Shown here: in pieces, positions 1 to 64,000 of the stretch
How the letters are laid out: every line of letters begins with the position of its first letter
Position numbering within the stretch: the stretch's first letter is position 1
Assembly (NCBI RefSeq): GCF_001619985.1
Contig: NW_017264197.1
Span: 744,001 to 808,000, forward strand
Origin: Xylona heveae TC161
Lineage: Eukaryota; Ascomycota; Xylonomycetes; Xylonales; Xylonaceae
Length of the DNA stretch: 64,000 nucleotides
Reading direction: 5' to 3'
Translations under genes and position numbers: made by a program
The notes under the pieces: generated by a model
Databases searched by the model: none
Seen by the model: the letters and a program-made list of their open reading frames with translations, nothing else
Told to the model about the DNA's origin: nothing

Positions 1-137
1 ATTAAGACCAGGCCCTGGGCCATGCAAATTCAATTCATGAGTACTTGACATAGTAAACCCAGTGCTTCCAGCTCCCGTTAACTTTTCCGAACAACCTAAA
101 AGCGACGCCCTGTTTAATACAGTCCAAAATTGGTCGC

Positions 138-1695
138 TTAGTTCATCTGTCTGATGAGGTTGTTGATCTTGTCCTCCCGGTTACCAAGGTCACCGCCCTC
201 AATGTAGTGCTTGAACTTGCGGGTACGGAAACCACCAGTGGGGTTGCTGAGCTTGAAGGGCCACAAGAAGTTGCTGGCCTGCTTGAAGTTGGGGCCAACG
301 GTGAAGATCTCGTGGATCAAGTCCTCAACGCAGACAATGCCGTATTTGCCGAGGTTCTCCTCAATGATGGAGTTGTCGGTGAGGGCAATGCGCTGACGGT
401 TGACCTTACCGTAGCCGCGCTTGTAGACGAGTTCGCGGACGGACTTAAGGTTGGGGTAACCGTAGGCGATCCAGGGCTCAACGACCTTCAACATCTCAAG
501 AGTAGCCTTGGTAAGACGGACGAAGACACCGTTGTTGATCTGGAGAAGGCGGAGGAGCTGAAGAATCTTGCGGGGCTTGGGGGCAATCTTGTTGATACTA
601 GAATATGCAAGTTAGTGAGCTGATTAACTGGTGCTCGACTGCTGAGCAAACATACCCCTTAACGCGGACAACGAAGACCAGCTTGGACTCAGCAGGGACG
701 TAGTAGGAGCCCTCCTGCTTGCTCAAGCGGGCAAGGCGGACCTTCTCGCGCTCAGCATCGCGGTACTCCTTGACGTAGCTCTCGGCACGCTTGAAGATGA
801 CAGCGCGCTTCTCCTTCTGAGCCTATATGGATAGATAATTAGCAAGAATTCGACGGAAGAAAAAAAGCGAATAAATTGGAAATTCTTGGGCGACTCAGCC
901 CCGAAAGATGGTTAATTTAGCGACAACATTGACCCGAGGGACTAGTCGCGATGTGGTTGTTATAATCACAGTCGTTCCCAGTGGACATCTACTGGATAAA
1001 TCAAACGAGAGCTTTAAAAAAAATCTCACCTTTCTCTTCTTCTCGAGATCGGCCGCACGCTCCTCACGAGCCTTCTCCTGGCTCTTGCGCTTCTTCAGGA
1101 GCGTCTCAGGGACGAGGATCTGGTTCTGAGTGGGCACACTCCTAAACGTCCGGAACAAGTCAGATTAGTCTATCCGCAAATACAAAAATAGCATGTAACG
1201 CCGAGTGAAGAACTGCAGCTATAGCGCGGCATTCTCTGACGGAAGGCGAAACCTGAAACTCGACGAATAGATTTGATCAGTGAGATTGTTGGACGAGGCA
1301 GAGGTATGTTGATCACATCGTCCATACATGCCCCGAAGACAACTCTTTTCTCATCTGACAACACCTCAGATTCTCATCCGAGATTTGTAGGCACGTATTG
1401 TCAGATTCCCATTTTGAGCGCATGGCTAAGCCAATGCACGCAGAGATCCTAGATACGGCAATGTATTTGAAGGCGAAGACAACTTCTGCCTCAAAACCCC
1501 AATCCTAGACCAAAGAGTAATCGAATATATTGTATCACCCAAGGAAGGATTAATGGGAAGAATCGAGCTGGCGCTGGGCATTTCAGAAGAAAGAGGCCGC
1601 ACTTCCAGCCAACGGAATGACGACTATATCCGAAACTTCGACCGGTATCAATCAGCGGTTTGCGAAGAAGGGGATGCATACGTCTGGGGAGCCAT
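138..1695 (-). CDS. RPL7: 60S ribosomal protein L7 (uL30)
   Basis: Cytoplasmic large-subunit ribosomal protein of the uL30 family. Four exons by hand: 1682-1695, 1030-1141, 656-822 and 138-597, giving 250 residues, the usual fungal length. The protein starts MAPQTSVPTQNQ, then runs through the basic helix [20 protein letters not shown] and the conserved [36 protein letters not shown] and [19 protein letters not shown] blocks, and ends NNLIRQMN. The first exon is only 14 nt (donor GTATGC) and is followed by a 540-nt intron, a layout common in fungal ribosomal protein genes. The unspliced ATG at 1158 would give an atypical N-terminus, so I prefer the spliced start. The second intron (823-1029) is long and holds the snoRNA candidate. 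The gene is divergent from SNF8. Confidence 0.95.
888..979 (-). ncRNA. Box C/D snoRNA candidate in RPL7 intron 2 (snR39 family-like)
   Basis: Seen on the minus strand inside RPL7 intron 2: a degenerate C box GTGATTA (969-963), a D box CTGA (898-895), and a closing stem CGAC (974-971) with GTCG (894-891), extendable by GGG/CCC. Directly upstream of the D box is an antisense element whose complement, plus strand 900-912, reads CCCGAAAGATGGT, identical to a conserved segment of eukaryotic LSU rRNA. In budding yeast, snoRNAs snR39 and snR59 lie in RPL7 introns and guide methylation at A807 in this rRNA segment, and snR39b targets G805 (from memory). The fifth nucleotide before the D box here pairs with the G of CCCGAAAG, matching the G805 position. 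The C box differs from RTGATGA at one key base, which lowers confidence. Confidence 0.6.
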
Positions 1696-2145
1696 TTTGA
1701 GGATGTATCGCGGTGGTTGATCTGCGATTGTCGGTGTCGGCTGGCCGCTGGTCGTCGCTGGTTAGATTCGAAGTTCGGAGGCTTGGAATGTCCAAATCTC
1801 GTGGGTGCGCTAAGGGTTTGTTGTAGTTGCAGCCCTAGTTGACTAAGCGAAATGTCTTGTAGAAACTACAACTTTGGCATGTAACTCTAGTACCGGCACT
1901 GTACTGTACGGCACGTCACCTTACCTTAAATAAGGTTACCTAGGTAAGGTACCTTACTTGTCAGGGCGAGTACGTACTCCCTCCTTCCGACACTTCCTTC
2001 CGCAAGTTAGCGCCGCGGAGAGGGGCTTTGGTGGGGATTGCCAGCATGCTATCGGTCTTCCGAGCTAAGATCATTGGAAGAATGATGATGTCTACCTTCT
2101 CTCTGGAGAACAGTATTAATGGCATCATTAATTGGCAGTAATTGA
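1696..2145. other. Divergent intergenic region RPL7 / SNF8
   Basis: Head-to-head promoter region of 450 bp. It holds the RPL7 upstream sequence and a cluster of overlapping AGGTA/TACCT palindromes at 1923-1957, listed separately. I see no further gene. Confidence 0.6.
1923..1957. repeat. Cluster of short overlapping palindromes
   Basis: ACCTTA-AA-TAAGGT (1923-1936), TTACCTAGGTAA (1936-1947) and the 14-nt palindrome GTAAGGTACCTTAC (1944-1957) follow each other without a gap between the divergent RPL7 and SNF8 genes. Each is exact. They could be protein-binding sites or a foldable spacer; function is unknown. Confidence 0.7.
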
Positions 2146-2980
2146 ATGAACTCGAAACGCAAAGGAGTTGGCCTGTCGGCCTTCACTGCTCGATCTCAAG
2201 CAGTCTCACAATTTGCTTCTCATGGAGACTTTTTGAGAACTTCGAATCTAAATGCCCTCCAAACACAACTCTCAGTCTTCCAGTCCCTTCTGCATCAGTT
2301 TTCCCTCACGCATGCAAAGGATATCAGATCAAATCCAACTTTCAGAGCAGAGTTTGCGCGGATGTGTAATGCTATCGGCGTAGATCCTTTAGCCAGCAGC
2401 AATGCCAGTAGAAATTGGAAACAAGAGGGAAGTTTCTGGGCTCAAATGCTGGGAGGTAGCGTCAACGACTTCTACTTCGAATTGGCAGTGAGGGTTGTGG
2501 AGGTGTGCAAAGACACCCGAGCAGAAAATGGAGGCTTGATTCCACTTGCTGAGGCTCGGGAGAGGGTCACCAAAGGCAGAGCTATTGGTGGTGGAATGGA
2601 AGTTTCGGAGTACGCTCTTACCCACGTCAACATGGTTGAACAAGTATAAAAGCTTATGCCCTTGCAGCGATGATATAGTACGCGCAGTCAACTCATTAAA
2701 GCCACTCGGATCTGGCTTCACGCTGCCGGTCGTAGGCGGGCGGCCAATGGTGAGATCCGTTCCAAAGGAACTCAACGTCGACCAATCTACCGTCCTGGAC
2801 GCTTTGCAGATGCTGGGCTACGTTACGGTATCGATGCTGCAAGATAATCTTAGCTGGGAGCGCCCTCGCGCTGAAACCGTCATCACAGATTTACTGGCGG
2901 ACTCCCTGGTCTGGATTGATTTACAAGATGAAGAGACCACTTATTGGTCACCTACTTTTATACACGAAGCCGCTCGATAG
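2146..2980 (+). CDS. SNF8: ESCRT-II subunit Vps22/Snf8
   Basis: Subunit of the endosomal ESCRT-II complex, which sorts ubiquitinated membrane proteins into multivesicular bodies. Exons 2146-2609 and 2668-2980, joined through donor GTACGC and acceptor TTGCAG so that the protein reads [19 protein letters not shown]; 258 residues, normal for the family. Family signatures seen: N-terminal RKGVGL, the long helix with [54 protein letters not shown], then the winged-helix half with [19 protein letters not shown] and a C-terminal [19 protein letters not shown] short insert [10 protein letters not shown] interrupts the DPLAS-GSFW junction compared with animal Snf8. The gene ends 105 bp from the convergent eIF3c gene. 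The ATG was chosen because it immediately precedes the conserved RKGVG. Confidence 0.95.
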
Positions 2981-3085
2981 AGGCAATTTTTATTCCTACA
3001 TCCTCGACCCATGTAAAGCATAGAGAGCGCCGAAGTTTAGAAAATTATAGCCAGGCATTATTGAAACAAGAAGAAAGACATGAAA

Positions 3086-5836
3086 CTAGGCTTTGATAGC
3101 GCCCCCTAGAGCACCACCAGTGAATTGCCCTCCACCAGGCCGCCGGCCTTGTCCACCCTGCAAACCACGACCATCTGTCCTGGGGCCTCGGCCACCACGC
3201 GCTCCCCCACGACCACCCCTACCGCCGGCACCGCCGCCACGCTCAAAAGCATTTGCTGTGCCCTGTGTCCGCTGCTCTAATGTGCGCTCATTCGACTCGA
3301 TCAAAGAGCTTGCCTTGTCACTCAAAGTCAAAGCAAGGCTCTGCAGACGAGATAGCTCGACACCTTTTCTGAAAACGATGGCGCTGTTGACCTGATCCAA
3401 AGCAGCCGCCAGCTCCTCGTGGGAGATCATTTTACTGACAACGGCCGCCACTTTGCGTTCTGGAAGTTCGAACATAGACGCAAGTTCACTGATAGAGAGT
3501 GTATCGTAAAACGGAGCGTAAGTGAACAAGTAAGTCCGAAGGCCTTCTTCCTGAATTTGCTCTGAAAGCATATTCTTGATAGCCTCAGGGTTGGACATGA
3601 GCTCCCAAATCTTGATCGAGTGGATAAATTCCGAGGACTTTTTCCACTCGCCGGCAGCAAGAGCTTTTGAGGCCTGCATGACGTGGTCGCGAGTATTCTC
3701 CGGAGGTCCAGTGAAGATCTGGCGCTCGTGATACTCCAACATGCGTCTGTAGGTCTTACTGATGATGCGCTTCCTAATGTCGGGGGAGGAGCCAGTCTGT
3801 GCGAGAAGAGGAATCTCCAGCAGCATGGATGATGTCAAGTAGACGCACTCAAGAAGTTCTAAGTTAATATGCATGTGGAAAGGCAGCTGTCGTTGTCTCT
3901 CCAAGCGCTCTTGCTCGGGCGACACCTGAGAGTACCGCTGCATCTGGACACCCTGAGCCAGAAGTTCCTTCTGTCTGCCACTGCCACAAATTTCCTGAAG
4001 GGATGTCTGAGCCTCATAAATAAGACCAGCGCGGAAAGCGCAAAGGCCCACTTGGACGAGCGTGCGGTTGAAGAGTATTTGGGTGTTAATATCAAAGCTT
4101 CCAATGGTCTCTTGCAGGTGAGACATCAGAAGCATATCTCGAGCTTGGTAATACTTGTCGTGAAGAGCAAGGAAGTAGACCTGACACAGCATCGCCCTAG
4201 CACGGATAATACCTTCACTATGCGCGAAAAGGTAGGTGGAAAGCGCTCGAACAAGAGCACCTGTATCCTCGCCCGTCTCGCGGTTGGCAATCGTGGAGTC
4301 GATGTTTTCTGGGATAGATTTCCAGGTGTTCTCTTCCAAGATAGTCACAACTTGGGAAGGCTGGATTTGTCGAAGAATTAGCGAGAATTTATCAGCAATA
4401 AATCGACACTGACACCTACCTTGAAGTAAACATGTTCCAATCTTCGCATTACGATGCGATTGAGACTCTCTTGAGGGACCTGCAGCTTGGGGTCCTTTTG
4501 CACAGACTCAATATAAAGCAGTGCGCGAACAATGACAGCGTGAAGAACATTCTCATCGGCCAATCGCTCGACATATTCCGCGGTATGGGGGTCGATCTGT
4601 TGGAGGGAGCGGGTGAGCTCATCGTCAAGTCTTTCGACGCAGGAGACTATGCTGCCAGGAACGCGAAATCTCTCGCCTGCAGCCGGTTGGGGCTGCTTGT
4701 CGTCGTCCTCCCATTCTTCGGCGTTTTCCAACACGACATAAGTTGGGTTAGATTCCAACTCTTGCAAGAGAACACCAAATTCGCGCTCCGCCCTAGAACC
4801 TGAATGAGATATTGCTATCATGGAAACGAAATCTTCTATAAAACTTACGATTTCCATTGCTCCTGAGACATGTAAGACGTACCCCCTGTGCTGAGATCAA
4901 AGCGTGTCGATATCAGGGTCAAGAGAACCCTGATCTTCTGGTAGGTAGTCTGAGCGACTTCAAAGAGCTTCTCCATGACCCGGATCTGATCCAAACGGTC
5001 GGTGTTCTTTTTACCCCGAGATTCGACGATAATACGGAGGTGTTTAAGAATGCTTTCCGGGGTGTATTGTAGGGTTTTTCCTCCTCTGCCGACGGTAGAG
5101 AATCCTTCCTCATCACCAACATCTTCCCCAGGCACAAAAGTCGCCTTGGGCTTCCGCGTCTTCTCGGCTGGGGTCGCCTGTTCCTCATCCTCGGGAAGCA
5201 TATATCCGTCCTTATCGGAACGATAGCTGTCAATTTCCTTGGCATAATCTTTGTTGTTCTTCTTGATACGTTGCTTCACGGCATTGAGACCCCTAGCATT
5301 CGTAGCATTCATCTTTTTGGTTGAAACCTTCTGTGTCGCCAACGTCTCGTTCAAGAAATCCTCGAGGTCGGCGATAGACTTGATGTACAGCCTAGGAATT
5401 GGGCCAGATTGAAGGAGCTTAGGAATCTGACGATTCATCTTATCGAATTCTATCATGTAACATCAGCATTTGATCCTAGCAATCGAGGCTTCGAAATCCC
5501 CTTACCAGTAGAGATCACTGCCCAATCATTAATCTTCTTCGCATTGTCAATAAGACGGACAGTTCCCTCCAACTCCTCAAGCCTTTTATCCTTTGCACTC
5601 TTCACGATCGTAACTTTATCCTCATCTTCACTTTCCTCGCTGTCGGAAACGTCTCGCATGAATCGAGCTGCCCCCGTCCGGCCATCATCGGATTCAGACT
5701 CGGACGAGACTTCGGAGCCTTCTTCTTCTTCGCTAGATTCTTCCTCAGACTGTTCCTCCTCTTCGCTGTACAGCTCCTCCTCATCGGAAGAGCTGCTCTC
5801 ACTGGAGCTGTCACCGGCGTGGAAGAAACGAGACAT
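3086..5836 (-). CDS. NIP1: Translation initiation factor eIF3 subunit c (Nip1)
   Basis: Core PCI subunit of eIF3, which recruits the 43S complex through eIF1 and eIF5. Exons 5506-5836, 4849-5449, 4420-4792 and 3086-4360; 859 residues, the usual length. The protein starts [20 protein letters not shown], a very acidic serine-rich N-terminus of about 70 residues that is typical of the family. [48 protein letters not shown] and [14 protein letters not shown] are recognisable across the splice sites. The PCI part includes [20 protein letters not shown] and [10 protein letters not shown]. The tail is an RGG/GGRGG-rich segment of about 60 residues ending [10 protein letters not shown], a likely target for arginine methylation (inference). 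Confidence 0.96.
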
Positions 5837-6533
5837 TCTGACCGTTGTCACTATCAGCGTGGTCAAGGACTTGGTCGACGATCAGAGGCGCGATTTGCCT
5901 TCGACTTTTTGGTGTGGGCCGCTTTACCTTGTCCTGATCACTGAAGCCCCGGTCGGGGTACCTCACTTTGGAGCGGCGAACTTTTAGCGAGTTCCCAAAA
6001 CGGCGAAAGGGTTAGCCCTTCACTTGATACGGCGAAAATTGATGGGATCGATACATATCTCAGAAAAGACATTCTAAGATCTCTGAAGCGTCACAATCAC
6101 GAAATAATTCCTGAATTATAGCTTCACGGATGGCATACATCACTTTCAGGGATATTTGTTTGGTTGATATGCTAAAGATGCAACATGTCACTTAGAAGCG
6201 GCGAAAAAGCCCAAATGTACTGTACATGTGTACCTGTAGCGATACGCGACACAAAACATGCACCGGGAATAGCATTCAGCCTGTTCCCACCAGAAGATAA
6301 CGCCAAAGGAAATGAAATATAGATCATCAAAATAAGGGAAAAAGAAAAGAATATGTCATCTCAGACTCTCAACTCAAAAACCACACATATCCGGATTAAA
6401 GTCAGGCCCGTTGTTGCAATCAGCTCAGCAACCTTGCAATCGATGGGCTGATCAAAATTGGAAGGGACAAAGATGAGCGGGAAAATGTTTTGTTGGACGG
6501 GCGGTAACTAATGCGCACAGAGGCGGCCATGCG
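5837..6533. other. Intergenic: eIF3c promoter and YAK1 3' end
   Basis: 697 bp between the start of NIP1 and the stop of YAK1, both on the minus strand. It should contain the NIP1 promoter and YAK1 3' UTR. I see no open reading frame with family features and no RNA gene. Confidence 0.6.
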
Positions 6534-9500
6534 TCAATGCCACTGGGACTGGTTCAAAAACCCTTCTTCTAAAGTCCTATCCTCAAGATTCCTGATGAAA
6601 TCTCGGTTCCCTCGCTGGGAGCTTCCACCAGCGCGACTTCCTCTCCTTTTAGCGCTCCCAGGGCCCGTATCATGAGCGCCATCGGGCGGCGGTGGATAGT
6701 AAGCTGGACTGGGTTGCAACCTAATCGGCGCATTTGGATCGAGATGACTAGCAACACGCTGAATAGCAGGCGGGATCGCGGCTTGCTGTTGATCCATCGT
6801 CGACGCGCGTTGGCGACCTGCCCTTGTCGTTGCTTGAGCATAAAGACTTGGTTGCGAGCTATATTGGCTCGATGCCATTTGTGAAGGAGTCTGTTGAATC
6901 ATAGGCATCTGGTGGCCATATGCTGTTGTTTGCTGCGAAGCATAAGGAGGTGGCGGGCCTTGGTGATGGGCATTAGGATGCGCCGCATACATGTTGCTGT
7001 ACATTGGAGGAGCTTGACTATGTGCTCCTTGCGAATACTGACCCAGCTGCATGTTCGCATAAGCAGATTGTGCTGCAGACTGCGCTTGCGCTTGTGCAGC
7101 TTGTGCAGCCTGCGCCCGTTGTTTGCTTAGGGCTTCAGCCTGTTGCTGCTGCTGCACCCCAGGAGCAGGTGTCTTGTTCAGTGCCGTTGCTTTGAGATTC
7201 ATCGGAGGGATAAAAGGCCCGGTGTATTTCTGTTGGGTGATGAAAGGATGTAATTTAGCTTGCTGAGGGGTCCACCTTTCTAAGGGATTAATATTTAATA
7301 ATCCCCTAACAAAGTCGGTGAATGCAACACGATTATTCATTTCTGGAAACATTAGTCCATGGGAGCCAATATTCAAATAGTAGGCAGGACATACCTCTCT
7401 CAATCTCAGCAGGCTTCATATTTTTTCTGGGCATCGGATAGCTGCGAATTATTTCGGGCAGCGAATTCGCTTGAAAATATTTCTTGCTAGGCTGCTCTTT
7501 CGTCCCATGTTCTCGTGAATATTGCTCCATGGTTTTCAGGCGATATGTGCGTCGTCCATACTCATCATGAACTTTCTCGAAAAATTCACCAGATTGTTTG
7601 CCCATTTCGAGCATCCATGTCGGCGGAAGCCCAAGCATTTCTGTTATGCGGGAAACTTGATTATATTCAGACGATCCCGGAAACAAGGGGAGGCCAAGAA
7701 ACAACTCGACGACAATGCAACCTAAAGACCACATGTCAATGGCAGAAGAGTACCTATAAAATGTTAGCCGTATTGATGGACAAGTCTCTGGTGCAGTCTT
7801 ACGGTAGACCGAGAAGGACCTCGGGTGACCGGTAGAATCTCGATTGAATATAAGTGTAAACTGTTTGTCTCTCATCGCACGCAGATCCAAAATCTATAAT
7901 TTTGATAATTGGGCTCTCGAGACTGGCGATGCGATAATTTAGCCCTGGGCGGTCCACATGGAGAAAAGGGAGGGAAATCGAAAGCTTACTTTTTCAATAA
8001 AATATTTTCAGGTTTGAGATCGCAATGAATCAATCTTGCTTTGTTGAGGAGGGTCAACCCGTTCAGGAGTTGCTGAGCGAAGACTCTGACAAGGGTCGTA
8101 CTCAAACCGCGGAACTGATTCTGTTTTATAAGTTCATACAGATTGACGCTCAATAACTCAAACACCAGGCATAGATGCTGTCTATGAATAAACGTATCTT
8201 TGAGCCTGAGCAGATGGTGATCGTCGTTTTTATCAAGCTTGCTGTTGAGCTGTAGAGGAGTGTCAGTAGATTTTATCCCATGATTCGCTCACTAAAAAAA
8301 AGTCACGTACCAGGTCTAGGACGGAAACCTCCATCATACTTTGATTAAAATAAGCTGTCCGATTCTTGACAACCTTTACGGCCACGACCTCCTGTGTTTT
8401 CAAATTTTGGCATTTCACCACTTGCCCAAAAGTGCCCTGGCCCAGGACATCGAGGATGAGGTAACGATTTCTGACAATTAAAGCATTAGGCATTGAAAAT
8501 GGCGTAAATATGTATGCGTGGAATTAGCTCACTTATGACCCGTCTCCTCGGAGCCCAAGATATCATTGACATAAAGGATATAATCACTGTCGTCGTTATC
8601 ATATCCATCATTTTTCACGCCTTTACTAGGTTTTGTAAGGACCCGGCGCGGATTGCGCGATGATTCGTATTTGAAATTCGGGTTACAAATGCGATATGTA
8701 GCCGGCAGATGTGTTGTCAATGCTTGCAGAGGCTTTTAAAGTCAGCGCTGCTTCATTCTCACGTGCTTTGTGTCGAAGATCAACCTACACTAATAAACCC
8801 GCCTTCTGGATTCGCACGTCTGAATGCGGGTTGAGCATTGACTTTGGGTCGCAGTTCCTGAATCGATTTCACTTTCGCAAAGCGAGGAACAGAGCTCCTG
8901 TGTGATCCATTGTTTAATTGTGGAGGGGCATATCTTGGTGATCTTAGCTCTCGCCCAAAACCGGTGTTGAGTTGCGGTGTGGCGGACAGCGAGAGATTCT
9001 GGGCAGGGGTGGAATCGGGTGGCTGGAGGGGCGTCAATTGCGGTGGCTGCGATCGGGCTGCTGCTGCATTCATCGTTAGATAGCCTATCAGGAATATGCT
9101 CAAAAGCGAGGAGTCAGAAAGTCGCGTGACGTACAAGTTGGGGTATAATAAGAATGAGATGGGGAAGCATATGGATTTGAGCGAGTGGGAGATTGCCGAA
9201 GAGGATTGGATTGCGATGCATACGGGCTGTATGCTGGTGGATTGGATTGCTGCGGGCTTCGCGCATACGGTGAGGTTGGCGAGAAGGTGTTCATCGGAGA
9301 ATATCTTCGAGCGGCCGAGGATTCTTCCTGAGGCATATACTGTGACGAAGGTCTCTGCGAATGACTTGGTCTTGATGAGTACTTGGACCGATTGTACGGG
9401 TCCGCATCCTCCATGGGAACGTCGTCATCGTCGCGTTCTCCAGCGTTGATGCGGGGTGTCATTGAAGGTGACATGCTCATCGTTTGGCTATGAGATGACG

Positions 9501-9678
9501 ATGAGGGGGATTGATAGACCTCGTAATTGAAACCAGGCGGCGGCTGAGGTTGAATTGGAGGCTCTTGTGGCCCTCTTACCGGGGATTGCTGTTGCTGTTG
9601 TGAATTACTCAATGGCGCATACCGCGCGGGCTGACCGACTGCTGGTTCCTCCTGCTGCTGCTGCCAAGCCTGTTGCAT
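6534..9678 (-). CDS. YAK1: Dual-specificity protein kinase Yak1 (DYRK family)
   Basis: Stress- and nutrient-controlled DYRK kinase acting below PKA/TOR. Eight exons by hand: 9135-9678, 8789-9063, 8533-8732, 8311-8470, 7990-8249, 7803-7922, 7395-7753 and 6534-7342; 908 residues. The N-terminal ~300 residues are disordered and rich in Q, S and P. Then come the Yak1 hallmark LPATYRICNPNFKYESSRNP, the P-loop GQGTFGQV, VAVKVVKNR, HCDLKPENILLK, DFGSAC, the DYRK activation loop YTYIQSRFYRSPE with the autophosphorylated YxY, and AIDMWSLGCI. The C-terminus is Q/A-rich (QAAQAAQAQAQ) and then Y/P-rich. An internal ATG at 8493 lies in an intron. The ATG at 9678 is the first in frame; an upstream non-coding exon is possible (donor GTAAGT at 9761-9756). 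Confidence 0.93.
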
Positions 9679-11617
9679 GACAGGCAGACGACCCTTTCAA
9701 AATCCCTAATAAAGCGTTGGAACTTTGGCTTGGAGCACGAAGGCAAAGCTCGAAAACTTACGACTGGTCCGGCGCCCAAGAGGAGCTGGTGACGGCGAGC
9801 GTCCCGGATCGCGGGAAGCTCACGGGTTACCTAGGCGGTCCAACTTGAGCCGACTGACCGTGCGCAATAGAAGTCCTCACGAAGGATAGAAAGAGGACCG
9901 TCTCCTATGGTGAAGAATGATAGATTTCTCGAAGATGCGTGCTCCTCCAAGCGTGGACTCTTTTGTTGGTTGGCGGCTTGCGGTCTAGCGAGGGTGACGA
10001 ACCGCGTGGGTGGAGATGACGATGCCGTCCAAGGGACGGCCAAGGTTGCTGCGCAGGACTTGAGGCGGAGGAAGCTAATTCAATTCCAAGGAGACAGCGC
10101 GGCGAGAGGTGGCGTCAATATAGAACAAAATTATTTCTACCCAGAAGTATGGCAGGTCTGTTCAGCGATGGACGGGAAGGGTTAGCAGAGCTAGAGCTCA
10201 TCTGTTCGGAGGGGCACTGTCGGTCGGCAAGAAGACCAAGGAAGTTAGAGAGCAGCAGAGCATTCCGCCAGATCACACACTTTGGGCGACAAATACACCA
10301 ATGTGTTAAATCGGCCCAAAATACCTCTGAACCGTACCAGTCACACAGCCTTCGCCAATCATTACACTATTACGGATAGCCCAAGCATTGATGAGAAATT
10401 GAAAGAATTGGCAGTCTACGTAAAATGAGGCAACATATATGCCTTCAAGCAAGCAGAAGTTCACATCCAATTGCGTAACTCACACCTTTCACTCGGAGCG
10501 ACGTCCATCAACTCTAGACCGGGGGTAATGTAGTGGAATTGGTAAGTGTAAACTATACGCACTCGCGCAGAAAACGAAGCAGCCATAATGGGGTCTCCCT
10601 TTCTCTACGAGTCACTTGGAGTCATTGTCGGAGGACCGCTCTGCTTTCAGCAGAAGGTCAGGCCTGAAAGTTGCCCCCTTTCGACATGGCTTGGCGCGAA
10701 TGAGGACAAGCGTTAGCCGCTGGGAACACAATTAATCAACACCCTTTTGACACCAATCAAGAACAGTCTTCTGCACGTCCTCCGAGGGGCTCGGGCAACC
10801 CTTTGGGCAGCCACAGAGATGAGAGCAAGTATAGACCATGTATTCTTCTCACCAAACGACGAGCGTATTTAATAAGGCTTTCATAATGTGCTGCACTAAG
10901 GTATACTCGTAATATTTCTACTAACGTACAACCTACGGAGTAGTAGGACACCGCCCCCTCGACGCAATGATTTTAATACGGAGTACAGAGTACTTTGGTA
11001 CATGGAACTTTCAGTTCCCCTTTGCCCAGGCGTTCATGGTTATTGATTACATAATACATATTTAGGCTGTCCTGGAGATAACCAGATACAAGATAATCGT
11101 CACGTGCTCGCGTGTTCTTGCGGTAGCCTATTCTAGCGCTAGCTATATTGGGTAGGAGTATGAGTGACTCTTCCGCGCACTGCAATAGCAGGGTGTCCGC
11201 AAGTGCTAGGGACTCTTTCTGGCCGGTGCTTAGTGAATGACGACAATAGATTCGCGTTGGATTTCAGTCTCATACGGATTTATTTCTATTGAAATCCCGT
11301 TCCCTTGTTGAAAACGAAGACTGCACGCTGGAACAACAAAGTCAGAACTGCCGAAGCTCTCATAAATTCTGAAGAATTAATATCTCCTTGGTTTTTGAAT
11401 CATGATTTGTCCAGGATCGACTTTGATCCTCAACCGATAAAAAGCAATTTATTCTCCGGTACATATTTATCGAGAGGAATCAGAAAGACGCGGGAAATTT
11501 AAACCACGAAACCTACCACGGCCCCCGATGATACGGTGTCAATACGCTATTGTCACTAGCAGTTGATTGCTCCGCTCTGTTTCACGCTTCTTTGCGTCTC
11601 AAAATCCGTCGACAACA
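9679..11617. other. Long divergent intergenic region YAK1 / RAD26
   Basis: 1.9 kb without a recognisable gene. A consensus donor (GTAAGT, 9761-9756, minus strand) suggests a spliced YAK1 5' leader. Around 10930-10990 there are TACGGAGTA-type motifs. Short open frames here have no family features and look like chance. No tRNA-like B box was seen. Confidence 0.5.
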
Positions 11618-14600
11618 ATGGTCGAGAACCGCGAACAGCCTCAAACCCCACAGACTGCTGCCGACTCTACCCAGACACATGAAACGAGACACCAAGGTTC
11701 GAGTGTTCACAGGGATCATGGCGTTGACACGCCTACAACAGCATCAGAGGGAACAAATCAAGAGGTTCTAGGGGAAGATGAGGCCAGCCGGTTGAAAGAG
11801 TTGACAGCAAATGTACGAGATCAAGATGAGCTTGAACGTGACATAAGTCGCCAGGTGAGTGCATACTGGAGATTCCAGATGTAGCTTGCGCGGATATTGA
11901 TTAGGCATTTACCAGGCGGATCGCTTGCTCCTTGAACAAGCGGATGAAAGAGACCAGAAGCGCTTAGATAAGAGCAATGCAGAGAAAGAGTAAGATATCA
12001 TCAAATCGCCTCTTAACACTTCATCTGAGGATTCCAGGCTGACTGATTTTTTAGAAAATTACTTGCTCAGGTGCGCACTGTGCAGCAAAGGCTCGCCCAA
12101 CCAACTGGAGTTGCTTCACGAGTCCGTCTAGAGGCCGAACTCGACAATCTCCAGATTAGAATCTCCGGACTTGACACAGACATTGATCAAATACGTGACC
12201 GCATCAAACAGCGTCACCAGGACGACGGTGTGACCGAAGCGAACTCGATCGATGAATCAGGCGCGCGGAGACTACCGAACGAGAGTCGCCGAGACTTTTT
12301 GATACGCACAGGGAAGATAACCCCCTTCTCTGCCAGAGGCCGTCCGTTAGCTAGATCCAGCTCGAATCTACAAGATGTCATGTTCGATGCTGAGGAGGCT
12401 TTTTCAAGCGAGGGCGAGATGGAAGAGGTCGAGCATGAGGACTCAACAGGAAAAGAACCCATGTCTCATCGCAACCTTCTATTACCGGGGTTTTCCGACG
12501 AAGACGACAGCCAGCTCAGTTTTGAGTCATCAGGTACGCCGAGACCCTCGAAGCGATCAAGGGCTGACCGTCGATCGGCCCGTTCTGATACCTCTGTCAA
12601 AACGGACATCTCGGAGGAAGCCTCTGGCTCCGAATTTGGCGAGACGAGCTTAGCTGATGAAGATGAGGAGGGCTTAGAGCAAGACGAAGAGGAAGTCGAT
12701 GATGCATTTATCGTCGACGAGCGCCCGCGGAAACGTAGAAGGACAGATCAGAAATCCAAGGTGGCTCCCGGGGAACCGGCAAAGGAAGACTTTGCCGGGA
12801 TTGATGACGGAAACGAGAGTGTCTACCAAACGCGCCTAGAGAGTTGGGTCAAGCGGAGACGCGCAGCGCGCCTCCGGGCCCAGGCCCGAAAGGAGCCAAC
12901 AGAAAGCTCGAGTGAATCCGCCATCTTCCAGGGTGTGAACCAAGCTCAGAGGGATGACAGAGTCGAGGATGAGGAGTGGTACATGCCACATCCTACACGC
13001 TCTGATACTGAATTTGAGGGGGATTTTCGAATGCCGGGAGACATATACCCTTCACTGTTCGATTACCAAAAAACCGGTGTCCGCTGGCTTTGGGAACTGT
13101 ATTCTCAGCAAGTTGGCGGTATTATCGGAGATGAGATGGGGCTTGGAAAGACGATTCAGGTCATATCTTTCCTGGCGGGCTTACATTACTCGAAGAAAAT
13201 CACCAAACCGATTATTGTTGTTGCCCCTGCTACCGTCATGAAGCAGTGGGTTAACGAGTTTCATACCTGGTGGCCGCCTTTACGGGTATCCATACTCCAC
13301 TCTTCTGGAAGTGGCATGATTGATCTTCGCCAGGAGCGGGAGCGTGAATTTGAGCTTGTTTCTCAGTTGTGGAACGGCTCAAACTCAATGGGAAGAACGA
13401 AAGGTCAGAAGACTGCTCAAAGAGTCGTGGACAGAGTAATCCAGGAAGGCCACGTTCTAGTCACCACCTACTCTGGCTTGCAAACGTATGCAGAGCTATT
13501 GATACCGATTGATTGGGAGTATGCTGTATTGGATGAAGGTCATAAGATTCGAAACCCAAATGCAGCAATCACTATCTACTGCAAAGAGCTCCGTACTGCA
13601 AATAGGATCATTCTTTCCGGTACTCCTATGCAGAACAACCTCACGGAATTGTGGTCTCTGTTCGACTTTGTCTTTCCTATGCGCTTGGGGACGTTGGTAA
13701 ATTTCCGGAACCAATTTGAATATCCCATTCGCCAAGGCGGCTATGCAAATGCGTCCAATCTTCAAGTACAGACGGCAATGAAATGTGCCGAGACCTTAAA
13801 AGAAACGATTAGTGCTTATCTACTGCAAAGGTTCAAAATCGACGTTGCGGCCGATCTTCCCAAAAAGAGCGAACAAGTCTTGTTCTGCAAACTCACAAAA
13901 TCTCAACGAGAAGCATATGAGACATTCCTGGCTTCTGATGACATGAAGGCGATAATGAATCGGAAGAGACAGGTATTATATGGAGTTGATATCCTGCGAA
14001 AAATATGCAACCATCCGGATCTGCAGGAACACAAGACACTGTCCCTCAAAGGAAATTATGCCTATGGCAACTCTGCAAAGTCTGGGAAGATGCAGGTGGT
14101 GAAAGCTCTTCTCGGATTATGGAAAGAGACCGGTCACAAGACTCTCTTATTCGCCCAGCACCGCATAATGCTTGACATTCTCGAGAGCTTTGTCAAGTCA
14201 TTGGGAGGTTTCAACTATCGACGAATGGACGGAAACACGCCGATCCAGACGAGGCAAAGTCTCGTCGATGAATTCAATAAGACTCCTGATATTCATGTAT
14301 TCCTCCTCACTACAAAGGTCGGTGGCTTAGGTGTAAATCTTACAGGAGCAGATCGGGTGATTATTTTCGACCCGGACTGGAATCCTTCAACGGATCTGCA
14401 AGCTCGAGAGCGTGCCTGGCGGCTTGGACAGAAACGAGAAGTAATGATATATCGTTTGATGACGGCGGGCACGATTGAAGAAAAAATCTATCACCGGCAG
14501 ATTTTCAAACAATTTCTCACAAATAAAATATTGAAAGATCCAAAGCAGCGACAGACCTTTCAGATGAGTGACCTCCATGATCTCTTTACCCTTGGAACGA

Positions 14601-15463
14601 ATGAGCAAGAGCCGACGGAGACAAGCAAGCTTTTCCAAGGTACAGAGGTCAAATTTGGTGGAGGAGGCCGTGACACTGGGAAAAGTAGAGCCCAAGGCAG
14701 CCCGCCGTCATCTGCGGGCCCTGCCGACGCCGACAACAAGGACAATCCTGATGATCTTCGCCGAATGGCGGGCGTTGCCAGCATGGAACGTTACCACGGC
14801 GAAGAAGAAGAGGAACAAAAAGCCAGCGACCCTGCCAAAGCGAACGAAGACCGAGTCATGGAGGGGATCTTTTCTCGAGCAGGCGTGCATTCTGCACTGG
14901 AACATGATCAGATCATAAACGGCAAGAGAGTTATTGCTGCAGACCCCAAGATAATTGAACGCGAAGCCAAGAGGGTTGCAGCTGAAGCAGCAAGGGAACT
15001 ACAAAAGGCCGGGGAAGAAGCAAAACAAGTGCCTATCGGCACACCCACCTGGACCGGCGAATTTGGAACTGCCGGACGCCCACAGGGACCGGTGGGCTTT
15101 GGACGGGGCCGAGGTCGCGGTGGTCCTTCATCAGCAAGCATATTGGCTGGTTTACAGGATCGCCAACTTGCTGATAGAGATTCAAGCAGTTCGCGCGCCG
15201 GTACTCCCTCTGGGAGAAACTCTCGTCCCGGAACGCCCGCACCTCGCGGGAAGGATTTTATTCGAATGATTCGTGATTATTTGCTTGTGCATGGTGGCCA
15301 GGTATACACCCAAATGTTGGTTGATCATTTCAATAGATACTGCACTACGCCAGCCCAGACCATGGAGTTTAAGGAAATGCTGAAGCAAATTGCGGTCTTG
15401 GAAAAAGGGTCTCGCGGTCGGGCGAAATGGATCTTGAAGGATGAATATAAGCGCCGGCCTTGA
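11618..15463 (+). CDS. RAD26: Transcription-coupled repair ATPase Rad26 (CSB/ERCC6)
   Basis: SWI2/SNF2 DNA translocase that acts on stalled RNA polymerase II in transcription-coupled nucleotide excision repair. Exons 11618-11854, 11916-11989 and 12055-15463; 1239 residues. The N-terminal coiled-coil region spans the two introns (ADRLLLEQADERDQKRLDK, then LLAQVRTVQQRLAQPTGVAS). An acidic region follows with basic NLS-like clusters RPRKRRRTD and KRRRAARLRAQARK. ATPase motifs: GDEMGLGKTIQ near residue 462, DEGHKIRN near 596, SGTPMQNNL, then helicase C motifs RRMDGNTP, LLTTKVGGLGVNL, and ERAWRLGQKREV. The C-terminus ends in a winged-helix-like segment (FIRMIRDYLLVHGGQVYTQM ... RAKWILKDEYKR) typical of fungal Rad26. 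Confidence 0.95.
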
Positions 15464-16516
15464 TTAAGTACCTTTTTTCCTTTTCTTTATTTACGCCTGC
15501 TCATTACATTCATATCACACTTTCTAATTTGCTTTTCACGCACTTTATATATATCCCATCTGCTTTAACCTTCTGGGTCAGTTCGCTCGTCAGGCGTGGG
15601 AAGATTGCTGGAGCCGTGCTTAAAAGGGGTTATTATTTTTTTCCCCCCCTCTCCTTTCATCTTCACTCCATTTTCTCAAGGGTTGAGCTCTAGATAACAT
15701 AAATTTTTTTTTCACGCTGATATTGATAATTTGTGGACTGTGATATACATGTACAATGGCATGTGACTCGAGTGTACGAGTTCTGTCATGAGAGAATCGA
15801 ATCCTCCAAAAATAGTAGTTGGAAAGGCTTTTTACCCCTGGCAAGTATAAACATTACCTAGACGTGCTGGAATGAACGCGAGGGATTCTTTCCCCAAGAG
15901 GGATAGTGCGTTTCCCTCGCGACGGTCCGCGCCCTGTCTAGCAGGCCATTGGCCCCTCTCTATACGAGAAGAAAGTCCCTAAGGGGTCCTTTTAGGTGCA
16001 TTTTCTTCCTTATGGTACAAGAGTCTCTCGGATCGTGCTGGTACACAGCATGCCTCATCCAAATCACCCATAATGCGCCTTCAACACTTTTGTCTGCCGC
16101 AACGCTCTTGACTGACATCGACTTCCGCCTCTCGTTATTTGCATTTTGACGTGTGTTTTCTGGTTCCTTGACAGCATCAAGCATCAAGCCTCACGTACAT
16201 AGCATTTACTACATCCGACGTCCTGGACTCTGTCGTTACAGTCGCTCGATCTCACACTCGCTGGGCACGTCGGAAGCCATACTCCTGTTTAACGACAAAT
16301 TGAGCATTTGGCCATCCTCCCTTGAATAATCCGCCTCAGTCGCCAGCCCAGAGATTTCCAAGGCTTTCCTCGATCTGATAATCACCGCAATACATTTCAA
16401 AAGAACTGTAAACACCGTCCTGTGGAAGTCGAGGCATCTCTTAACCGCCCCTTCCTGGCTTCTTCATTCCGCAGATTCTTAGGAGCGCTCCGCTCCAATT
16501 GCAAAGATCGTCCACC
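15464..16516. other. Intergenic: RAD26 3' UTR and promoter of the DUF7137 gene
   Basis: 1.05 kb between two plus-strand genes. Pyrimidine-rich tracts occur after the RAD26 stop and again in the ~200 bp before the next ATG (leader-like). No gene seen. Confidence 0.5.
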
Positions 16517-17624
16517 ATGCGATCCATTCAAATCATTACTCTCCTCTCGACTTTATTCCTAATAATATCCGTTTGTGGAGCTTGGCCATGGCCACCATCT
16601 GTGAACTTGATTGAGGCGCCCGTAGCCCGGAGAGACGATAGCACAACAGGTGAGAAGAACTGCCTGTTGCATTGAGGGTTTTCTGGTGGAGGATTAACAG
16701 TGGACAATCTTGGCAGGCTCTGCGGCTGCTGCAAAGACGACTGCAGCTGCAGCGAAGACAACGGATTCGGATAAGACCACCGCCAAAGAAACCAATTCAA
16801 AGGCCGCAAAAACGACTAATAGTTCTCCCGATTCAGCCTCGGCGTCTGCATCTGCTAGCGGGAGTGACAAGGGAAGCAAAGCATCTGCCACCAAGACGGA
16901 CACCAAATCAAAAACCAAGACCTCGAGCAAAGCCAGCAAGACTTCGTCCATCAGCATTGACCCTCGCGTCCCGCCCGGAGGCGTCTCGATGATCACGCCT
17001 GCCGCTAGTGTTGGAAACCAGTACTACAAGATTGGTTACAATGCCACATTTGCATGGAACTACACCTCGCTCTCCGTCACGCCAAAGGCAATCAACGTGC
17101 TGGCGGCCTGCAGCGAAAATTCAAACACCTACACACTTTCTCTAAACCAAAGCGTTGGTACTACCAACAAGATAACCTGGGATACAGGTGCATCTCAGAC
17201 TGTTCCTTTTGTGATGGGGACGTATACTCTCATCATCTACGACGCTGCAAAGTCGGTCTCTGCCACTCCTAGCCCCGGTTACCTGGGCACCTACGATCAG
17301 TTCGAATTTGGAATGTACATTCCTCAACCATACACTCCATTGAGCGGTAAGCTACCATCTCATTATCATCATCAACATATTATCTACAGAACCCTTGTTT
17401 TTTTTTTTTTTTTTTTTTTCTCTTCCTCTTCCTTCTCCCACGCACTCTTGTTATTCCACCATATGCTAATCCATCCCTTCCTCACTCCAGATTATCAATG
17501 TGCCACGTGCAATGGCGCTCTCTCCGCCGCGCAACGTCAAGCTTTCCAGTTCATGCTCGGCACCGTTTTAATCACGATTCTCTCCTTTACCTGGTTCGCA
17601 GGTGGATTCGGCGTCTTCAATTAA
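16517..17624 (+). CDS. Secreted/membrane protein, DUF7137-type
   Basis: Predicted surface or secretory-pathway type I membrane protein; molecular function unknown. Exons 16517-16649, 16717-17346 and 17491-17624; 298 residues. Residues 1-22 form a signal peptide (TLLSTLFLIISVCGAWPW). Residues ~45-125 are a low-complexity A/K/T/S stalk, probably O-mannosylated. The conserved domain follows: RVPPGGVSMITPA, YYKIGYNATFAWNYTSLSV with an N-glycosylation sequon, and an immunoglobulin-like pattern through TYTLIIYDA. The last exon encodes YQCATCNGALSAAQRQA and a C-terminal transmembrane helix (VLITILSFTWFAGGFGVF). I recall this domain as DUF7137 of filamentous fungi. The second intron carries a run of about 20 T. 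Confidence 0.85.
17398..17419 (+). repeat. Poly-T run in an intron
   Basis: About 21-22 consecutive T inside the second intron of the DUF7137 gene, followed by a C/T-rich stretch that merges with the polypyrimidine tract of the acceptor at 17490. The length is likely variable or uncertain in assemblies. Confidence 0.8.
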
Positions 17625-19159
17625 AATCCAGCATTTTTTGAACAAACGCTTCTCTAGAATTTGCTCAGCCCTCAGAGTCTTTCATTTCTTTTCTACTTTC
17701 TCGTCCAAGGTCTAGTTTCAATCCCGCCTGGGTCTATTATTCAGAACAAGAAAAAGGAGACTTGGGAATCGGATGAAGCGATTGCATTCTTATTCCATTC
17801 TTTGTTTCCGTTCTCCTTTTCTTGTGTTTATTCTTTTTATTACATTGCGAAAGGCCTGCATTCACAGCTTTTCCATGCCTGTGCTCATCACGGACCTTTG
17901 AGCTCTTCTTCTTCTTAGTTTCCATTCACACATACATAATTTCATAGCCTTACGCATGGGGGACGTCTATTAGCCCATTTCTTTCTCTCCTCCCACCCTT
18001 TGGCACCTTTCTTTAACTCGCGCTCTTGTTCCAAATTCTGCATCGGGCTGGTTCGTCTGTTCGTTTCGTTTTTGAAAAGCGGCGTTACTTGTTCTCCTTG
18101 TCCTCTGGCTCTCATTTGGTTCTCCTTTCATGTAAGCATCTTAATTTTTACGGCATTCTGGGAAATTAGGGGGGAAAATACTAAAACACATTTGAGTTTT
18201 CCGAGTCGACTTGTATCAACTAATATCCTTGAGATACGTAATCTTCTGGATTGATGCTTCCATAGCTGGAGTGAGAATTACATATGTAAAACCGTAGCAT
18301 TATTCATGGATTCACGGCCACTATGCGAAATGGGGAGTGCGAGTAAAGAAGGATTTGTATCATTTCATCGTGCTAATTTTTTTAAGACAAAAAAAAGGAC
18401 AAAACTTGACAGCAACTAGAGTCTCTCCAGCTTACAACGCTTCTTTTCTATACATATGAATGAATTTGAAACGCTCATAGGGGAAGAGGGACCTCTCAGT
18501 GTTGGGCAAGTTGTCGTTCGACATTCATCTCTAATACAAATGTATCATCCAGTTTCCTTTCTCTATCTTCCTCCTGCATGAACTTTTTGTCGTTGCCTTG
18601 GGCTTTTGAATTCTCAAGGACGAGATTCGTGGCGTTACGGGAAACTTTTTTTTCGCGCGGGGAACCAGTCATGTGATGAAAATGAAATAGCACATGATAC
18701 GAGGGCAAGAAAAAGAGAAAAAAGAGAAAAAGGAGAGAAAAAAAAAGTAATAATAGATGGAATAGCAGATGATACATGACAGAAGAAAATAGACAAGCGA
18801 TCCAGAACGCCTGGTTCGATGGGATGGAAAAAAAGAGGTAAGAAAAGGATAAACTGTATGACATGAATAGGACAGTAAATGATGTTGCCCACGAACCGGA
18901 ACAGAAAATTATTGACGGGGCCAGCTGGTTGGAGATAGTCCATATGACCATTTTCGAGTTGAGAGGATAATGATCTCAACAAGTATCTGGACCCCCCTCA
19001 GGCAATTATCTGCAAATAGAAAGCGCTCCCGTACCAGCGGTTTGAGGATGGATCGAGCGCTGATATGGAGCCTGGCTCGTTTGTCGCTCCGCGGGTCCCT
19101 AGGTTATGGGTTGAATTTGGCGGCGCGGCGAGCAGGAAGGGGTGATTGTTTGCATGCGC
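17625..19159. other. Convergent 3' region between DUF7137 gene and eIF3l
   Basis: 1.5 kb between two convergent stops. Low-complexity pyrimidine-rich sequence on the plus strand and A/G-rich tracts near 18700-18850. The long hydrophobic minus-strand frame at 18496-18951 is a translation of that low-complexity sequence. No gene supported. Confidence 0.5.
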
Positions 19160-20805
19160 TTAGTAGGCGCGGGCAAGGTTGCGGAGGTACCAGTCAACGA
19201 GGCGACGACCGACCTTGGCCTCTGAGATGTGGATCAGGTCCTATACAAGAGACAATTAGCAAGTGTGTTCCAAAGGGATCATGGAAAAGAGGGGATTTTT
19301 CTGCAAGGGAGAGAGCCATATCAAGTGTCTCCAAAGATGTTTCGGGAAAGAAGGTGCTAACTGAGCGAGTACTTACACCTTGCATGGCATAGTCGAGGTC
19401 GCTGGCGTTAACAATATCGCCGTCGAGGAGACCACCCTCGCTCCAGCGAACCTGGCGGCTGCGCTGCTTGTTCACGAGGAGCCATCCACGGAGCTTCTCG
19501 GGTTCGACCTCGAGGAAGCCAGCCAACTTGTTCAAGTCCATAGTCGTGTAGAGCTTCAGGTAGCTCTTGACAGTGGGCGACCAGATGTTGGCCTTGACCT
19601 CATCCATGAAGATGGCACAGTGGTGGTCGATGGGGTCGACGTTCAGCTCTGGGTTGTCAAAGTCCGGTGGGACGGGAGAGATGAACTTGGGGCAAGCCGA
19701 GCGGAAGAGCTCCTCAAAGATGGGGAGCGCCTCGGGGCCACCTCGCTGCATACGGAGGAACTGCTCGCCGTACTTCTCGCGCAGAGCGCTGTGGATGGTG
19801 TCGTCGAGACGGGTAGGCTGCAGGGCAACACAGATGGCAATCAGGGCGTACATCTGGTCGTTCTTCTTGCTGATGGAATCGTACTGGGCGTTCTTCTGGA
19901 AGTTCTTGGTACGAGACACGTAGATGAGGATATGGCTGAACATGCGGATGGCGTCCGAGTAGCGGCGCATCATCATGTATGAGAAACCAACGTAATAGTA
20001 CGTCGTGAAGTGAGCAGCCATGACGCGCGCAAACATGGCCTTCTTGTTCAGCTCAATATCGTCCAGCGTCTTGAGCGCCAAGGCGAAGTCTCCGAGAAGA
20101 CAGTGCACGCGCAGCAGACCGATGATGGAGAAGTATCCCAACATACGGTAAAGGGGCCGAGAGCCATACTCGCCAGCCACAGCGGCGGGGTCCTCACCAC
20201 GCTTGATGGCCGCAAGCTGATCGTTGATCTGGGACCGCTGGATCAGAGAGTACAGGACGTTGAGGACGCTGTAGCAGCCCCAAGTGTTGGGGTTTTCGCG
20301 GAGAAGCTGCTTTTCCTCGTCATTCTCACCCTTGCGAGCGATGCGATGGCGGTAGCTGCAGAAGCTGTTGAACTGGTAGATGAATTCATCGATGACGTCC
20401 CAGGCCCAATAGTACTGATTATTTGTTAGATCTCACTCTCTCTTTGTATAATCACCAAATTTTTTTTCATTCGCGGCTTACCGAAGGGACCTCGAGTTCA
20501 ACAGGGCCGTCGGAGTTGAGAATGTAGTGGAAAAGGCTGCAGTAGTTGTCGTAGCTCGCAAACTTGGTCTCCAAAGTAGCCTGGTAATCCAATGGGGTGG
20601 CAGCCGCCGTCAACTGAGCCTGAATATCCTGAGCCTGCTGACCAGCTCCAAGAGAAGTGGTCCGCTCGAGATCGCTCATGCCATCGTCAAACTGAACTTG
20701 TTCTCGGTAATCGTTGACGAGCGCTTCCTCCTCATCATCCGAGTCCTGCTGAGGGCGGACGGGAATGTCCTCGTTCTGGTACGGCAGACGCTGTTGGACG
20801 TTCAT
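19160..20805 (-). CDS. Translation initiation factor eIF3 subunit l
   Basis: PCI-domain subunit of eIF3, present in filamentous fungi and animals but absent from budding yeast eIF3. Exons 20482-20805, 19377-20414 and 19160-19240; 480 residues, normal. The protein begins MNVQQRLPYQNEDIPVRPQQ with an acidic stretch DSDDEEEALVNDYREQVQF. Conserved blocks: SYDNYCSLFHYIL, YYWAWDVIDEFIYQFNSF, NTWGCYSVLNVLYSLIQRSQ, MLGYFSIIGLLRVHCLLGDF, TTYYYVGFSYMMMRRYSDAI, then the PCI part YLKLYTTMDLNKLAGFLEVE and the last exon DLIHISEAKVGRRLVDWYLR. With eIF3c this is the second eIF3 subunit in 21 kb. It is head-to-head with the nitrilase gene, 309 bp apart. Confidence 0.95.
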
Positions 20806-21114
20806 CTTGCCTGCGGGGAGAATTGGACACGAGATGGAAATTGCCTCTATGGGGTCCTGGTCGTGGCCGATACCGATGATCGATTGGCGCTGTCGTCGTC
20901 GTCGTTGTTCTTTTGGTGTGGAATAATCTCCAGAAGGGTTTTCGCTTACGGCAACCCTATGAGAGTATAGCGCAGAAGCAGCTTATCGATATGGAACTGA
21001 CCTGCCTATCATGAACTATGGACCTTGAGCCGGCAAAGGCGGCACCGGGCCAATGTGCACCTTGGCACTGACTCTTGCTGGAGAATTTCCTGGTCTCTTC
21101 ATTGTCGAGAGATC
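20806..21114. promoter_or_regulatory. Short bidirectional promoter region eIF3l / nitrilase
   Basis: 309 bp separate the two start codons on opposite strands, so both 5' UTRs and promoters must lie here or overlap. The sequence holds a CGTCGTCGTCGTT-like triplet tract near 20893. No specific factor site is claimed. Confidence 0.5.
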
Positions 21115-22245
21115 ATGTCTTCGCAGGAACTCATAAAGGTTGCTGTCATTCAGCTGTATGCTGAGGTGCGTGTCCTGTCACTTGCTCGTATCTTGGGACG
21201 AATGCTGATAACACCTCGCCTACAGCCCTTAAAGGTCGAGCATAACTTCAACAAAGCCGCAAACTTTATTCGTGCAGCTGCGTTCCAGGGTGCCAAATTG
21301 GCTGTATTGCCAGAGTATCATCTCACTGCCTGGGTCCCCGATCGGCCTGGCTTTCTCGAAGCTACCCGGCAATGGAAGACCTACCTCCAGAAATACCAAG
21401 CGCTTGCGAAGGAATGCAACATTTGCATTGTCCCTGGAACAATTGTAGAGTGTCATGAGGGGGAAGATGGTGAAGAGAGGGTCTTATGGAATCCAGCCTA
21501 TTTCATTGACAACAAGGGCGAGATTTTGGGCAGCTACAAGAAGAAAAACCTATGGTCTGCTGATGCTCCAAATTACCAGCAGCTCTGTAATCACCATCAG
21601 TTAATATTGACACGTCTTGCAGGCATTCGGAAAGGGGACACTTGACTTCAAGTGCGCATTCGCCCCATGAAGTGATCGAGACTCCCATCGGACCTGTCGG
21701 CATGCTGATATGCTGGGATCTGGCCTTTCCGGAAGCTTTTCGAGAATTGATCGCCAAGGGCGCGAAGATTATAATCATTCCAAGCTTTTGTATGGGCTAA
21801 TAGCAACGCATCTCCAAAGACGTTTCACTAACTCTATGGTTCAAAGGGACTCTCTGGGACTCGACCCCAGCGGGCATGGAGTATAACAAGACAGCAGAAG
21901 CCTTGTTCATCGACAGCTCCATTACCTCAAGAGCGTTTGAGAACACTTGTGGTATGCAGAATTTCTCAATGAGATTTCTATTATGTACTGATGTCTGTCT
22001 CAGCCGTAATTTTTGCCAACGCTGGAGGCCCATCGTCGCGCGGCTATGCAGGACTCTCCCAGGTCACCGTGCCCTTTATCGGCCCACTTGTAAGGCTTGG
22101 TAGCGGCGAGGAAGGCATGTGTGTCGTTAATTTGAATACGGCTGTACTAGAAGCCGCAGAGGACTGCTACAAGGTCCGGGAAGATTTATCCCGTCAGGAT
22201 TGGCATTATGATTACAGGCATAATCGCACGAGCCACAAGATATGA
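21115..22245 (+). CDS. Carbon-nitrogen hydrolase (nitrilase superfamily)
   Basis: Hydrolase of the nitrilase superfamily that cleaves C-N bonds in amides or nitriles; the substrate cannot be read from the sequence. Exons 21115-21165, 21226-21554, 21623-21789, 21847-21951 and 22004-22245; 297 residues. The catalytic triad is visible: Glu in LPEYHL, Lys in YKKKNLW and Cys in MLICWD. Exon 2 ends at a weak donor GTCTGC, and joining to 21623 restores KKNLWHSERGHLTSS, matching the family. Later motifs are PSFWTLWDSTP and VIFANAGG. The acidic WHYDYR-type end is usual for fungal members. It may be an amidase or a nitrilase rather than an omega-amidase; I cannot decide. Confidence 0.9.
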
Positions 22246-22753
22246 TACGTTTCAAAGTTGCCAAATTCTGGTAACTTTTTACCCTGTGGTGAGCTATTTA
22301 GGGCTTGTCAATATTGATTGCAAGCTATTCATGAAATGAAGCAAATTTCTCCTAATAAAATCACTGATGCTCGGGCACGAATGCTTATTTTTGTGTTGGA
22401 TAGGCCAGAGGGGTGCGTAGCATTACATTTTGTCCTGCTCCATCTCTCTCGGCTGTAATCTTTCCTCTTCCGCTCGTATGCTGCAACAGAATCTCCGGGA
22501 AAAAAAAAAGTAGCCGCTGACCATGGATAGAAGCCCCTTGTCCCACCGCGTACCTCTCCTAGGCGTTCTAATCCTTCTCGAATCGGCGCAGCTTAAACCT
22601 CAGATGAAGGGCCCTTGCTGCAATGATCGTCATTGAACGGATGGCCGTAACTTGTAGGAAAGCCATACGGCTCGGCGGATTGTTGAACGTAGCGTCGACC
22701 AACGCCCGAGATAGTGGACGAGGAAATGCTTGCATATCGCTACTTTAGAAATT
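22246..22753. other. Convergent 3' region nitrilase / RRM gene
   Basis: 508 bp between two stop codons on opposite strands. It contains A/T-rich 3' UTR-like sequence and a short A run near 22500. No gene seen. Confidence 0.5.
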
Positions 22754-24416
22754 CTACTCCGCCCAGCTTATGCCTGGACCAATCGTAGAAAGAGCGCTGG
22801 AAAGGCGCTCGCCCTTATCAGAACCGTCTTCAGAACCATCTTCAGTTCCTTCCGTATTGAGGACCATATAGCGGTTTTTGCTCGGTTCTTTCCTGATGCC
22901 TGGTCGCTCGATCTTTCCAACCTTTTCCGCGCCAAGGGTCACCAAGGGTGCAGCGCACTCATCTGGATACCAGTCGAGGAACATGCCTTTGTAAATGGCT
23001 CTGGACAATATGCAGGTACGTGCAAAGACGGAGACACTTATCGAGTTCAGACAAATTATCATATTGCCGGCACGAGACGTGATGTCGACAACGACAAGAT
23101 TGTGAATATGATCTAGATCTTGACGAAGTTTTGCAGCAGTGATACCTGCATGAACATTCCTGAGAATAAGATTCCGCGAAGCACCTTTGCTGAGCTTGTA
23201 GGCCATGGAAGGATTGATCACAAATTGGCGGTCATTCCAACAAACATCGACCTTTTGGCAGGATTAGCTATCTCAATCAACAATGCAATATTACAGCGTC
23301 CTGACCTTCGTTCCCAGAATGAATATTCCATGGCGGCTGGAATATTCGTAAAAGTTCCGCGCTGCGTCGCTTTTGACGAACGAGACATTGGCAGATCCGT
23401 CTTTTTTAAGGAAAATGTCGATCAAAGCTCCTCCTCGGATGGCTTCGATCAGCTTCTTGTGCGTAGTATGCTTGGGCAGTCCGGTGATCCGGAGCGTACG
23501 TCTTTCATCTTTCAACGCCGAATCACTACCAGTGTCAACGTCGTTGCGCTCATTGGCTTTGACCGAAGTGTTCGGAAAGCCACGCTCTGGGGGAGCTTGC
23601 AAATCATTTTTCTTGTCAATAGCCAACTGTCCCGCTTGAAAATCAAAGGACTTACTTCCAGACCCGCTATTCTTGCCTTGCATCAGCGTGTTGGGCGCTC
23701 TAGCAGCATTGGTGGCCCGAGGGTTGGAGCCCGGATCTGGTTGCTTGCTGGGTATTGGCCGTTCAACATCAGCAGCAGGTTTAGGAACGTTCAAAGCAGT
23801 TGGAGTCTGGTGCACAAGCAGCTTTCAAGGGCTATCAACTTGATGTCCGATATCGAATGAGGGCATGATTCCGTACCTCAAGAGTCTCAAGATCGACCCC
23901 GCCGAGCAATAGTGTCTGTCGAAGTGCAGCTGATTTTACGTTAATAGTTGCACCTCACCTCTTGCCTCTGCACCCATATACCAGACAATTATCCACGTGC
24001 TTGACGGTTCATGCTGAAATGGAAAGGATGCTGCTTACCATACTCCTGCGACTGACGTATCTTTTTATGGGTGTCAGCCTATAGCCGTATTGCATCAGAC
24101 CTAGTCAAACTGTGCGGTTATAGTTCCTTACCAAGTTTTGGTATTCACGCCATAAAAGAATGACAGACCCATTTTCCTGAGTTATGCCATGGTTGTGAAT
24201 CACGTTTTCATGCTGTATCGATCAACAATAACGCATTAGTAGGCTCTCAGCAACCGATTTCTAAGTGATGAATCTGACCAATTCCGCACTGTAAACAAAG
24301 GAACCCGTCAGCCATCAGCTCCTCTTAGCACAAAGTGAACGTCTAGCTCAACATGGCCCATACCGTCGGAGCAGGGTCTCAAAGTAACCTTTGTCGATGG
24401 TCACAGAATCTGTCAT
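22754..24416 (-). CDS. Two-RRM RNA-binding protein (fungal Nrd1/Msa1-like)
   Basis: Predicted RNA-binding protein. Seven exons by hand: 24364-24416, 24279-24288, 24132-24212, 24039-24078, 23877-23929, 23306-23821 and 22754-23251, total 1251 nt, 416 residues. The protein starts MTDSVTIDKGYFETLLRR, a helical N-terminus, then LRQTLLLGGVDLETLE and a disordered linker. RRM1 (about residues 245-320) contains LRITGLPKHTT, GGALIDIFL and ANVSFV. RRM2 contains NLILRNVHAGITAAKL and FARTCILSRAIYKGMFLDWY. Exon 2 is only 10 nt and its donor (GTCAGA) is weak; the donor before the last exon (GTCAGG) is also non-standard. The join is supported by frame and by RNP-like continuity (FILGTK-VDVCWNDRQF). The family name is a tentative match to fungal negative regulators of differentiation. 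Confidence 0.78.
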
Positions 24417-24905
24417 TTTGGCTGGAGCTGGCGAATGTCCAGGGAAGATTGCTGGTTGTCAAATTAGAAGTTTGAACGGCCCATCTGTTCATGGCAGCTA
24501 CATGTGATGGGCACAACAAATATTCACTGGTCTTCCTCGTCATCGTCAACCAGAACGTTACCCTGGACTGAGAAATTTAAACCGCCCTATAAGTCTCTAA
24601 CTATACCTAAGCTATCCCATCGTCCAAGATGCATTTTGAGAATGTTATTTGCCAGGAGCATCTAACTTATGGGAAATATATATACTTATTACATTTCTAC
24701 TTGATCAACCGACAGGATAGAAAGATATCCATAATTTAAGAGCCCTCATCAATGCGTTTCTTTGCCTCCAAAATGTTTCGTCAAAATGCTCTCCTAAACG
24801 CCAATTCTATTTACCCAAAATTGCAACCATAGCGCAAGCGGGTAGGAAGTGGAGCCGCTAACTCTAGTACTTAGAGAATTTACATATGCCTATCATTTGT
24901 GGAAA
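24417..24905. other. Intergenic: RRM gene promoter and VPS9 gene 3' UTR
   Basis: 489 bp between two minus-strand genes, A/T-rich toward the VPS9-gene stop. No gene seen. Confidence 0.5.
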
Positions 24906-27449
24906 CTAAACAGCGCCCAACTCTTTGAGCACGCCAGCCAGCCGCCGATAATCTCTCAGCAGCTCGGAAATCTCGCCAATCTTAAGCTCGCCGGGATTGC
25001 TCACCTCCATGAACCGTTCAATCGGTGGCGAGACCTTAGGAAGCGGCCTGGCTTGCGGCAGAGGAGATGCAGCAGGCTATCAAGCACAATTTGTTAGAAT
25101 TGGATTGACGCTTAGGATGTTGGATAAATACTCACCGAGTCTCTTTCTGTCTCAAACAATGAACCTGTCTCCGCTACTCCCTTCGGCGGCTGATGGCCTA
25201 ATTCCTTGGACTTTTCCGCGGCGCTGGAAAGCACAGGCGGAGTTGTGGAACTAGTTCTACCAAACCCACGCATCATACTCATACCGGCCAGCCGGTTCAA
25301 AGGATTTAAAGTATTCCCAAGATTTCTCATTGATTCTACTGCTGCATTTGCTGAAGCAGAGGGCGGCGGGGCGGAACGAGTGCCTGCATTTGGGAACCCA
25401 CGTTCTTTTGATTCTGTTAGCTCCTCCGAGAAGGGCAGTTTCTTGCCACTTCCTCCACTTCCTCTGCTGTCGATGCTCCTCTCTCTAGCCATATGAATAT
25501 CAGGGAAGGAAGCGTTTCCTCCGTCAAAGGTAGATGACCCAACTCCGGGCAGACCGTCAGTTTGCTCAAGTAAGGAGCTGGCCGCACTCAAATTGCCCTC
25601 CTCCTCAGCCGGTAGCTGGGGAGTGCTGACTAACTTGCGTGCTTCGTCGAGTGTCTTGGGCATGAAGACAGATCTGTTCTCCCCATTGGCTCCAGTCAAT
25701 TGCTGTTCTTTTAGGCGACCAAAGAGGAACTTGTAGCTCGTCTCCAACGTGTTGCTGATATTTTTGAAGCTTTGGTCAGCCGTGTTAATGACAGCATCAC
25801 TTGCTGCTCCGAATGGGTTGCTGCCAGGTTGAAGCAGGCTGCTGAGTCGTCGTTGAGGAGTAGGAGTACGGCTAGCTCCCTCAGACAAAGGTGAGTTCCG
25901 CATAGGTCGACTGGACCCAGAAGGTGCCGGAGTTGCGACTTCGGGGGTGGTCGCGGGCGGCAGCAATTGGGAAGGTGATGGTTGTGTTAGGGAGGTCCGC
26001 TCGGACTTCTCAAATTTAGACGTTGACAGGCGGCCCGGTGGTTCTGAGGGAACTCGATATGCCTCCTCGGCTCTTAAACTAGGTAAATCCACCGTCTCAA
26101 GAAACGTTATGGCAGCTTCAAGGTTGGTCAGACAGTATGCAGCTTCCCCGTCCATCTTACTCAAAGAGCGGAAGCGTTGAATGAAGTGAAGATCGCTAAC
26201 AACGCTCAGGTCTTCTGCTGGAGAGGTGATCAATGTATAGATAAGCGTAGGCATGATCTCGTCGGCGGAAGACGACGAAGGGAAGGATTTTGACAATGTT
26301 TCCACAATACTCTTGTGCACGGCCGTCAAATGATGCAGTTTGCCCAATGGATATTTTTCCTGGTTCATTTTGGCAAGCTCATCCCTCGCTCGCGCGAGAT
26401 CATCTCGAATCTTGTTCTCCTTTTCTTCCGGGCCCGACTCACCGAATGCTGAGCCAACTTCAATACCAAGATCATTCAGCCCGATCCCAACGACCGATAA
26501 AGCTGCTATTCGAGATCGGAGCTTTTCATCATTGGCCTCATCCTGAGTACTGCGATGTCGCCAAATCCTATCATAGATATTTTCGCATACCCTGCGTTCC
26601 ACAGCCTCTTCTAAGATGATTCGTTTCTGCTCCAGGCGCCGCCGCGCTTTGCGCTTGTCCGTGATTTCCGTACTCGTTAGCATCTGCTGCGATGCATTTG
26701 GATCTTCTTGAGATTTTGTTTGCTCTTCCGTAGATGCATGCTTGCCTCCTAGTTTTGACAGAGTTGATCCTTTTGTCGTTGTAGGCGGGTGTTCTGTTCG
26801 TCGCATTGACGACAACGCGGAGATGTGTGTAGCAATAGTGGCTGATGCCCGTATATAGAATTCTTGGAACAGCTCTGAAAGTCTATCGATAGAGGGTGGT
26901 GTTGGATGAACTTTGGCAGACAATGAATCGACAAACCTAAGTTGAACTTGTCAGTAGGGGATATTTCTGCGCATCACAAGAGCACGGTTTCTCTTACCGA
27001 TCGCTCAAGCTTAAGAGCTCAACCGGTAGATCGGTTCCGTCACCAGGAAGATGTGAGCCAGTCGGAGAGCTAACCAAGTCATCATCTACCGCGGCATGAT
27101 GGTTCGACTCTCCTCCGACGAAGATATCATCTTTTTCTGGTCGATGATCTCCATCCGGTTTATCCGGACTGAGAACCTCCGGGATCGTGCCTGCATGAAG
27201 AGTAGTGGCTCGGGTGCGTGACAATGGACTTGGTCCAGCAGGTTCTAGGCGGGAGAAAGATCGGGAGATATGCAAAGGCCTTGGGCGTCGAGGCTCTTGT
27301 TCATTCTGTTGTTGCGCACTCAGCACGGACATCAACGGATCTGTAGAATTGGAGGACGATCAGCCTTCTTTCCTCAAAACAGAAGCCAAGGGCCACAGTC
27401 TTAACAGATAATAAAAAAAAGGCTTGAACCATTTCGTACCTTCGGACAT
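24906..27449 (-). CDS. VPS9-domain Rab5 guanine nucleotide exchange factor
   Basis: Predicted GEF for Rab5/Vps21-type GTPases in endosomal fusion. Exons 27440-27449, 26998-27340, 25136-26936 and 24906-25076; 774 residues. The initiator exon is only 10 nt (ATGTCCGAAG, donor GTACGA), and joins to give [15 protein letters not shown]. The N-terminal ~115 residues are disordered. A helical region follows ([30 protein letters not shown]). The VPS9 domain lies around residues 270-390 with [43 protein letters not shown] and [20 protein letters not shown]. The C-terminus is long and Ser/Pro-rich, ending in a short helical segment ([19 protein letters not shown]). No CUE domain is visible, so it resembles Muk1 more than Vps9 proper. 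Confidence 0.88.
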
Positions 27450-28129
27450 TATCCACTGGTGATAGATCAAAATTGCGTTGCCAACAATATATCTTGCTTC
27501 CAGACGTGAAGCTGTTATTGAGCACGAGACCGAGTCTCGCAGGACCTAAAAGCAATGCAATGTTCAAAGATGGGTGCTCTCTAGGTGCTCATAACGCCAT
27601 AAAATGCAATAAGTTCAAACGGACAATTTATGAGATCATCCAGCAGGTGTATAGAGAGCAAATGGCAGTGTGAGAAGCGTTCAATGCCGGATCTCGACCT
27701 CTCATGTCACAATAGGGTAACCCAACTGACGCAGCTTCAGTACGGAGAGAATCGTCGGAAGTTGCGTACATGAGACCAAAGGGACTAATCCGGTATGTGC
27801 CGCTCCGGCCCGTGCTCCCCTTGCTCACGCGGGATAAACCGTTTAAGGGACCAAGTAACACTAACCGAGAGACTTGTGATGTTATTGGGGAAGTGCGAGA
27901 TATGAAATGCGCAGGTACTTTGTCGATACCTAACATTGCACAACGCGTAGTGGACTTGGAAAGTACAGTCTTCGACCGCCCTGAAACGGCTAAGCTCATC
28001 ACCTGCACTTCTCAACGTCGTCATTCGTCTTTCGCTTGAGCTTGACTTGCTATCGCGATATCGCCTCCGCCTTCTCCATTCTAGGCGTCAACGACGCTCC
28101 TCAATGTCAATGTGAATTTGAGCTGCAGC
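27450..28129. other. Divergent intergenic region VPS9-domain gene / ATG15
   Basis: 680 bp head-to-head. Contains C/T-rich sequence before ATG15. Short frames on both strands lack family features. No gene seen. Confidence 0.5.
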
Positions 28130-30114
28130 ATGATTTGGCTCAACTACGCGCGTTGGCCATCACCTCTTCGGCTGGTGAATGGTCCACTTGAACTACTTTT
28201 TCTTTCCTTTGCTGTGTTTCTGTGTTGCATCTCCGTCGCAGGCTCCACTCTTATCAGCTCCGAACAGCCTCCTTCCTACAACTTACCTGTCCTTCCTCCA
28301 GAGGCGGGAACTGATACTGGCATCGGAGGAGATGCGGCGAGGCACTCCAGTCTACACGAATTTGTACGGTCTATTCTGAATATGCTTTATTCGTCGCTAA
28401 CCGCTCCATCCCCCTTTAGAAGTTGAAACACATCTTCCATCATGGAACCTATCTCTACCCAGACCTTCACATGCGCTTGGACCTTCCTCCCGGTGCACGA
28501 GTACAGGTCGATACGGATGAGGCCGAGCCTCGGGAGGAAGATCTGCCTCTGCGAGCTCGATCAAGGCCACTTGACATCCACCGATTAGTAGACCGACGGC
28601 CTTCGAGCGTTGAGGCATTGCTAGACTCGGCGAGACTCAGCGGCCAAGCATCTGTCTTATCACCGTTAGCTTGGACGTTAGATGAAGTTTCTGGCCCAAA
28701 CATCACCGATAAAGAGACTGTACTCAGCTTCGGCAGGATGTCTGCTGATGCGTATGTCCTCGAACCACACACTGGAGACTGGGAGGACGTGGGTGGAGGT
28801 TTCAACTATTCTCGGGACTTTGGATGGCAGACGGTCGGTCTCCGTGGACATATATTTGCTGATGAAGTCAACTCCACGATCGTCATTGCTCTCAAAGGAA
28901 CATCGCCACCGCTCTTTAACGGTGCCGAGACTGCTGCGATGGACAAACTCAATGATAATTTGTTCTTTAGCTGCTGCTGCGCCCAAGGCGGCCAATACCT
29001 ATGGACCAAAGTCTGCGACTGCTACTCTACAACGTATACTTGCAACCAAACCTGCCTTCGTGGCGCACTCAGAGACGAAAATCGCTATTACCGTGCGGCA
29101 CTTGATCTTTATGCCAATGTCACTGCGATGTATCCTGATGCTGACATTTGGATGACTGGTCATTCCCTCGGTGGAGCTGTGAGCAGCTTGATCGGACTGA
29201 CATACGGGCTGCCGGTAGTCACCTTTCAGTCGCCTCCAGAAGCTATTGCTGCTTCACGGCTCGGCTTGCCGTCTCCACCAGGCTCTATTCAAGGCTCGCA
29301 TCAGACAAGAAATTTCACTGGAGCTTACCATTTTGGCCATACAGCAGATCCTATATACCTTGGAACCTGTAATGGCGCGACGTCTGCATGCTCCTTAGCT
29401 GGTTTTGCCATGGAGACCCAATGCCACGCGGGCCAAGAGTGCATATATGATACTGTCGAGGACTTTGGCTGGCGACCTGGTGTGGGTAATCATAGAATCA
29501 AAATTGTTCTCCGCGATGTTCTCGAGGCCTACGACAGCGTGCCAGAATGCAAACCAAACTTGGAGTGCGTGGATTGTTATAATTGGAAATTTTTTGAGAG
29601 CAACGGCTCTGACAGTACAACTACATCGACGACCACTACATCAAAAACTCGGACTCGGACGAGCACATGTCAAACGCCTGGATGGTGGGGCTGTTTAGAC
29701 GAAAGCACGACGACTACGTCCACCACTACTACATCAGATCCCCCCACGTCCACATCCACGACAACTTGCAAGACTCCTGGTTGGCTTGGATGCAAGGATT
29801 CTACCACGACATCTTCTGCAAGCCCAACTCTTCCGATAACTCTGTCATCGAGCACTGGACATGTGCCTACCATAACGCCCCCTCCATCGACCCCCACCTT
29901 GACCTCGCCCACGTCAACCGCGACGGACAGCTGCACCTCTAAAGCTTGGTTTGGGTTTATTTGTAAAGACCAGACTCAAACAAGCCAGAGCTCCTCCACT
30001 CCAGCTGTGACGAATCCAGCTAGCGGAGGCCCAGACTGTGTGCGACATGGCTGGCTGGGTAACTGCAAGGAATGGAAGACAGCGAACGAAGCATCGAATG
30101 ACGAGCTACGTTAA
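28130..30114 (+). CDS. ATG15: Autophagic phospholipase Atg15
   Basis: Vacuolar lipase that breaks down autophagic and multivesicular body membranes. Exons 28130-28363 and 28420-30114; 642 residues. I start at the first ATG ([11 protein letters not shown]); the GTG at 28112 is not used. Residues ~12-38 form the N-terminal membrane anchor ([19 protein letters not shown]). Family blocks: [36 protein letters not shown], the cysteine-rich SCCCAQGG, the lipase elbow [11 protein letters not shown] with catalytic Ser, [10 protein letters not shown], and [15 protein letters not shown] with a likely catalytic Asp. After [11 protein letters not shown] the tail is Thr/Ser-rich with four Cys/Gly-Trp-like modules (see the separate entry). 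SNF8-driven multivesicular bodies deliver Atg15 to the vacuole in yeast, which is a functional link, not proof of co-regulation. Confidence 0.95.
29669..30094 (+). repeat. Repeated Cys/GW modules in the ATG15 tail
   Basis: Within the coding sequence, four related short modules alternate with Thr/Ser-rich linkers: [38 protein letters not shown] and [13 protein letters not shown]. The spacing is 25-50 residues. Related tails occur in other fungal Atg15 proteins as I recall them, but copy number varies. Confidence 0.75.
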
Positions 30115-30521
30115 TTGCATCAGGCATTGTTTTTACACAGGATATTTGGCATCCTCGGAGTTTCTAGGACCCTCTCATAAATTTTTTCCCCTCATTAAGG
30201 CCTCGAAATTCTATACCTGAGCCTGGCGTTGTATTGAGTTTCGCAATTTTTTCTTGGTTTCTATCATCATACCTCGAGATAGGATCTCCATATGCTAGCG
30301 TTTTCGCACATATTGGCTCTTTGATTTATTCTCTCGTTCTAGACAACACATAGGACACAATTGGCGAATTCTATTAACGCCTCTGAAAGCCGGTACCACA
30401 ACACTTTTATGCGTACATATGGTGCTCTTTGTGAGAAGCAAAAATTGATGTGCGCAGAGCTCTGCGCGATATACAACCTCGTTAAGGAGCCATGGGTAGT
30501 TGTATTTTTGTCACCTTAGCA
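30115..30521. other. Convergent 3' region ATG15 / CDK11
   Basis: 407 bp of A/T-rich sequence between two stop codons on opposite strands. No gene seen. Confidence 0.5.
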
Positions 30522-32164
30522 CTATATAAGCTTCAATTGAAATCCAGCTCCAGCCTCTTCTTCGTCTCTGTTGGCGAAGATCCCACTAAAGTCGAGAGCT
30601 TCAGCATCCAGACGAGCTGCGTCCTCTCCGCGTTTTGGAGCGCTCGGGCTTGCTCGCCGGCGCCGCTTCTCTTGCCCTGCCTTTGAGGGGAAGGTTGGGA
30701 ACATTGCGGTAGGCTTGGGCTTGGGGTCTTCTTTGAAATATGGGTGGTTCAAGACGGCACTGGCGCTAGGTCTTGCCGCCGGGTTTAGAGAAAATAGAGC
30801 CGTCAAGAGTGACGTCCCTGCAGAAGTCAAAAAGGGGAATTTTGACCGAATGACCGAACCAACGCTGTATTGTAAAAAGCATTAGCAAAATTCTCATAGA
30901 CTGAGATTAAACCGGGCCGATGGGTAATCATTGCAAGACTCACTTTTGTTGCGTCCGTGGCAATCGTAGAGATCTGGCATTGGGAAGGCGCTTGAATCCT
31001 GGCCAGCTCTCCTCCGTGGGAATACCACAAAGTTCAAAGATCTGAAATTGTTTGGTTGGTAAGCCAGAGCAAGAAAATGTATATGAGCCAATGTCGCAAA
31101 GCATACCTTTGAGAGCTGATCGACCTCATTTTTACCCTGTAGGAGCGGCTCTTTCGTCAATAGCTCGCCGAATATGCACCCTATACTCCACAGGTCTATC
31201 GCGGGGCCGTAATTGGCTTCCCCCAGAAGCAATTCGGGAGCACGGTACCATAATGTAACCACAAGCTGTGTCATTTTTGGCGGAGGATCCCCAAAGTATC
31301 TGGCCATGCCAAAGTCTGCGACCTTCATTTGGCCACGATTGTTCATGAGTAGGTTCGAGGTTTTGAGATCGCGATGAAGGATCCAATTGCTGTGCAGGAA
31401 TTCGACAGCCGACACGAGCTGGAGCATCAGAGTCTTGGTCTCAGACGGTAGGAAAGGTTCTGCCATGTCATCTTGTAGCGTCTTCAAGTCGTGCTCGAGG
31501 AAATCCATGACGAGAAAGACACTGCAGATTTGAGGAAACAAATTACTATTAGTACTGCGGCTTTGTCTGACAGAAGGGGGCTTGATCAGCATGAGGTGCA
31601 CACTCACTCATCAAGTGTATCGCCAATTACTATCTCCCTTAGATTCAATACATTCGGATGTCGGGATTCCATCAGTGTCTGTATCTCTCGTAGACCGGTG
31701 ACTGGGAACCCATCGCTCGCATTGTCCATCTTGAGCTTCTTCAATGCCACCACTTCCCCTGTAGCCACCTCTTTAGCCCTGGAAACCCATCCATACGAGC
31801 CTTCTTCTATGTGATTCAGTCTCTCGAAATTGTCGAGATGGCGACAGGGACCCCATTCAGGTGCGGCGAACCGGAGCAGTTTGATCGGGGCAGGCGCAGG
31901 CGCATCCACATCTCTGCTGTCCCTTTCTGGAGAAAGCTTGCGCCGTTTTGATGGATGGTATGAAGAGTCGTCCTCGTTGTTTTCTGATTTGGCTGCTTGT
32001 GCAGCAGCTGCGGCTTCCTGTTGGCGGCGTTGCTCGGTTTCTTGGATTCGGCGCTGCTTCTCGGCTTTCGCACGCTTTTTCTCGTCCTTTTCTTGCCGTC
32101 GTTGCTCTTCCAGAGCAGCATCCTCTTCTTCATTTGCCCATCTTGACTTTGCTTTTGTCGCCAT
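30522..32164 (-). CDS. Cyclin-dependent kinase, CDK11/PITSLRE type
   Basis: Cyclin-dependent kinase likely acting in transcription and splicing. Exons 31608-32164, 31107-31521, 30944-31041 and 30522-30864; 470 residues. The N-terminal 100 residues are a charged coiled coil ([20 protein letters not shown]) with an NLS-like [12 protein letters not shown]. Kinase motifs: [12 protein letters not shown]-loop, VVALKKLKM, the PSTAIRE-position helix reading PVTGLREIQ (PITSLRE in animals), [31 protein letters not shown], and [13 protein letters not shown]. After splicing, [20 protein letters not shown] and the C-lobe end [18 protein letters not shown] are intact. The start ATG is the first in frame and precedes [20 protein letters not shown]. 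It shares a 232-bp divergent promoter with the NDUFAF7 gene. Confidence 0.92.
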
Positions 32165-32396
32165 TGGTCCCGCTTGGCCAGTCAATGCGTAGAGTAGATT
32201 TTGTGTTGAATTGCACTGGGTTGTATTACCAAGGTTCACTATTTATTGCGGCGCGGAGCCGGGAGGGTGTCGGCGGCGAAAGTCTCCGAGGTTGTTTACA
32301 GCTCTCCGGAGCTACAATACGTAACCACTGGGCTTCCTCCCGAGCTATGCGCTCAACAATCCATGCATCGACAAGTTTTCAAGCATCAATTCAGCA
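32165..32396. promoter_or_regulatory. Compact bidirectional promoter CDK11 / NDUFAF7
   Basis: Only 232 bp separate the two start codons, so both genes must share this promoter space. CG-rich around 32245-32275. No specific binding site is claimed. Confidence 0.6.
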
Positions 32397-34017
32397 ATGT
32401 TTAGGACTTTGAGGGTGTGTCGCCACCAAGCACCGCGCTTGAAGCGCCTCAGTAATGCTGGACTCTGCATAAGGTGGAATTCCGTCTCCTCCCGCAAGTG
32501 GTCTACTCCATTGGCCAAGCAGATTGCGGAAGCAATTCAGGTTGGTATCACCATGTCTCTTCTATTTCGAATATGCTTTTTCTGAAAATATGAAGACAAC
32601 AGGTCCAATTTCATTAGCGGCCTATATGCGACAATGCCTTACCTCACCAGATGGAGGCTACTACACTTCAAAGGTTGAAGGCCGCGATCAGTTTGGGCAG
32701 AAGGGAGACTTTATCACCTCGCCGGAAATATCTCAGACTTTTGGAGAGCTTCTAGGGATCTGGATAGTGGCGGAATGGATGGCGCAAGGCAGGAAAGGCA
32801 GCGGCGTTGAGCTTATTGAATTGGGTCCAGGAAGAGGGACACTGATGGATGACGTCTTACGAGTGCGAAAGCTTTCTGCTACGGCGAGCAAGCTTTGATT
32901 ACTGACTAGCCACAGACTCTCCGCAACTTTCAACCTATGGTGTCTAGTGTTGAAGCAGTCTATCTAGTTGAAGCCAGTCCGACGCTGAGAGAAGCTCAGA
33001 AGCGGCTATTGTGTGGAGACGCGCCCATGGAAGCTATTGACATTGGATACCAAAGTACGAGCAAATACTCACAGATTCCTGTGATATGGTGCGAAGACCT
33101 ACGTTTTGTTCCTAAAGGTATGGTATTCTTGGCTCAAAAGCACGGAGTGAGATGTTTATACTGACTATTTCGCAGGCAATGAGAAGGCGCCATTTATATT
33201 AGCTCATGAATTTTTTGATGCCCTACCAATACACGTCTTCCAATCAGTGTCCCAAGCGTCCAGCAAATCCAAGCTTATAACATCCTCCACAGCTCCCACC
33301 GCGCAGCAGTCTGAAAGGCCGCAATGGCGAGAAATGCTCGTCTCACCTACTCCACCCTCTTCTACTCACGAAATGCTGTCGACTCCAATGTCGCAGCGCA
33401 GCTCCAGTCAAGTTCCAGAATTTCAACTTACCGTCTCAGAAGCACCCACGCGTCACAGCGCTTTCCTGCCTGGGATATCCAAAAGATATTCTGATTTGCT
33501 CTCAAATTCGGAATCAACAATTGAAATTTGCCCTGAAGGGCTTGCTTATGCTCAAGAATTCGCCCGGCGCATCGGGGGTACACATAAAGAAGCCAAGAAA
33601 GCCTCAGGAGCAGCACTAATCATTGATTACGGACCGTCGTCTACGATACCCGTCAACTCCTTGCGGGGCATTCAGGCCCATCGGACTGCTTCTCCTTTTA
33701 CGTCTCCTGGTCAAGTCGACTTGTCAGCTGACGTGGATTTTATGGGACTTGCTGAAGCTGCACTCAAAGCTAGTCCTGATGTTGAGGTTCATGGACCGGT
33801 CGAGCAAGGCTCGTTCTTGTTAGCGATGGGAATCAAGGAACGAGCGGAGCAGCTAATGCAGGGCCAAAGTGAAGATAGTCGCAAGCGAATTGAAAGCGGG
33901 TGGAAGCGCCTGGTGGAAAGAGGGGTTGGTGGAATGGGAAGGATATATAAAGCTATGGCAATTGTTCCCTTTTCTGAAGGCAAGAGGAGACCAGTTGGAT
34001 TTGGAGGTGATATATAG
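32397..34017 (+). CDS. Mitochondrial arginine methyltransferase NDUFAF7 (MidA)
   Basis: SAM-dependent methyltransferase that dimethylates a complex I subunit (NDUFS2) during assembly; its presence implies a respiratory complex I. Exons 32397-32540, 32596-32862, 32916-33117 and 33176-34017; 484 residues. The N-terminus is basic and hydroxylated (MFRTLRVCRHQAPRLKRLSN), a mitochondrial presequence. Family blocks: GPISLAAYMRQCLTSPDGGY, GDFITSPEISQTFGELLG, SAM-binding ELGPGRGTLMDDVLR, YLVEASPTLREAQ, FILAHEFFDALPIHVFQ, ALIIDYG, and DLSADVDFMGLAEAA. A Ser/Pro-rich insert of about 60 residues follows VFQ, common in fungal members. The acceptor of the first intron is AAG at 32593-32595. Confidence 0.92.
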
Positions 34018-34632
34018 ATGGCTACTTGTGAAGATAATTAGAAAATTTGGTTCACTATTCAAGCAGCATTTTTTGCAATTGATTTCCTCGTTTTTATCTC
34101 TCATGCGCGGTTCTTCATTTGAATTTTAGAGTGATTTTGTGTCAAGCGATGACGATATAGCTGGCCAGGGCCCGATAAGAGGCTTTTTAGCCCCTCCTTT
34201 GAAAGGGCGTCGCTCAGCCTCTTCGTACTATTATAATGGTTTCTTTTTGATCAAACTCTATAGTAAAGCTGTTAGACTTGACTGAAATCTTCGTTCTTCG
34301 CCTTCTAATCAATAAACTTTTAACACTTTGGAGCTTTTGACGAGGAAGAGCACACAGGAAGACCCTGAGATGGGCAAAGTGGGGTCCAACCCCCGTCAAC
34401 TCTACTCTTTTTAGCTTCGGAAAGACGCGAGAGGTCTAAGAGAGCCATCATTACCTCATGTGCTCTCCAAATATCAACTCACTCTCGTGCCTTTTCTGAC
34501 TAACGACGACTTTTTCCGCGTGTTTAAAATATATTGCTGAGAGACATATCTGACTGTGCAGTTTTCTCGTTAATCGCATTTCACCCTTCTTAATTCACCG
34601 GGCTGTTTTGCCCGACGGAAATTGACTTGAGA
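34018..34632. other. Intergenic: NDUFAF7 3' UTR and promoter of the USP gene
   Basis: 615 bp between two plus-strand genes. No gene or RNA seen. Confidence 0.5.
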
Positions 34633-36216
34633 ATGGCTTCCTCACCGTCCCCGCCGACCTCACCAAAGCTGAGCTTCTCACCGCGTGCGCCTCCAGCCCG
34701 AGTCGCTTCACCATCGGTTGGGAAGACTGATAGCGCTGCGGTACCAAGTGTCGTTTCTCTTTCGACTGATGACTTGGAATCGCGAGATGGTCGGCGTCTT
34801 TCGATCCAATTTGCGCCTCCTTCTTCTTCCGACCTGGGGTTGCCCACCGGCACCCCGAAAGCTCTCTCTCAGGGTTCCTCGCGAAGAATGTCCTCTCCTC
34901 CGCCTCCATCGTGAGTCTCAGCTTTCCCGAATTGTCATCAATATTTGTCCATCCTTGCCCTTATAAAGCATTCTCCTGTCTCTCATTGTGCAGTGCAACC
35001 GTTCGCTTAGGATACTTTACCCCGCGATGATGCCGACGTATCCGCCTCGTGATCGTCGCGATTCATCGCAGTCTTTGGAGATGGTTCCTAAAATTTGTAA
35101 TTTGTCTCTTGCTAATGAATATGGCGTCTCGTAGTACCTTTGAAAGCCGTGTCTCGTTCGACACATTCGACAATCGCGATGCCAGTGATTTCTCTTTAAC
35201 GTTAAACTCCAAACATCGGGACTACCACTACAGCCGACGCTCCCGGACGTTCCTTTGCGGTACAGATTCTAATGACTATTCCGAGTTTGCTCTCGAGTGG
35301 CTCATTGACGAACTGGTCGACGATGGCGACGAGATCGTATGTCTTCGAGTGGTCGACAAGGATTCAAAGATTAGCAGCGATGCCAGTGTCGAGGAGGGGC
35401 GATACCGCAAGGAGGCTAGGAAATTACTGAATCAGATCATTGCAAAAAATACAGAGGAAAAGGCAATCAGTTTAGTGCTTGAGTTTTCCGTGGGAAAAGT
35501 ACACGATACTATCCAGCGAATGGTTGGTCTACTTTTTGAGAGCACAGTCGTTTCAAAGACTAACAGCTACAAAGATACGCATCTACGAACCCGCAATGCT
35601 CATCGTTGGCACTCGGGGTCGTAGCCTTGGTGGCATTCAAGGACTTCTGCCCGGCTCAGTTTCAAAATACTGCTTACAACACTCACCCGTTCCAGTCATT
35701 GTCGTTCGACCCTCATCCAAGAGAGAAAAGAAGAAGAGGAAGCGACTTGCCGATCCGAGCCGAAGAGGCTATGTGGATATCCTCGAAAGGAGTGGTGCTA
35801 AAGGAGAGCATGTTCTTGACAGGAAGAATCGGGATAATCTGGTTCCCGCAGCTCCAGCAACTCCTAATAACAACGAAGCCGCTGCCGTTGCCGCTGCTAT
35901 TGGCATCCCGTCTGCTCTAGAGCCTGAGCCGAGCCCGCTCTCAAAGGTCATGTCTGTCCAAAGTGATGCTACGACTAACGAGAGTGTCGGCTACGGTGAT
36001 GAGGGTATGGGAGTAATGATGAAGAGCCCTGAGCTCCAGAACCTTGACAGCCCTGTCATGAGCCAAAGCAGTGAGGATGAAGACGAGGGGGACTTCGATG
36101 CGATACCAGGACATTCTATGATTCCCGATTTGGCAGATCCAAGTGAGACGACCGTAGATCAAGCGGAACATCCTCCCCAGGTGCAAATTTCCCCACCGGA
36201 AACAAAGAAGGAATGA
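34633..36216 (+). CDS. Universal stress protein (UspA-like) family
   Basis: Cytosolic USP-domain protein; UspA folds often bind nucleotides, but the role here is unknown. My model: exons 34633-34910, 35135-35522 and 35575-36216; 435 residues. The first ATG gives MASSPSPPTSPKLSFSPRAP, a long disordered Ser/Pro region. The USP domain contains RTFLCGTDSNDYSEFALEWL, DDGDEIVCLRVVDKDSK, RKEARKLLNQII, and after the second splice IRIYEPAMLIVGTRGRS with the nucleotide-binding-type GxRGRS, then GLLPGSVSKYCLQHSPVPVI. The C-terminus is acidic and disordered with a basic patch SKREKKKRKRL. The 224-nt first intron contains a coding-like stretch (LGYFTPR and in other frames) that may be a missed or damaged exon; see findings. 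Confidence 0.82.
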
Positions 36217-36882
36217 AGAAAATGGAAGCCGATGATACTAAGTCTGGTGCAGGAAGGTCTGAGAAAGTATTACGAACATTATCCACTGGCGTTGGTCAGC
36301 TCAAGTCATGTCTCTGGCCAATTCCTCCTGCAACGGCTTTTGACTTTTCACGTGGTTGACAGCACATTTTCTTCATTCCATTATTTTCTTCGATCTTTTT
36401 TTTTTTCCTTTCCATTCTTGGGCGTCAAGGCGCAAAAAGTGTAAATATTAATAGAAGGGAGGGGATTCAACCATACGCTGGAAGCAAATGAAAGTTCATT
36501 AAGGAATACGGCTTGGCATTGTTAGAGCTCTTTACGAATACGACCGAGGGACCAGGTGAGCATTTACTTGGTACTTGGCGGTCATTTCCGTTGCGATTCT
36601 GCCGGTTTGTCGCTTACGGGCGGTGAGACGGCCATCTAACGTCAAGACGATAATGAATGAAACCATTGAAAACGGATTTGGCCTGCATTGTTCCTGAGAC
36701 ACCTTGCTTCTCCTAGTTCGACTACCTGTGGAATTCAAATGTCATATAGCTGATATTTGTGTCATTGCAAAAGGTCGAATGCCATCTACAGATCTCCGTC
36801 AATAGTATTCGATACTACACTGCTCCCCATCCTGACTCTTCCAACTGGTACATTCCGCGGCCGCGCAACGCGTCATATACAC
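36217..36882. other. Intergenic: USP gene 3' UTR and GPHR gene promoter
   Basis: 666 bp. An open frame continues in frame upstream of the GPHR ATG to 36757 but has no ATG and no conserved residues. No separate gene. Confidence 0.5.
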
Positions 36883-38514
36883 ATGCTATCTAGATTCGAT
36901 GATTGCGATGATTGCGTCCCGTCATATATGCGGAAGACCCTGGGACTTGGCTCTCTGTCGACGATAGCCGTTTCATCAATTCCGTTTTTATTGACATTTT
37001 TTATCGTGTCGGCGACGGTTCTGCGGCGATTGTTTCCCTTGCTGTCCGGACAGGCGTCTTCAAAGGGCGACAATGACCACCATCATTCGGCCGTTTCGAA
37101 CGTCCAACTCTGGAATATTTTCTCCACAAGATCTGCGCGAACAGGATCAGTACCCGTATCCAAAAGAGTAGCAGCATTGACATTTTCAACCACAATTGCT
37201 CTTTCCGCAGTACTCGCTGAACTTATCCTGTGCGAGATTTCCAACACCTTGAATCCAACAGCACGGACCCTCTTTCTCAAATTAACAATATCAACATTGC
37301 TCACGCTTCTCATTGTCGTCACCCCATTGCTCGAGCTACACTCTGTGGTATCAGCCGCAGGATGGAAATTTACCGGCCCGGACAGGGGAAGATTCCGGCT
37401 CGCGTGGGTGTTCATGACCTTTGGTTTTGCGGCATGGATTGCCATCTTTTGGTGGCTTGGGAGAGGCCTTTTGGGGAGATATCTACATGCAGACACCTCG
37501 TTTAGCGGTCACAGCTTGAGTGAGGCATGCCTGGAACGGATCGGCGTCATTGGTATTCTGCTAATGGCCATGCTATCGGGATTCGCCTCTGTCAGCTCTC
37601 CATGGCAGACTTTTTTCGCCAAGAACAGGCCAGTGACGGAATCAGATGTTGCAAGGAAGCAAGCCGGTCTACAAGCTACGGATGAAATGCTCGAGGCAAA
37701 ACGCAGTCGGCTACGTGCTCTCGAGAGAAAGACTGCGGATGCTCCGCCTGAAGGCTTCATGACCAAGGTCATGGATACCATTCGGGGCAATGGGGACTTG
37801 CAAGAGCGACGAACTCTTGCAATGGAAATATCCGGGCTCGAGACCATGCGCATCTCGCTCGCCAATTCCCTCTCCATCTTGAGGAGCCGGAGACAAATGC
37901 AGCAGCGCTCTGCCACCGTGACCGGCCGAGTCCTCATCGTCGTGTCCTATATCTTCTCCGCGTACTGCATGTACCGAATCATGGCGACATTTATCGCATC
38001 GCTTCGTCGCTGGTGGTATCCCACTTCCTCCTTTGCCGGCACCGACCCGGTCAACAATTTCCTCGCTCTCATTGTCAAACACTGGGATCCGACGTTGGAT
38101 CGTCTGGCCTGGTCCCGGCAAATATCCTTTTTGCTCTCCGGCGTTATTCTCCTGGCGTCATTCAACAGTGTCGTGCAGACCTTTCAGCTGTTCTCGCGCT
38201 TCATGCCAAAGCTGGTCCATCACGCACAAGCCAACCTCGCGCTGCTTGTCAGCCAGATCAGCGCAACCTATGTCATTTCCTCTGCGCTCCTGCTACGCAG
38301 CAATCTACCCCGGGAAATGGGCAGTGTCATCTCCGAAGCCCTCGGCGCTCCCCTCGAACCTCGTTTTGTCGATCGCTGGTTCGACGGCTGGTTCCTCGCT
38401 GCCAGTGTCTCAACGGCAGTAGGGATTTTCCTTGGCAGGAAACTAGGCGCCAGCGGGGAGTGGGATGACGATTATGACGATGAAATGGATCTCGAAATGG
38501 GCAAGAGGTCATGA
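36883..38514 (+). CDS. Golgi pH regulator / GTG-type membrane protein (GPHR)
   Basis: Multi-pass membrane protein of the GPHR family (animal Golgi pH regulator, plant GTG1/2). Single exon, 543 residues, beginning at the first in-frame ATG (MLSRFDDCDDCVPSYMRK); a GTG at 36757 in the same frame is rejected. About nine hydrophobic segments are visible, for example SSIPFLLTFFIVSATVLRRL, LSAVLAELILCEI, LTISTLLTLLIVV, AWVFMTFGFAAWIAIFWWLG and IGVIGILLMAMLSGFASVSS. The central loop is a coiled coil (ARKQAGLQATDEMLEAKRSR). The conserved ABA_GPCR-like C-terminal part has SYIFSAYCMYRIMATFIASL, LAWSRQISFLLSGVILLASF and ATYVISSALLLRSNLP. The tail is acidic. Channel or receptor activity in fungi is not settled. 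Confidence 0.9.
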   Translation: MLSRFDDCDDCVPSYMRKTLGLGSLSTIAVSSIPFLLTFFIVSATVLRRLFPLLSGQASSKGDNDHHHSAVSNVQLWNIFSTRSARTGSVPVSKRVAALTFSTTIALSAVLAELILCEISNTLNPTARTLFLKLTISTLLTLLIVVTPLLELHSVVSAAGWKFTGPDRGRFRLAWVFMTFGFAAWIAIFWWLGRGLLGRYLHADTSFSGHSLSEACLERIGVIGILLMAMLSGFASVSSPWQTFFAKNRPVTESDVARKQAGLQATDEMLEAKRSRLRALERKTADAPPEGFMTKVMDTIRGNGDLQERRTLAMEISGLETMRISLANSLSILRSRRQMQQRSATVTGRVLIVVSYIFSAYCMYRIMATFIASLRRWWYPTSSFAGTDPVNNFLALIVKHWDPTLDRLAWSRQISFLLSGVILLASFNSVVQTFQLFSRFMPKLVHHAQANLALLVSQISATYVISSALLLRSNLPREMGSVISEALGAPLEPRFVDRWFDGWFLAASVSTAVGIFLGRKLGASGEWDDDYDDEMDLEMGKRS

Positions 38515-39897
38515 CATGAATGTGTTACGCTATCATTGATCTCGTTGTCCTAATCTTTTTAATGTGATATTGCCGTCTGTCAACGTATACTTGCCAGTTT
38601 TTAATGAATAATTTCTCGCACCACGTATTGGTATGGGTATGATGGGATGATTTATTTACGTTTGGTGGATTCTCACGTGGCGTTTTCGGATTCAAAGATG
38701 AACTAATCAATGCATTTATTTATTTTATCTATCCATTTATTTGTTATCTATTGGTGTTTATTCTGCACGCGTTTAGATAACCTAGGCAAAACTGTCCAGA
38801 ATCGCAATCCAGCATCATTACCCACCTACCTACCTAGGCACCTACTTTACCTTCGTACTATAAGCTCCCAAGTCACGTACCTTTCACAGCTCAGCCCTAT
38901 CCCAGCCCGTCCGCCCTGCGCATTACAGCCTCCAGCAAGGTACTACATAGAGGTCGGGGTAAGGATCCGTTATCCACTGAGTATTATATAAGGCTACTAG
39001 GCCAAATACTGCATAAGCGCAAAACGCAGCTTGGACGGGTTTAATTGCTTACAATATCACAACTACCAAGACCACCACGACCACTAGATTTACTAGAGTT
39101 ATTTACTAGTAGGGATATTTTACCGTGGAATGGGCTGTGTGAGGAACCGAGGATGAAAGCTTAGTGGGAAAAGGATAAAGGGCAAGTTGGATAAGGATAG
39201 AGGGTTACTCCGTAGTTGGAAAGGCGGAAGGCGGGGCTGAGTAATAAGCAATTGATAGCTCCGTGCATTATAAATCTTCCTAAGCTAGACAAATTACCCT
39301 TCGTACGAAAGAATGATTACTCAGGTATGTAGGTGTGTATCGAAGTGTCCGGATAGGACAATCCAAATGATTAGTTTAAGCGTACTCTGTAGCTGTAAGG
39401 TAGGTCAGTTTCCAAAGGAGATACCTTGGGTAGGTAGGTTAATAGGTTACTGAAGTAAAGATGAAAGAAGCTCAAAAAAATACAATAAGCTCAATCCCGT
39501 GGTTGCATTGGAAGAGTTGCAATATAGACAATTGGAGTTGCATTTCCCTAGGGCTGAAGCGCGCTGCCCTGCCTGGCGCTGGTGGCTTTTTTTCGTTCTC
39601 TTCAGCTGCGGCGCTGCGTTATGCTGACAACTTTCCTTTCCGTATCAGGCAGGGCATGGCATGGCAAAGCCTCAAAGGGCGCTTCTCAAGAAGGTGCAAA
39701 TACAGCAATTGGCTTAGCAGGGTCGAGGGATTGAGTTAACTTCAAGTGACTAAGGTACGTAAGGTATATGGAATGCTGATCCAGATCCACACCGCTTGCC
39801 CAACAATCCTGTTACAGTAGGAGATAAGAAATAGATGCAAAGGTGCAAAGGTACAAAAGCACGGTGCGTGTCGTGCTTGCGGGCAGTGTTTGAGCAA

Positions 39898-39929
39898 TGT
39901 ACACGCACCATAATGAACGTGCGTGTACA
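39898..39929. repeat. Perfect 11-bp inverted repeat (hairpin)
   Basis: TGTACACGCAC at 39898-39908 and its exact reverse complement GTGCGTGTACA at 39919-39929 flank a 10-nt loop. No gene within 1.3 kb. It could be a transcription-factor dyad or RNA hairpin; unknown. Confidence 0.85.
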
Positions 39930-41504
39930 GCCTTAACGAACATTGCGAGTATACACTGGCATGTTTCAAGGGGTAAGGCTGACGACAAAGAGTCAGGTAC
40001 CTCAGTGAGTTTTATCTGTCTATAAGCCACGTAGTAGGCATTGCAGAGACAATCGCCTTATAACTCGCAAATTGGATGGGGGGGATCGTCAGGGTGGCTT
40101 TTTGCTGACGAATTGTCCTCGTCACCTCGCTTGAGAGATAGCTCTGGGGACGATCGAAGGGAACGAGGGAACCAACAACCTTGTTTAGCGAGCCGAGCAG
40201 GCGAGGTTTCTCGGTTCAAGAATCTGGGGTTAGAGTGTACCTGGTGCGTAGGGAAAGAAAGTAGTACGAGTACTCATCATCGTGGGGTAGGTATGCATGG
40301 GTATATTGGAAAAGGGGCGGAGCTGATGTATGGTAGAAGGTATGCATAAATGAAGATCGAGTATATCATGATAATCGATCTGTGCAAGAGATTTCAATAT
40401 CGGAGCATCAAGGATTTCGAGGACGATTCTAAGAGTCATCGGTTGCTTGGTTTTCCCTCCTCGCTCGCTTGATACTCTTTTCAAAAGCCGTCGGAGTTTG
40501 GAGCGGAAGGTCTCCGGTTCCGCATATCGATTTATGCAAAAGAATGTGAAAGTTATGCTAGGTCCTCGGCTGCACTACTGGTAGGTCCCTCGGTCGGACT
40601 TTGCGGCCCCCGATGGGAGCTCTACCGACCGTGAGTACAGAGGACCCCTTTGTCTGCGAAGAAATGTGTGCAAATAAAGGTAGATTTACATCCCTGCGTG
40701 GTATGAGTAATCCTCTTAGTTCGACTCAAGCGCCCATGCATAAAATCCGAGGCCGCTTGGCTTTTTGGTCCCTCTCGCACGTTCGGCCGTCGGCCCCAAT
40801 ATCCCTCCGCTGCCGCAATTGGATATTTTGATTTCCAACTTGGGTATGGAGGTAGCATTCAAATCATAGCAATTTGAAATCCTCGATGCACATGAAGAAT
40901 TCTGTCAAAACTAATCAATCAAATCGATCAATCCATCCAATGAGTCACCGTTGTAGTAATCCTACGATTACATATATGCCATTTACACAATTATGTTTGT
41001 TATTCTTCATGGCCGACTTGGTAAAGCCACCACAAAATGTGTTTGTGGAGAAATAGCCAAGCAATGATCAATGGAGGAACAGTTGCGCCCTTGAGAGACA
41101 GGGCTGACATACTGGTGGCTTGTGCAGGATTACATGCATTGCCGAATCAATTCGCAATAAAGCCAACTTTTTAGAGGACTGGAGTAACCAAGAGGATTTC
41201 CTTAGTATTGCCTTGAAACTTAGCGTACAAATGAACAGCTGCAGAAAATACGCATTGTCGGCAACGACTTGGTATCGTCATGGTGAAAATTGTATTAGTC
41301 TTCAAGCTCAAAGCTTGTGCCGTCTGTAATCAAATCGGTAGTGACCCAATATCGAATATCGGCATCACCGGCTGAAACGGAAGAGTAATCAGTATTGGGG
41401 ATTTGAGAGCGACTTTTTAGAGTGGAAAAGGTTGCTTCGGAGGTAGGAGGAACTAGCGTCTATTTCAACCGTCTGTGCTAAAGTCCGATTATCCGTCAGC
41501 AGAA

Positions 41505-41540
41505 AGGGAAACGAGGGAAACGAGCGAAACGAGGGAACCT
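41505..41540 (+). repeat. Short imperfect tandem repeat GGGAAACGA
   Basis: About three to four imperfect copies of GGGAAACGA/GCGAAACGA in a row in the gene-poor region. A similar sequence (AAACGAGGGAAACGA) occurs singly near 54467. Confidence 0.7.
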
Positions 41541-42438
41541 GTATGGTTTACTCAGCCAGGACACTATAGTCCCAGCGGCGCAGTACTTTAATTCCTGACG
41601 GAGCATCTAAAGGGAAGACGGTACTCATACTAAGAGCGGTACAGGCAAAGACCATGGTCGCTAGCGTTTTATGATTTGTCGTCTTGGTCGCGGATGTAAT
41701 AATGAAGGAGCTCAGCAGGAGAGTGCATACTACAGTACTACGGTAGATGGATAGCCTTGGGGCCGATGAAGCGGGTGGCCTTGGTGGTGCCGCTAACCAG
41801 GACAGTAACTTTGGTGAGCTCGGGCGTTCGGCCGTAGGCTCAGCACCAGTCAAGGGCGGTGAATAATCATTTTAATGCAGGAGTGGAAAAATGGTCCACG
41901 TCAGGTTTTTCGGCTTGATCGGTGCACGCATCAATCCAACTTCCGCCCTATTACTCACCCCCCTCCAAGTGTGTCCGTCACCGCATATGTCCCATGGACG
42001 CTATACTCCTTTGGTTGGCTGCTGACGAAGATGGATGACTCGGATCGGCCGCGTCTTTTGTGTCGCAACCGCCAGCTCGGATTTCCAAGCCTCCATCAAC
42101 GCCGACCGGCCCCCGGAACCACCAAAAGTTGCTCTGTGCGAAAGTAGACAAACACCGTACGTAAGGTAGTATCAGTAGTCGCGGCTTTAACAATCTACCC
42201 GTCCGATCTGTCCGTTCATGGCATCTTATTCTTAAACAACCGTAATCCTCCACCTCAGTCTCACTTTTTCTCATCCAAACATTTCTTGCAATCCTCTACA
42301 ATAACAAGACAACTCAAAGAAAAGAGCAAGACGAACATAAAAAGACACGTCCACCTCTCTATTCTTGAGGATATCAAAACATCCCGGATCATCATCCCTC
42401 GCTTGGTCTATCACTGCACCGTCCAAGCCTCGTTATTG

Positions 42439-42579
42439 GTAAGTTACCTCAATAGTCCCAGGCAACCCACCCCCTCACTCTGGCAGCCCCCCTCCCTCCG
42501 AACAACCCCCCATTTGGTTGCCTAAGTCCCGCTATAGCCAATTATGACCAATTCAGGCACTGACTCAATTCTGATACAG
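42439..42579 (+). other. Probable 5' leader intron of the acidic-protein gene
   Basis: Begins GTAAGT directly after TTATTG and ends GATACAG, 37 bp before the ATG at 42617. Consensus donor and acceptor, but no cDNA support. Confidence 0.45.
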
Positions 42580-42616
42580 AGCTTGCAATAAATACTACCA
42601 CCACGGCAACCACACA

Positions 42617-43450
42617 ATGCCTTCTCCACTCGCATCTTTATCTACAGAGGCCTCCTCCTACTCTACGGCCGCCTTCTACCCAAAGCAGATCAAGCCTTCT
42701 CCGCGCTTTGAGCAGAAGAAGATGAGCATCTCACAAACATTCTACCTCGCACACACCGCCCGGGGCAAGCTTGCCTCTGAGGCAGCTCGCCCAGACCATG
42801 ACCTCCGCCTGCTCGTCGGCCACGCAAACTTGCTTGATGGTTTGATGATTGAACTGTCCGAGGCCGAGCAGGAGCAGGAGCGCTGGTTCGACCAGTCCGT
42901 CAAGGGCGCCGCAAAGGCATCCGAAGAGCCCAAGCATATCCGATGGGCAGATACCATTGTGGAGGAGTCTGAAAAGGACTGGAGCCTAGAGGACCTTGAC
43001 GACTCTGACTCGGACAGCGACGACTCCGACTATGAAGAGGACGAGGACCTCGACATTGAAATGATTGCGCCCCCATCAAGGGCCGCTCCCGCCCAGCCTA
43101 TTTCTTACACCGTCTCATCACAAGAGGTCGAGGAGGATGAGGACGAGGAGTTTGAGGACGAAGAGGACCTTGCCGATTTGGCCCTGGTCCGCACCTCATC
43201 GCAACATCCTCCGGAGCTTTCCCATGACTCGGATGACTCGGAAGACGAGTCCATGCCGCCATCGCCGCCTCAACTTACGCTTGAGCTCTCCGAGAAGGAG
43301 CGCCAGCGCATCGCGACCACATCCTTTTACGAACCTAAACAGCCAACACCTTCGCAGCAAGATTCGATATCGCCATCAGATCAAGCCGTCTTCTTTGAGA
43401 ATGATTACTACCTCACACAAGGAGCGGCACCAATGGTCAGCGCCTACTAA
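42617..43450 (+). CDS. Conserved-looking acidic protein, function unknown
   Basis: Not recognised with certainty. Single exon, 277 residues, starting MPSPLASLSTEASSYSTAAF. The N-terminal half looks folded and conserved in character: KKMSISQTFYLAHTARGKL, DHDLRLLVGHANLLDGLMIE, then a helix ELSEAEQEQERWFDQSVKG and IRWADTIVEE. The C-terminal half is highly acidic (DDSDSDSDDSDYEEDEDLD and a second EDEDEEFEDEEDLADLALV), and the end is Q/S-rich, ending YYLTQGAAPMVSAY. I believe similar proteins exist across Pezizomycotina but know no function. Acidic blocks could suit a chromatin or transcription partner (inference). It is isolated, with more than 4 kb of gene-free DNA on each side. Confidence 0.75.
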   Translation: MPSPLASLSTEASSYSTAAFYPKQIKPSPRFEQKKMSISQTFYLAHTARGKLASEAARPDHDLRLLVGHANLLDGLMIELSEAEQEQERWFDQSVKGAAKASEEPKHIRWADTIVEESEKDWSLEDLDDSDSDSDDSDYEEDEDLDIEMIAPPSRAAPAQPISYTVSSQEVEEDEDEEFEDEEDLADLALVRTSSQHPPELSHDSDDSEDESMPPSPPQLTLELSEKERQRIATTSFYEPKQPTPSQQDSISPSDQAVFFENDYYLTQGAAPMVSAY

Positions 43451-44513
43451 TTCGCGCCTTCTTGATCATGATGATGACGACGACGTTTCTTTTTAACGAT
43501 TGCGCACTGCTGCTTAGCGTTTGAGCGATTCAGCGATTACTTTAATATACTTTTTTTACGGTGTTTCGATATGGCATGGAGCATTGGGAAGACGGATACT
43601 GGCGTTTATCTGGATTTTTTAATCAGGAAATAATTGATACCACTTGATGTGGGCGGGAAAAGGGAATCTTTTTCTCTTTGGTAGATGAGGATGGAACAGG
43701 GGTACCTTGAAACTCTCCAACAATTGTACAAAATGGACAATGATCTCTCTCTCCCCCTCCGGGGCTGGCGAAGACGGTCGAGACTTGTCTATGCAGATAG
43801 CTTATACAAATAATGAAAATATATCATAATAACATTACTTCGAATTCGATCGTGCTGTGAAACTACCTATTGTTGCTACTAACATACATACTACAATTCA
43901 TCCGCATTGCATCATTTACCACTTTGCATCACTATTCGTTTGATTGACAAGTAACTGCACGCGCGATCCCATGATCCCCCGTCTCGCATATCTTGTACTT
44001 CTTCTTCTTCTTCTCCCCCGCTTTCTTCAACGATCCCACAACGTCCTTGTCTCCTGTGTCACGTTTCGTCAACCTCGATCCAATGTCACACGGCATGTCA
44101 GTCTGCTATCTGAGCGTCAACACGCCAATGCGGCAATGCGCTGATGCCTCGATCTTCAGGCAGCCAAACCATCCCCTTTTTTATTTTATTTTATTTTACT
44201 TGGTTTTATTTCTCGGAGCTCAATTATTAAAACTAGTACCTTCGAACATACCATGATCATGTACAGTCACCTTTTTCTTTCGTTCTCCCTCCTCCGCTGT
44301 CGGACCATTGTTGCCTGGAAAGTGGGCAGAAATCACTACTACGTAAGTATCACAACACAGCCCGCCTCAAGAGACGCTTACGGAGTACACGCACAGACCA
44401 TATCCTGACAGGAGCCGTGTGAGTCGTGAGTGGTTTTTTGTTTTTTTGACAGGCCAGGGCAGGCCAGAGAATGACGGGGCTGATGGCTCCCCTGGCGCAA
44501 GGGGAGAGAACAG

Positions 44514-44555
44514 GGTCCAAGGTCCAAGGTCCAAGGTCCAAGGTCCAAGGTCCAA
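44514..44555 (+). repeat. Tandem repeat (GGTCCAA)6
   Basis: Six exact 7-nt units in a row, followed by the degenerate GGTCGTAGGTCGTA. A 7-nt unit is not a multiple of three, so it is unlikely to be coding. Confidence 0.9.
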
Positions 44556-44593
44556 GGTCGTAGGTCGTAAAAAACTCCCTCGCTCTACGGTGT

Positions 44594-44664
44594 ACTCTTC
44601 TCTTCTCTTCTCTTCTCTTCGCGGCCGAAACCGATCCGAATCCGAACCCGAATCCGAAGCCGAG
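44594..44664 (+). repeat. Tandem repeats (CTCTT)5 and imperfect (CCGAAT)n
   Basis: Five units of CTCTT at 44594-44620 followed directly by about six imperfect CCGAAT/CCGAAC/CCGAAG units at 44626-44664. Confidence 0.85.
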
Positions 44665-47600
44665 CAGGGCCCGCGAGTCAGAAAGGCTAAGTTACTGTAC
44701 AGTGTATAGTGTATAGTGTAGTTACCGGGTTTAAATCGGACTTTATGACTACAATAGTCCTACAATAGTAACTACCTTCGTACTGGACGGAGTAATGCAC
44801 ATTGCACAAATAATTTTGCCTACTCCGTAATAGGATCCGTGCGCTGTTGTCCTTGTCCTTGTTCTATAGCGGAATGATTCCTAACACTAGCAGCGCAAAC
44901 TTTTTACAGTACTTTGTACAATATGCAGCAACTAACTATTCCGTGGACTAACTAAGGTACTCCATAAGGTAGTTACTCGTACGTACAGTGTACAGCGCAC
45001 AACGCACGGCGCGTTGGCGTGTTGGGGCATTCTGCATATGTCTGTCCTGTCCTCTCCTCGCAAGGCTCGGCATTTCGCACTGCCGAGCAATCTCGCAAGC
45101 ACCGAGCGGACATCTGTCCGTTGGGGAACGCCTCGGACACATATTGCACTACTACACAGTACTTGTACGATAGAAACATTATTGATGATATATCGACTGA
45201 TTGATTGACAGCCAGGCAGATAGTGGAGCCCGCTAATTTACGAATAAAACCAAACAGGATGCAAAAAGCACGGTCAAATAAGGAAATTACGGAAAGGTTT
45301 TCTTCTTTACTCTTCTTTTCTTTTCGTCTCCGTTCTCTGTTCCCCGTTCCCCGTTTCCTGTGTCGGAGCTTTTTTAATCAATGGGCTGTGTACGGAGTAC
45401 GGAGTATACGAAGTACTAACTTACTAGTTTGTTCGTGCTAAATGAATTTTTTTTTCTAAACGGTCCCGCTACTGTACGAAGTATTAGGCATCAGCTTTCT
45501 GTCGCGCGAAAGTATTTTCTACAGAGTAAGGGCGTGTTTTGGGGCTCGGCTTCTCTTTTGACCGCCCTTCCGCCGTCCCACCAGCCTGCCCAGGCTGCCA
45601 AGACCAAGGGACTAAGTGATCCGGCCCCATCTGTATTTTTTTTCTTGTCGTTGTAGCTTCCGGGTTCACAAGTTCGTTTTGGGTTCGCCAGTCGCTCGTT
45701 CGCTCGGTTCCTGGCAAATCTGCACAACAAACCGCGGGCCGAGGCGAATGGAAGCGAGACGTAAAAGCGAGACCAAAGGACGCCAGACGCCCTGACGCTC
45801 GGACGAGCGACAACGCGACCTGTCGAGGATACTGTAGCAGGGTAGAAGCTAAGCTAGAGAGAGACTAAATCGCGTCATTTGCTGGTTCCGAGGTTTCGAG
45901 GCTCGCGTTGACAGATTATAGTCATTGGTCGAGTTGTTTAGTGTTTGGTCCGAGGTCGTTGTATCGTCTACTGATGCTGGGCAAAGTCCAGCAATCAGCA
46001 ACCAGGGTCGATTCAACGGACGATGATGACTGCCGATACTACTACAGAGGCATCCCCTGTACGGTGCTGGTGGTAGACACTGCGGACACTTGACGATTTG
46101 TCAATTCGTCAATCTGCCTCGGTCCATGATTTTTTCGCGCTAATTGACTATTTGGAAAACATGATTTGATATCCTCTTTACAAAGTACATCTGTTTAGTT
46201 TATATTCGTTTCTACTCTTTTATGTTATCGTCATTTCACGTCACGTAAAAATTCGCTTCCTGGGGTCCTTTATTTGTGACGGGTGCATGTGCGTGGCAGG
46301 ATCCGTCTCTCGGAGATTTTGTTGAGACAAATTGCTTTCATTTTTTTTTTTTTGGAGTGTACTACGTATATAGAGTAGACAAGGTACCTAAGGTATATAC
46401 TCCGGCATAGCAGCCATTCAATATGTAGCACGTAGAGTAGTAAAGCGGCACATACAGTAGGTAGGCAAGGCAATTCCGCAATATCCGCATCCACTCAGCC
46501 CTGGCATGCGGTACCGGCTACTGGACTCGGCAAATCATCATTCATCATCCGTCATCCCGGCAAACAACTCCCACCTCGCACGTCCTCGGTCCTTGCGCAC
46601 TTTTTACACAGTACGTACAGCGTACTTTGTGCAGATAACTCCCGCCTGTATGCGGAATCGATTCCCTCTTCTCCATATCCTCCTCGAGCATCCCTCACGC
46701 GCAGGGACCATTGGCCATTGGCCTGTGGACGAGAAGCGTAATTTGCAAATTACGCAACCTAACGTTCTGCGCTTAACCAGCCAAGACACCACTTTCTCTT
46801 AACATTATGACTTTTTTTTTTTTTTCATCTTTTAGGAGAAGCGAGGAGGAGATATGGTATAGCTTCAGGTTGATCAAGTTGATAATTGAATTTAGTCTAG
46901 CATATGTCATTACCACTCCCTATATTCCTACTAGAACTAGGGTGCACAGGGCAATTGTAACAAAAGTCATCCTGTCATATGCCCAGAAGAGAATTATGCT
47001 TATGGGGTTCGCGGAAGATTTATCCGATGCCTACTCGGTACAACGGTATATACCATTGACGGGACTAAAGATGTGAAACAAAAATCTGCAGGAGAAAAAA
47101 AAAAGAAAAGTAGGGGTCTGTTTGTCTGTTTGTTTGGGCGGAAGTGATATGCGCAATGGACACTGCAGGACCGAGGGACCGAGGAACAGAGGGACAGAAG
47201 AACCGAGGTACAGGGTGCAGTGTGCCAGACAACCAGAGTATGAGAGGCGTGGGATATCGCGGCATTCGTGGGGGTTCGGGGGACTCGCTGGGGGATCGAC
47301 AATGGGAAGCTTGGAATTACGTCTGAAAAGTTTGAAGCCGAGTGATCCGTGTTACCGCGTAACTACGTAGATTGCCACTGCACAGTGCTGTACGGACTAT
47401 ACAGGAACGCACGGACTCGGTTTTTACTTCCATCGGCACTTATGATGGCACAATTGCTCCTTGTGGTAGATATCCCGTTGGCCACACTGCCGTCATATGT
47501 CAATCGCTGTGCCGTAGCTGGATCATATTTTTCGTAGCCGTTGGCGCCGAGTACATTATCATCATCGTCGTCGTCATTCGTGACATGTTTGCTGGGTTAA

Positions 47601-48031
47601 CCAAACTTGGTTGACACTCTTGGCGAACCCGATTATACAGGGCGAGAATGACGAGGGGGCAATCGGCCAAAATATCATCACTCCTCGGCAGACTTCAGCC
47701 TGGCACGGTCATTGATAGCGTTACAGTGGGGTTGAGGTCGCGGAGAATTTTATTCGTCAGAGTGGCCGCAGTGCTTAAAATTCTCCGATACTTCCGTGAC
47801 TGGCCAGTAGTTATACCTTAAGGCAACCTTGTCTTCTTCAGGACACAAGTGACAAAAATAGCTGGGATGAAGTTCTAATGAGGATAAAATGATAATTTGT
47901 AAATTTACAAATAAGATATAAGACGTCCCATGACTAGTTATAAGATGGAACCAAGAAATATGAATGCCGCAAGGGTATATGTAGAAGAGAAAAAGTAATC
48001 AAGGCGTCAGCGGTCGTTTAGAAATCGTAAA

Positions 48032-49955
48032 TCATAAAGGCTTGTCCATTTTATGGACCCATATCTGCATCAGAAATATCGTTAAACTTGCTGTCCAAAT
48101 GGAGAGGTACTATGGATCGTTGCATCACTTACCTCAATCTTGCCCATATCTGCACGCTGTTGCTTTGCGACGGCCTTTGCATTCGATATGGCCATGTCCA
48201 AATCATCCTGGTCGCCCATGGTGACCATATCTCCTTCGTCTTGCATCTTGCATTTGAACCGTTTCCTGAGACCAAATTTCTCCCTAACTTTGTCGACTAA
48301 TTCTTCAAATGTGGTTTCTGTATTTATCATAATGTAGCGAATCTCGTCCAAGTGAACCTTGACACGAATCTATTGTCCATTAGCTCATCAGTGCTCCATT
48401 GCGAGAAATCGTGGTAGATTGCTACTTACTTTTCGGATTTCAGGCTGTCTAGATGGCGCTCGACTTGAGCCCCGTAATCGTCTTAAGCCTTGTGGTACCG
48501 CGCCGGAACCCCGGTCCTCAAAGGAAGAGCTACCGTGGCTGTCACTTCCTGCCTCTTCTTCCTCTTCAATGGACGGAGGTCGTCGGCTTCTCGATCTTGT
48601 CCCCCTCACAGTTGGTGGTGATCTCACAGTGTGATATCTGCTGTACAGTTCCGGCACGGCGTCTTCGTCGATTTCGCCGTCAGACGTTATATGGCGGCGC
48701 AGTGATGAATCTCTGCCGACATGGGCTGGAATTTCTCGACCCGGGCCCCCCGAAAAGGTCCGCGCATGGGCTCTCGGCTCAGAAGCTGTACGAACGGTTC
48801 CCAGTCGAGGCTTCTCAAGGAACTTGTTCCTCGCCACTTGTTCCAGTTGTTCCAACCTTGCCCCAGTGCTTCGTACTGAATCGACTCGCCTTGTTACTAG
48901 CGGGACAGTATCCCGCATTACTTCACCTCCCATCATCACCGACGAAGAAGATGATGATGATGGTTTCTCTGCCTCCGGAGGCGGGGTGGGCGGGAACATG
49001 TTTCGATTGATCGGGGGCTCTGACTGTTGTCTGGACCGACTTTGGAGACCGGGCTTGATCATATTTGTCGCTGCATAAGAGATATTCTCCACAAATCTGT
49101 CATCTCGACTAATGTTTGCTCGAGTGGCCACCTGTTCCCCTCTCGCATACGGGTTGGAGTTATTGGCCGCTGCAATCAGACGAGCTTTGCCCAAGTAGTC
49201 TTTAGTCTTCAGGTTTTTGACCTTGGCATTTGTCGGCCGATATAGCACGCCTACCGGGATCGAGAAGACGGTATAACCCTTTACCAAAAATGTCAGCGTG
49301 AAATGGAGCTCAAGCTGGACAGACATGGAAGCTCACTTCTGCTTCATCCCTGATCGCATCATCAATGACATTGTGTGTCTCGACCATTTTCTCCTTGACG
49401 GCATAAGAGAAATCCAGTAGCCCAGCTTTCTTCTGCTGCAAGTAGATATAGCAAAGCCCCCTATTGAACAGCACCTCGCAAGAATAGAGCTTGAAACTCA
49501 ATCCTAACTGCTCATAATTGATATAAGTGTTACCTCGGAGGTAAAGTAATGTATCATTAAAATTGGCTAGGGCTTCTTCGAAATCGCCCACAAGGAAATT
49601 GGAAACGCCTTGCTGAAAGTAGGCTATTGCGAGGTACTGGTCAAGGGCAACTGCGCGTTGGTAGAATGCGACCTACATAACCGTGAGCTGGCCGAGTTGC
49701 ACCCATTTTGGATCGTCATCTTGGACACCATACTGCCTTGTCATGTTGCCCAATCGTGGCATGAATTACGCCACAGTTGAATAATATCTTTGAAGTATCT
49801 GAGATTGGCTCAAAGCACATGAGCGCTTCGTTGAATTCGTTGTGATCGTAGTGCGCCAATGCTTGCACCCATGATTCGATTTCCTAGTGAACAGCTTTAA
49901 AACCTGACTTCGCGAGACGTTATGCTCAGGTTCGACTTACCTGTTTCAGAGACAT
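48032..49955 (-). CDS. NADPH oxidase regulator NoxR (p67phox-like)
   Basis: Cytosolic activator of fungal NADPH oxidases, acting with Rac and scaffold partners in differentiation. Exons 49941-49955, 49734-49883, 49337-49672, 48430-49278, 48133-48369 and 48032-48064; 539 residues. The first exon encodes only MSLKQ. Four TPR units cover residues ~5-165 (EIESWVQALAHYDHNEFNEA, KILFNCGVIHATIGQHDKA, AIAYFQQGVSNFLVGDFEEA, VLFNRGLCYIYLQ), then GYTVFSIPVGVLYRPTNAKV, the activation-region equivalent. A disordered Ser/Arg/Pro linker includes PPTPPPEAEKP. The C-terminal PB1 domain reads IRVKVHLDEIRYIM ... DEGDMVTMGDQDDLDMAI with the acidic OPCA motif. No SH3 domain is present, as usual for fungal NoxR. 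The last exon encodes just IWVHKMDKPL. Confidence 0.93.
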
Positions 49956-51627
49956 TTGCCTTTGAAAAGCCCCGCCTTGGCGATCAGAAAAAAAGACGTT
50001 GATATCCGGAGCGAAAGGATCGACCCTATTTCAACCCAGGGAATTTATTGTATTTCCCCCCAAAGGCAGCTAGATTGACACGAGGCGAATGATCACTCGG
50101 ACACCCAGAAGTGAAGACTTTCAATTCATCATCTGAGCCAGGACAATAGTGCTGCAGGATCACGTAATGTTTTCACTTTAAACCAAATGAAAGACGCAAA
50201 GAAGCAGAGAAGAAGAAGAAGGACCCTTGCAGCAACTAAGGAGAGGAGTACCAAGGATCGCAACGATGGAATGAAGAAGCAAAAGATGGGTGATGTCTGA
50301 AGGGTTCGGAGTTACCATGGGCGAGCGCCTATAATAACCCAGCGCTCAGAGCCCGCCAACCGGGAAATGAGAGCAAAACGACAGGCATCATGCAAGCATA
50401 GGCACAGGGGACCAAATCCGCCTCGTGCGTTGCGTTTGGTCAAGAGATGCATTGGTGGCGGTCTCTCATTGATCGTGTTCCTGTTCCTGGACATCTCCAA
50501 GGGTACAGACCAACGCCATCACGAGCCCCGATTGGCTCCTCGAACTGGCGGTCCGGCCCCCGTCATGCATCCCCAGCGCCTAAATTTGGCAGATAACATT
50601 TCAACCCCTCTGCTCTCACCTTATAATGGTCATCTTCATGTTCTCGTTCTCTATTTTCCAACGGATCCAGGCCCAGGTTCCGATCGCTTTTTAGTCAGAA
50701 AAGCCGGCGTCATTTGGCCTCTGAACTAATCAATCATGTCAGAGTTATAATCTGGTGGTCCACGTGCGCTGCCTGTCACACAAGCCATATATTAAGATAC
50801 GGCCTCATTTCGCCAGTGATCCCATATACAGGATTTCGAATGTATGTTAGTTAGCCGGACGCTTGCATTTGGCTTCTTTCTCTCTGTCCTCGCTTCTGAT
50901 TCGAGACGACAAACTCGTCCCAGCAAAAGTATATATATCTGCAAATTTTGAACTCTCAGGTGCGAATAAACAGCACACCTTGAGAGTTGCCTCTTGCTGG
51001 CAGCGAAATCTTCGCCGCAAGGTAATAGCTCTTGAGGAGGAGCTCGTTGCGACCTCTGGCGTGGGCCTTGCCGATGAGCTCAACAAGGATCTGGAAACTT
51101 TAAATAGCCTTGAAAATTGTTGGAGTTCCAGAAATAGCATTTCTAGGGCACTTCCCTCCCAGGTGTACAAAATGCAGTCGAATCACAGATTCGATGTCTT
51201 CACTGATGATAACTCCATATCTGGATGCCCAAAATATCGTAGCTGACAATGTAGACCTCATGCATTCGACTAAAACTGTAATACTGAGCCAGCCCGAGTG
51301 GTTGATCTCGGTCCGGTGGGATCTTCTGTTGTCCAGTGTATCCAACGCAATGCATGGAAAGCTGGGGATTTGTGAACGTCTTTTTTTCCTCGCCCTCTGC
51401 ATCACTCCCGGAAAAATGATGAATTAAATGAATCCGTGATAAAAACGAATTTCAAACCATCCATATCTATCACGCTGTTGACTCTCCTCGTCACCTATCA
51501 AGTTACCGATTATGGCTTAGTGCGATTTTGGCGAGCAGACCTCGTCCGCGAGATTTCGCATATGGAGTATGCACCGGCATCAACTTCATTACTCTGATTC
51601 TGTATTCATATCGATCGTTTGCCCAAC
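49956..51627. other. Divergent intergenic region NoxR / uL13m
   Basis: 1.67 kb head-to-head. It holds the NoxR upstream region and, at 50844-51427 on the plus strand, coding-like stretches that I could not assign (listed separately). Confidence 0.5.
50844..51427 (+). other. Unassigned coding-like region
   Basis: Not recognised and not called as a gene. An ATG at 50844 opens a 35-residue frame with a signal-peptide-like start (MLVSRTLAFGFFLSVLASDS). Just downstream another frame encodes a helical segment (LRRKVIALEEELVATSGVGL, ADELNKDLETLNSLENCW) to 51246. A third, to 51427, encodes ILSQPEWLISVRWDLLLSSV and SNAMHGKLGICERLFFLALC. Joining the first two would need a 31-nt intron (GTATAT to CTCAG), shorter than any other here. 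It may be an eroded gene, a rapidly evolving gene with introns I cannot place, or chance. Confidence 0.25.
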
Positions 51628-52249
51628 ATGTCGCAGACAGTAGGCAAGGTAGGCAATTGCTTTACTGAATTAATCGATAGAATTCTAACTTGTCTCTCCA
51701 ATAGACCAAGTTGGCCTACAGCCGGACATGGCATCTCCTTGATGTCGGCAGCGACTCTCGCTCCCTTGGCCGACTTGCCAGTCAAATTGCCGTTGTTTTG
51801 ATGGGAAAGCACAAGCCGATCTGGGACCCTAGTACTGATTGCGGTGACTATGTTGTGGCCACTGGATGCCACGATCTTCATACAACCGGCAACAAGCGGT
51901 TTCAGAAGAAATACTATCGACACTCAACTCGACCCGGAAGCTTGAAGGAGATCACCATGGACAAAATGTTCGCCAAATGGGGCGGTGGTGAGGTTCTCAG
52001 AAAGGCTGTTCGGGGCATGTTGCCGAAAAATCGCCTGCGGGACGTACGATTAGCAAGATTAAAGAGTGAGTGAAGGCTGTGCCGGGCAAGGCCATAAATT
52101 GGGGAAAGATGGCTGACGTGTGATCATGAACAGCATTTGAGGGAGTTTCTCACCCTTACAAGGAGAACATTGTCAAATTCGGTGGAAAGACGAAGATTGC
52201 AGAGTTGCCCGAAGTCAAGGAGGCTTTGTTAAAAGCGAAATCAATATAG
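51628..52249 (+). CDS. Mitochondrial ribosomal protein uL13m (MRPL23-like)
   Basis: Large-subunit mitoribosomal protein of the uL13 family. Exons 51628-51648, 51705-52065 and 52134-52249; 165 residues, as in budding yeast Mrpl23. It reads MSQTVGKTKLAYSRTWHLLD, then LGRLASQIAVVLMGKHKPIW, GDYVVATGCHDLHTTGNKR, KKYYRHSTRPGSLKEI, FAKWGGGEVLRKAVRGMLPK, NRLRDVRLARLKTFEGVSHP and a C-terminal KTKIAELPEVKEALLKAKSI. The GMLPKN and RLKxFxGxxHP motifs identify uL13. The first exon is only 21 nt. It is convergent with urate oxidase, 266 bp apart. Confidence 0.95.
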
Positions 52250-52515
52250 TACTTCTATACACCACTTCATATCTTTCTCGGCGTACTATCAAGGCATTTC
52301 CTTTATGTATATTATATTTTGTCTATATTCCCAAGATTCTAGCTATTGGGGGCTCAAGAAGACCATTTAGAGACACCTAATGACAAGAACAGATTCCAAA
52401 ATTGCGCTCAAGATGCTCTCAGAACAAATTAACCCGGAAAAAAAGAAAGAAAGAAATATCGATCGGCAGACGATGGGAGAGGCAATAGAGTCCAAAAATC
52501 TTGTGACCATGTAAT

Positions 52516-53539
52516 TCATAGCTTCGCTGGTTTGCCTTGTCGGGAAACAGTGACCTGAATTAGGCCATTGGGGTTTGTTTGGGGGGCATACACTTCGGCA
52601 TCTTTGCCGGTGTTCTTGAGACCCTTGTGCCAGCTCAAGTCTACAGAAATTGTCAGCATTACGTAGAAGACGAATATGGATCGGAGATGACAAACCAATC
52701 TCAAAATAATGCTTGTTTGGCAAAGAGTAGTCCACGTTGTCCACAAGAGGAGCGACTCCGAGAATTTGCTCGCACATCTTATACATGGTGTTCTGCACGC
52801 TAGCACTCTCATCTTCGGCAAAGGTCTTCAGGGTGATGTTGCGCGCAGCCTCCCAAGCAGCATCAAATGCAGGAATGGAGGCCTTGACCTCACTCAGACC
52901 AGCAAATCGCTTCCATGTCCATCCAGCATTGACATCAGTGCTCAGAATGCGATCATAAGTCTCTGGCAACGTGGTGTATTCGTCACGGACGAAACTGTGG
53001 AAAGCGGAGCCAGTACTCTTGAGCACGGTCAGGCCGACAATGCCTGAACGGATCGAGACACCTTGGCCTTCCCGCTCCAGCAGCTCAACGTTGCGAGTCT
53101 CAGTGCCATCACGAAGGAACGAGTGGGGATGAGGCTTTCCATCAATAGACAAACGGGTCCATCGATGGGTAATGATTTTGACGTGGGCGCCGTGAATGTG
53201 CTTATAAGTAGTGATAAAGTGATTGGAGATGATAGAGGCAAAGAGTTCCGGAGGAGTGACTGGGTGCTGCTTTGCCAGAATGTAAATGGTATTCTTCATG
53301 CTATCTGTGGCAACAACAACGCTGTTATCTGCTTCCGTGTACCTTCGGTACTATTAGCAAAATGGGACCGACGCTCGCATTGGGATTCTTCAATCTTACG
53401 ATGTCTCAATGTCACCCTCGAGCAGGACGCGAACAGTCATTTCGACGACGGTCTGCGTACGAGACGCTTCATCGCGGTGAACCTTGTAGACGCGGACATT
53501 GTCCTTGCCGTATCTGGCGTAAGAGACTTGAGCAGGCAT
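52516..53539 (-). CDS. Urate oxidase (uricase)
   Basis: Peroxisomal cofactor-free oxidase converting urate to 5-hydroxyisourate in purine catabolism, orthologous to Aspergillus uaZ. Exons 53400-53539, 52696-53342 and 52516-52640; 303 residues, normal. Family signatures: ARYGKDNVRVYKVHRDE with the catalytic Lys, MTVRVLLEGDIETSYTEADN, VVVATDSMKNTIYILAKQHP with the catalytic Thr, HRWTRLSIDGKPHPHSF, LTVLKSTGSAFHSFVRDEYT, RILSTDVNAGW, KTFAEDESASVQNTMYKMCE, YSLPNKHYFEIDLSWHKG. The C-terminus AKL is a peroxisomal PTS1 signal. The upstream region has GATA sites and a UaY-like palindrome, which fits nitrogen and purine control as in Aspergillus. Confidence 0.96.
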
Positions 53540-53557
53540 ATTGTTTATAGATGGATG

Positions 53558-53582
53558 CGATAGCAGGAGATAGATGTGATAA
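53558..53582. promoter_or_regulatory. Three clustered GATA (HGATAR) sites upstream of urate oxidase
   Basis: CGATAG at 53558-53563, AGATAG at 53568-53573 and TGATAA at 53577-53582, within 45 bp of the start codon. HGATAR is the binding consensus of AreA-type nitrogen regulators. They may fall in the 5' UTR, so function is uncertain. Confidence 0.4.
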
Positions 53583-53946
53583 GAAGGCTGAAAAGGCGTT
53601 GATCCTCAAATGCGAATCAATTAAAAATATTATGGTATCAAATTTGAATGGTCTTTGGATGGAATTAAAAATCTATTACAGGTTGTAATTGATTGCCCGT
53701 TCAGTGGGAAGCTTGGTATAATATATAGAGAATACAATGCTTCCTTATCAACAATGCCTCGGACATGGTTTATCGGAGTGCGCCTGGATGCGGCTAACGC
53801 AGGGATCCGGGTACGGGTGTTGTGGCCCCAGGTATCCAATTCGTAGAAAAGAATCAGTCGAGAATAATTACTTTAGGGCAATTCAAGCAACTTCCCCAGA
53901 AATATGAGGCCTCAATGGCGACCTCCAGTCCGAAGCATGGTGGGTA

Positions 53947-53960
53947 TCGGAGATGGCCGA
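53947..53960. promoter_or_regulatory. Candidate UaY/Ppr1-type binding palindrome
   Basis: TCGGAGATGGCCGA, an exact match to TCGG-N6-CCGA, the consensus I recall for the Aspergillus purine-pathway activator UaY (Zn2Cys6). It lies about 408 bp upstream of the urate oxidase start codon, a plausible upstream activating position. The only such site I noticed in this intergenic region. Confidence 0.55.
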
Positions 53961-55008
53961 CGCGCTTAATCACTGCCAGCCTGTGTAGAGGCCATTCAGC
54001 TTTGAGCAATCAACCACACCGAGGGGCACGTATGATCAGAGATATGGATGACGCAAAGAGTAATTTAAACGAATGGATCTATTCTTATACCCAACGTGGC
54101 GGACTCGGTCACAGACAACTGCTATAATGCAGCATCAGGACCCTGCAATTGACAAGGGAATTGGAATATTCCATGAGCTGATCTTTATCAGCCAGCGTCA
54201 ATGACAATGGTGAATCGGCCTTGTCCGACAGAGGCGTTGTGGAGTACTCGCAGAAGCGGCGACCAAAGTATCCTAGACCTTGCGGAGAATAGTATGCATG
54301 ATTTAGATGGTACATTTTAGCAATAATTCTCCAGGCAAGCTACTCTTCTAGAAGAGATTCTGATTGACGCTAAGTCTTCGGTACCTTGGCTGAGAGAGTC
54401 CCTTTCTCAGCAGTCAGAGGGGCCCTTTGAAATTACGATTCTGGATAAAATGGAGCCAATTTTTCAAACGAGGGAAACGACTCCCTCGCTGGTGCTGAAA
54501 ACTGCAGCAAATTTGATAATCTACGTGCATAAATGATCACCGGCTATCGCCCCCACGTTACTTGCGGTCGCCAAAGTTACCCGCTGATGGTTGTCGCAGC
54601 ACCTTAATCTTCCCTCCAAGAAGGTCCTATTGGTATGAGTACCTTGGGACTCTAGGTGGGCTAGCTTCCCGCACATGACGATCCCTGGCCGGACTCCCCA
54701 AGGCTGTATTCAATAACAGCAACCTCTGGTCTAATCACAGATGATCACGTACCGTGATCTGAAGCTGTATCGAGACCGATAGTGAATGCATGGGAAATCA
54801 CACAGCAGCCTGATTGAGACATTCACCTCAACCCGATAACCCTTTTGACCGCGATATCTCCGGTGACAACAAAGCCATTCGATCAATGACTCCACATCAC
54901 AGACTTTGTATTCCGGCGGTTCATAGGCGACTTGTCGTTCTCCGGTAGAAAGCGGTAGCAGCTTGATACACGTCCCTGCGTTTCGTGTTACTGCCGCTTG
55001 AGTGCTCA

Positions 55009-58000
55009 ATGTCGAACTATGGAGAAATGATGGAGAATGACGAACAGCGAGCGGCTACACGAGCGGCGAATGATGCTCGGTCAATGTCAAATGTTGCCTT
55101 GGGCTTAGGCTCAAGGGGTCCTTCAGTGCCGCCTCCGGGAAGCTTCAGTTCCCAGCTGAGATCAACCGCACCGCTTAAACAAAGCAATTCAAGGCCAGAT
55201 ATCTCTGTACCGTCCGCGTTCGAAGATACTCAAACGAACGATTTGTCGACAACCGAACAACGACAGGCGGAATTTCGTGACAAGATAAGCAAGGAGATCA
55301 AAATCAAAATTGGCTCGGAGAACCTTCTCGAGGCGCTCATCTCCAAAAATGCCAAACAGAGCAGGGAACAGAGGCTGAGAGTCGAGTCGGAGCTTCTTTC
55401 CTCCAACAGAAAGATTGCGCAACTCAAATTGGAGCTTGATAACGAGATAGAACGCGCGAAATCATCTTCCTATCCAGCCAAGAGGCTGCCGGATATTTTC
55501 ACTAGCAATGTTGCTCGAACCTCGCCTCGAGACATTGTAGCTGTGCCAGCCGAGGAGGAAGAAGATGAAGAACAACAAGATGGTCCAGAGACGGAGACGG
55601 AATCGCCGACTTATGTTCTTTCAGAAACGCTTCAGGCGCTTGAGATGGAAGGCATGCAGCCCGATTATTATGTGGAGCGGGCGAATAGTTTGGTTGAGCT
55701 CTTTCGGAGACATCCAAACTTGAAATACGATCTAGTGTGGTCAATTTTCGGCTTGCGCATACAAACAATGCTCTTGAGCGATAGTAGAGAGGTCGTTGCC
55801 GCAGGGTATCGTCTGACAAGATACGCGATCACAGACCGCAGATCTCTTCAGACAATAAGGGCTTTACACACTGATTATCTGGTTATTTTGTCAGTTCTGC
55901 ACCCTTTCTTTTCTTTACTTTTCTCCAATTGGCCCTACGTATTTCTCAATTCTTCTAGAGACGGTACTGATTTGACCCATTAGATCACTTATCAAAGAAG
56001 GCAAGGCCAGTGTCGAACGAGAACAGGCCCTTAAATTTGTCAGAGCTTTCTTGGATGTTGAAGAGGGCGTTGCCGAAATCTCCATTGCAGTGGCTCGCAC
56101 TATTGTTTCTGTTGCCGAACATGTGGATGATCGTCTTCGGAGCATCTGCCTGTTGACCCTGGCCGAAATACGTGAGCAAATCCGAGACACCTCTATTTAT
56201 GCAAAATGCTCACTGCCACAGTAATCCAAGACTCGTCTTTGCTCGTTGCTGCCGGGGGAATTGGTCCTCTCACAGAATCCCTTGCGGATGGCACGTATCA
56301 AGCCTCCGAAACGCTTGTAGCTGCATTTTTGTATCTTCTAGATACACCCAGCAAACGCCTGATATTTCGCTCTGGTAGTGAATTGGAGGTGAGAAAATTA
56401 CGCATAAAGATTGAGGGGAGTGATACTGATATTTTCCAAGACTGTGTTTTCCCCTTTCACCGATCCTTTAGTGGTCGACGGCAATGAAGAGAAGCTCAAG
56501 TCGACAGCGAAAGTGATTGCCTCCATGCTAAAGACATGGCCTGGTAAGTCGCAATTAGAAAGACAATACAGTGCAATTTTTAATTGAACCAAAAGGGCTC
56601 ATCACTTTGTCGATGCATAACTTCACTTCAATCAAGTCACTGGTATCGGCCATTTATTTTCCTATGCCAAAACTTCGGGTAAAGCCAAAATGACAGCCCT
56701 TTTTGCATTTAATGTTGAACTCACAATGGAGGTCAGGGCGTCATATACGAGTTGCTCTTTGATATCTTACGTATCAAACCACCATCATGGTCTTCCCCCT
56801 TCTTGGCGGGAAGAAGATTGACCAGTGAGCATGACCGACCACTCAGATACACTTTGTGCTGATACAGTTGAAGCCTACGGCCGTGTGACAAATTTGAATG
56901 CTGAGAATCAAAGCTCATCTTCGTCCGTTCATAAGGAGAATGAATACGAGCGACGGAGCTTAGTTGATCATTTCATATCTCTTCTCCTTGCTGTATTCCT
57001 TGAGGCTGGATTATTGGAAGTAAGACAAGCACGAGCGCCAAACTCCTAGATTGCCATCTTGCTTACCATTTCAAGGCTCTGTTGCACGTCCTCGAAGACA
57101 CGTCAGATCCCGTCCTACGAAGAAAAACAACGTTGCTCCTAGGTGAGATACTGAAGCTCGCAAACAATGTACTCCCGAGCAAGTGGAGCGGCAAGATACA
57201 GACACTTCCGGGATTGTTCTCATTATCATCAAAGTTTGACGCCAGGAATCGCTTTGTTGCAACAAATGCTGTGTATCAAGTGGATAGCGTCAACCGAACT
57301 CTGTACCGGTCTGGTCCCGCAAACGGCCTCTCAAACCTATATGCCGACGTCCTTGAAGACGATTCTCAGCTTGCTTCACGGCAAGTAGAGCAGGGGAAGT
57401 CAAAGCTTGGCGTTCAGATGGATGAAGCACAGTTTCGTACTCTCTTGCTGGAAACTCAAGTTTTGAATACTGTCAATTTCACCAAGTGGAGATGGGATCT
57501 GATACAAAATATTATTGACGGACCACTCCTGAATCCAAAACGACTTGATGAGGCAATGAAAGCTACCAAATTTGTCAAGCGCGTGCTTGGGTTTTATCGT
57601 CCTTTCAAATACCGATTTGCGAATGTTCGAAATACGAAACCAAACCAGCGTTATGTCAAGGCTGGATGCTCACTTGTCCAAACACTCCTACAGCATGCGG
57701 ACGGAGTGAAATTCCTCGCGGACAATAAGCTATTAAGACAGATCGCTGAGTGTCTAGCTCAACTCGATAGGGTAAGCCAATAGATCTGCAGGATACCTTT
57801 CTCATTTTCTCGAAAACTGATTTCTTTAGATGAGCGGTTTGACTTCACTCTCTCCGTTGTTTTCCCGAGACCGATTATCAGAAACTCTTACGGGGGGCTA
57901 TTTCGCCATACTAGGCGCACTTGGCTCTGATACAAAGGGTCTTCAAATCATGGAGAAGTTGAAGATCTTCAACATGTTTTACCATATCATAGAGCTGAAG

Positions 58001-59805
58001 GACCGAAATGATCTAATAAAAACGCTGCTTGGAAATATGAACTTTTCATTGTAAGTCTGTTCCTTCTTGGTTCAATATAAGACCTGACATTGTACAGGGA
58101 CAGTCATTTGCGAGTGCTCTTGTCAAAAGCAATGACTAGCTGTCCAAAGGTGTGTGAAGTACCCCTGAGACAGCCTGGTGACACCAGCTAAAATATGGAT
58201 AGGATATCAGGCTGTTTGCGACCAAGCTTCTGCGCAAATATGCAATCGGCGATCTACCTGCAACGAATCTCTCCGTAGTGACCGAGAACGCTGAATGGTC
58301 GATTCGTCTACTGGTGACGCAGTTGTACGATCCGGATGTGGAAGTGTGCGAGGTTGCAATCAAAATTCTGGAGGAAGCTTGCAATCGCAAATACTGCTTG
58401 GAGTACGTTGTCAAGTGCCGGCCAGCGCTTGATCATCTGGGGGAGATTGGTGCCCCTTTATTGTTGAGGTATGACTGATGAACGGCAACTACCTGAGAAT
58501 CTATTTTAACCATTTGCAGGTTCCTCTCCACTTCTGTGGGATATCATTACCTGGACGGGCTTGACTATATCTCCCAGGAAATGGATGACTGGTTTCTTGT
58601 ACGTGATAATCGGAAAAGTTCCCTGCTATGCTCAATGGACAAACTGACATGTGGAAAAAAGGGCCGCAACGACAGTTATGTAACTCTGGTTGAGGCATCA
58701 CTTGCTCATGCTTTCCGAGAGACACCGGAACGACATCGTCAGAGCTTGGACATCGCAATCCCACAGCCGCAAGATCACGGTATCGTGCCGCCACATTTCT
58801 ATAGAGAGCTTACCAGGACAGCCGAAGGCTGCAAACTGCTCCGACGAAAAGGGCACTTCAATGATTTCGTCTCGACTATTCGTAGCCATGGTCTGGAGAA
58901 AGACGACACTGAGATCATTCTCAAAGTCAAAGGTTGCCTTTGGGCGGTAGGCAATGTCGGCTCCATGGAACTTGGAGCACCTTTTCTCGAGGAGACGGAT
59001 GCTGTGCAATGTGTTCTGAGAATCGCGGAGCAGTCGGAAGTCATGTCTCTAAGAGGCACGGCATTTTTCGTCGTCGGACTTATTTCAAGAAGCTTGCATG
59101 GAATGGAGATTCTCAGCGAGCATGGCTGGGATAGTGCGACAACGTTTATGGGTGAATCGTTGGGATTCTGCCTTCCCCTTGATTTGAATCGGCTCTTCTC
59201 GGTAAGCAAAGCCCCCCTTCGAGAACTGATAGAGCGCCCACGGTATTCTGACATGAATGTAGATTCGGCCCTGGAACCCTCCGTGCCCTGATGTAAACAG
59301 CATTTCTACTGGGCCCAATGGCTCCCTGGTCGCGTTTGACGAGGATCCGATTCATGCACGAGTTCTTCGACTTGTTGTAGATCTTGGCAATACGGTTCTG
59401 ACCACCCGTGCTGCGAGCGACCTTCATACGTACGTTTTCCCAGCCAGAAGAATTTCCATTGCCTTTGGCCAGCTTTCTTTGCTAACAGATTGCAGTGTGA
59501 AGATGAAAAGACCGGACACGTTTCGAAAGCCGAAGCTATTTCATCAAATTATGAATATACTTCAAATGCATCATATTCGTCTCCCTGTTCGCCGTTTCGT
59601 CATTGATCTGTTCGACAAAAGGGTCATGCGACAAATTGTTCTTGATGAAGAGGATGAAGATGACAGTGAAGAAAAAGAGGAAGAGGAGGAGGAGGAAGTG
59701 AAGAAAGAGAATCAAGGCGACGAGGAAGGCACCCCCGTCATTCGGGCGGGTTCTTCTTCAGGGCCTATTGAATCAGGCGCAAATGCTGTTCCTGTCCAGC
59801 AGTAA
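55009..59805 (+). CDS. TORC2 subunit Rictor / Avo3 (Ste16)
   Basis: Scaffold of TOR complex 2, which controls AGC kinases and cell integrity. Fourteen exons by hand: 55009-55889, 55984-56171, 56222-56388, 56441-56543, 56596-56678, 56737-56824, 56868-57019, 57076-57771, 57830-58050, 58098-58149, 58203-58468, 58520-59201, 59263-59429 and 59496-59805; 1351 residues. The N-terminus has RAATRAANDARSMSNVALGL and an HR1-like coiled coil (RDKISKEIKIKIGSENLLEA). Rictor blocks: ALEMEGMQPDYYVERANSLV, ASVEREQALKFVRAFLDVEE, LLFDILRIKPPSWSSPFLAG, FTKWRWDLIQNIIDGPLLNP, KRVLGFYRPFKYRFANV, TGGYFAILGALGSDTKG, GCLWAVGNVGSMELGAPFLE. The C-terminus is acidic, ending ESGANAVPVQQ. The first donor (GTCAGT) is unusual. 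The start could lie further upstream if a leader exon exists. Confidence 0.93.
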
Positions 59806-61839
59806 TCAGTTTCATGATTGCCCCAAGAGCGACAACTTTTCTTTTCGGCTGTGCCTTTCAGCATGATTTCGTCGCGCGTTCGAAGCATCTGCATCACAGC
59901 TCTGCATCATGTTGTCTTCGATATCGATCGGGTGTTGCACATCTATTTCGGCAGGACTTTGTGGCATTATGGAGTTTGGCGGAAATCTTGCACTCTACAT
60001 TTACGGATTCGAGGATTTCACATTATAGGCGCATTTTGGTGTTGCAAGGTTGCCCTGCTCTGGGCGCTCGTTTGTTTTACCCAGGAAACCATGGCGTCCG
60101 GGGACGTCTTTTGGCGGAGATACCCGACGGTGGTCGGTTCTTTCTTTGAAATGATGAAGACTTTTTTTTCTTTTATTTATTTATTTTTTTCCTTCCTTTT
60201 ATTTTCGTGCTGAAGAAAAAGAAGAAGTGCATTTTCTATAGCAGCGCCAATTTCCATACGAGAGCTGTTTTACGGCATCTCATACAAATACGATATTTGA
60301 TAAGGAGAGGAGAAATTGTAAACGTGATAAAGTAAGCAAAACATAGTCCGTAAAAATGGCAACAACGGGATTATTGTTACGTGATCGTAGCAAGGGGTGG
60401 AAGTGCGGTAAAGAGAAAGCAGAAATTACACTTGATGGCTCATCCTCCCTGCCTGATAGCTCGCCTGGGCGGCGGGGGAGCCGGGCCAACCTTAATGGAG
60501 GTTAAATTACCTATCCGTGGTCTAAGCGGACAATCAATGACGCTTCCATGTTCACACGGTGAGCGAGCCAGCCAATGAACGAAAAAAGATCACAGTCTTT
60601 CAGCTGGTGGGTTCATAGCTCCTTCACCCCAAGATCGGCCAGGATTAATCTCTCCTAAGCTCCAATCTTGGAGAGAAATTCATCGTTTTCAACATGACCT
60701 GTCTTCCTCGTTGTGAGGCCGCCCCCATGTTTGTGTGATGTTTGACTTGACAGAAATGTGTGAGAAGTGGTGGCGTCATCCATTGGCTTTGGGCATAGAA
60801 AAAATGGAATACGTCATACTGTCTCGTGCCCCAGGACGACAGATGAACTTCTACTACCTATACTCTCTTGACTGATTCATCAGCGGATAAGCACAGTTTT
60901 AGATTGGATTACTCTGTAAGGCATTTAGGAAAAGCTGTCTCTGTTTTATTTACTTCTTCTTTCCCGTTTGGGCTGCCAATCCCCAAATTGACCGTCAAGG
61001 GGCCATCGATGATGTCTCTTCGTTTGTCCCAGGGACCAATCACGGTTGGCATTAGGCTATTCGGCACTTCTGCGCGTGCCTCTTTCCATTCAGATTTCCC
61101 ATGTGGCAGAATCGGCGATCCCCTTTTTGGTCGCCCATTAGACCGTCTCGATACGATCCACACTCACTCTGGATCTTGGAGTCGTTGATGTTGCGAAAAA
61201 GTGACGGCTTCTTCGTGCTACGATCTAACTAAATGCAAGCCCTGGCAAAGTCCTTTTTTTTTTATTTGCCCCCGCAAAAAGACGGGGAAAGTATTGTCAT
61301 GCGTTCAATATCTCATCTTCTTTACTTCTTCTTATACTCTCCCCGCGATGGCCGTTCTGCTCTTCTGCCAAAACGGCCAAAACCATTGTCTCTTCCATAG
61401 TTGATCATCGCCGATCTCTCTGAGCTTCTCTACCTCTGCCACTTCCAGTCCCACCATCCTTACCCTTTCTGGCCAGTAAACGTGGCGGCGACGCTTGATT
61501 AGGCTTTGGGGTACCCTTTTTCCATCCTTGACCGACTTCTCCATTATTGGATCCAACACTTTTTTTATTTCGCAAGTCTCTCGTCCAGCAACGGACGTGT
61601 TCTCTTTAGACGTGATATCGTCTCTGTTCTGCCTTGCTCAGCTCGTCCTCATAGTGCGTGCGTCGTATCTAAAAGGCTGATTTGGAGGGCTCAATTATTG
61701 TTGATACTAACGAGGCAACCGCGCGAGTGCAGACATCGAGGGGTGTTCCTTGGATGAAGATAGCCGTCGCCAACCTGCCTCGCGCCTCGGCCGCGGAGAG
61801 AGAGCTTGCGGCCTCCCTCGATCCATCTGCTCGCCGTTG
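59806..61839. other. Intergenic: Rictor 3' end and promoter/leader of the RING-LON gene
   Basis: 2.0 kb without a recognisable gene. T-rich tracts near 60165-60205 and 61255. The RING-LON frame is open back to 61750 without an ATG, so a leader exon could join there, but I see no conserved residues in that part. Confidence 0.5.
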
Positions 61840-63537
61840 ATGAGCGCCGATGCATCAGTCGGAGCGCTCTCAGAGCGCACCGGCTTCGATGCGTATCGGG
61901 ATGCGCGGGCCATTATACGTCTCATTCAGTGTTCACGTTGCTCCTATCCTCTACGAGTGCCCGTAACTCTTCCCTGCGGCAACACAATATGCCGGATGTG
62001 TCTTCCTCGGTCACATGTTCGCGCAGGCATTTCATATCCGGCCAACCAGGAGAGACAAGAAGGCTTCACGTGCCCCTTCTCGGACTGCACAAAGGAGCAT
62101 TCTCTTGCAGACAGCAACCCTGATGTGGTGCTTGGAAAAGTCCTTGAGCTGATTGGAGAAGAGGTAGCAAAGTGTAAGACCGAGTCCAGCGAAAAGCCAA
62201 TGTTGCTGGAAGAGCAAGCAGTCGTCCACCCTTCAATGGCCTCGAGCGGTCTCCAATTTGACCGTCCACGATCACGGGTGCTACATGGAGGCAGGCTTCT
62301 GGCAACGTATACATTTGCTGAGATGGGCGAACTGGCATTCAACTCGGACGTAATTTACAAACCTCTATACGACGACGAGGACGGCGGATTGGCTTTGGAT
62401 ATGATGTTACTGGACCGTCTCAAGGAAGTGGTCCGGAACGAGTTTGATTGCCAAGTCTGCTATGCGCTCATGTTAAACCCAGTGACGACTCCCTGTGGAC
62501 ATACCTTTTGTCGCCGCTGTCTGACACGTGTGCTCGACCATTCCTTGCTCTGCCCTCTCTGTCGAAGATCCCTTTCCATCTCTCCCGCCTTGACCAATGA
62601 ACCCAACAATGAGAGAATCTGCCGGATCTTGGCCACGATATGCCCCGAGCACTTGGCTTCACGGACCGAAACCGTGACTCGCGAGGAGCAAGGTGCTCTC
62701 GGCGAAAGCCAAGTCCCATTATTTGTCTGCACATTATCATTTCCTTCCATGCCGACCTTTTTGCACATCTTTGAGCCTCGATATCGTCTCATGATTCGCC
62801 GAACATTAGAAACAAGGACCAGAACCTTTGGCATGGTCTCATATAACCGCACCCGCGAACCGCAAGGTAACCTTGGCACCGTCGAGTTCCGGGAATACGG
62901 TACACTCCTCCGGATCATCAATGCCCAGATGCTTCCAGATGGGCGAAGTTTGATTGAAACCGTCGGCGTCTCACGATTCAAGGTCAAGGACTGGTCCATC
63001 TTGGACGGCTACGTGGTTGGAAGTATCGACCGGTACGACGACATTTCTCTGGTGGAAGAGGAGCGCATTGAGGCTGCAGAGACGGACCCTGCTCGCCGCA
63101 GCAATGCCAACGGTTCATCGTCTCCAACCGCGCAGCTTGACCATTTGTCCACTAGAGATCTACTCGACATTGGCATGAATTTCATCCGCAGAATGCGTGA
63201 CAACTCCGCGCCCTGGCTCCATCAGCGCGTGCTCGAAGCATATGGGTATCCTCCGGAAGATCCAGCTCTCTTTCCGTACTGGTTTGCAAGTGTGCTTCCC
63301 ATCTCTGAGCATGAAAAGTACAAGCTCCTCCCCACCAGGAGCGTTCGAGAACGACTCAAGATTACCGCGCGATGGGTTCGACGTGCAGAGTCTCAACGAT
63401 GGTAGGTCACACTCTCTTGTTCTTTTTGTTTTATTTTTTTTATGCTTGTTCAATTCTCTTTGATGGCTTTTTGTATAAAGGTAGTCGTTTCTGACTGACT
63501 CTTGTTCAGGTACTCTGGAACATGTACAGTGTTATGA
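61840..63537 (+). CDS. RING-finger and LON-domain protein (CrgA/LONRF-like) with CaaX end
   Basis: Predicted E3 ubiquitin ligase-type regulator. Exons 61840-63401 and 63510-63537; 529 residues. The start is the first in-frame ATG (MSADASVGALSERTGFDAYR). A first RING-like Cys cluster reads CSRCSYPLRVPVTLPCGNTI then CRMCLP, near residues 30-60. A C3HC4 RING follows near residue 200 (CQVCYALMLNPVTTPCGHTF then CPLCRR). The LON substrate-binding-like domain runs from about 290 (VCTLSFPSMPTFLHIFEPRY, GVSRFKVKDW) to near the end. Splicing 63401 to 63510 (donor GTAGGT, acceptor TTCAG) replaces the stop at 63403 with RWYSGTCTVL, a CaaX-type prenylation end. Mucor CrgA, a repressor of carotenogenesis, has the same order of RING, LON and isoprenylation motif as I recall. 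Confidence 0.88.
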
Positions 63538-64000
63538 CTATATCTGGTGGCCCTCGCGCCTCCCATTCTCATTGCCGTTTTACTAGCATCTCTTGGCGAA
63601 AATTAGCATCATCATTTTTTTTGTTTTTGCTTTTTATATTATACGACTGTGACATTATGACATTTTTTCTGCGCATTTGTATAAGATTACTTTTCTGTAG
63701 TTCTCCTTTTTACCTTCTTTCTCCTATTTTCCCTCTTTCTCCTATTTTCCCTCTTTCTCCTTCTTTTCTCCCTCGTTCATCCCCTTTCTCTTCTTCATAT
63801 CTTCCATTCTTCCATTTCTTTTCTCTCTAATTATTCTTTTTACTTCTCTCATTTCTTTTTCCCTTTACTTCTCTCGTTTTCTTTTTCACTCGTGCTTCGT
63901 TTTATACACTGCCCAAGGCCTTATGCGCAAAGTCACGGTCACGATTATTGCATTTACGTGGTGTCTGGTTAAGCAAGTTTTTTTTCGGCCTTTCTTTTTT
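63538..64000. other. 3' region of the RING-LON gene
   Basis: 463 bp to the window edge, T/C-rich, with an 18-nt pyrimidine repeat at about 63717-63770. No gene seen. Confidence 0.5.
63717..63770 (+). repeat. Polypyrimidine tandem repeat
   Basis: Two exact copies of the 18-nt unit TTTCTCCTATTTTCCCTC and a partial third, within a longer C/T-rich tract downstream of the RING-LON gene. Confidence 0.8.

Follow-up and report, generated by a model that had tools for sequence, protein, structure and literature searches.

Does the second intron of the RPL7 gene of Xylona heveae encode a small nucleolar RNA (snoRNA) that guides ribosomal RNA methylation, and if so, which nucleotide of the large-subunit (LSU) rRNA does it address? 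RPL7 (uL30) lies on the minus strand of the window (the whole 64-kb stretch of DNA analysed), running from 1695 to 138, with four exons (1695-1682, 1141-1030, 822-656 and 597-138) separated by three introns. Intron 2 (823-1029, minus strand), the host of the candidate RNA, is 207 nt long and is bounded by GTGAGA...ATATAG, while introns 1 (1681-1142) and 3 (655-598) measure 540 and 58 nt. The splice joins give an open frame of 250 amino acids, and the spliced protein matches the Pfam families Ribosomal_L30_N and Ribosomal_L30, its best match among solved structures being 60S ribosomal protein L7 (entry 7r81, residues 4-250). A single copy of the gene was found in the assembly (24,276,669 bases, or 24.3 Mb, in 17 contigs) by a search with the exon-4 part. 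The RPL7 intron position is conserved in 82% of the fungi studied, and for eight intron-poor fungal species C/D snoRNAs have been reported within introns of this gene.

Two other features of the gene can be described here. Intron 1 contains a hairpin (1406-1353, minus strand) made of a 12-bp outer stem (AUCUGACAAUAC/GUGUUGUCAGAU), a bulge of 12 nt on one side and an inner stem of 7 bp; at -21.7 kcal/mol (z -4.54) it was equalled by none of 200 dinucleotide shuffles, being the best of a scan, and Rfam listed no match at this place. It may be a regulatory element, and a "rpl7 motif" of about 30 nt has been described in introns of fungal L7 mRNAs (PMC5640933). Upstream of the gene, a palindromic tract (1957-1918, minus strand) is built of GTAAGGT/ACCTTAC units, and a sub-threshold U6atac match across it looks like chance.

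Within intron 2, on the sense strand of the gene, a candidate RNA with the anatomy of a box C/D snoRNA spans 888-979 (minus strand; 92 nt including the closing stem). In gene sense the intron reads GGGAACGAC-T-GTGATTA ... ACCATCTTTCGGGG-CTGA-GTCGCCC, and the D box, degenerate C box and closing stem from which the first-pass annotation had proposed a snoRNA are all present. The D box, near the 3' end of the RNA, is the sole CTGA of the intron (898-895). Near the 5' end, the C box GTGATTA (969-963) has one mismatch to RTGATGA, a U in place of a consensus G (RUGAUGA). The two halves of the closing stem, GGG AA CGAC (971-979) and GTCGCCC (888-894), are joined by 4 bp between CGAC (974-971) and GTCG (894-891) and 3 bp between GGG (979-977) and CCC (890-888), with a bulged AA between the two helices; the mature ends probably lie near 974 and 891. 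A D' region (GACTAG, 942-947) and a C' region (CAATGTTGTC, 922-931, containing ATGTTGT with two mismatches) are tentatively assigned, both matching the consensus of the Rfam snR39 family, RF01197. The spacing within the intron fits a snoRNA, since 50 nt separate the 5' splice site from the stem and 41-60 nt is usual in Neurospora crassa; from the 3' end of the stem, 45 nt lead to CTAAT (838-842), a putative branch site. As a whole, the 92-nt sequence does not fold better than its shuffles (z -0.52, with 59 of 200 equally good), and in the minimum-energy fold the closing stem is absent and the D box is buried, the D-box region pairing with the internal GCGACTAGTCCC.

The imperfect C box bears on whether the RNA is still functional. 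The G at the mismatched position of a C box pairs with the C of the D box, and it could be hypothesized that intron 2 holds a decaying pseudogene, in which guide and D box are left but the C box is too damaged to build the particle; an Rfam score under the family cut-off (given below) would also suit this view. However, the guide, the D box, the stem and the internal segments are all intact, and nothing in the genome exceeds the cut-off of the SNORD2 (snR39B-type) model. For N. crassa, high conservation of the C and D boxes is described in 86% of cases rather than in every one, so a one-letter variant is tolerable. Decay to a pseudogene is considered very unlikely.

Beside the D box, ACCATCTTTCGGG (912-900, minus strand) is antisense over 13 nt to the LSU segment CCCGAAAGATGGT, the complementarity on which the first-pass annotation had based its target. 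The LSU letters come from printed sequences of other organisms, not from the LSU of X. heveae: ten stretches in a table of LSU from mushroom-forming fungi contain CCGAAAGATGG or the complementary letters (PMC12287172), and the 28S sequencing primers L1200F/R of a flatworm study cover the target segment (PMC3607561). Searched in the genome itself, the exact 13-mer occurs only at the RPL7 intron 2 place, and therefore no LSU gene with the target segment was found in the assembly, where the search for rRNA turned up a weak 5.8S-like piece and nothing else. Printed fungal LSU (GACCCGAAAGATGG) has an A opposite D+1 (G899), which limits the uninterrupted duplex to 13 bp, compared with a requirement of at least 10 bp; in the context GACCCGAAAGATGGTG, 13 pairs form, flanked by an unpaired D+1 on one side and an unpaired base 5' of the guide on the other. 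These pairs cover 802-814 in yeast numbers, as derived from the positions G805, A807 and A817 rather than from the yeast sequence. The D+5 nucleotide is C903, which stands opposite the G of CCCGAAAG, the equivalent of yeast 25S G805, exactly as first proposed.

A published yeast table assigns Gm805 to snR39b and Am807 to snR39/snR59, and it is with the latter two that the Xylona RNA shares its host intron, so methylation of A807 instead of G805 could also be envisaged. However, intron 2 offers one CTGA only, and with four bases separating this box from the C that faces G805, A807 would be D+7. A target at A807 is accordingly judged highly improbable, and G805 is retained as the predicted site.

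Could such an arrangement arise in an intron by chance, with antisense letters and no snoRNA? Intron 2 was dinucleotide-shuffled 5000 times and each shuffle was searched for a C box (up to one mismatch allowed), a CTGA located 46-110 nt further along, a 4-bp closing stem and a guide of at least 11 nt, antisense being sought against a 193-nt LSU piece. Taken alone, 13 nt of complementarity is short: at least 12 nt antisense to the LSU piece occurred anywhere in the intron in 8/5000 shuffles, and 14 nt was reached in 2/5000. C box, D box and stem together appeared in 3/5000 shuffles, but boxes, stem and guide together appeared in none (0/5000). Chance would also be suggested by the genome-wide E-value of the snR39 model at this place, 0.131, yet yeast snoRNAs for the same rRNA segment reside in the same intron. 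Chance antisense is scarcely credible, and the first reading of an intronic box C/D guide in RPL7, with its host confirmed by the uL30 Pfam matches, stands.

The comparison with Rfam families is less clear-cut. At gathering thresholds, Rfam gave no match in the whole window. RF01197 aligns end to end with the snoRNA (1-95 of 95) at 26.9 bits, under its gathering cut-off of 40, so the RNA is likely a relative of the family rather than a formal member. Genome-wide, the snoRNA place is the best of five at E <= 10, the next-best place scoring 21 bits (E 3.54). Of 14 control genomes from prokaryotes, 8 also give matches to the model at E <= 10, though over the cut-off in 0, and for this reason the score alone would not decide. 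What decides is the place of the RNA in RPL7 intron 2, on the sense strand. Nor does 26.9 against 40 disqualify the RNA, because another snoRNA of this genome, resembling snR55, is likewise under its own cut-off (33.4 vs 50). It lies side by side with snR61 in one locus (L032, 1496-1574 and 1727-1815; contig C4, near 492611), 152 nt away from it, snR61 itself being over its Rfam cut-off. This snR55-like RNA is what RF00133 matches in the genome, where that model gave nothing over its cut-off. RF01299 (SNORD2) is not listed at the snoRNA at E <= 10, in a scan that suppresses lower-scoring matches once their clan is listed; in the genome it gave nothing over its cut-off of 37, the best match lying elsewhere with 20.7 bits (61 of 4386 first-look candidates scored).

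Altogether, anatomy, complementarity, place in RPL7 intron 2 and likeness to the Rfam snR39 model make it highly probable that this is an intron-encoded box C/D snoRNA guiding 2'-O-methylation of the LSU G equivalent to yeast 25S G805. It is an ordinary snoRNA, of a kind already described in fungi. By analogy with such RNAs, it would be expressed, processed and active in methylation. The standard route for intronic C/D RNAs is splicing, debranching and trimming to a protected core. Splicing of the RPL7 pre-mRNA would free intron 2 as a lariat, which would be debranched and then shortened as far as the closing stem, shielded by the C/D proteins, which in snoRNAs of this class are fibrillarin, Nop56/58 and Snu13. 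The 13-nt guide would then pair with the LSU segment, and the methyltransferase of the particle would be expected to 2'-O-methylate the nucleotide opposite D+5. Because the guide sits inside an RPL7 intron, its expression and that of its host would be tied.

A second guide to the same LSU segment was sought across the genome with two patterns. CATCTTTC followed by 1-4 nt and CTGA occurs at 21 places, that of the snoRNA included, and TGATG followed by 0-30 nt and CATCTTTC gave 70 matches; the scope is 57 loci examined, which take in all but one of the 21 places and all but 46 of the 70 matches. Among the 57 loci no second guide was convincing, and besides the snoRNA's own copies and an rRNA piece (L029, below) there were four near-misses. 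One combines 14 nt antisense with a C box that has one mismatch, yet no CTGA is nearby (L010), another has 12 nt and CTGA but no C box (L013), and in two a CTGA and a C box with a single mismatch accompany 9 nt antisense (L009, L027). With this coverage, a separate A807 or G805 guide elsewhere in the genome is possible. No relative was found with the RPL7 exon-4 protein in viral and genome contig collections, or with guide plus D box in viral contigs, these collections not being fungal. The one contig of the viral collection that matched the LSU pattern, an IMG/VR "viral" contig (L029), has a short piece of eukaryote-like LSU rRNA close to its end (near 3397-3330, minus strand). Rfam gave no match over cut-off for this piece, which is probably a chimera or contamination.

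The closest published counterpart is N. crassa CD47, given in Table 1 of its report as a 75-nt intronic RNA with a D-box guide, a 16/0 match to 26S Gm785 and yeast snR39b as counterpart (PMC2780460). As CD48 (Am797) corresponds to snR60 (yeast Am817), numbering in the same report is offset by 20 and Gm785 equals yeast G805. CD47 is thus like the Xylona RNA in being intronic, in its D-box guide and in its target, and differs in length (75 against 92 nt including the stem) and in its 16/0 match; the table does not name its host gene. The table lists CD47 with northern and reverse transcription (N, R), but its asterisk refers to a footnote on RNAs annotated earlier in the N. crassa database and undetected experimentally (PMC2780460). 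There are four such asterisked RNAs, with counterparts snR61, snR52, snR39b and snR60, and the text states that snR39, snR52, snR60 and snR61 had already been annotated in Neurospora from Rfam (PMC2780460). The four counterparts parallel the four annotated names, and CD47 is therefore very probably the annotated N. crassa "snR39". In Trichophyton rubrum, TRnc_2265 comes from a sequenced cDNA library and is tabulated as an 87-nt intronic RNA of RF01197, for which Snoscan predicts 25S Gm808 (PMC3890542, Table 2). It is again intronic and an snR39 homologue, shorter than the 92-nt Xylona RNA, and its Gm808 would correspond to yeast G805.

Names and targets do not coincide so well between Rfam and the yeast literature. 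In one compilation, RF01197 is the family given for snR39/59, with Am805 as the site in a numbering two lower, and RF01299 (SNORD2) is the family given for snR39B (PMC3511168). The RF01197 consensus, however, ends ...CCAUCUUUCGGGGCUGA / ...ACACCAUCUUUCGGGGCUGA, which is the G805 register with D+5 a C opposite G805, and the published snR39 and snR39b targets do not fit it. The discrepancy may come down to nomenclature. The options are that RF01197 is dominated by G805 guides, that a name or a target was exchanged, or that the register shifted in the yeast lineage. A yeast snR39 with GGGGCUGA, if true, would point to an error of naming or target assignment; in the literature searched, no paper was found that has both the letters of the guide and the name snR39 or snR59.

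In Saccharomyces cerevisiae, snR39b is presumably an independent gene. Its published target is G805, the site predicted for the Xylona RNA, and it differs in being marked (M) in the gene-location table. The first-pass annotation called the target snR39b-type; the snR39b model, RF01299, has no listed match at the Xylona snoRNA, and RF01197 aligns from end to end. A reshuffling of guide and host, also raised there, is not established: the RNA aligns with the snR39 model over its full length, GACTAG and the putative C' segment matching, and the consensus is itself in the G805 register. The RPL7-borne guides of S. cerevisiae, snR39 and snR59, occupy intron 2 of RPL7A and RPL7B, in line with their placing in RPL7 introns by the first-pass annotation, and target A807 according to the available account (PMC5295604); a survey of three Candida-clade species did not find them (PMC5033589). 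They resemble the Xylona RNA in being C/D snoRNAs for the same rRNA segment, and the Xylona RNA occupies their RF01197-type position, RPL7 intron 2, whereas their published target is two bases from G805. Speculatively, and less likely than not, an ancestral ascomycete RPL7-intron snoRNA could have guided G805, the Saccharomyces guides slipping two bases to A807 while the host intron stayed fixed and the G805 guide lived on as the separate gene snR39b. A possible origin of snR39/snR59 from a G805 guide by such a slip is a point of some interest, and X. heveae adds one more fungus in which this particular intron of RPL7 is home to an rRNA guide.
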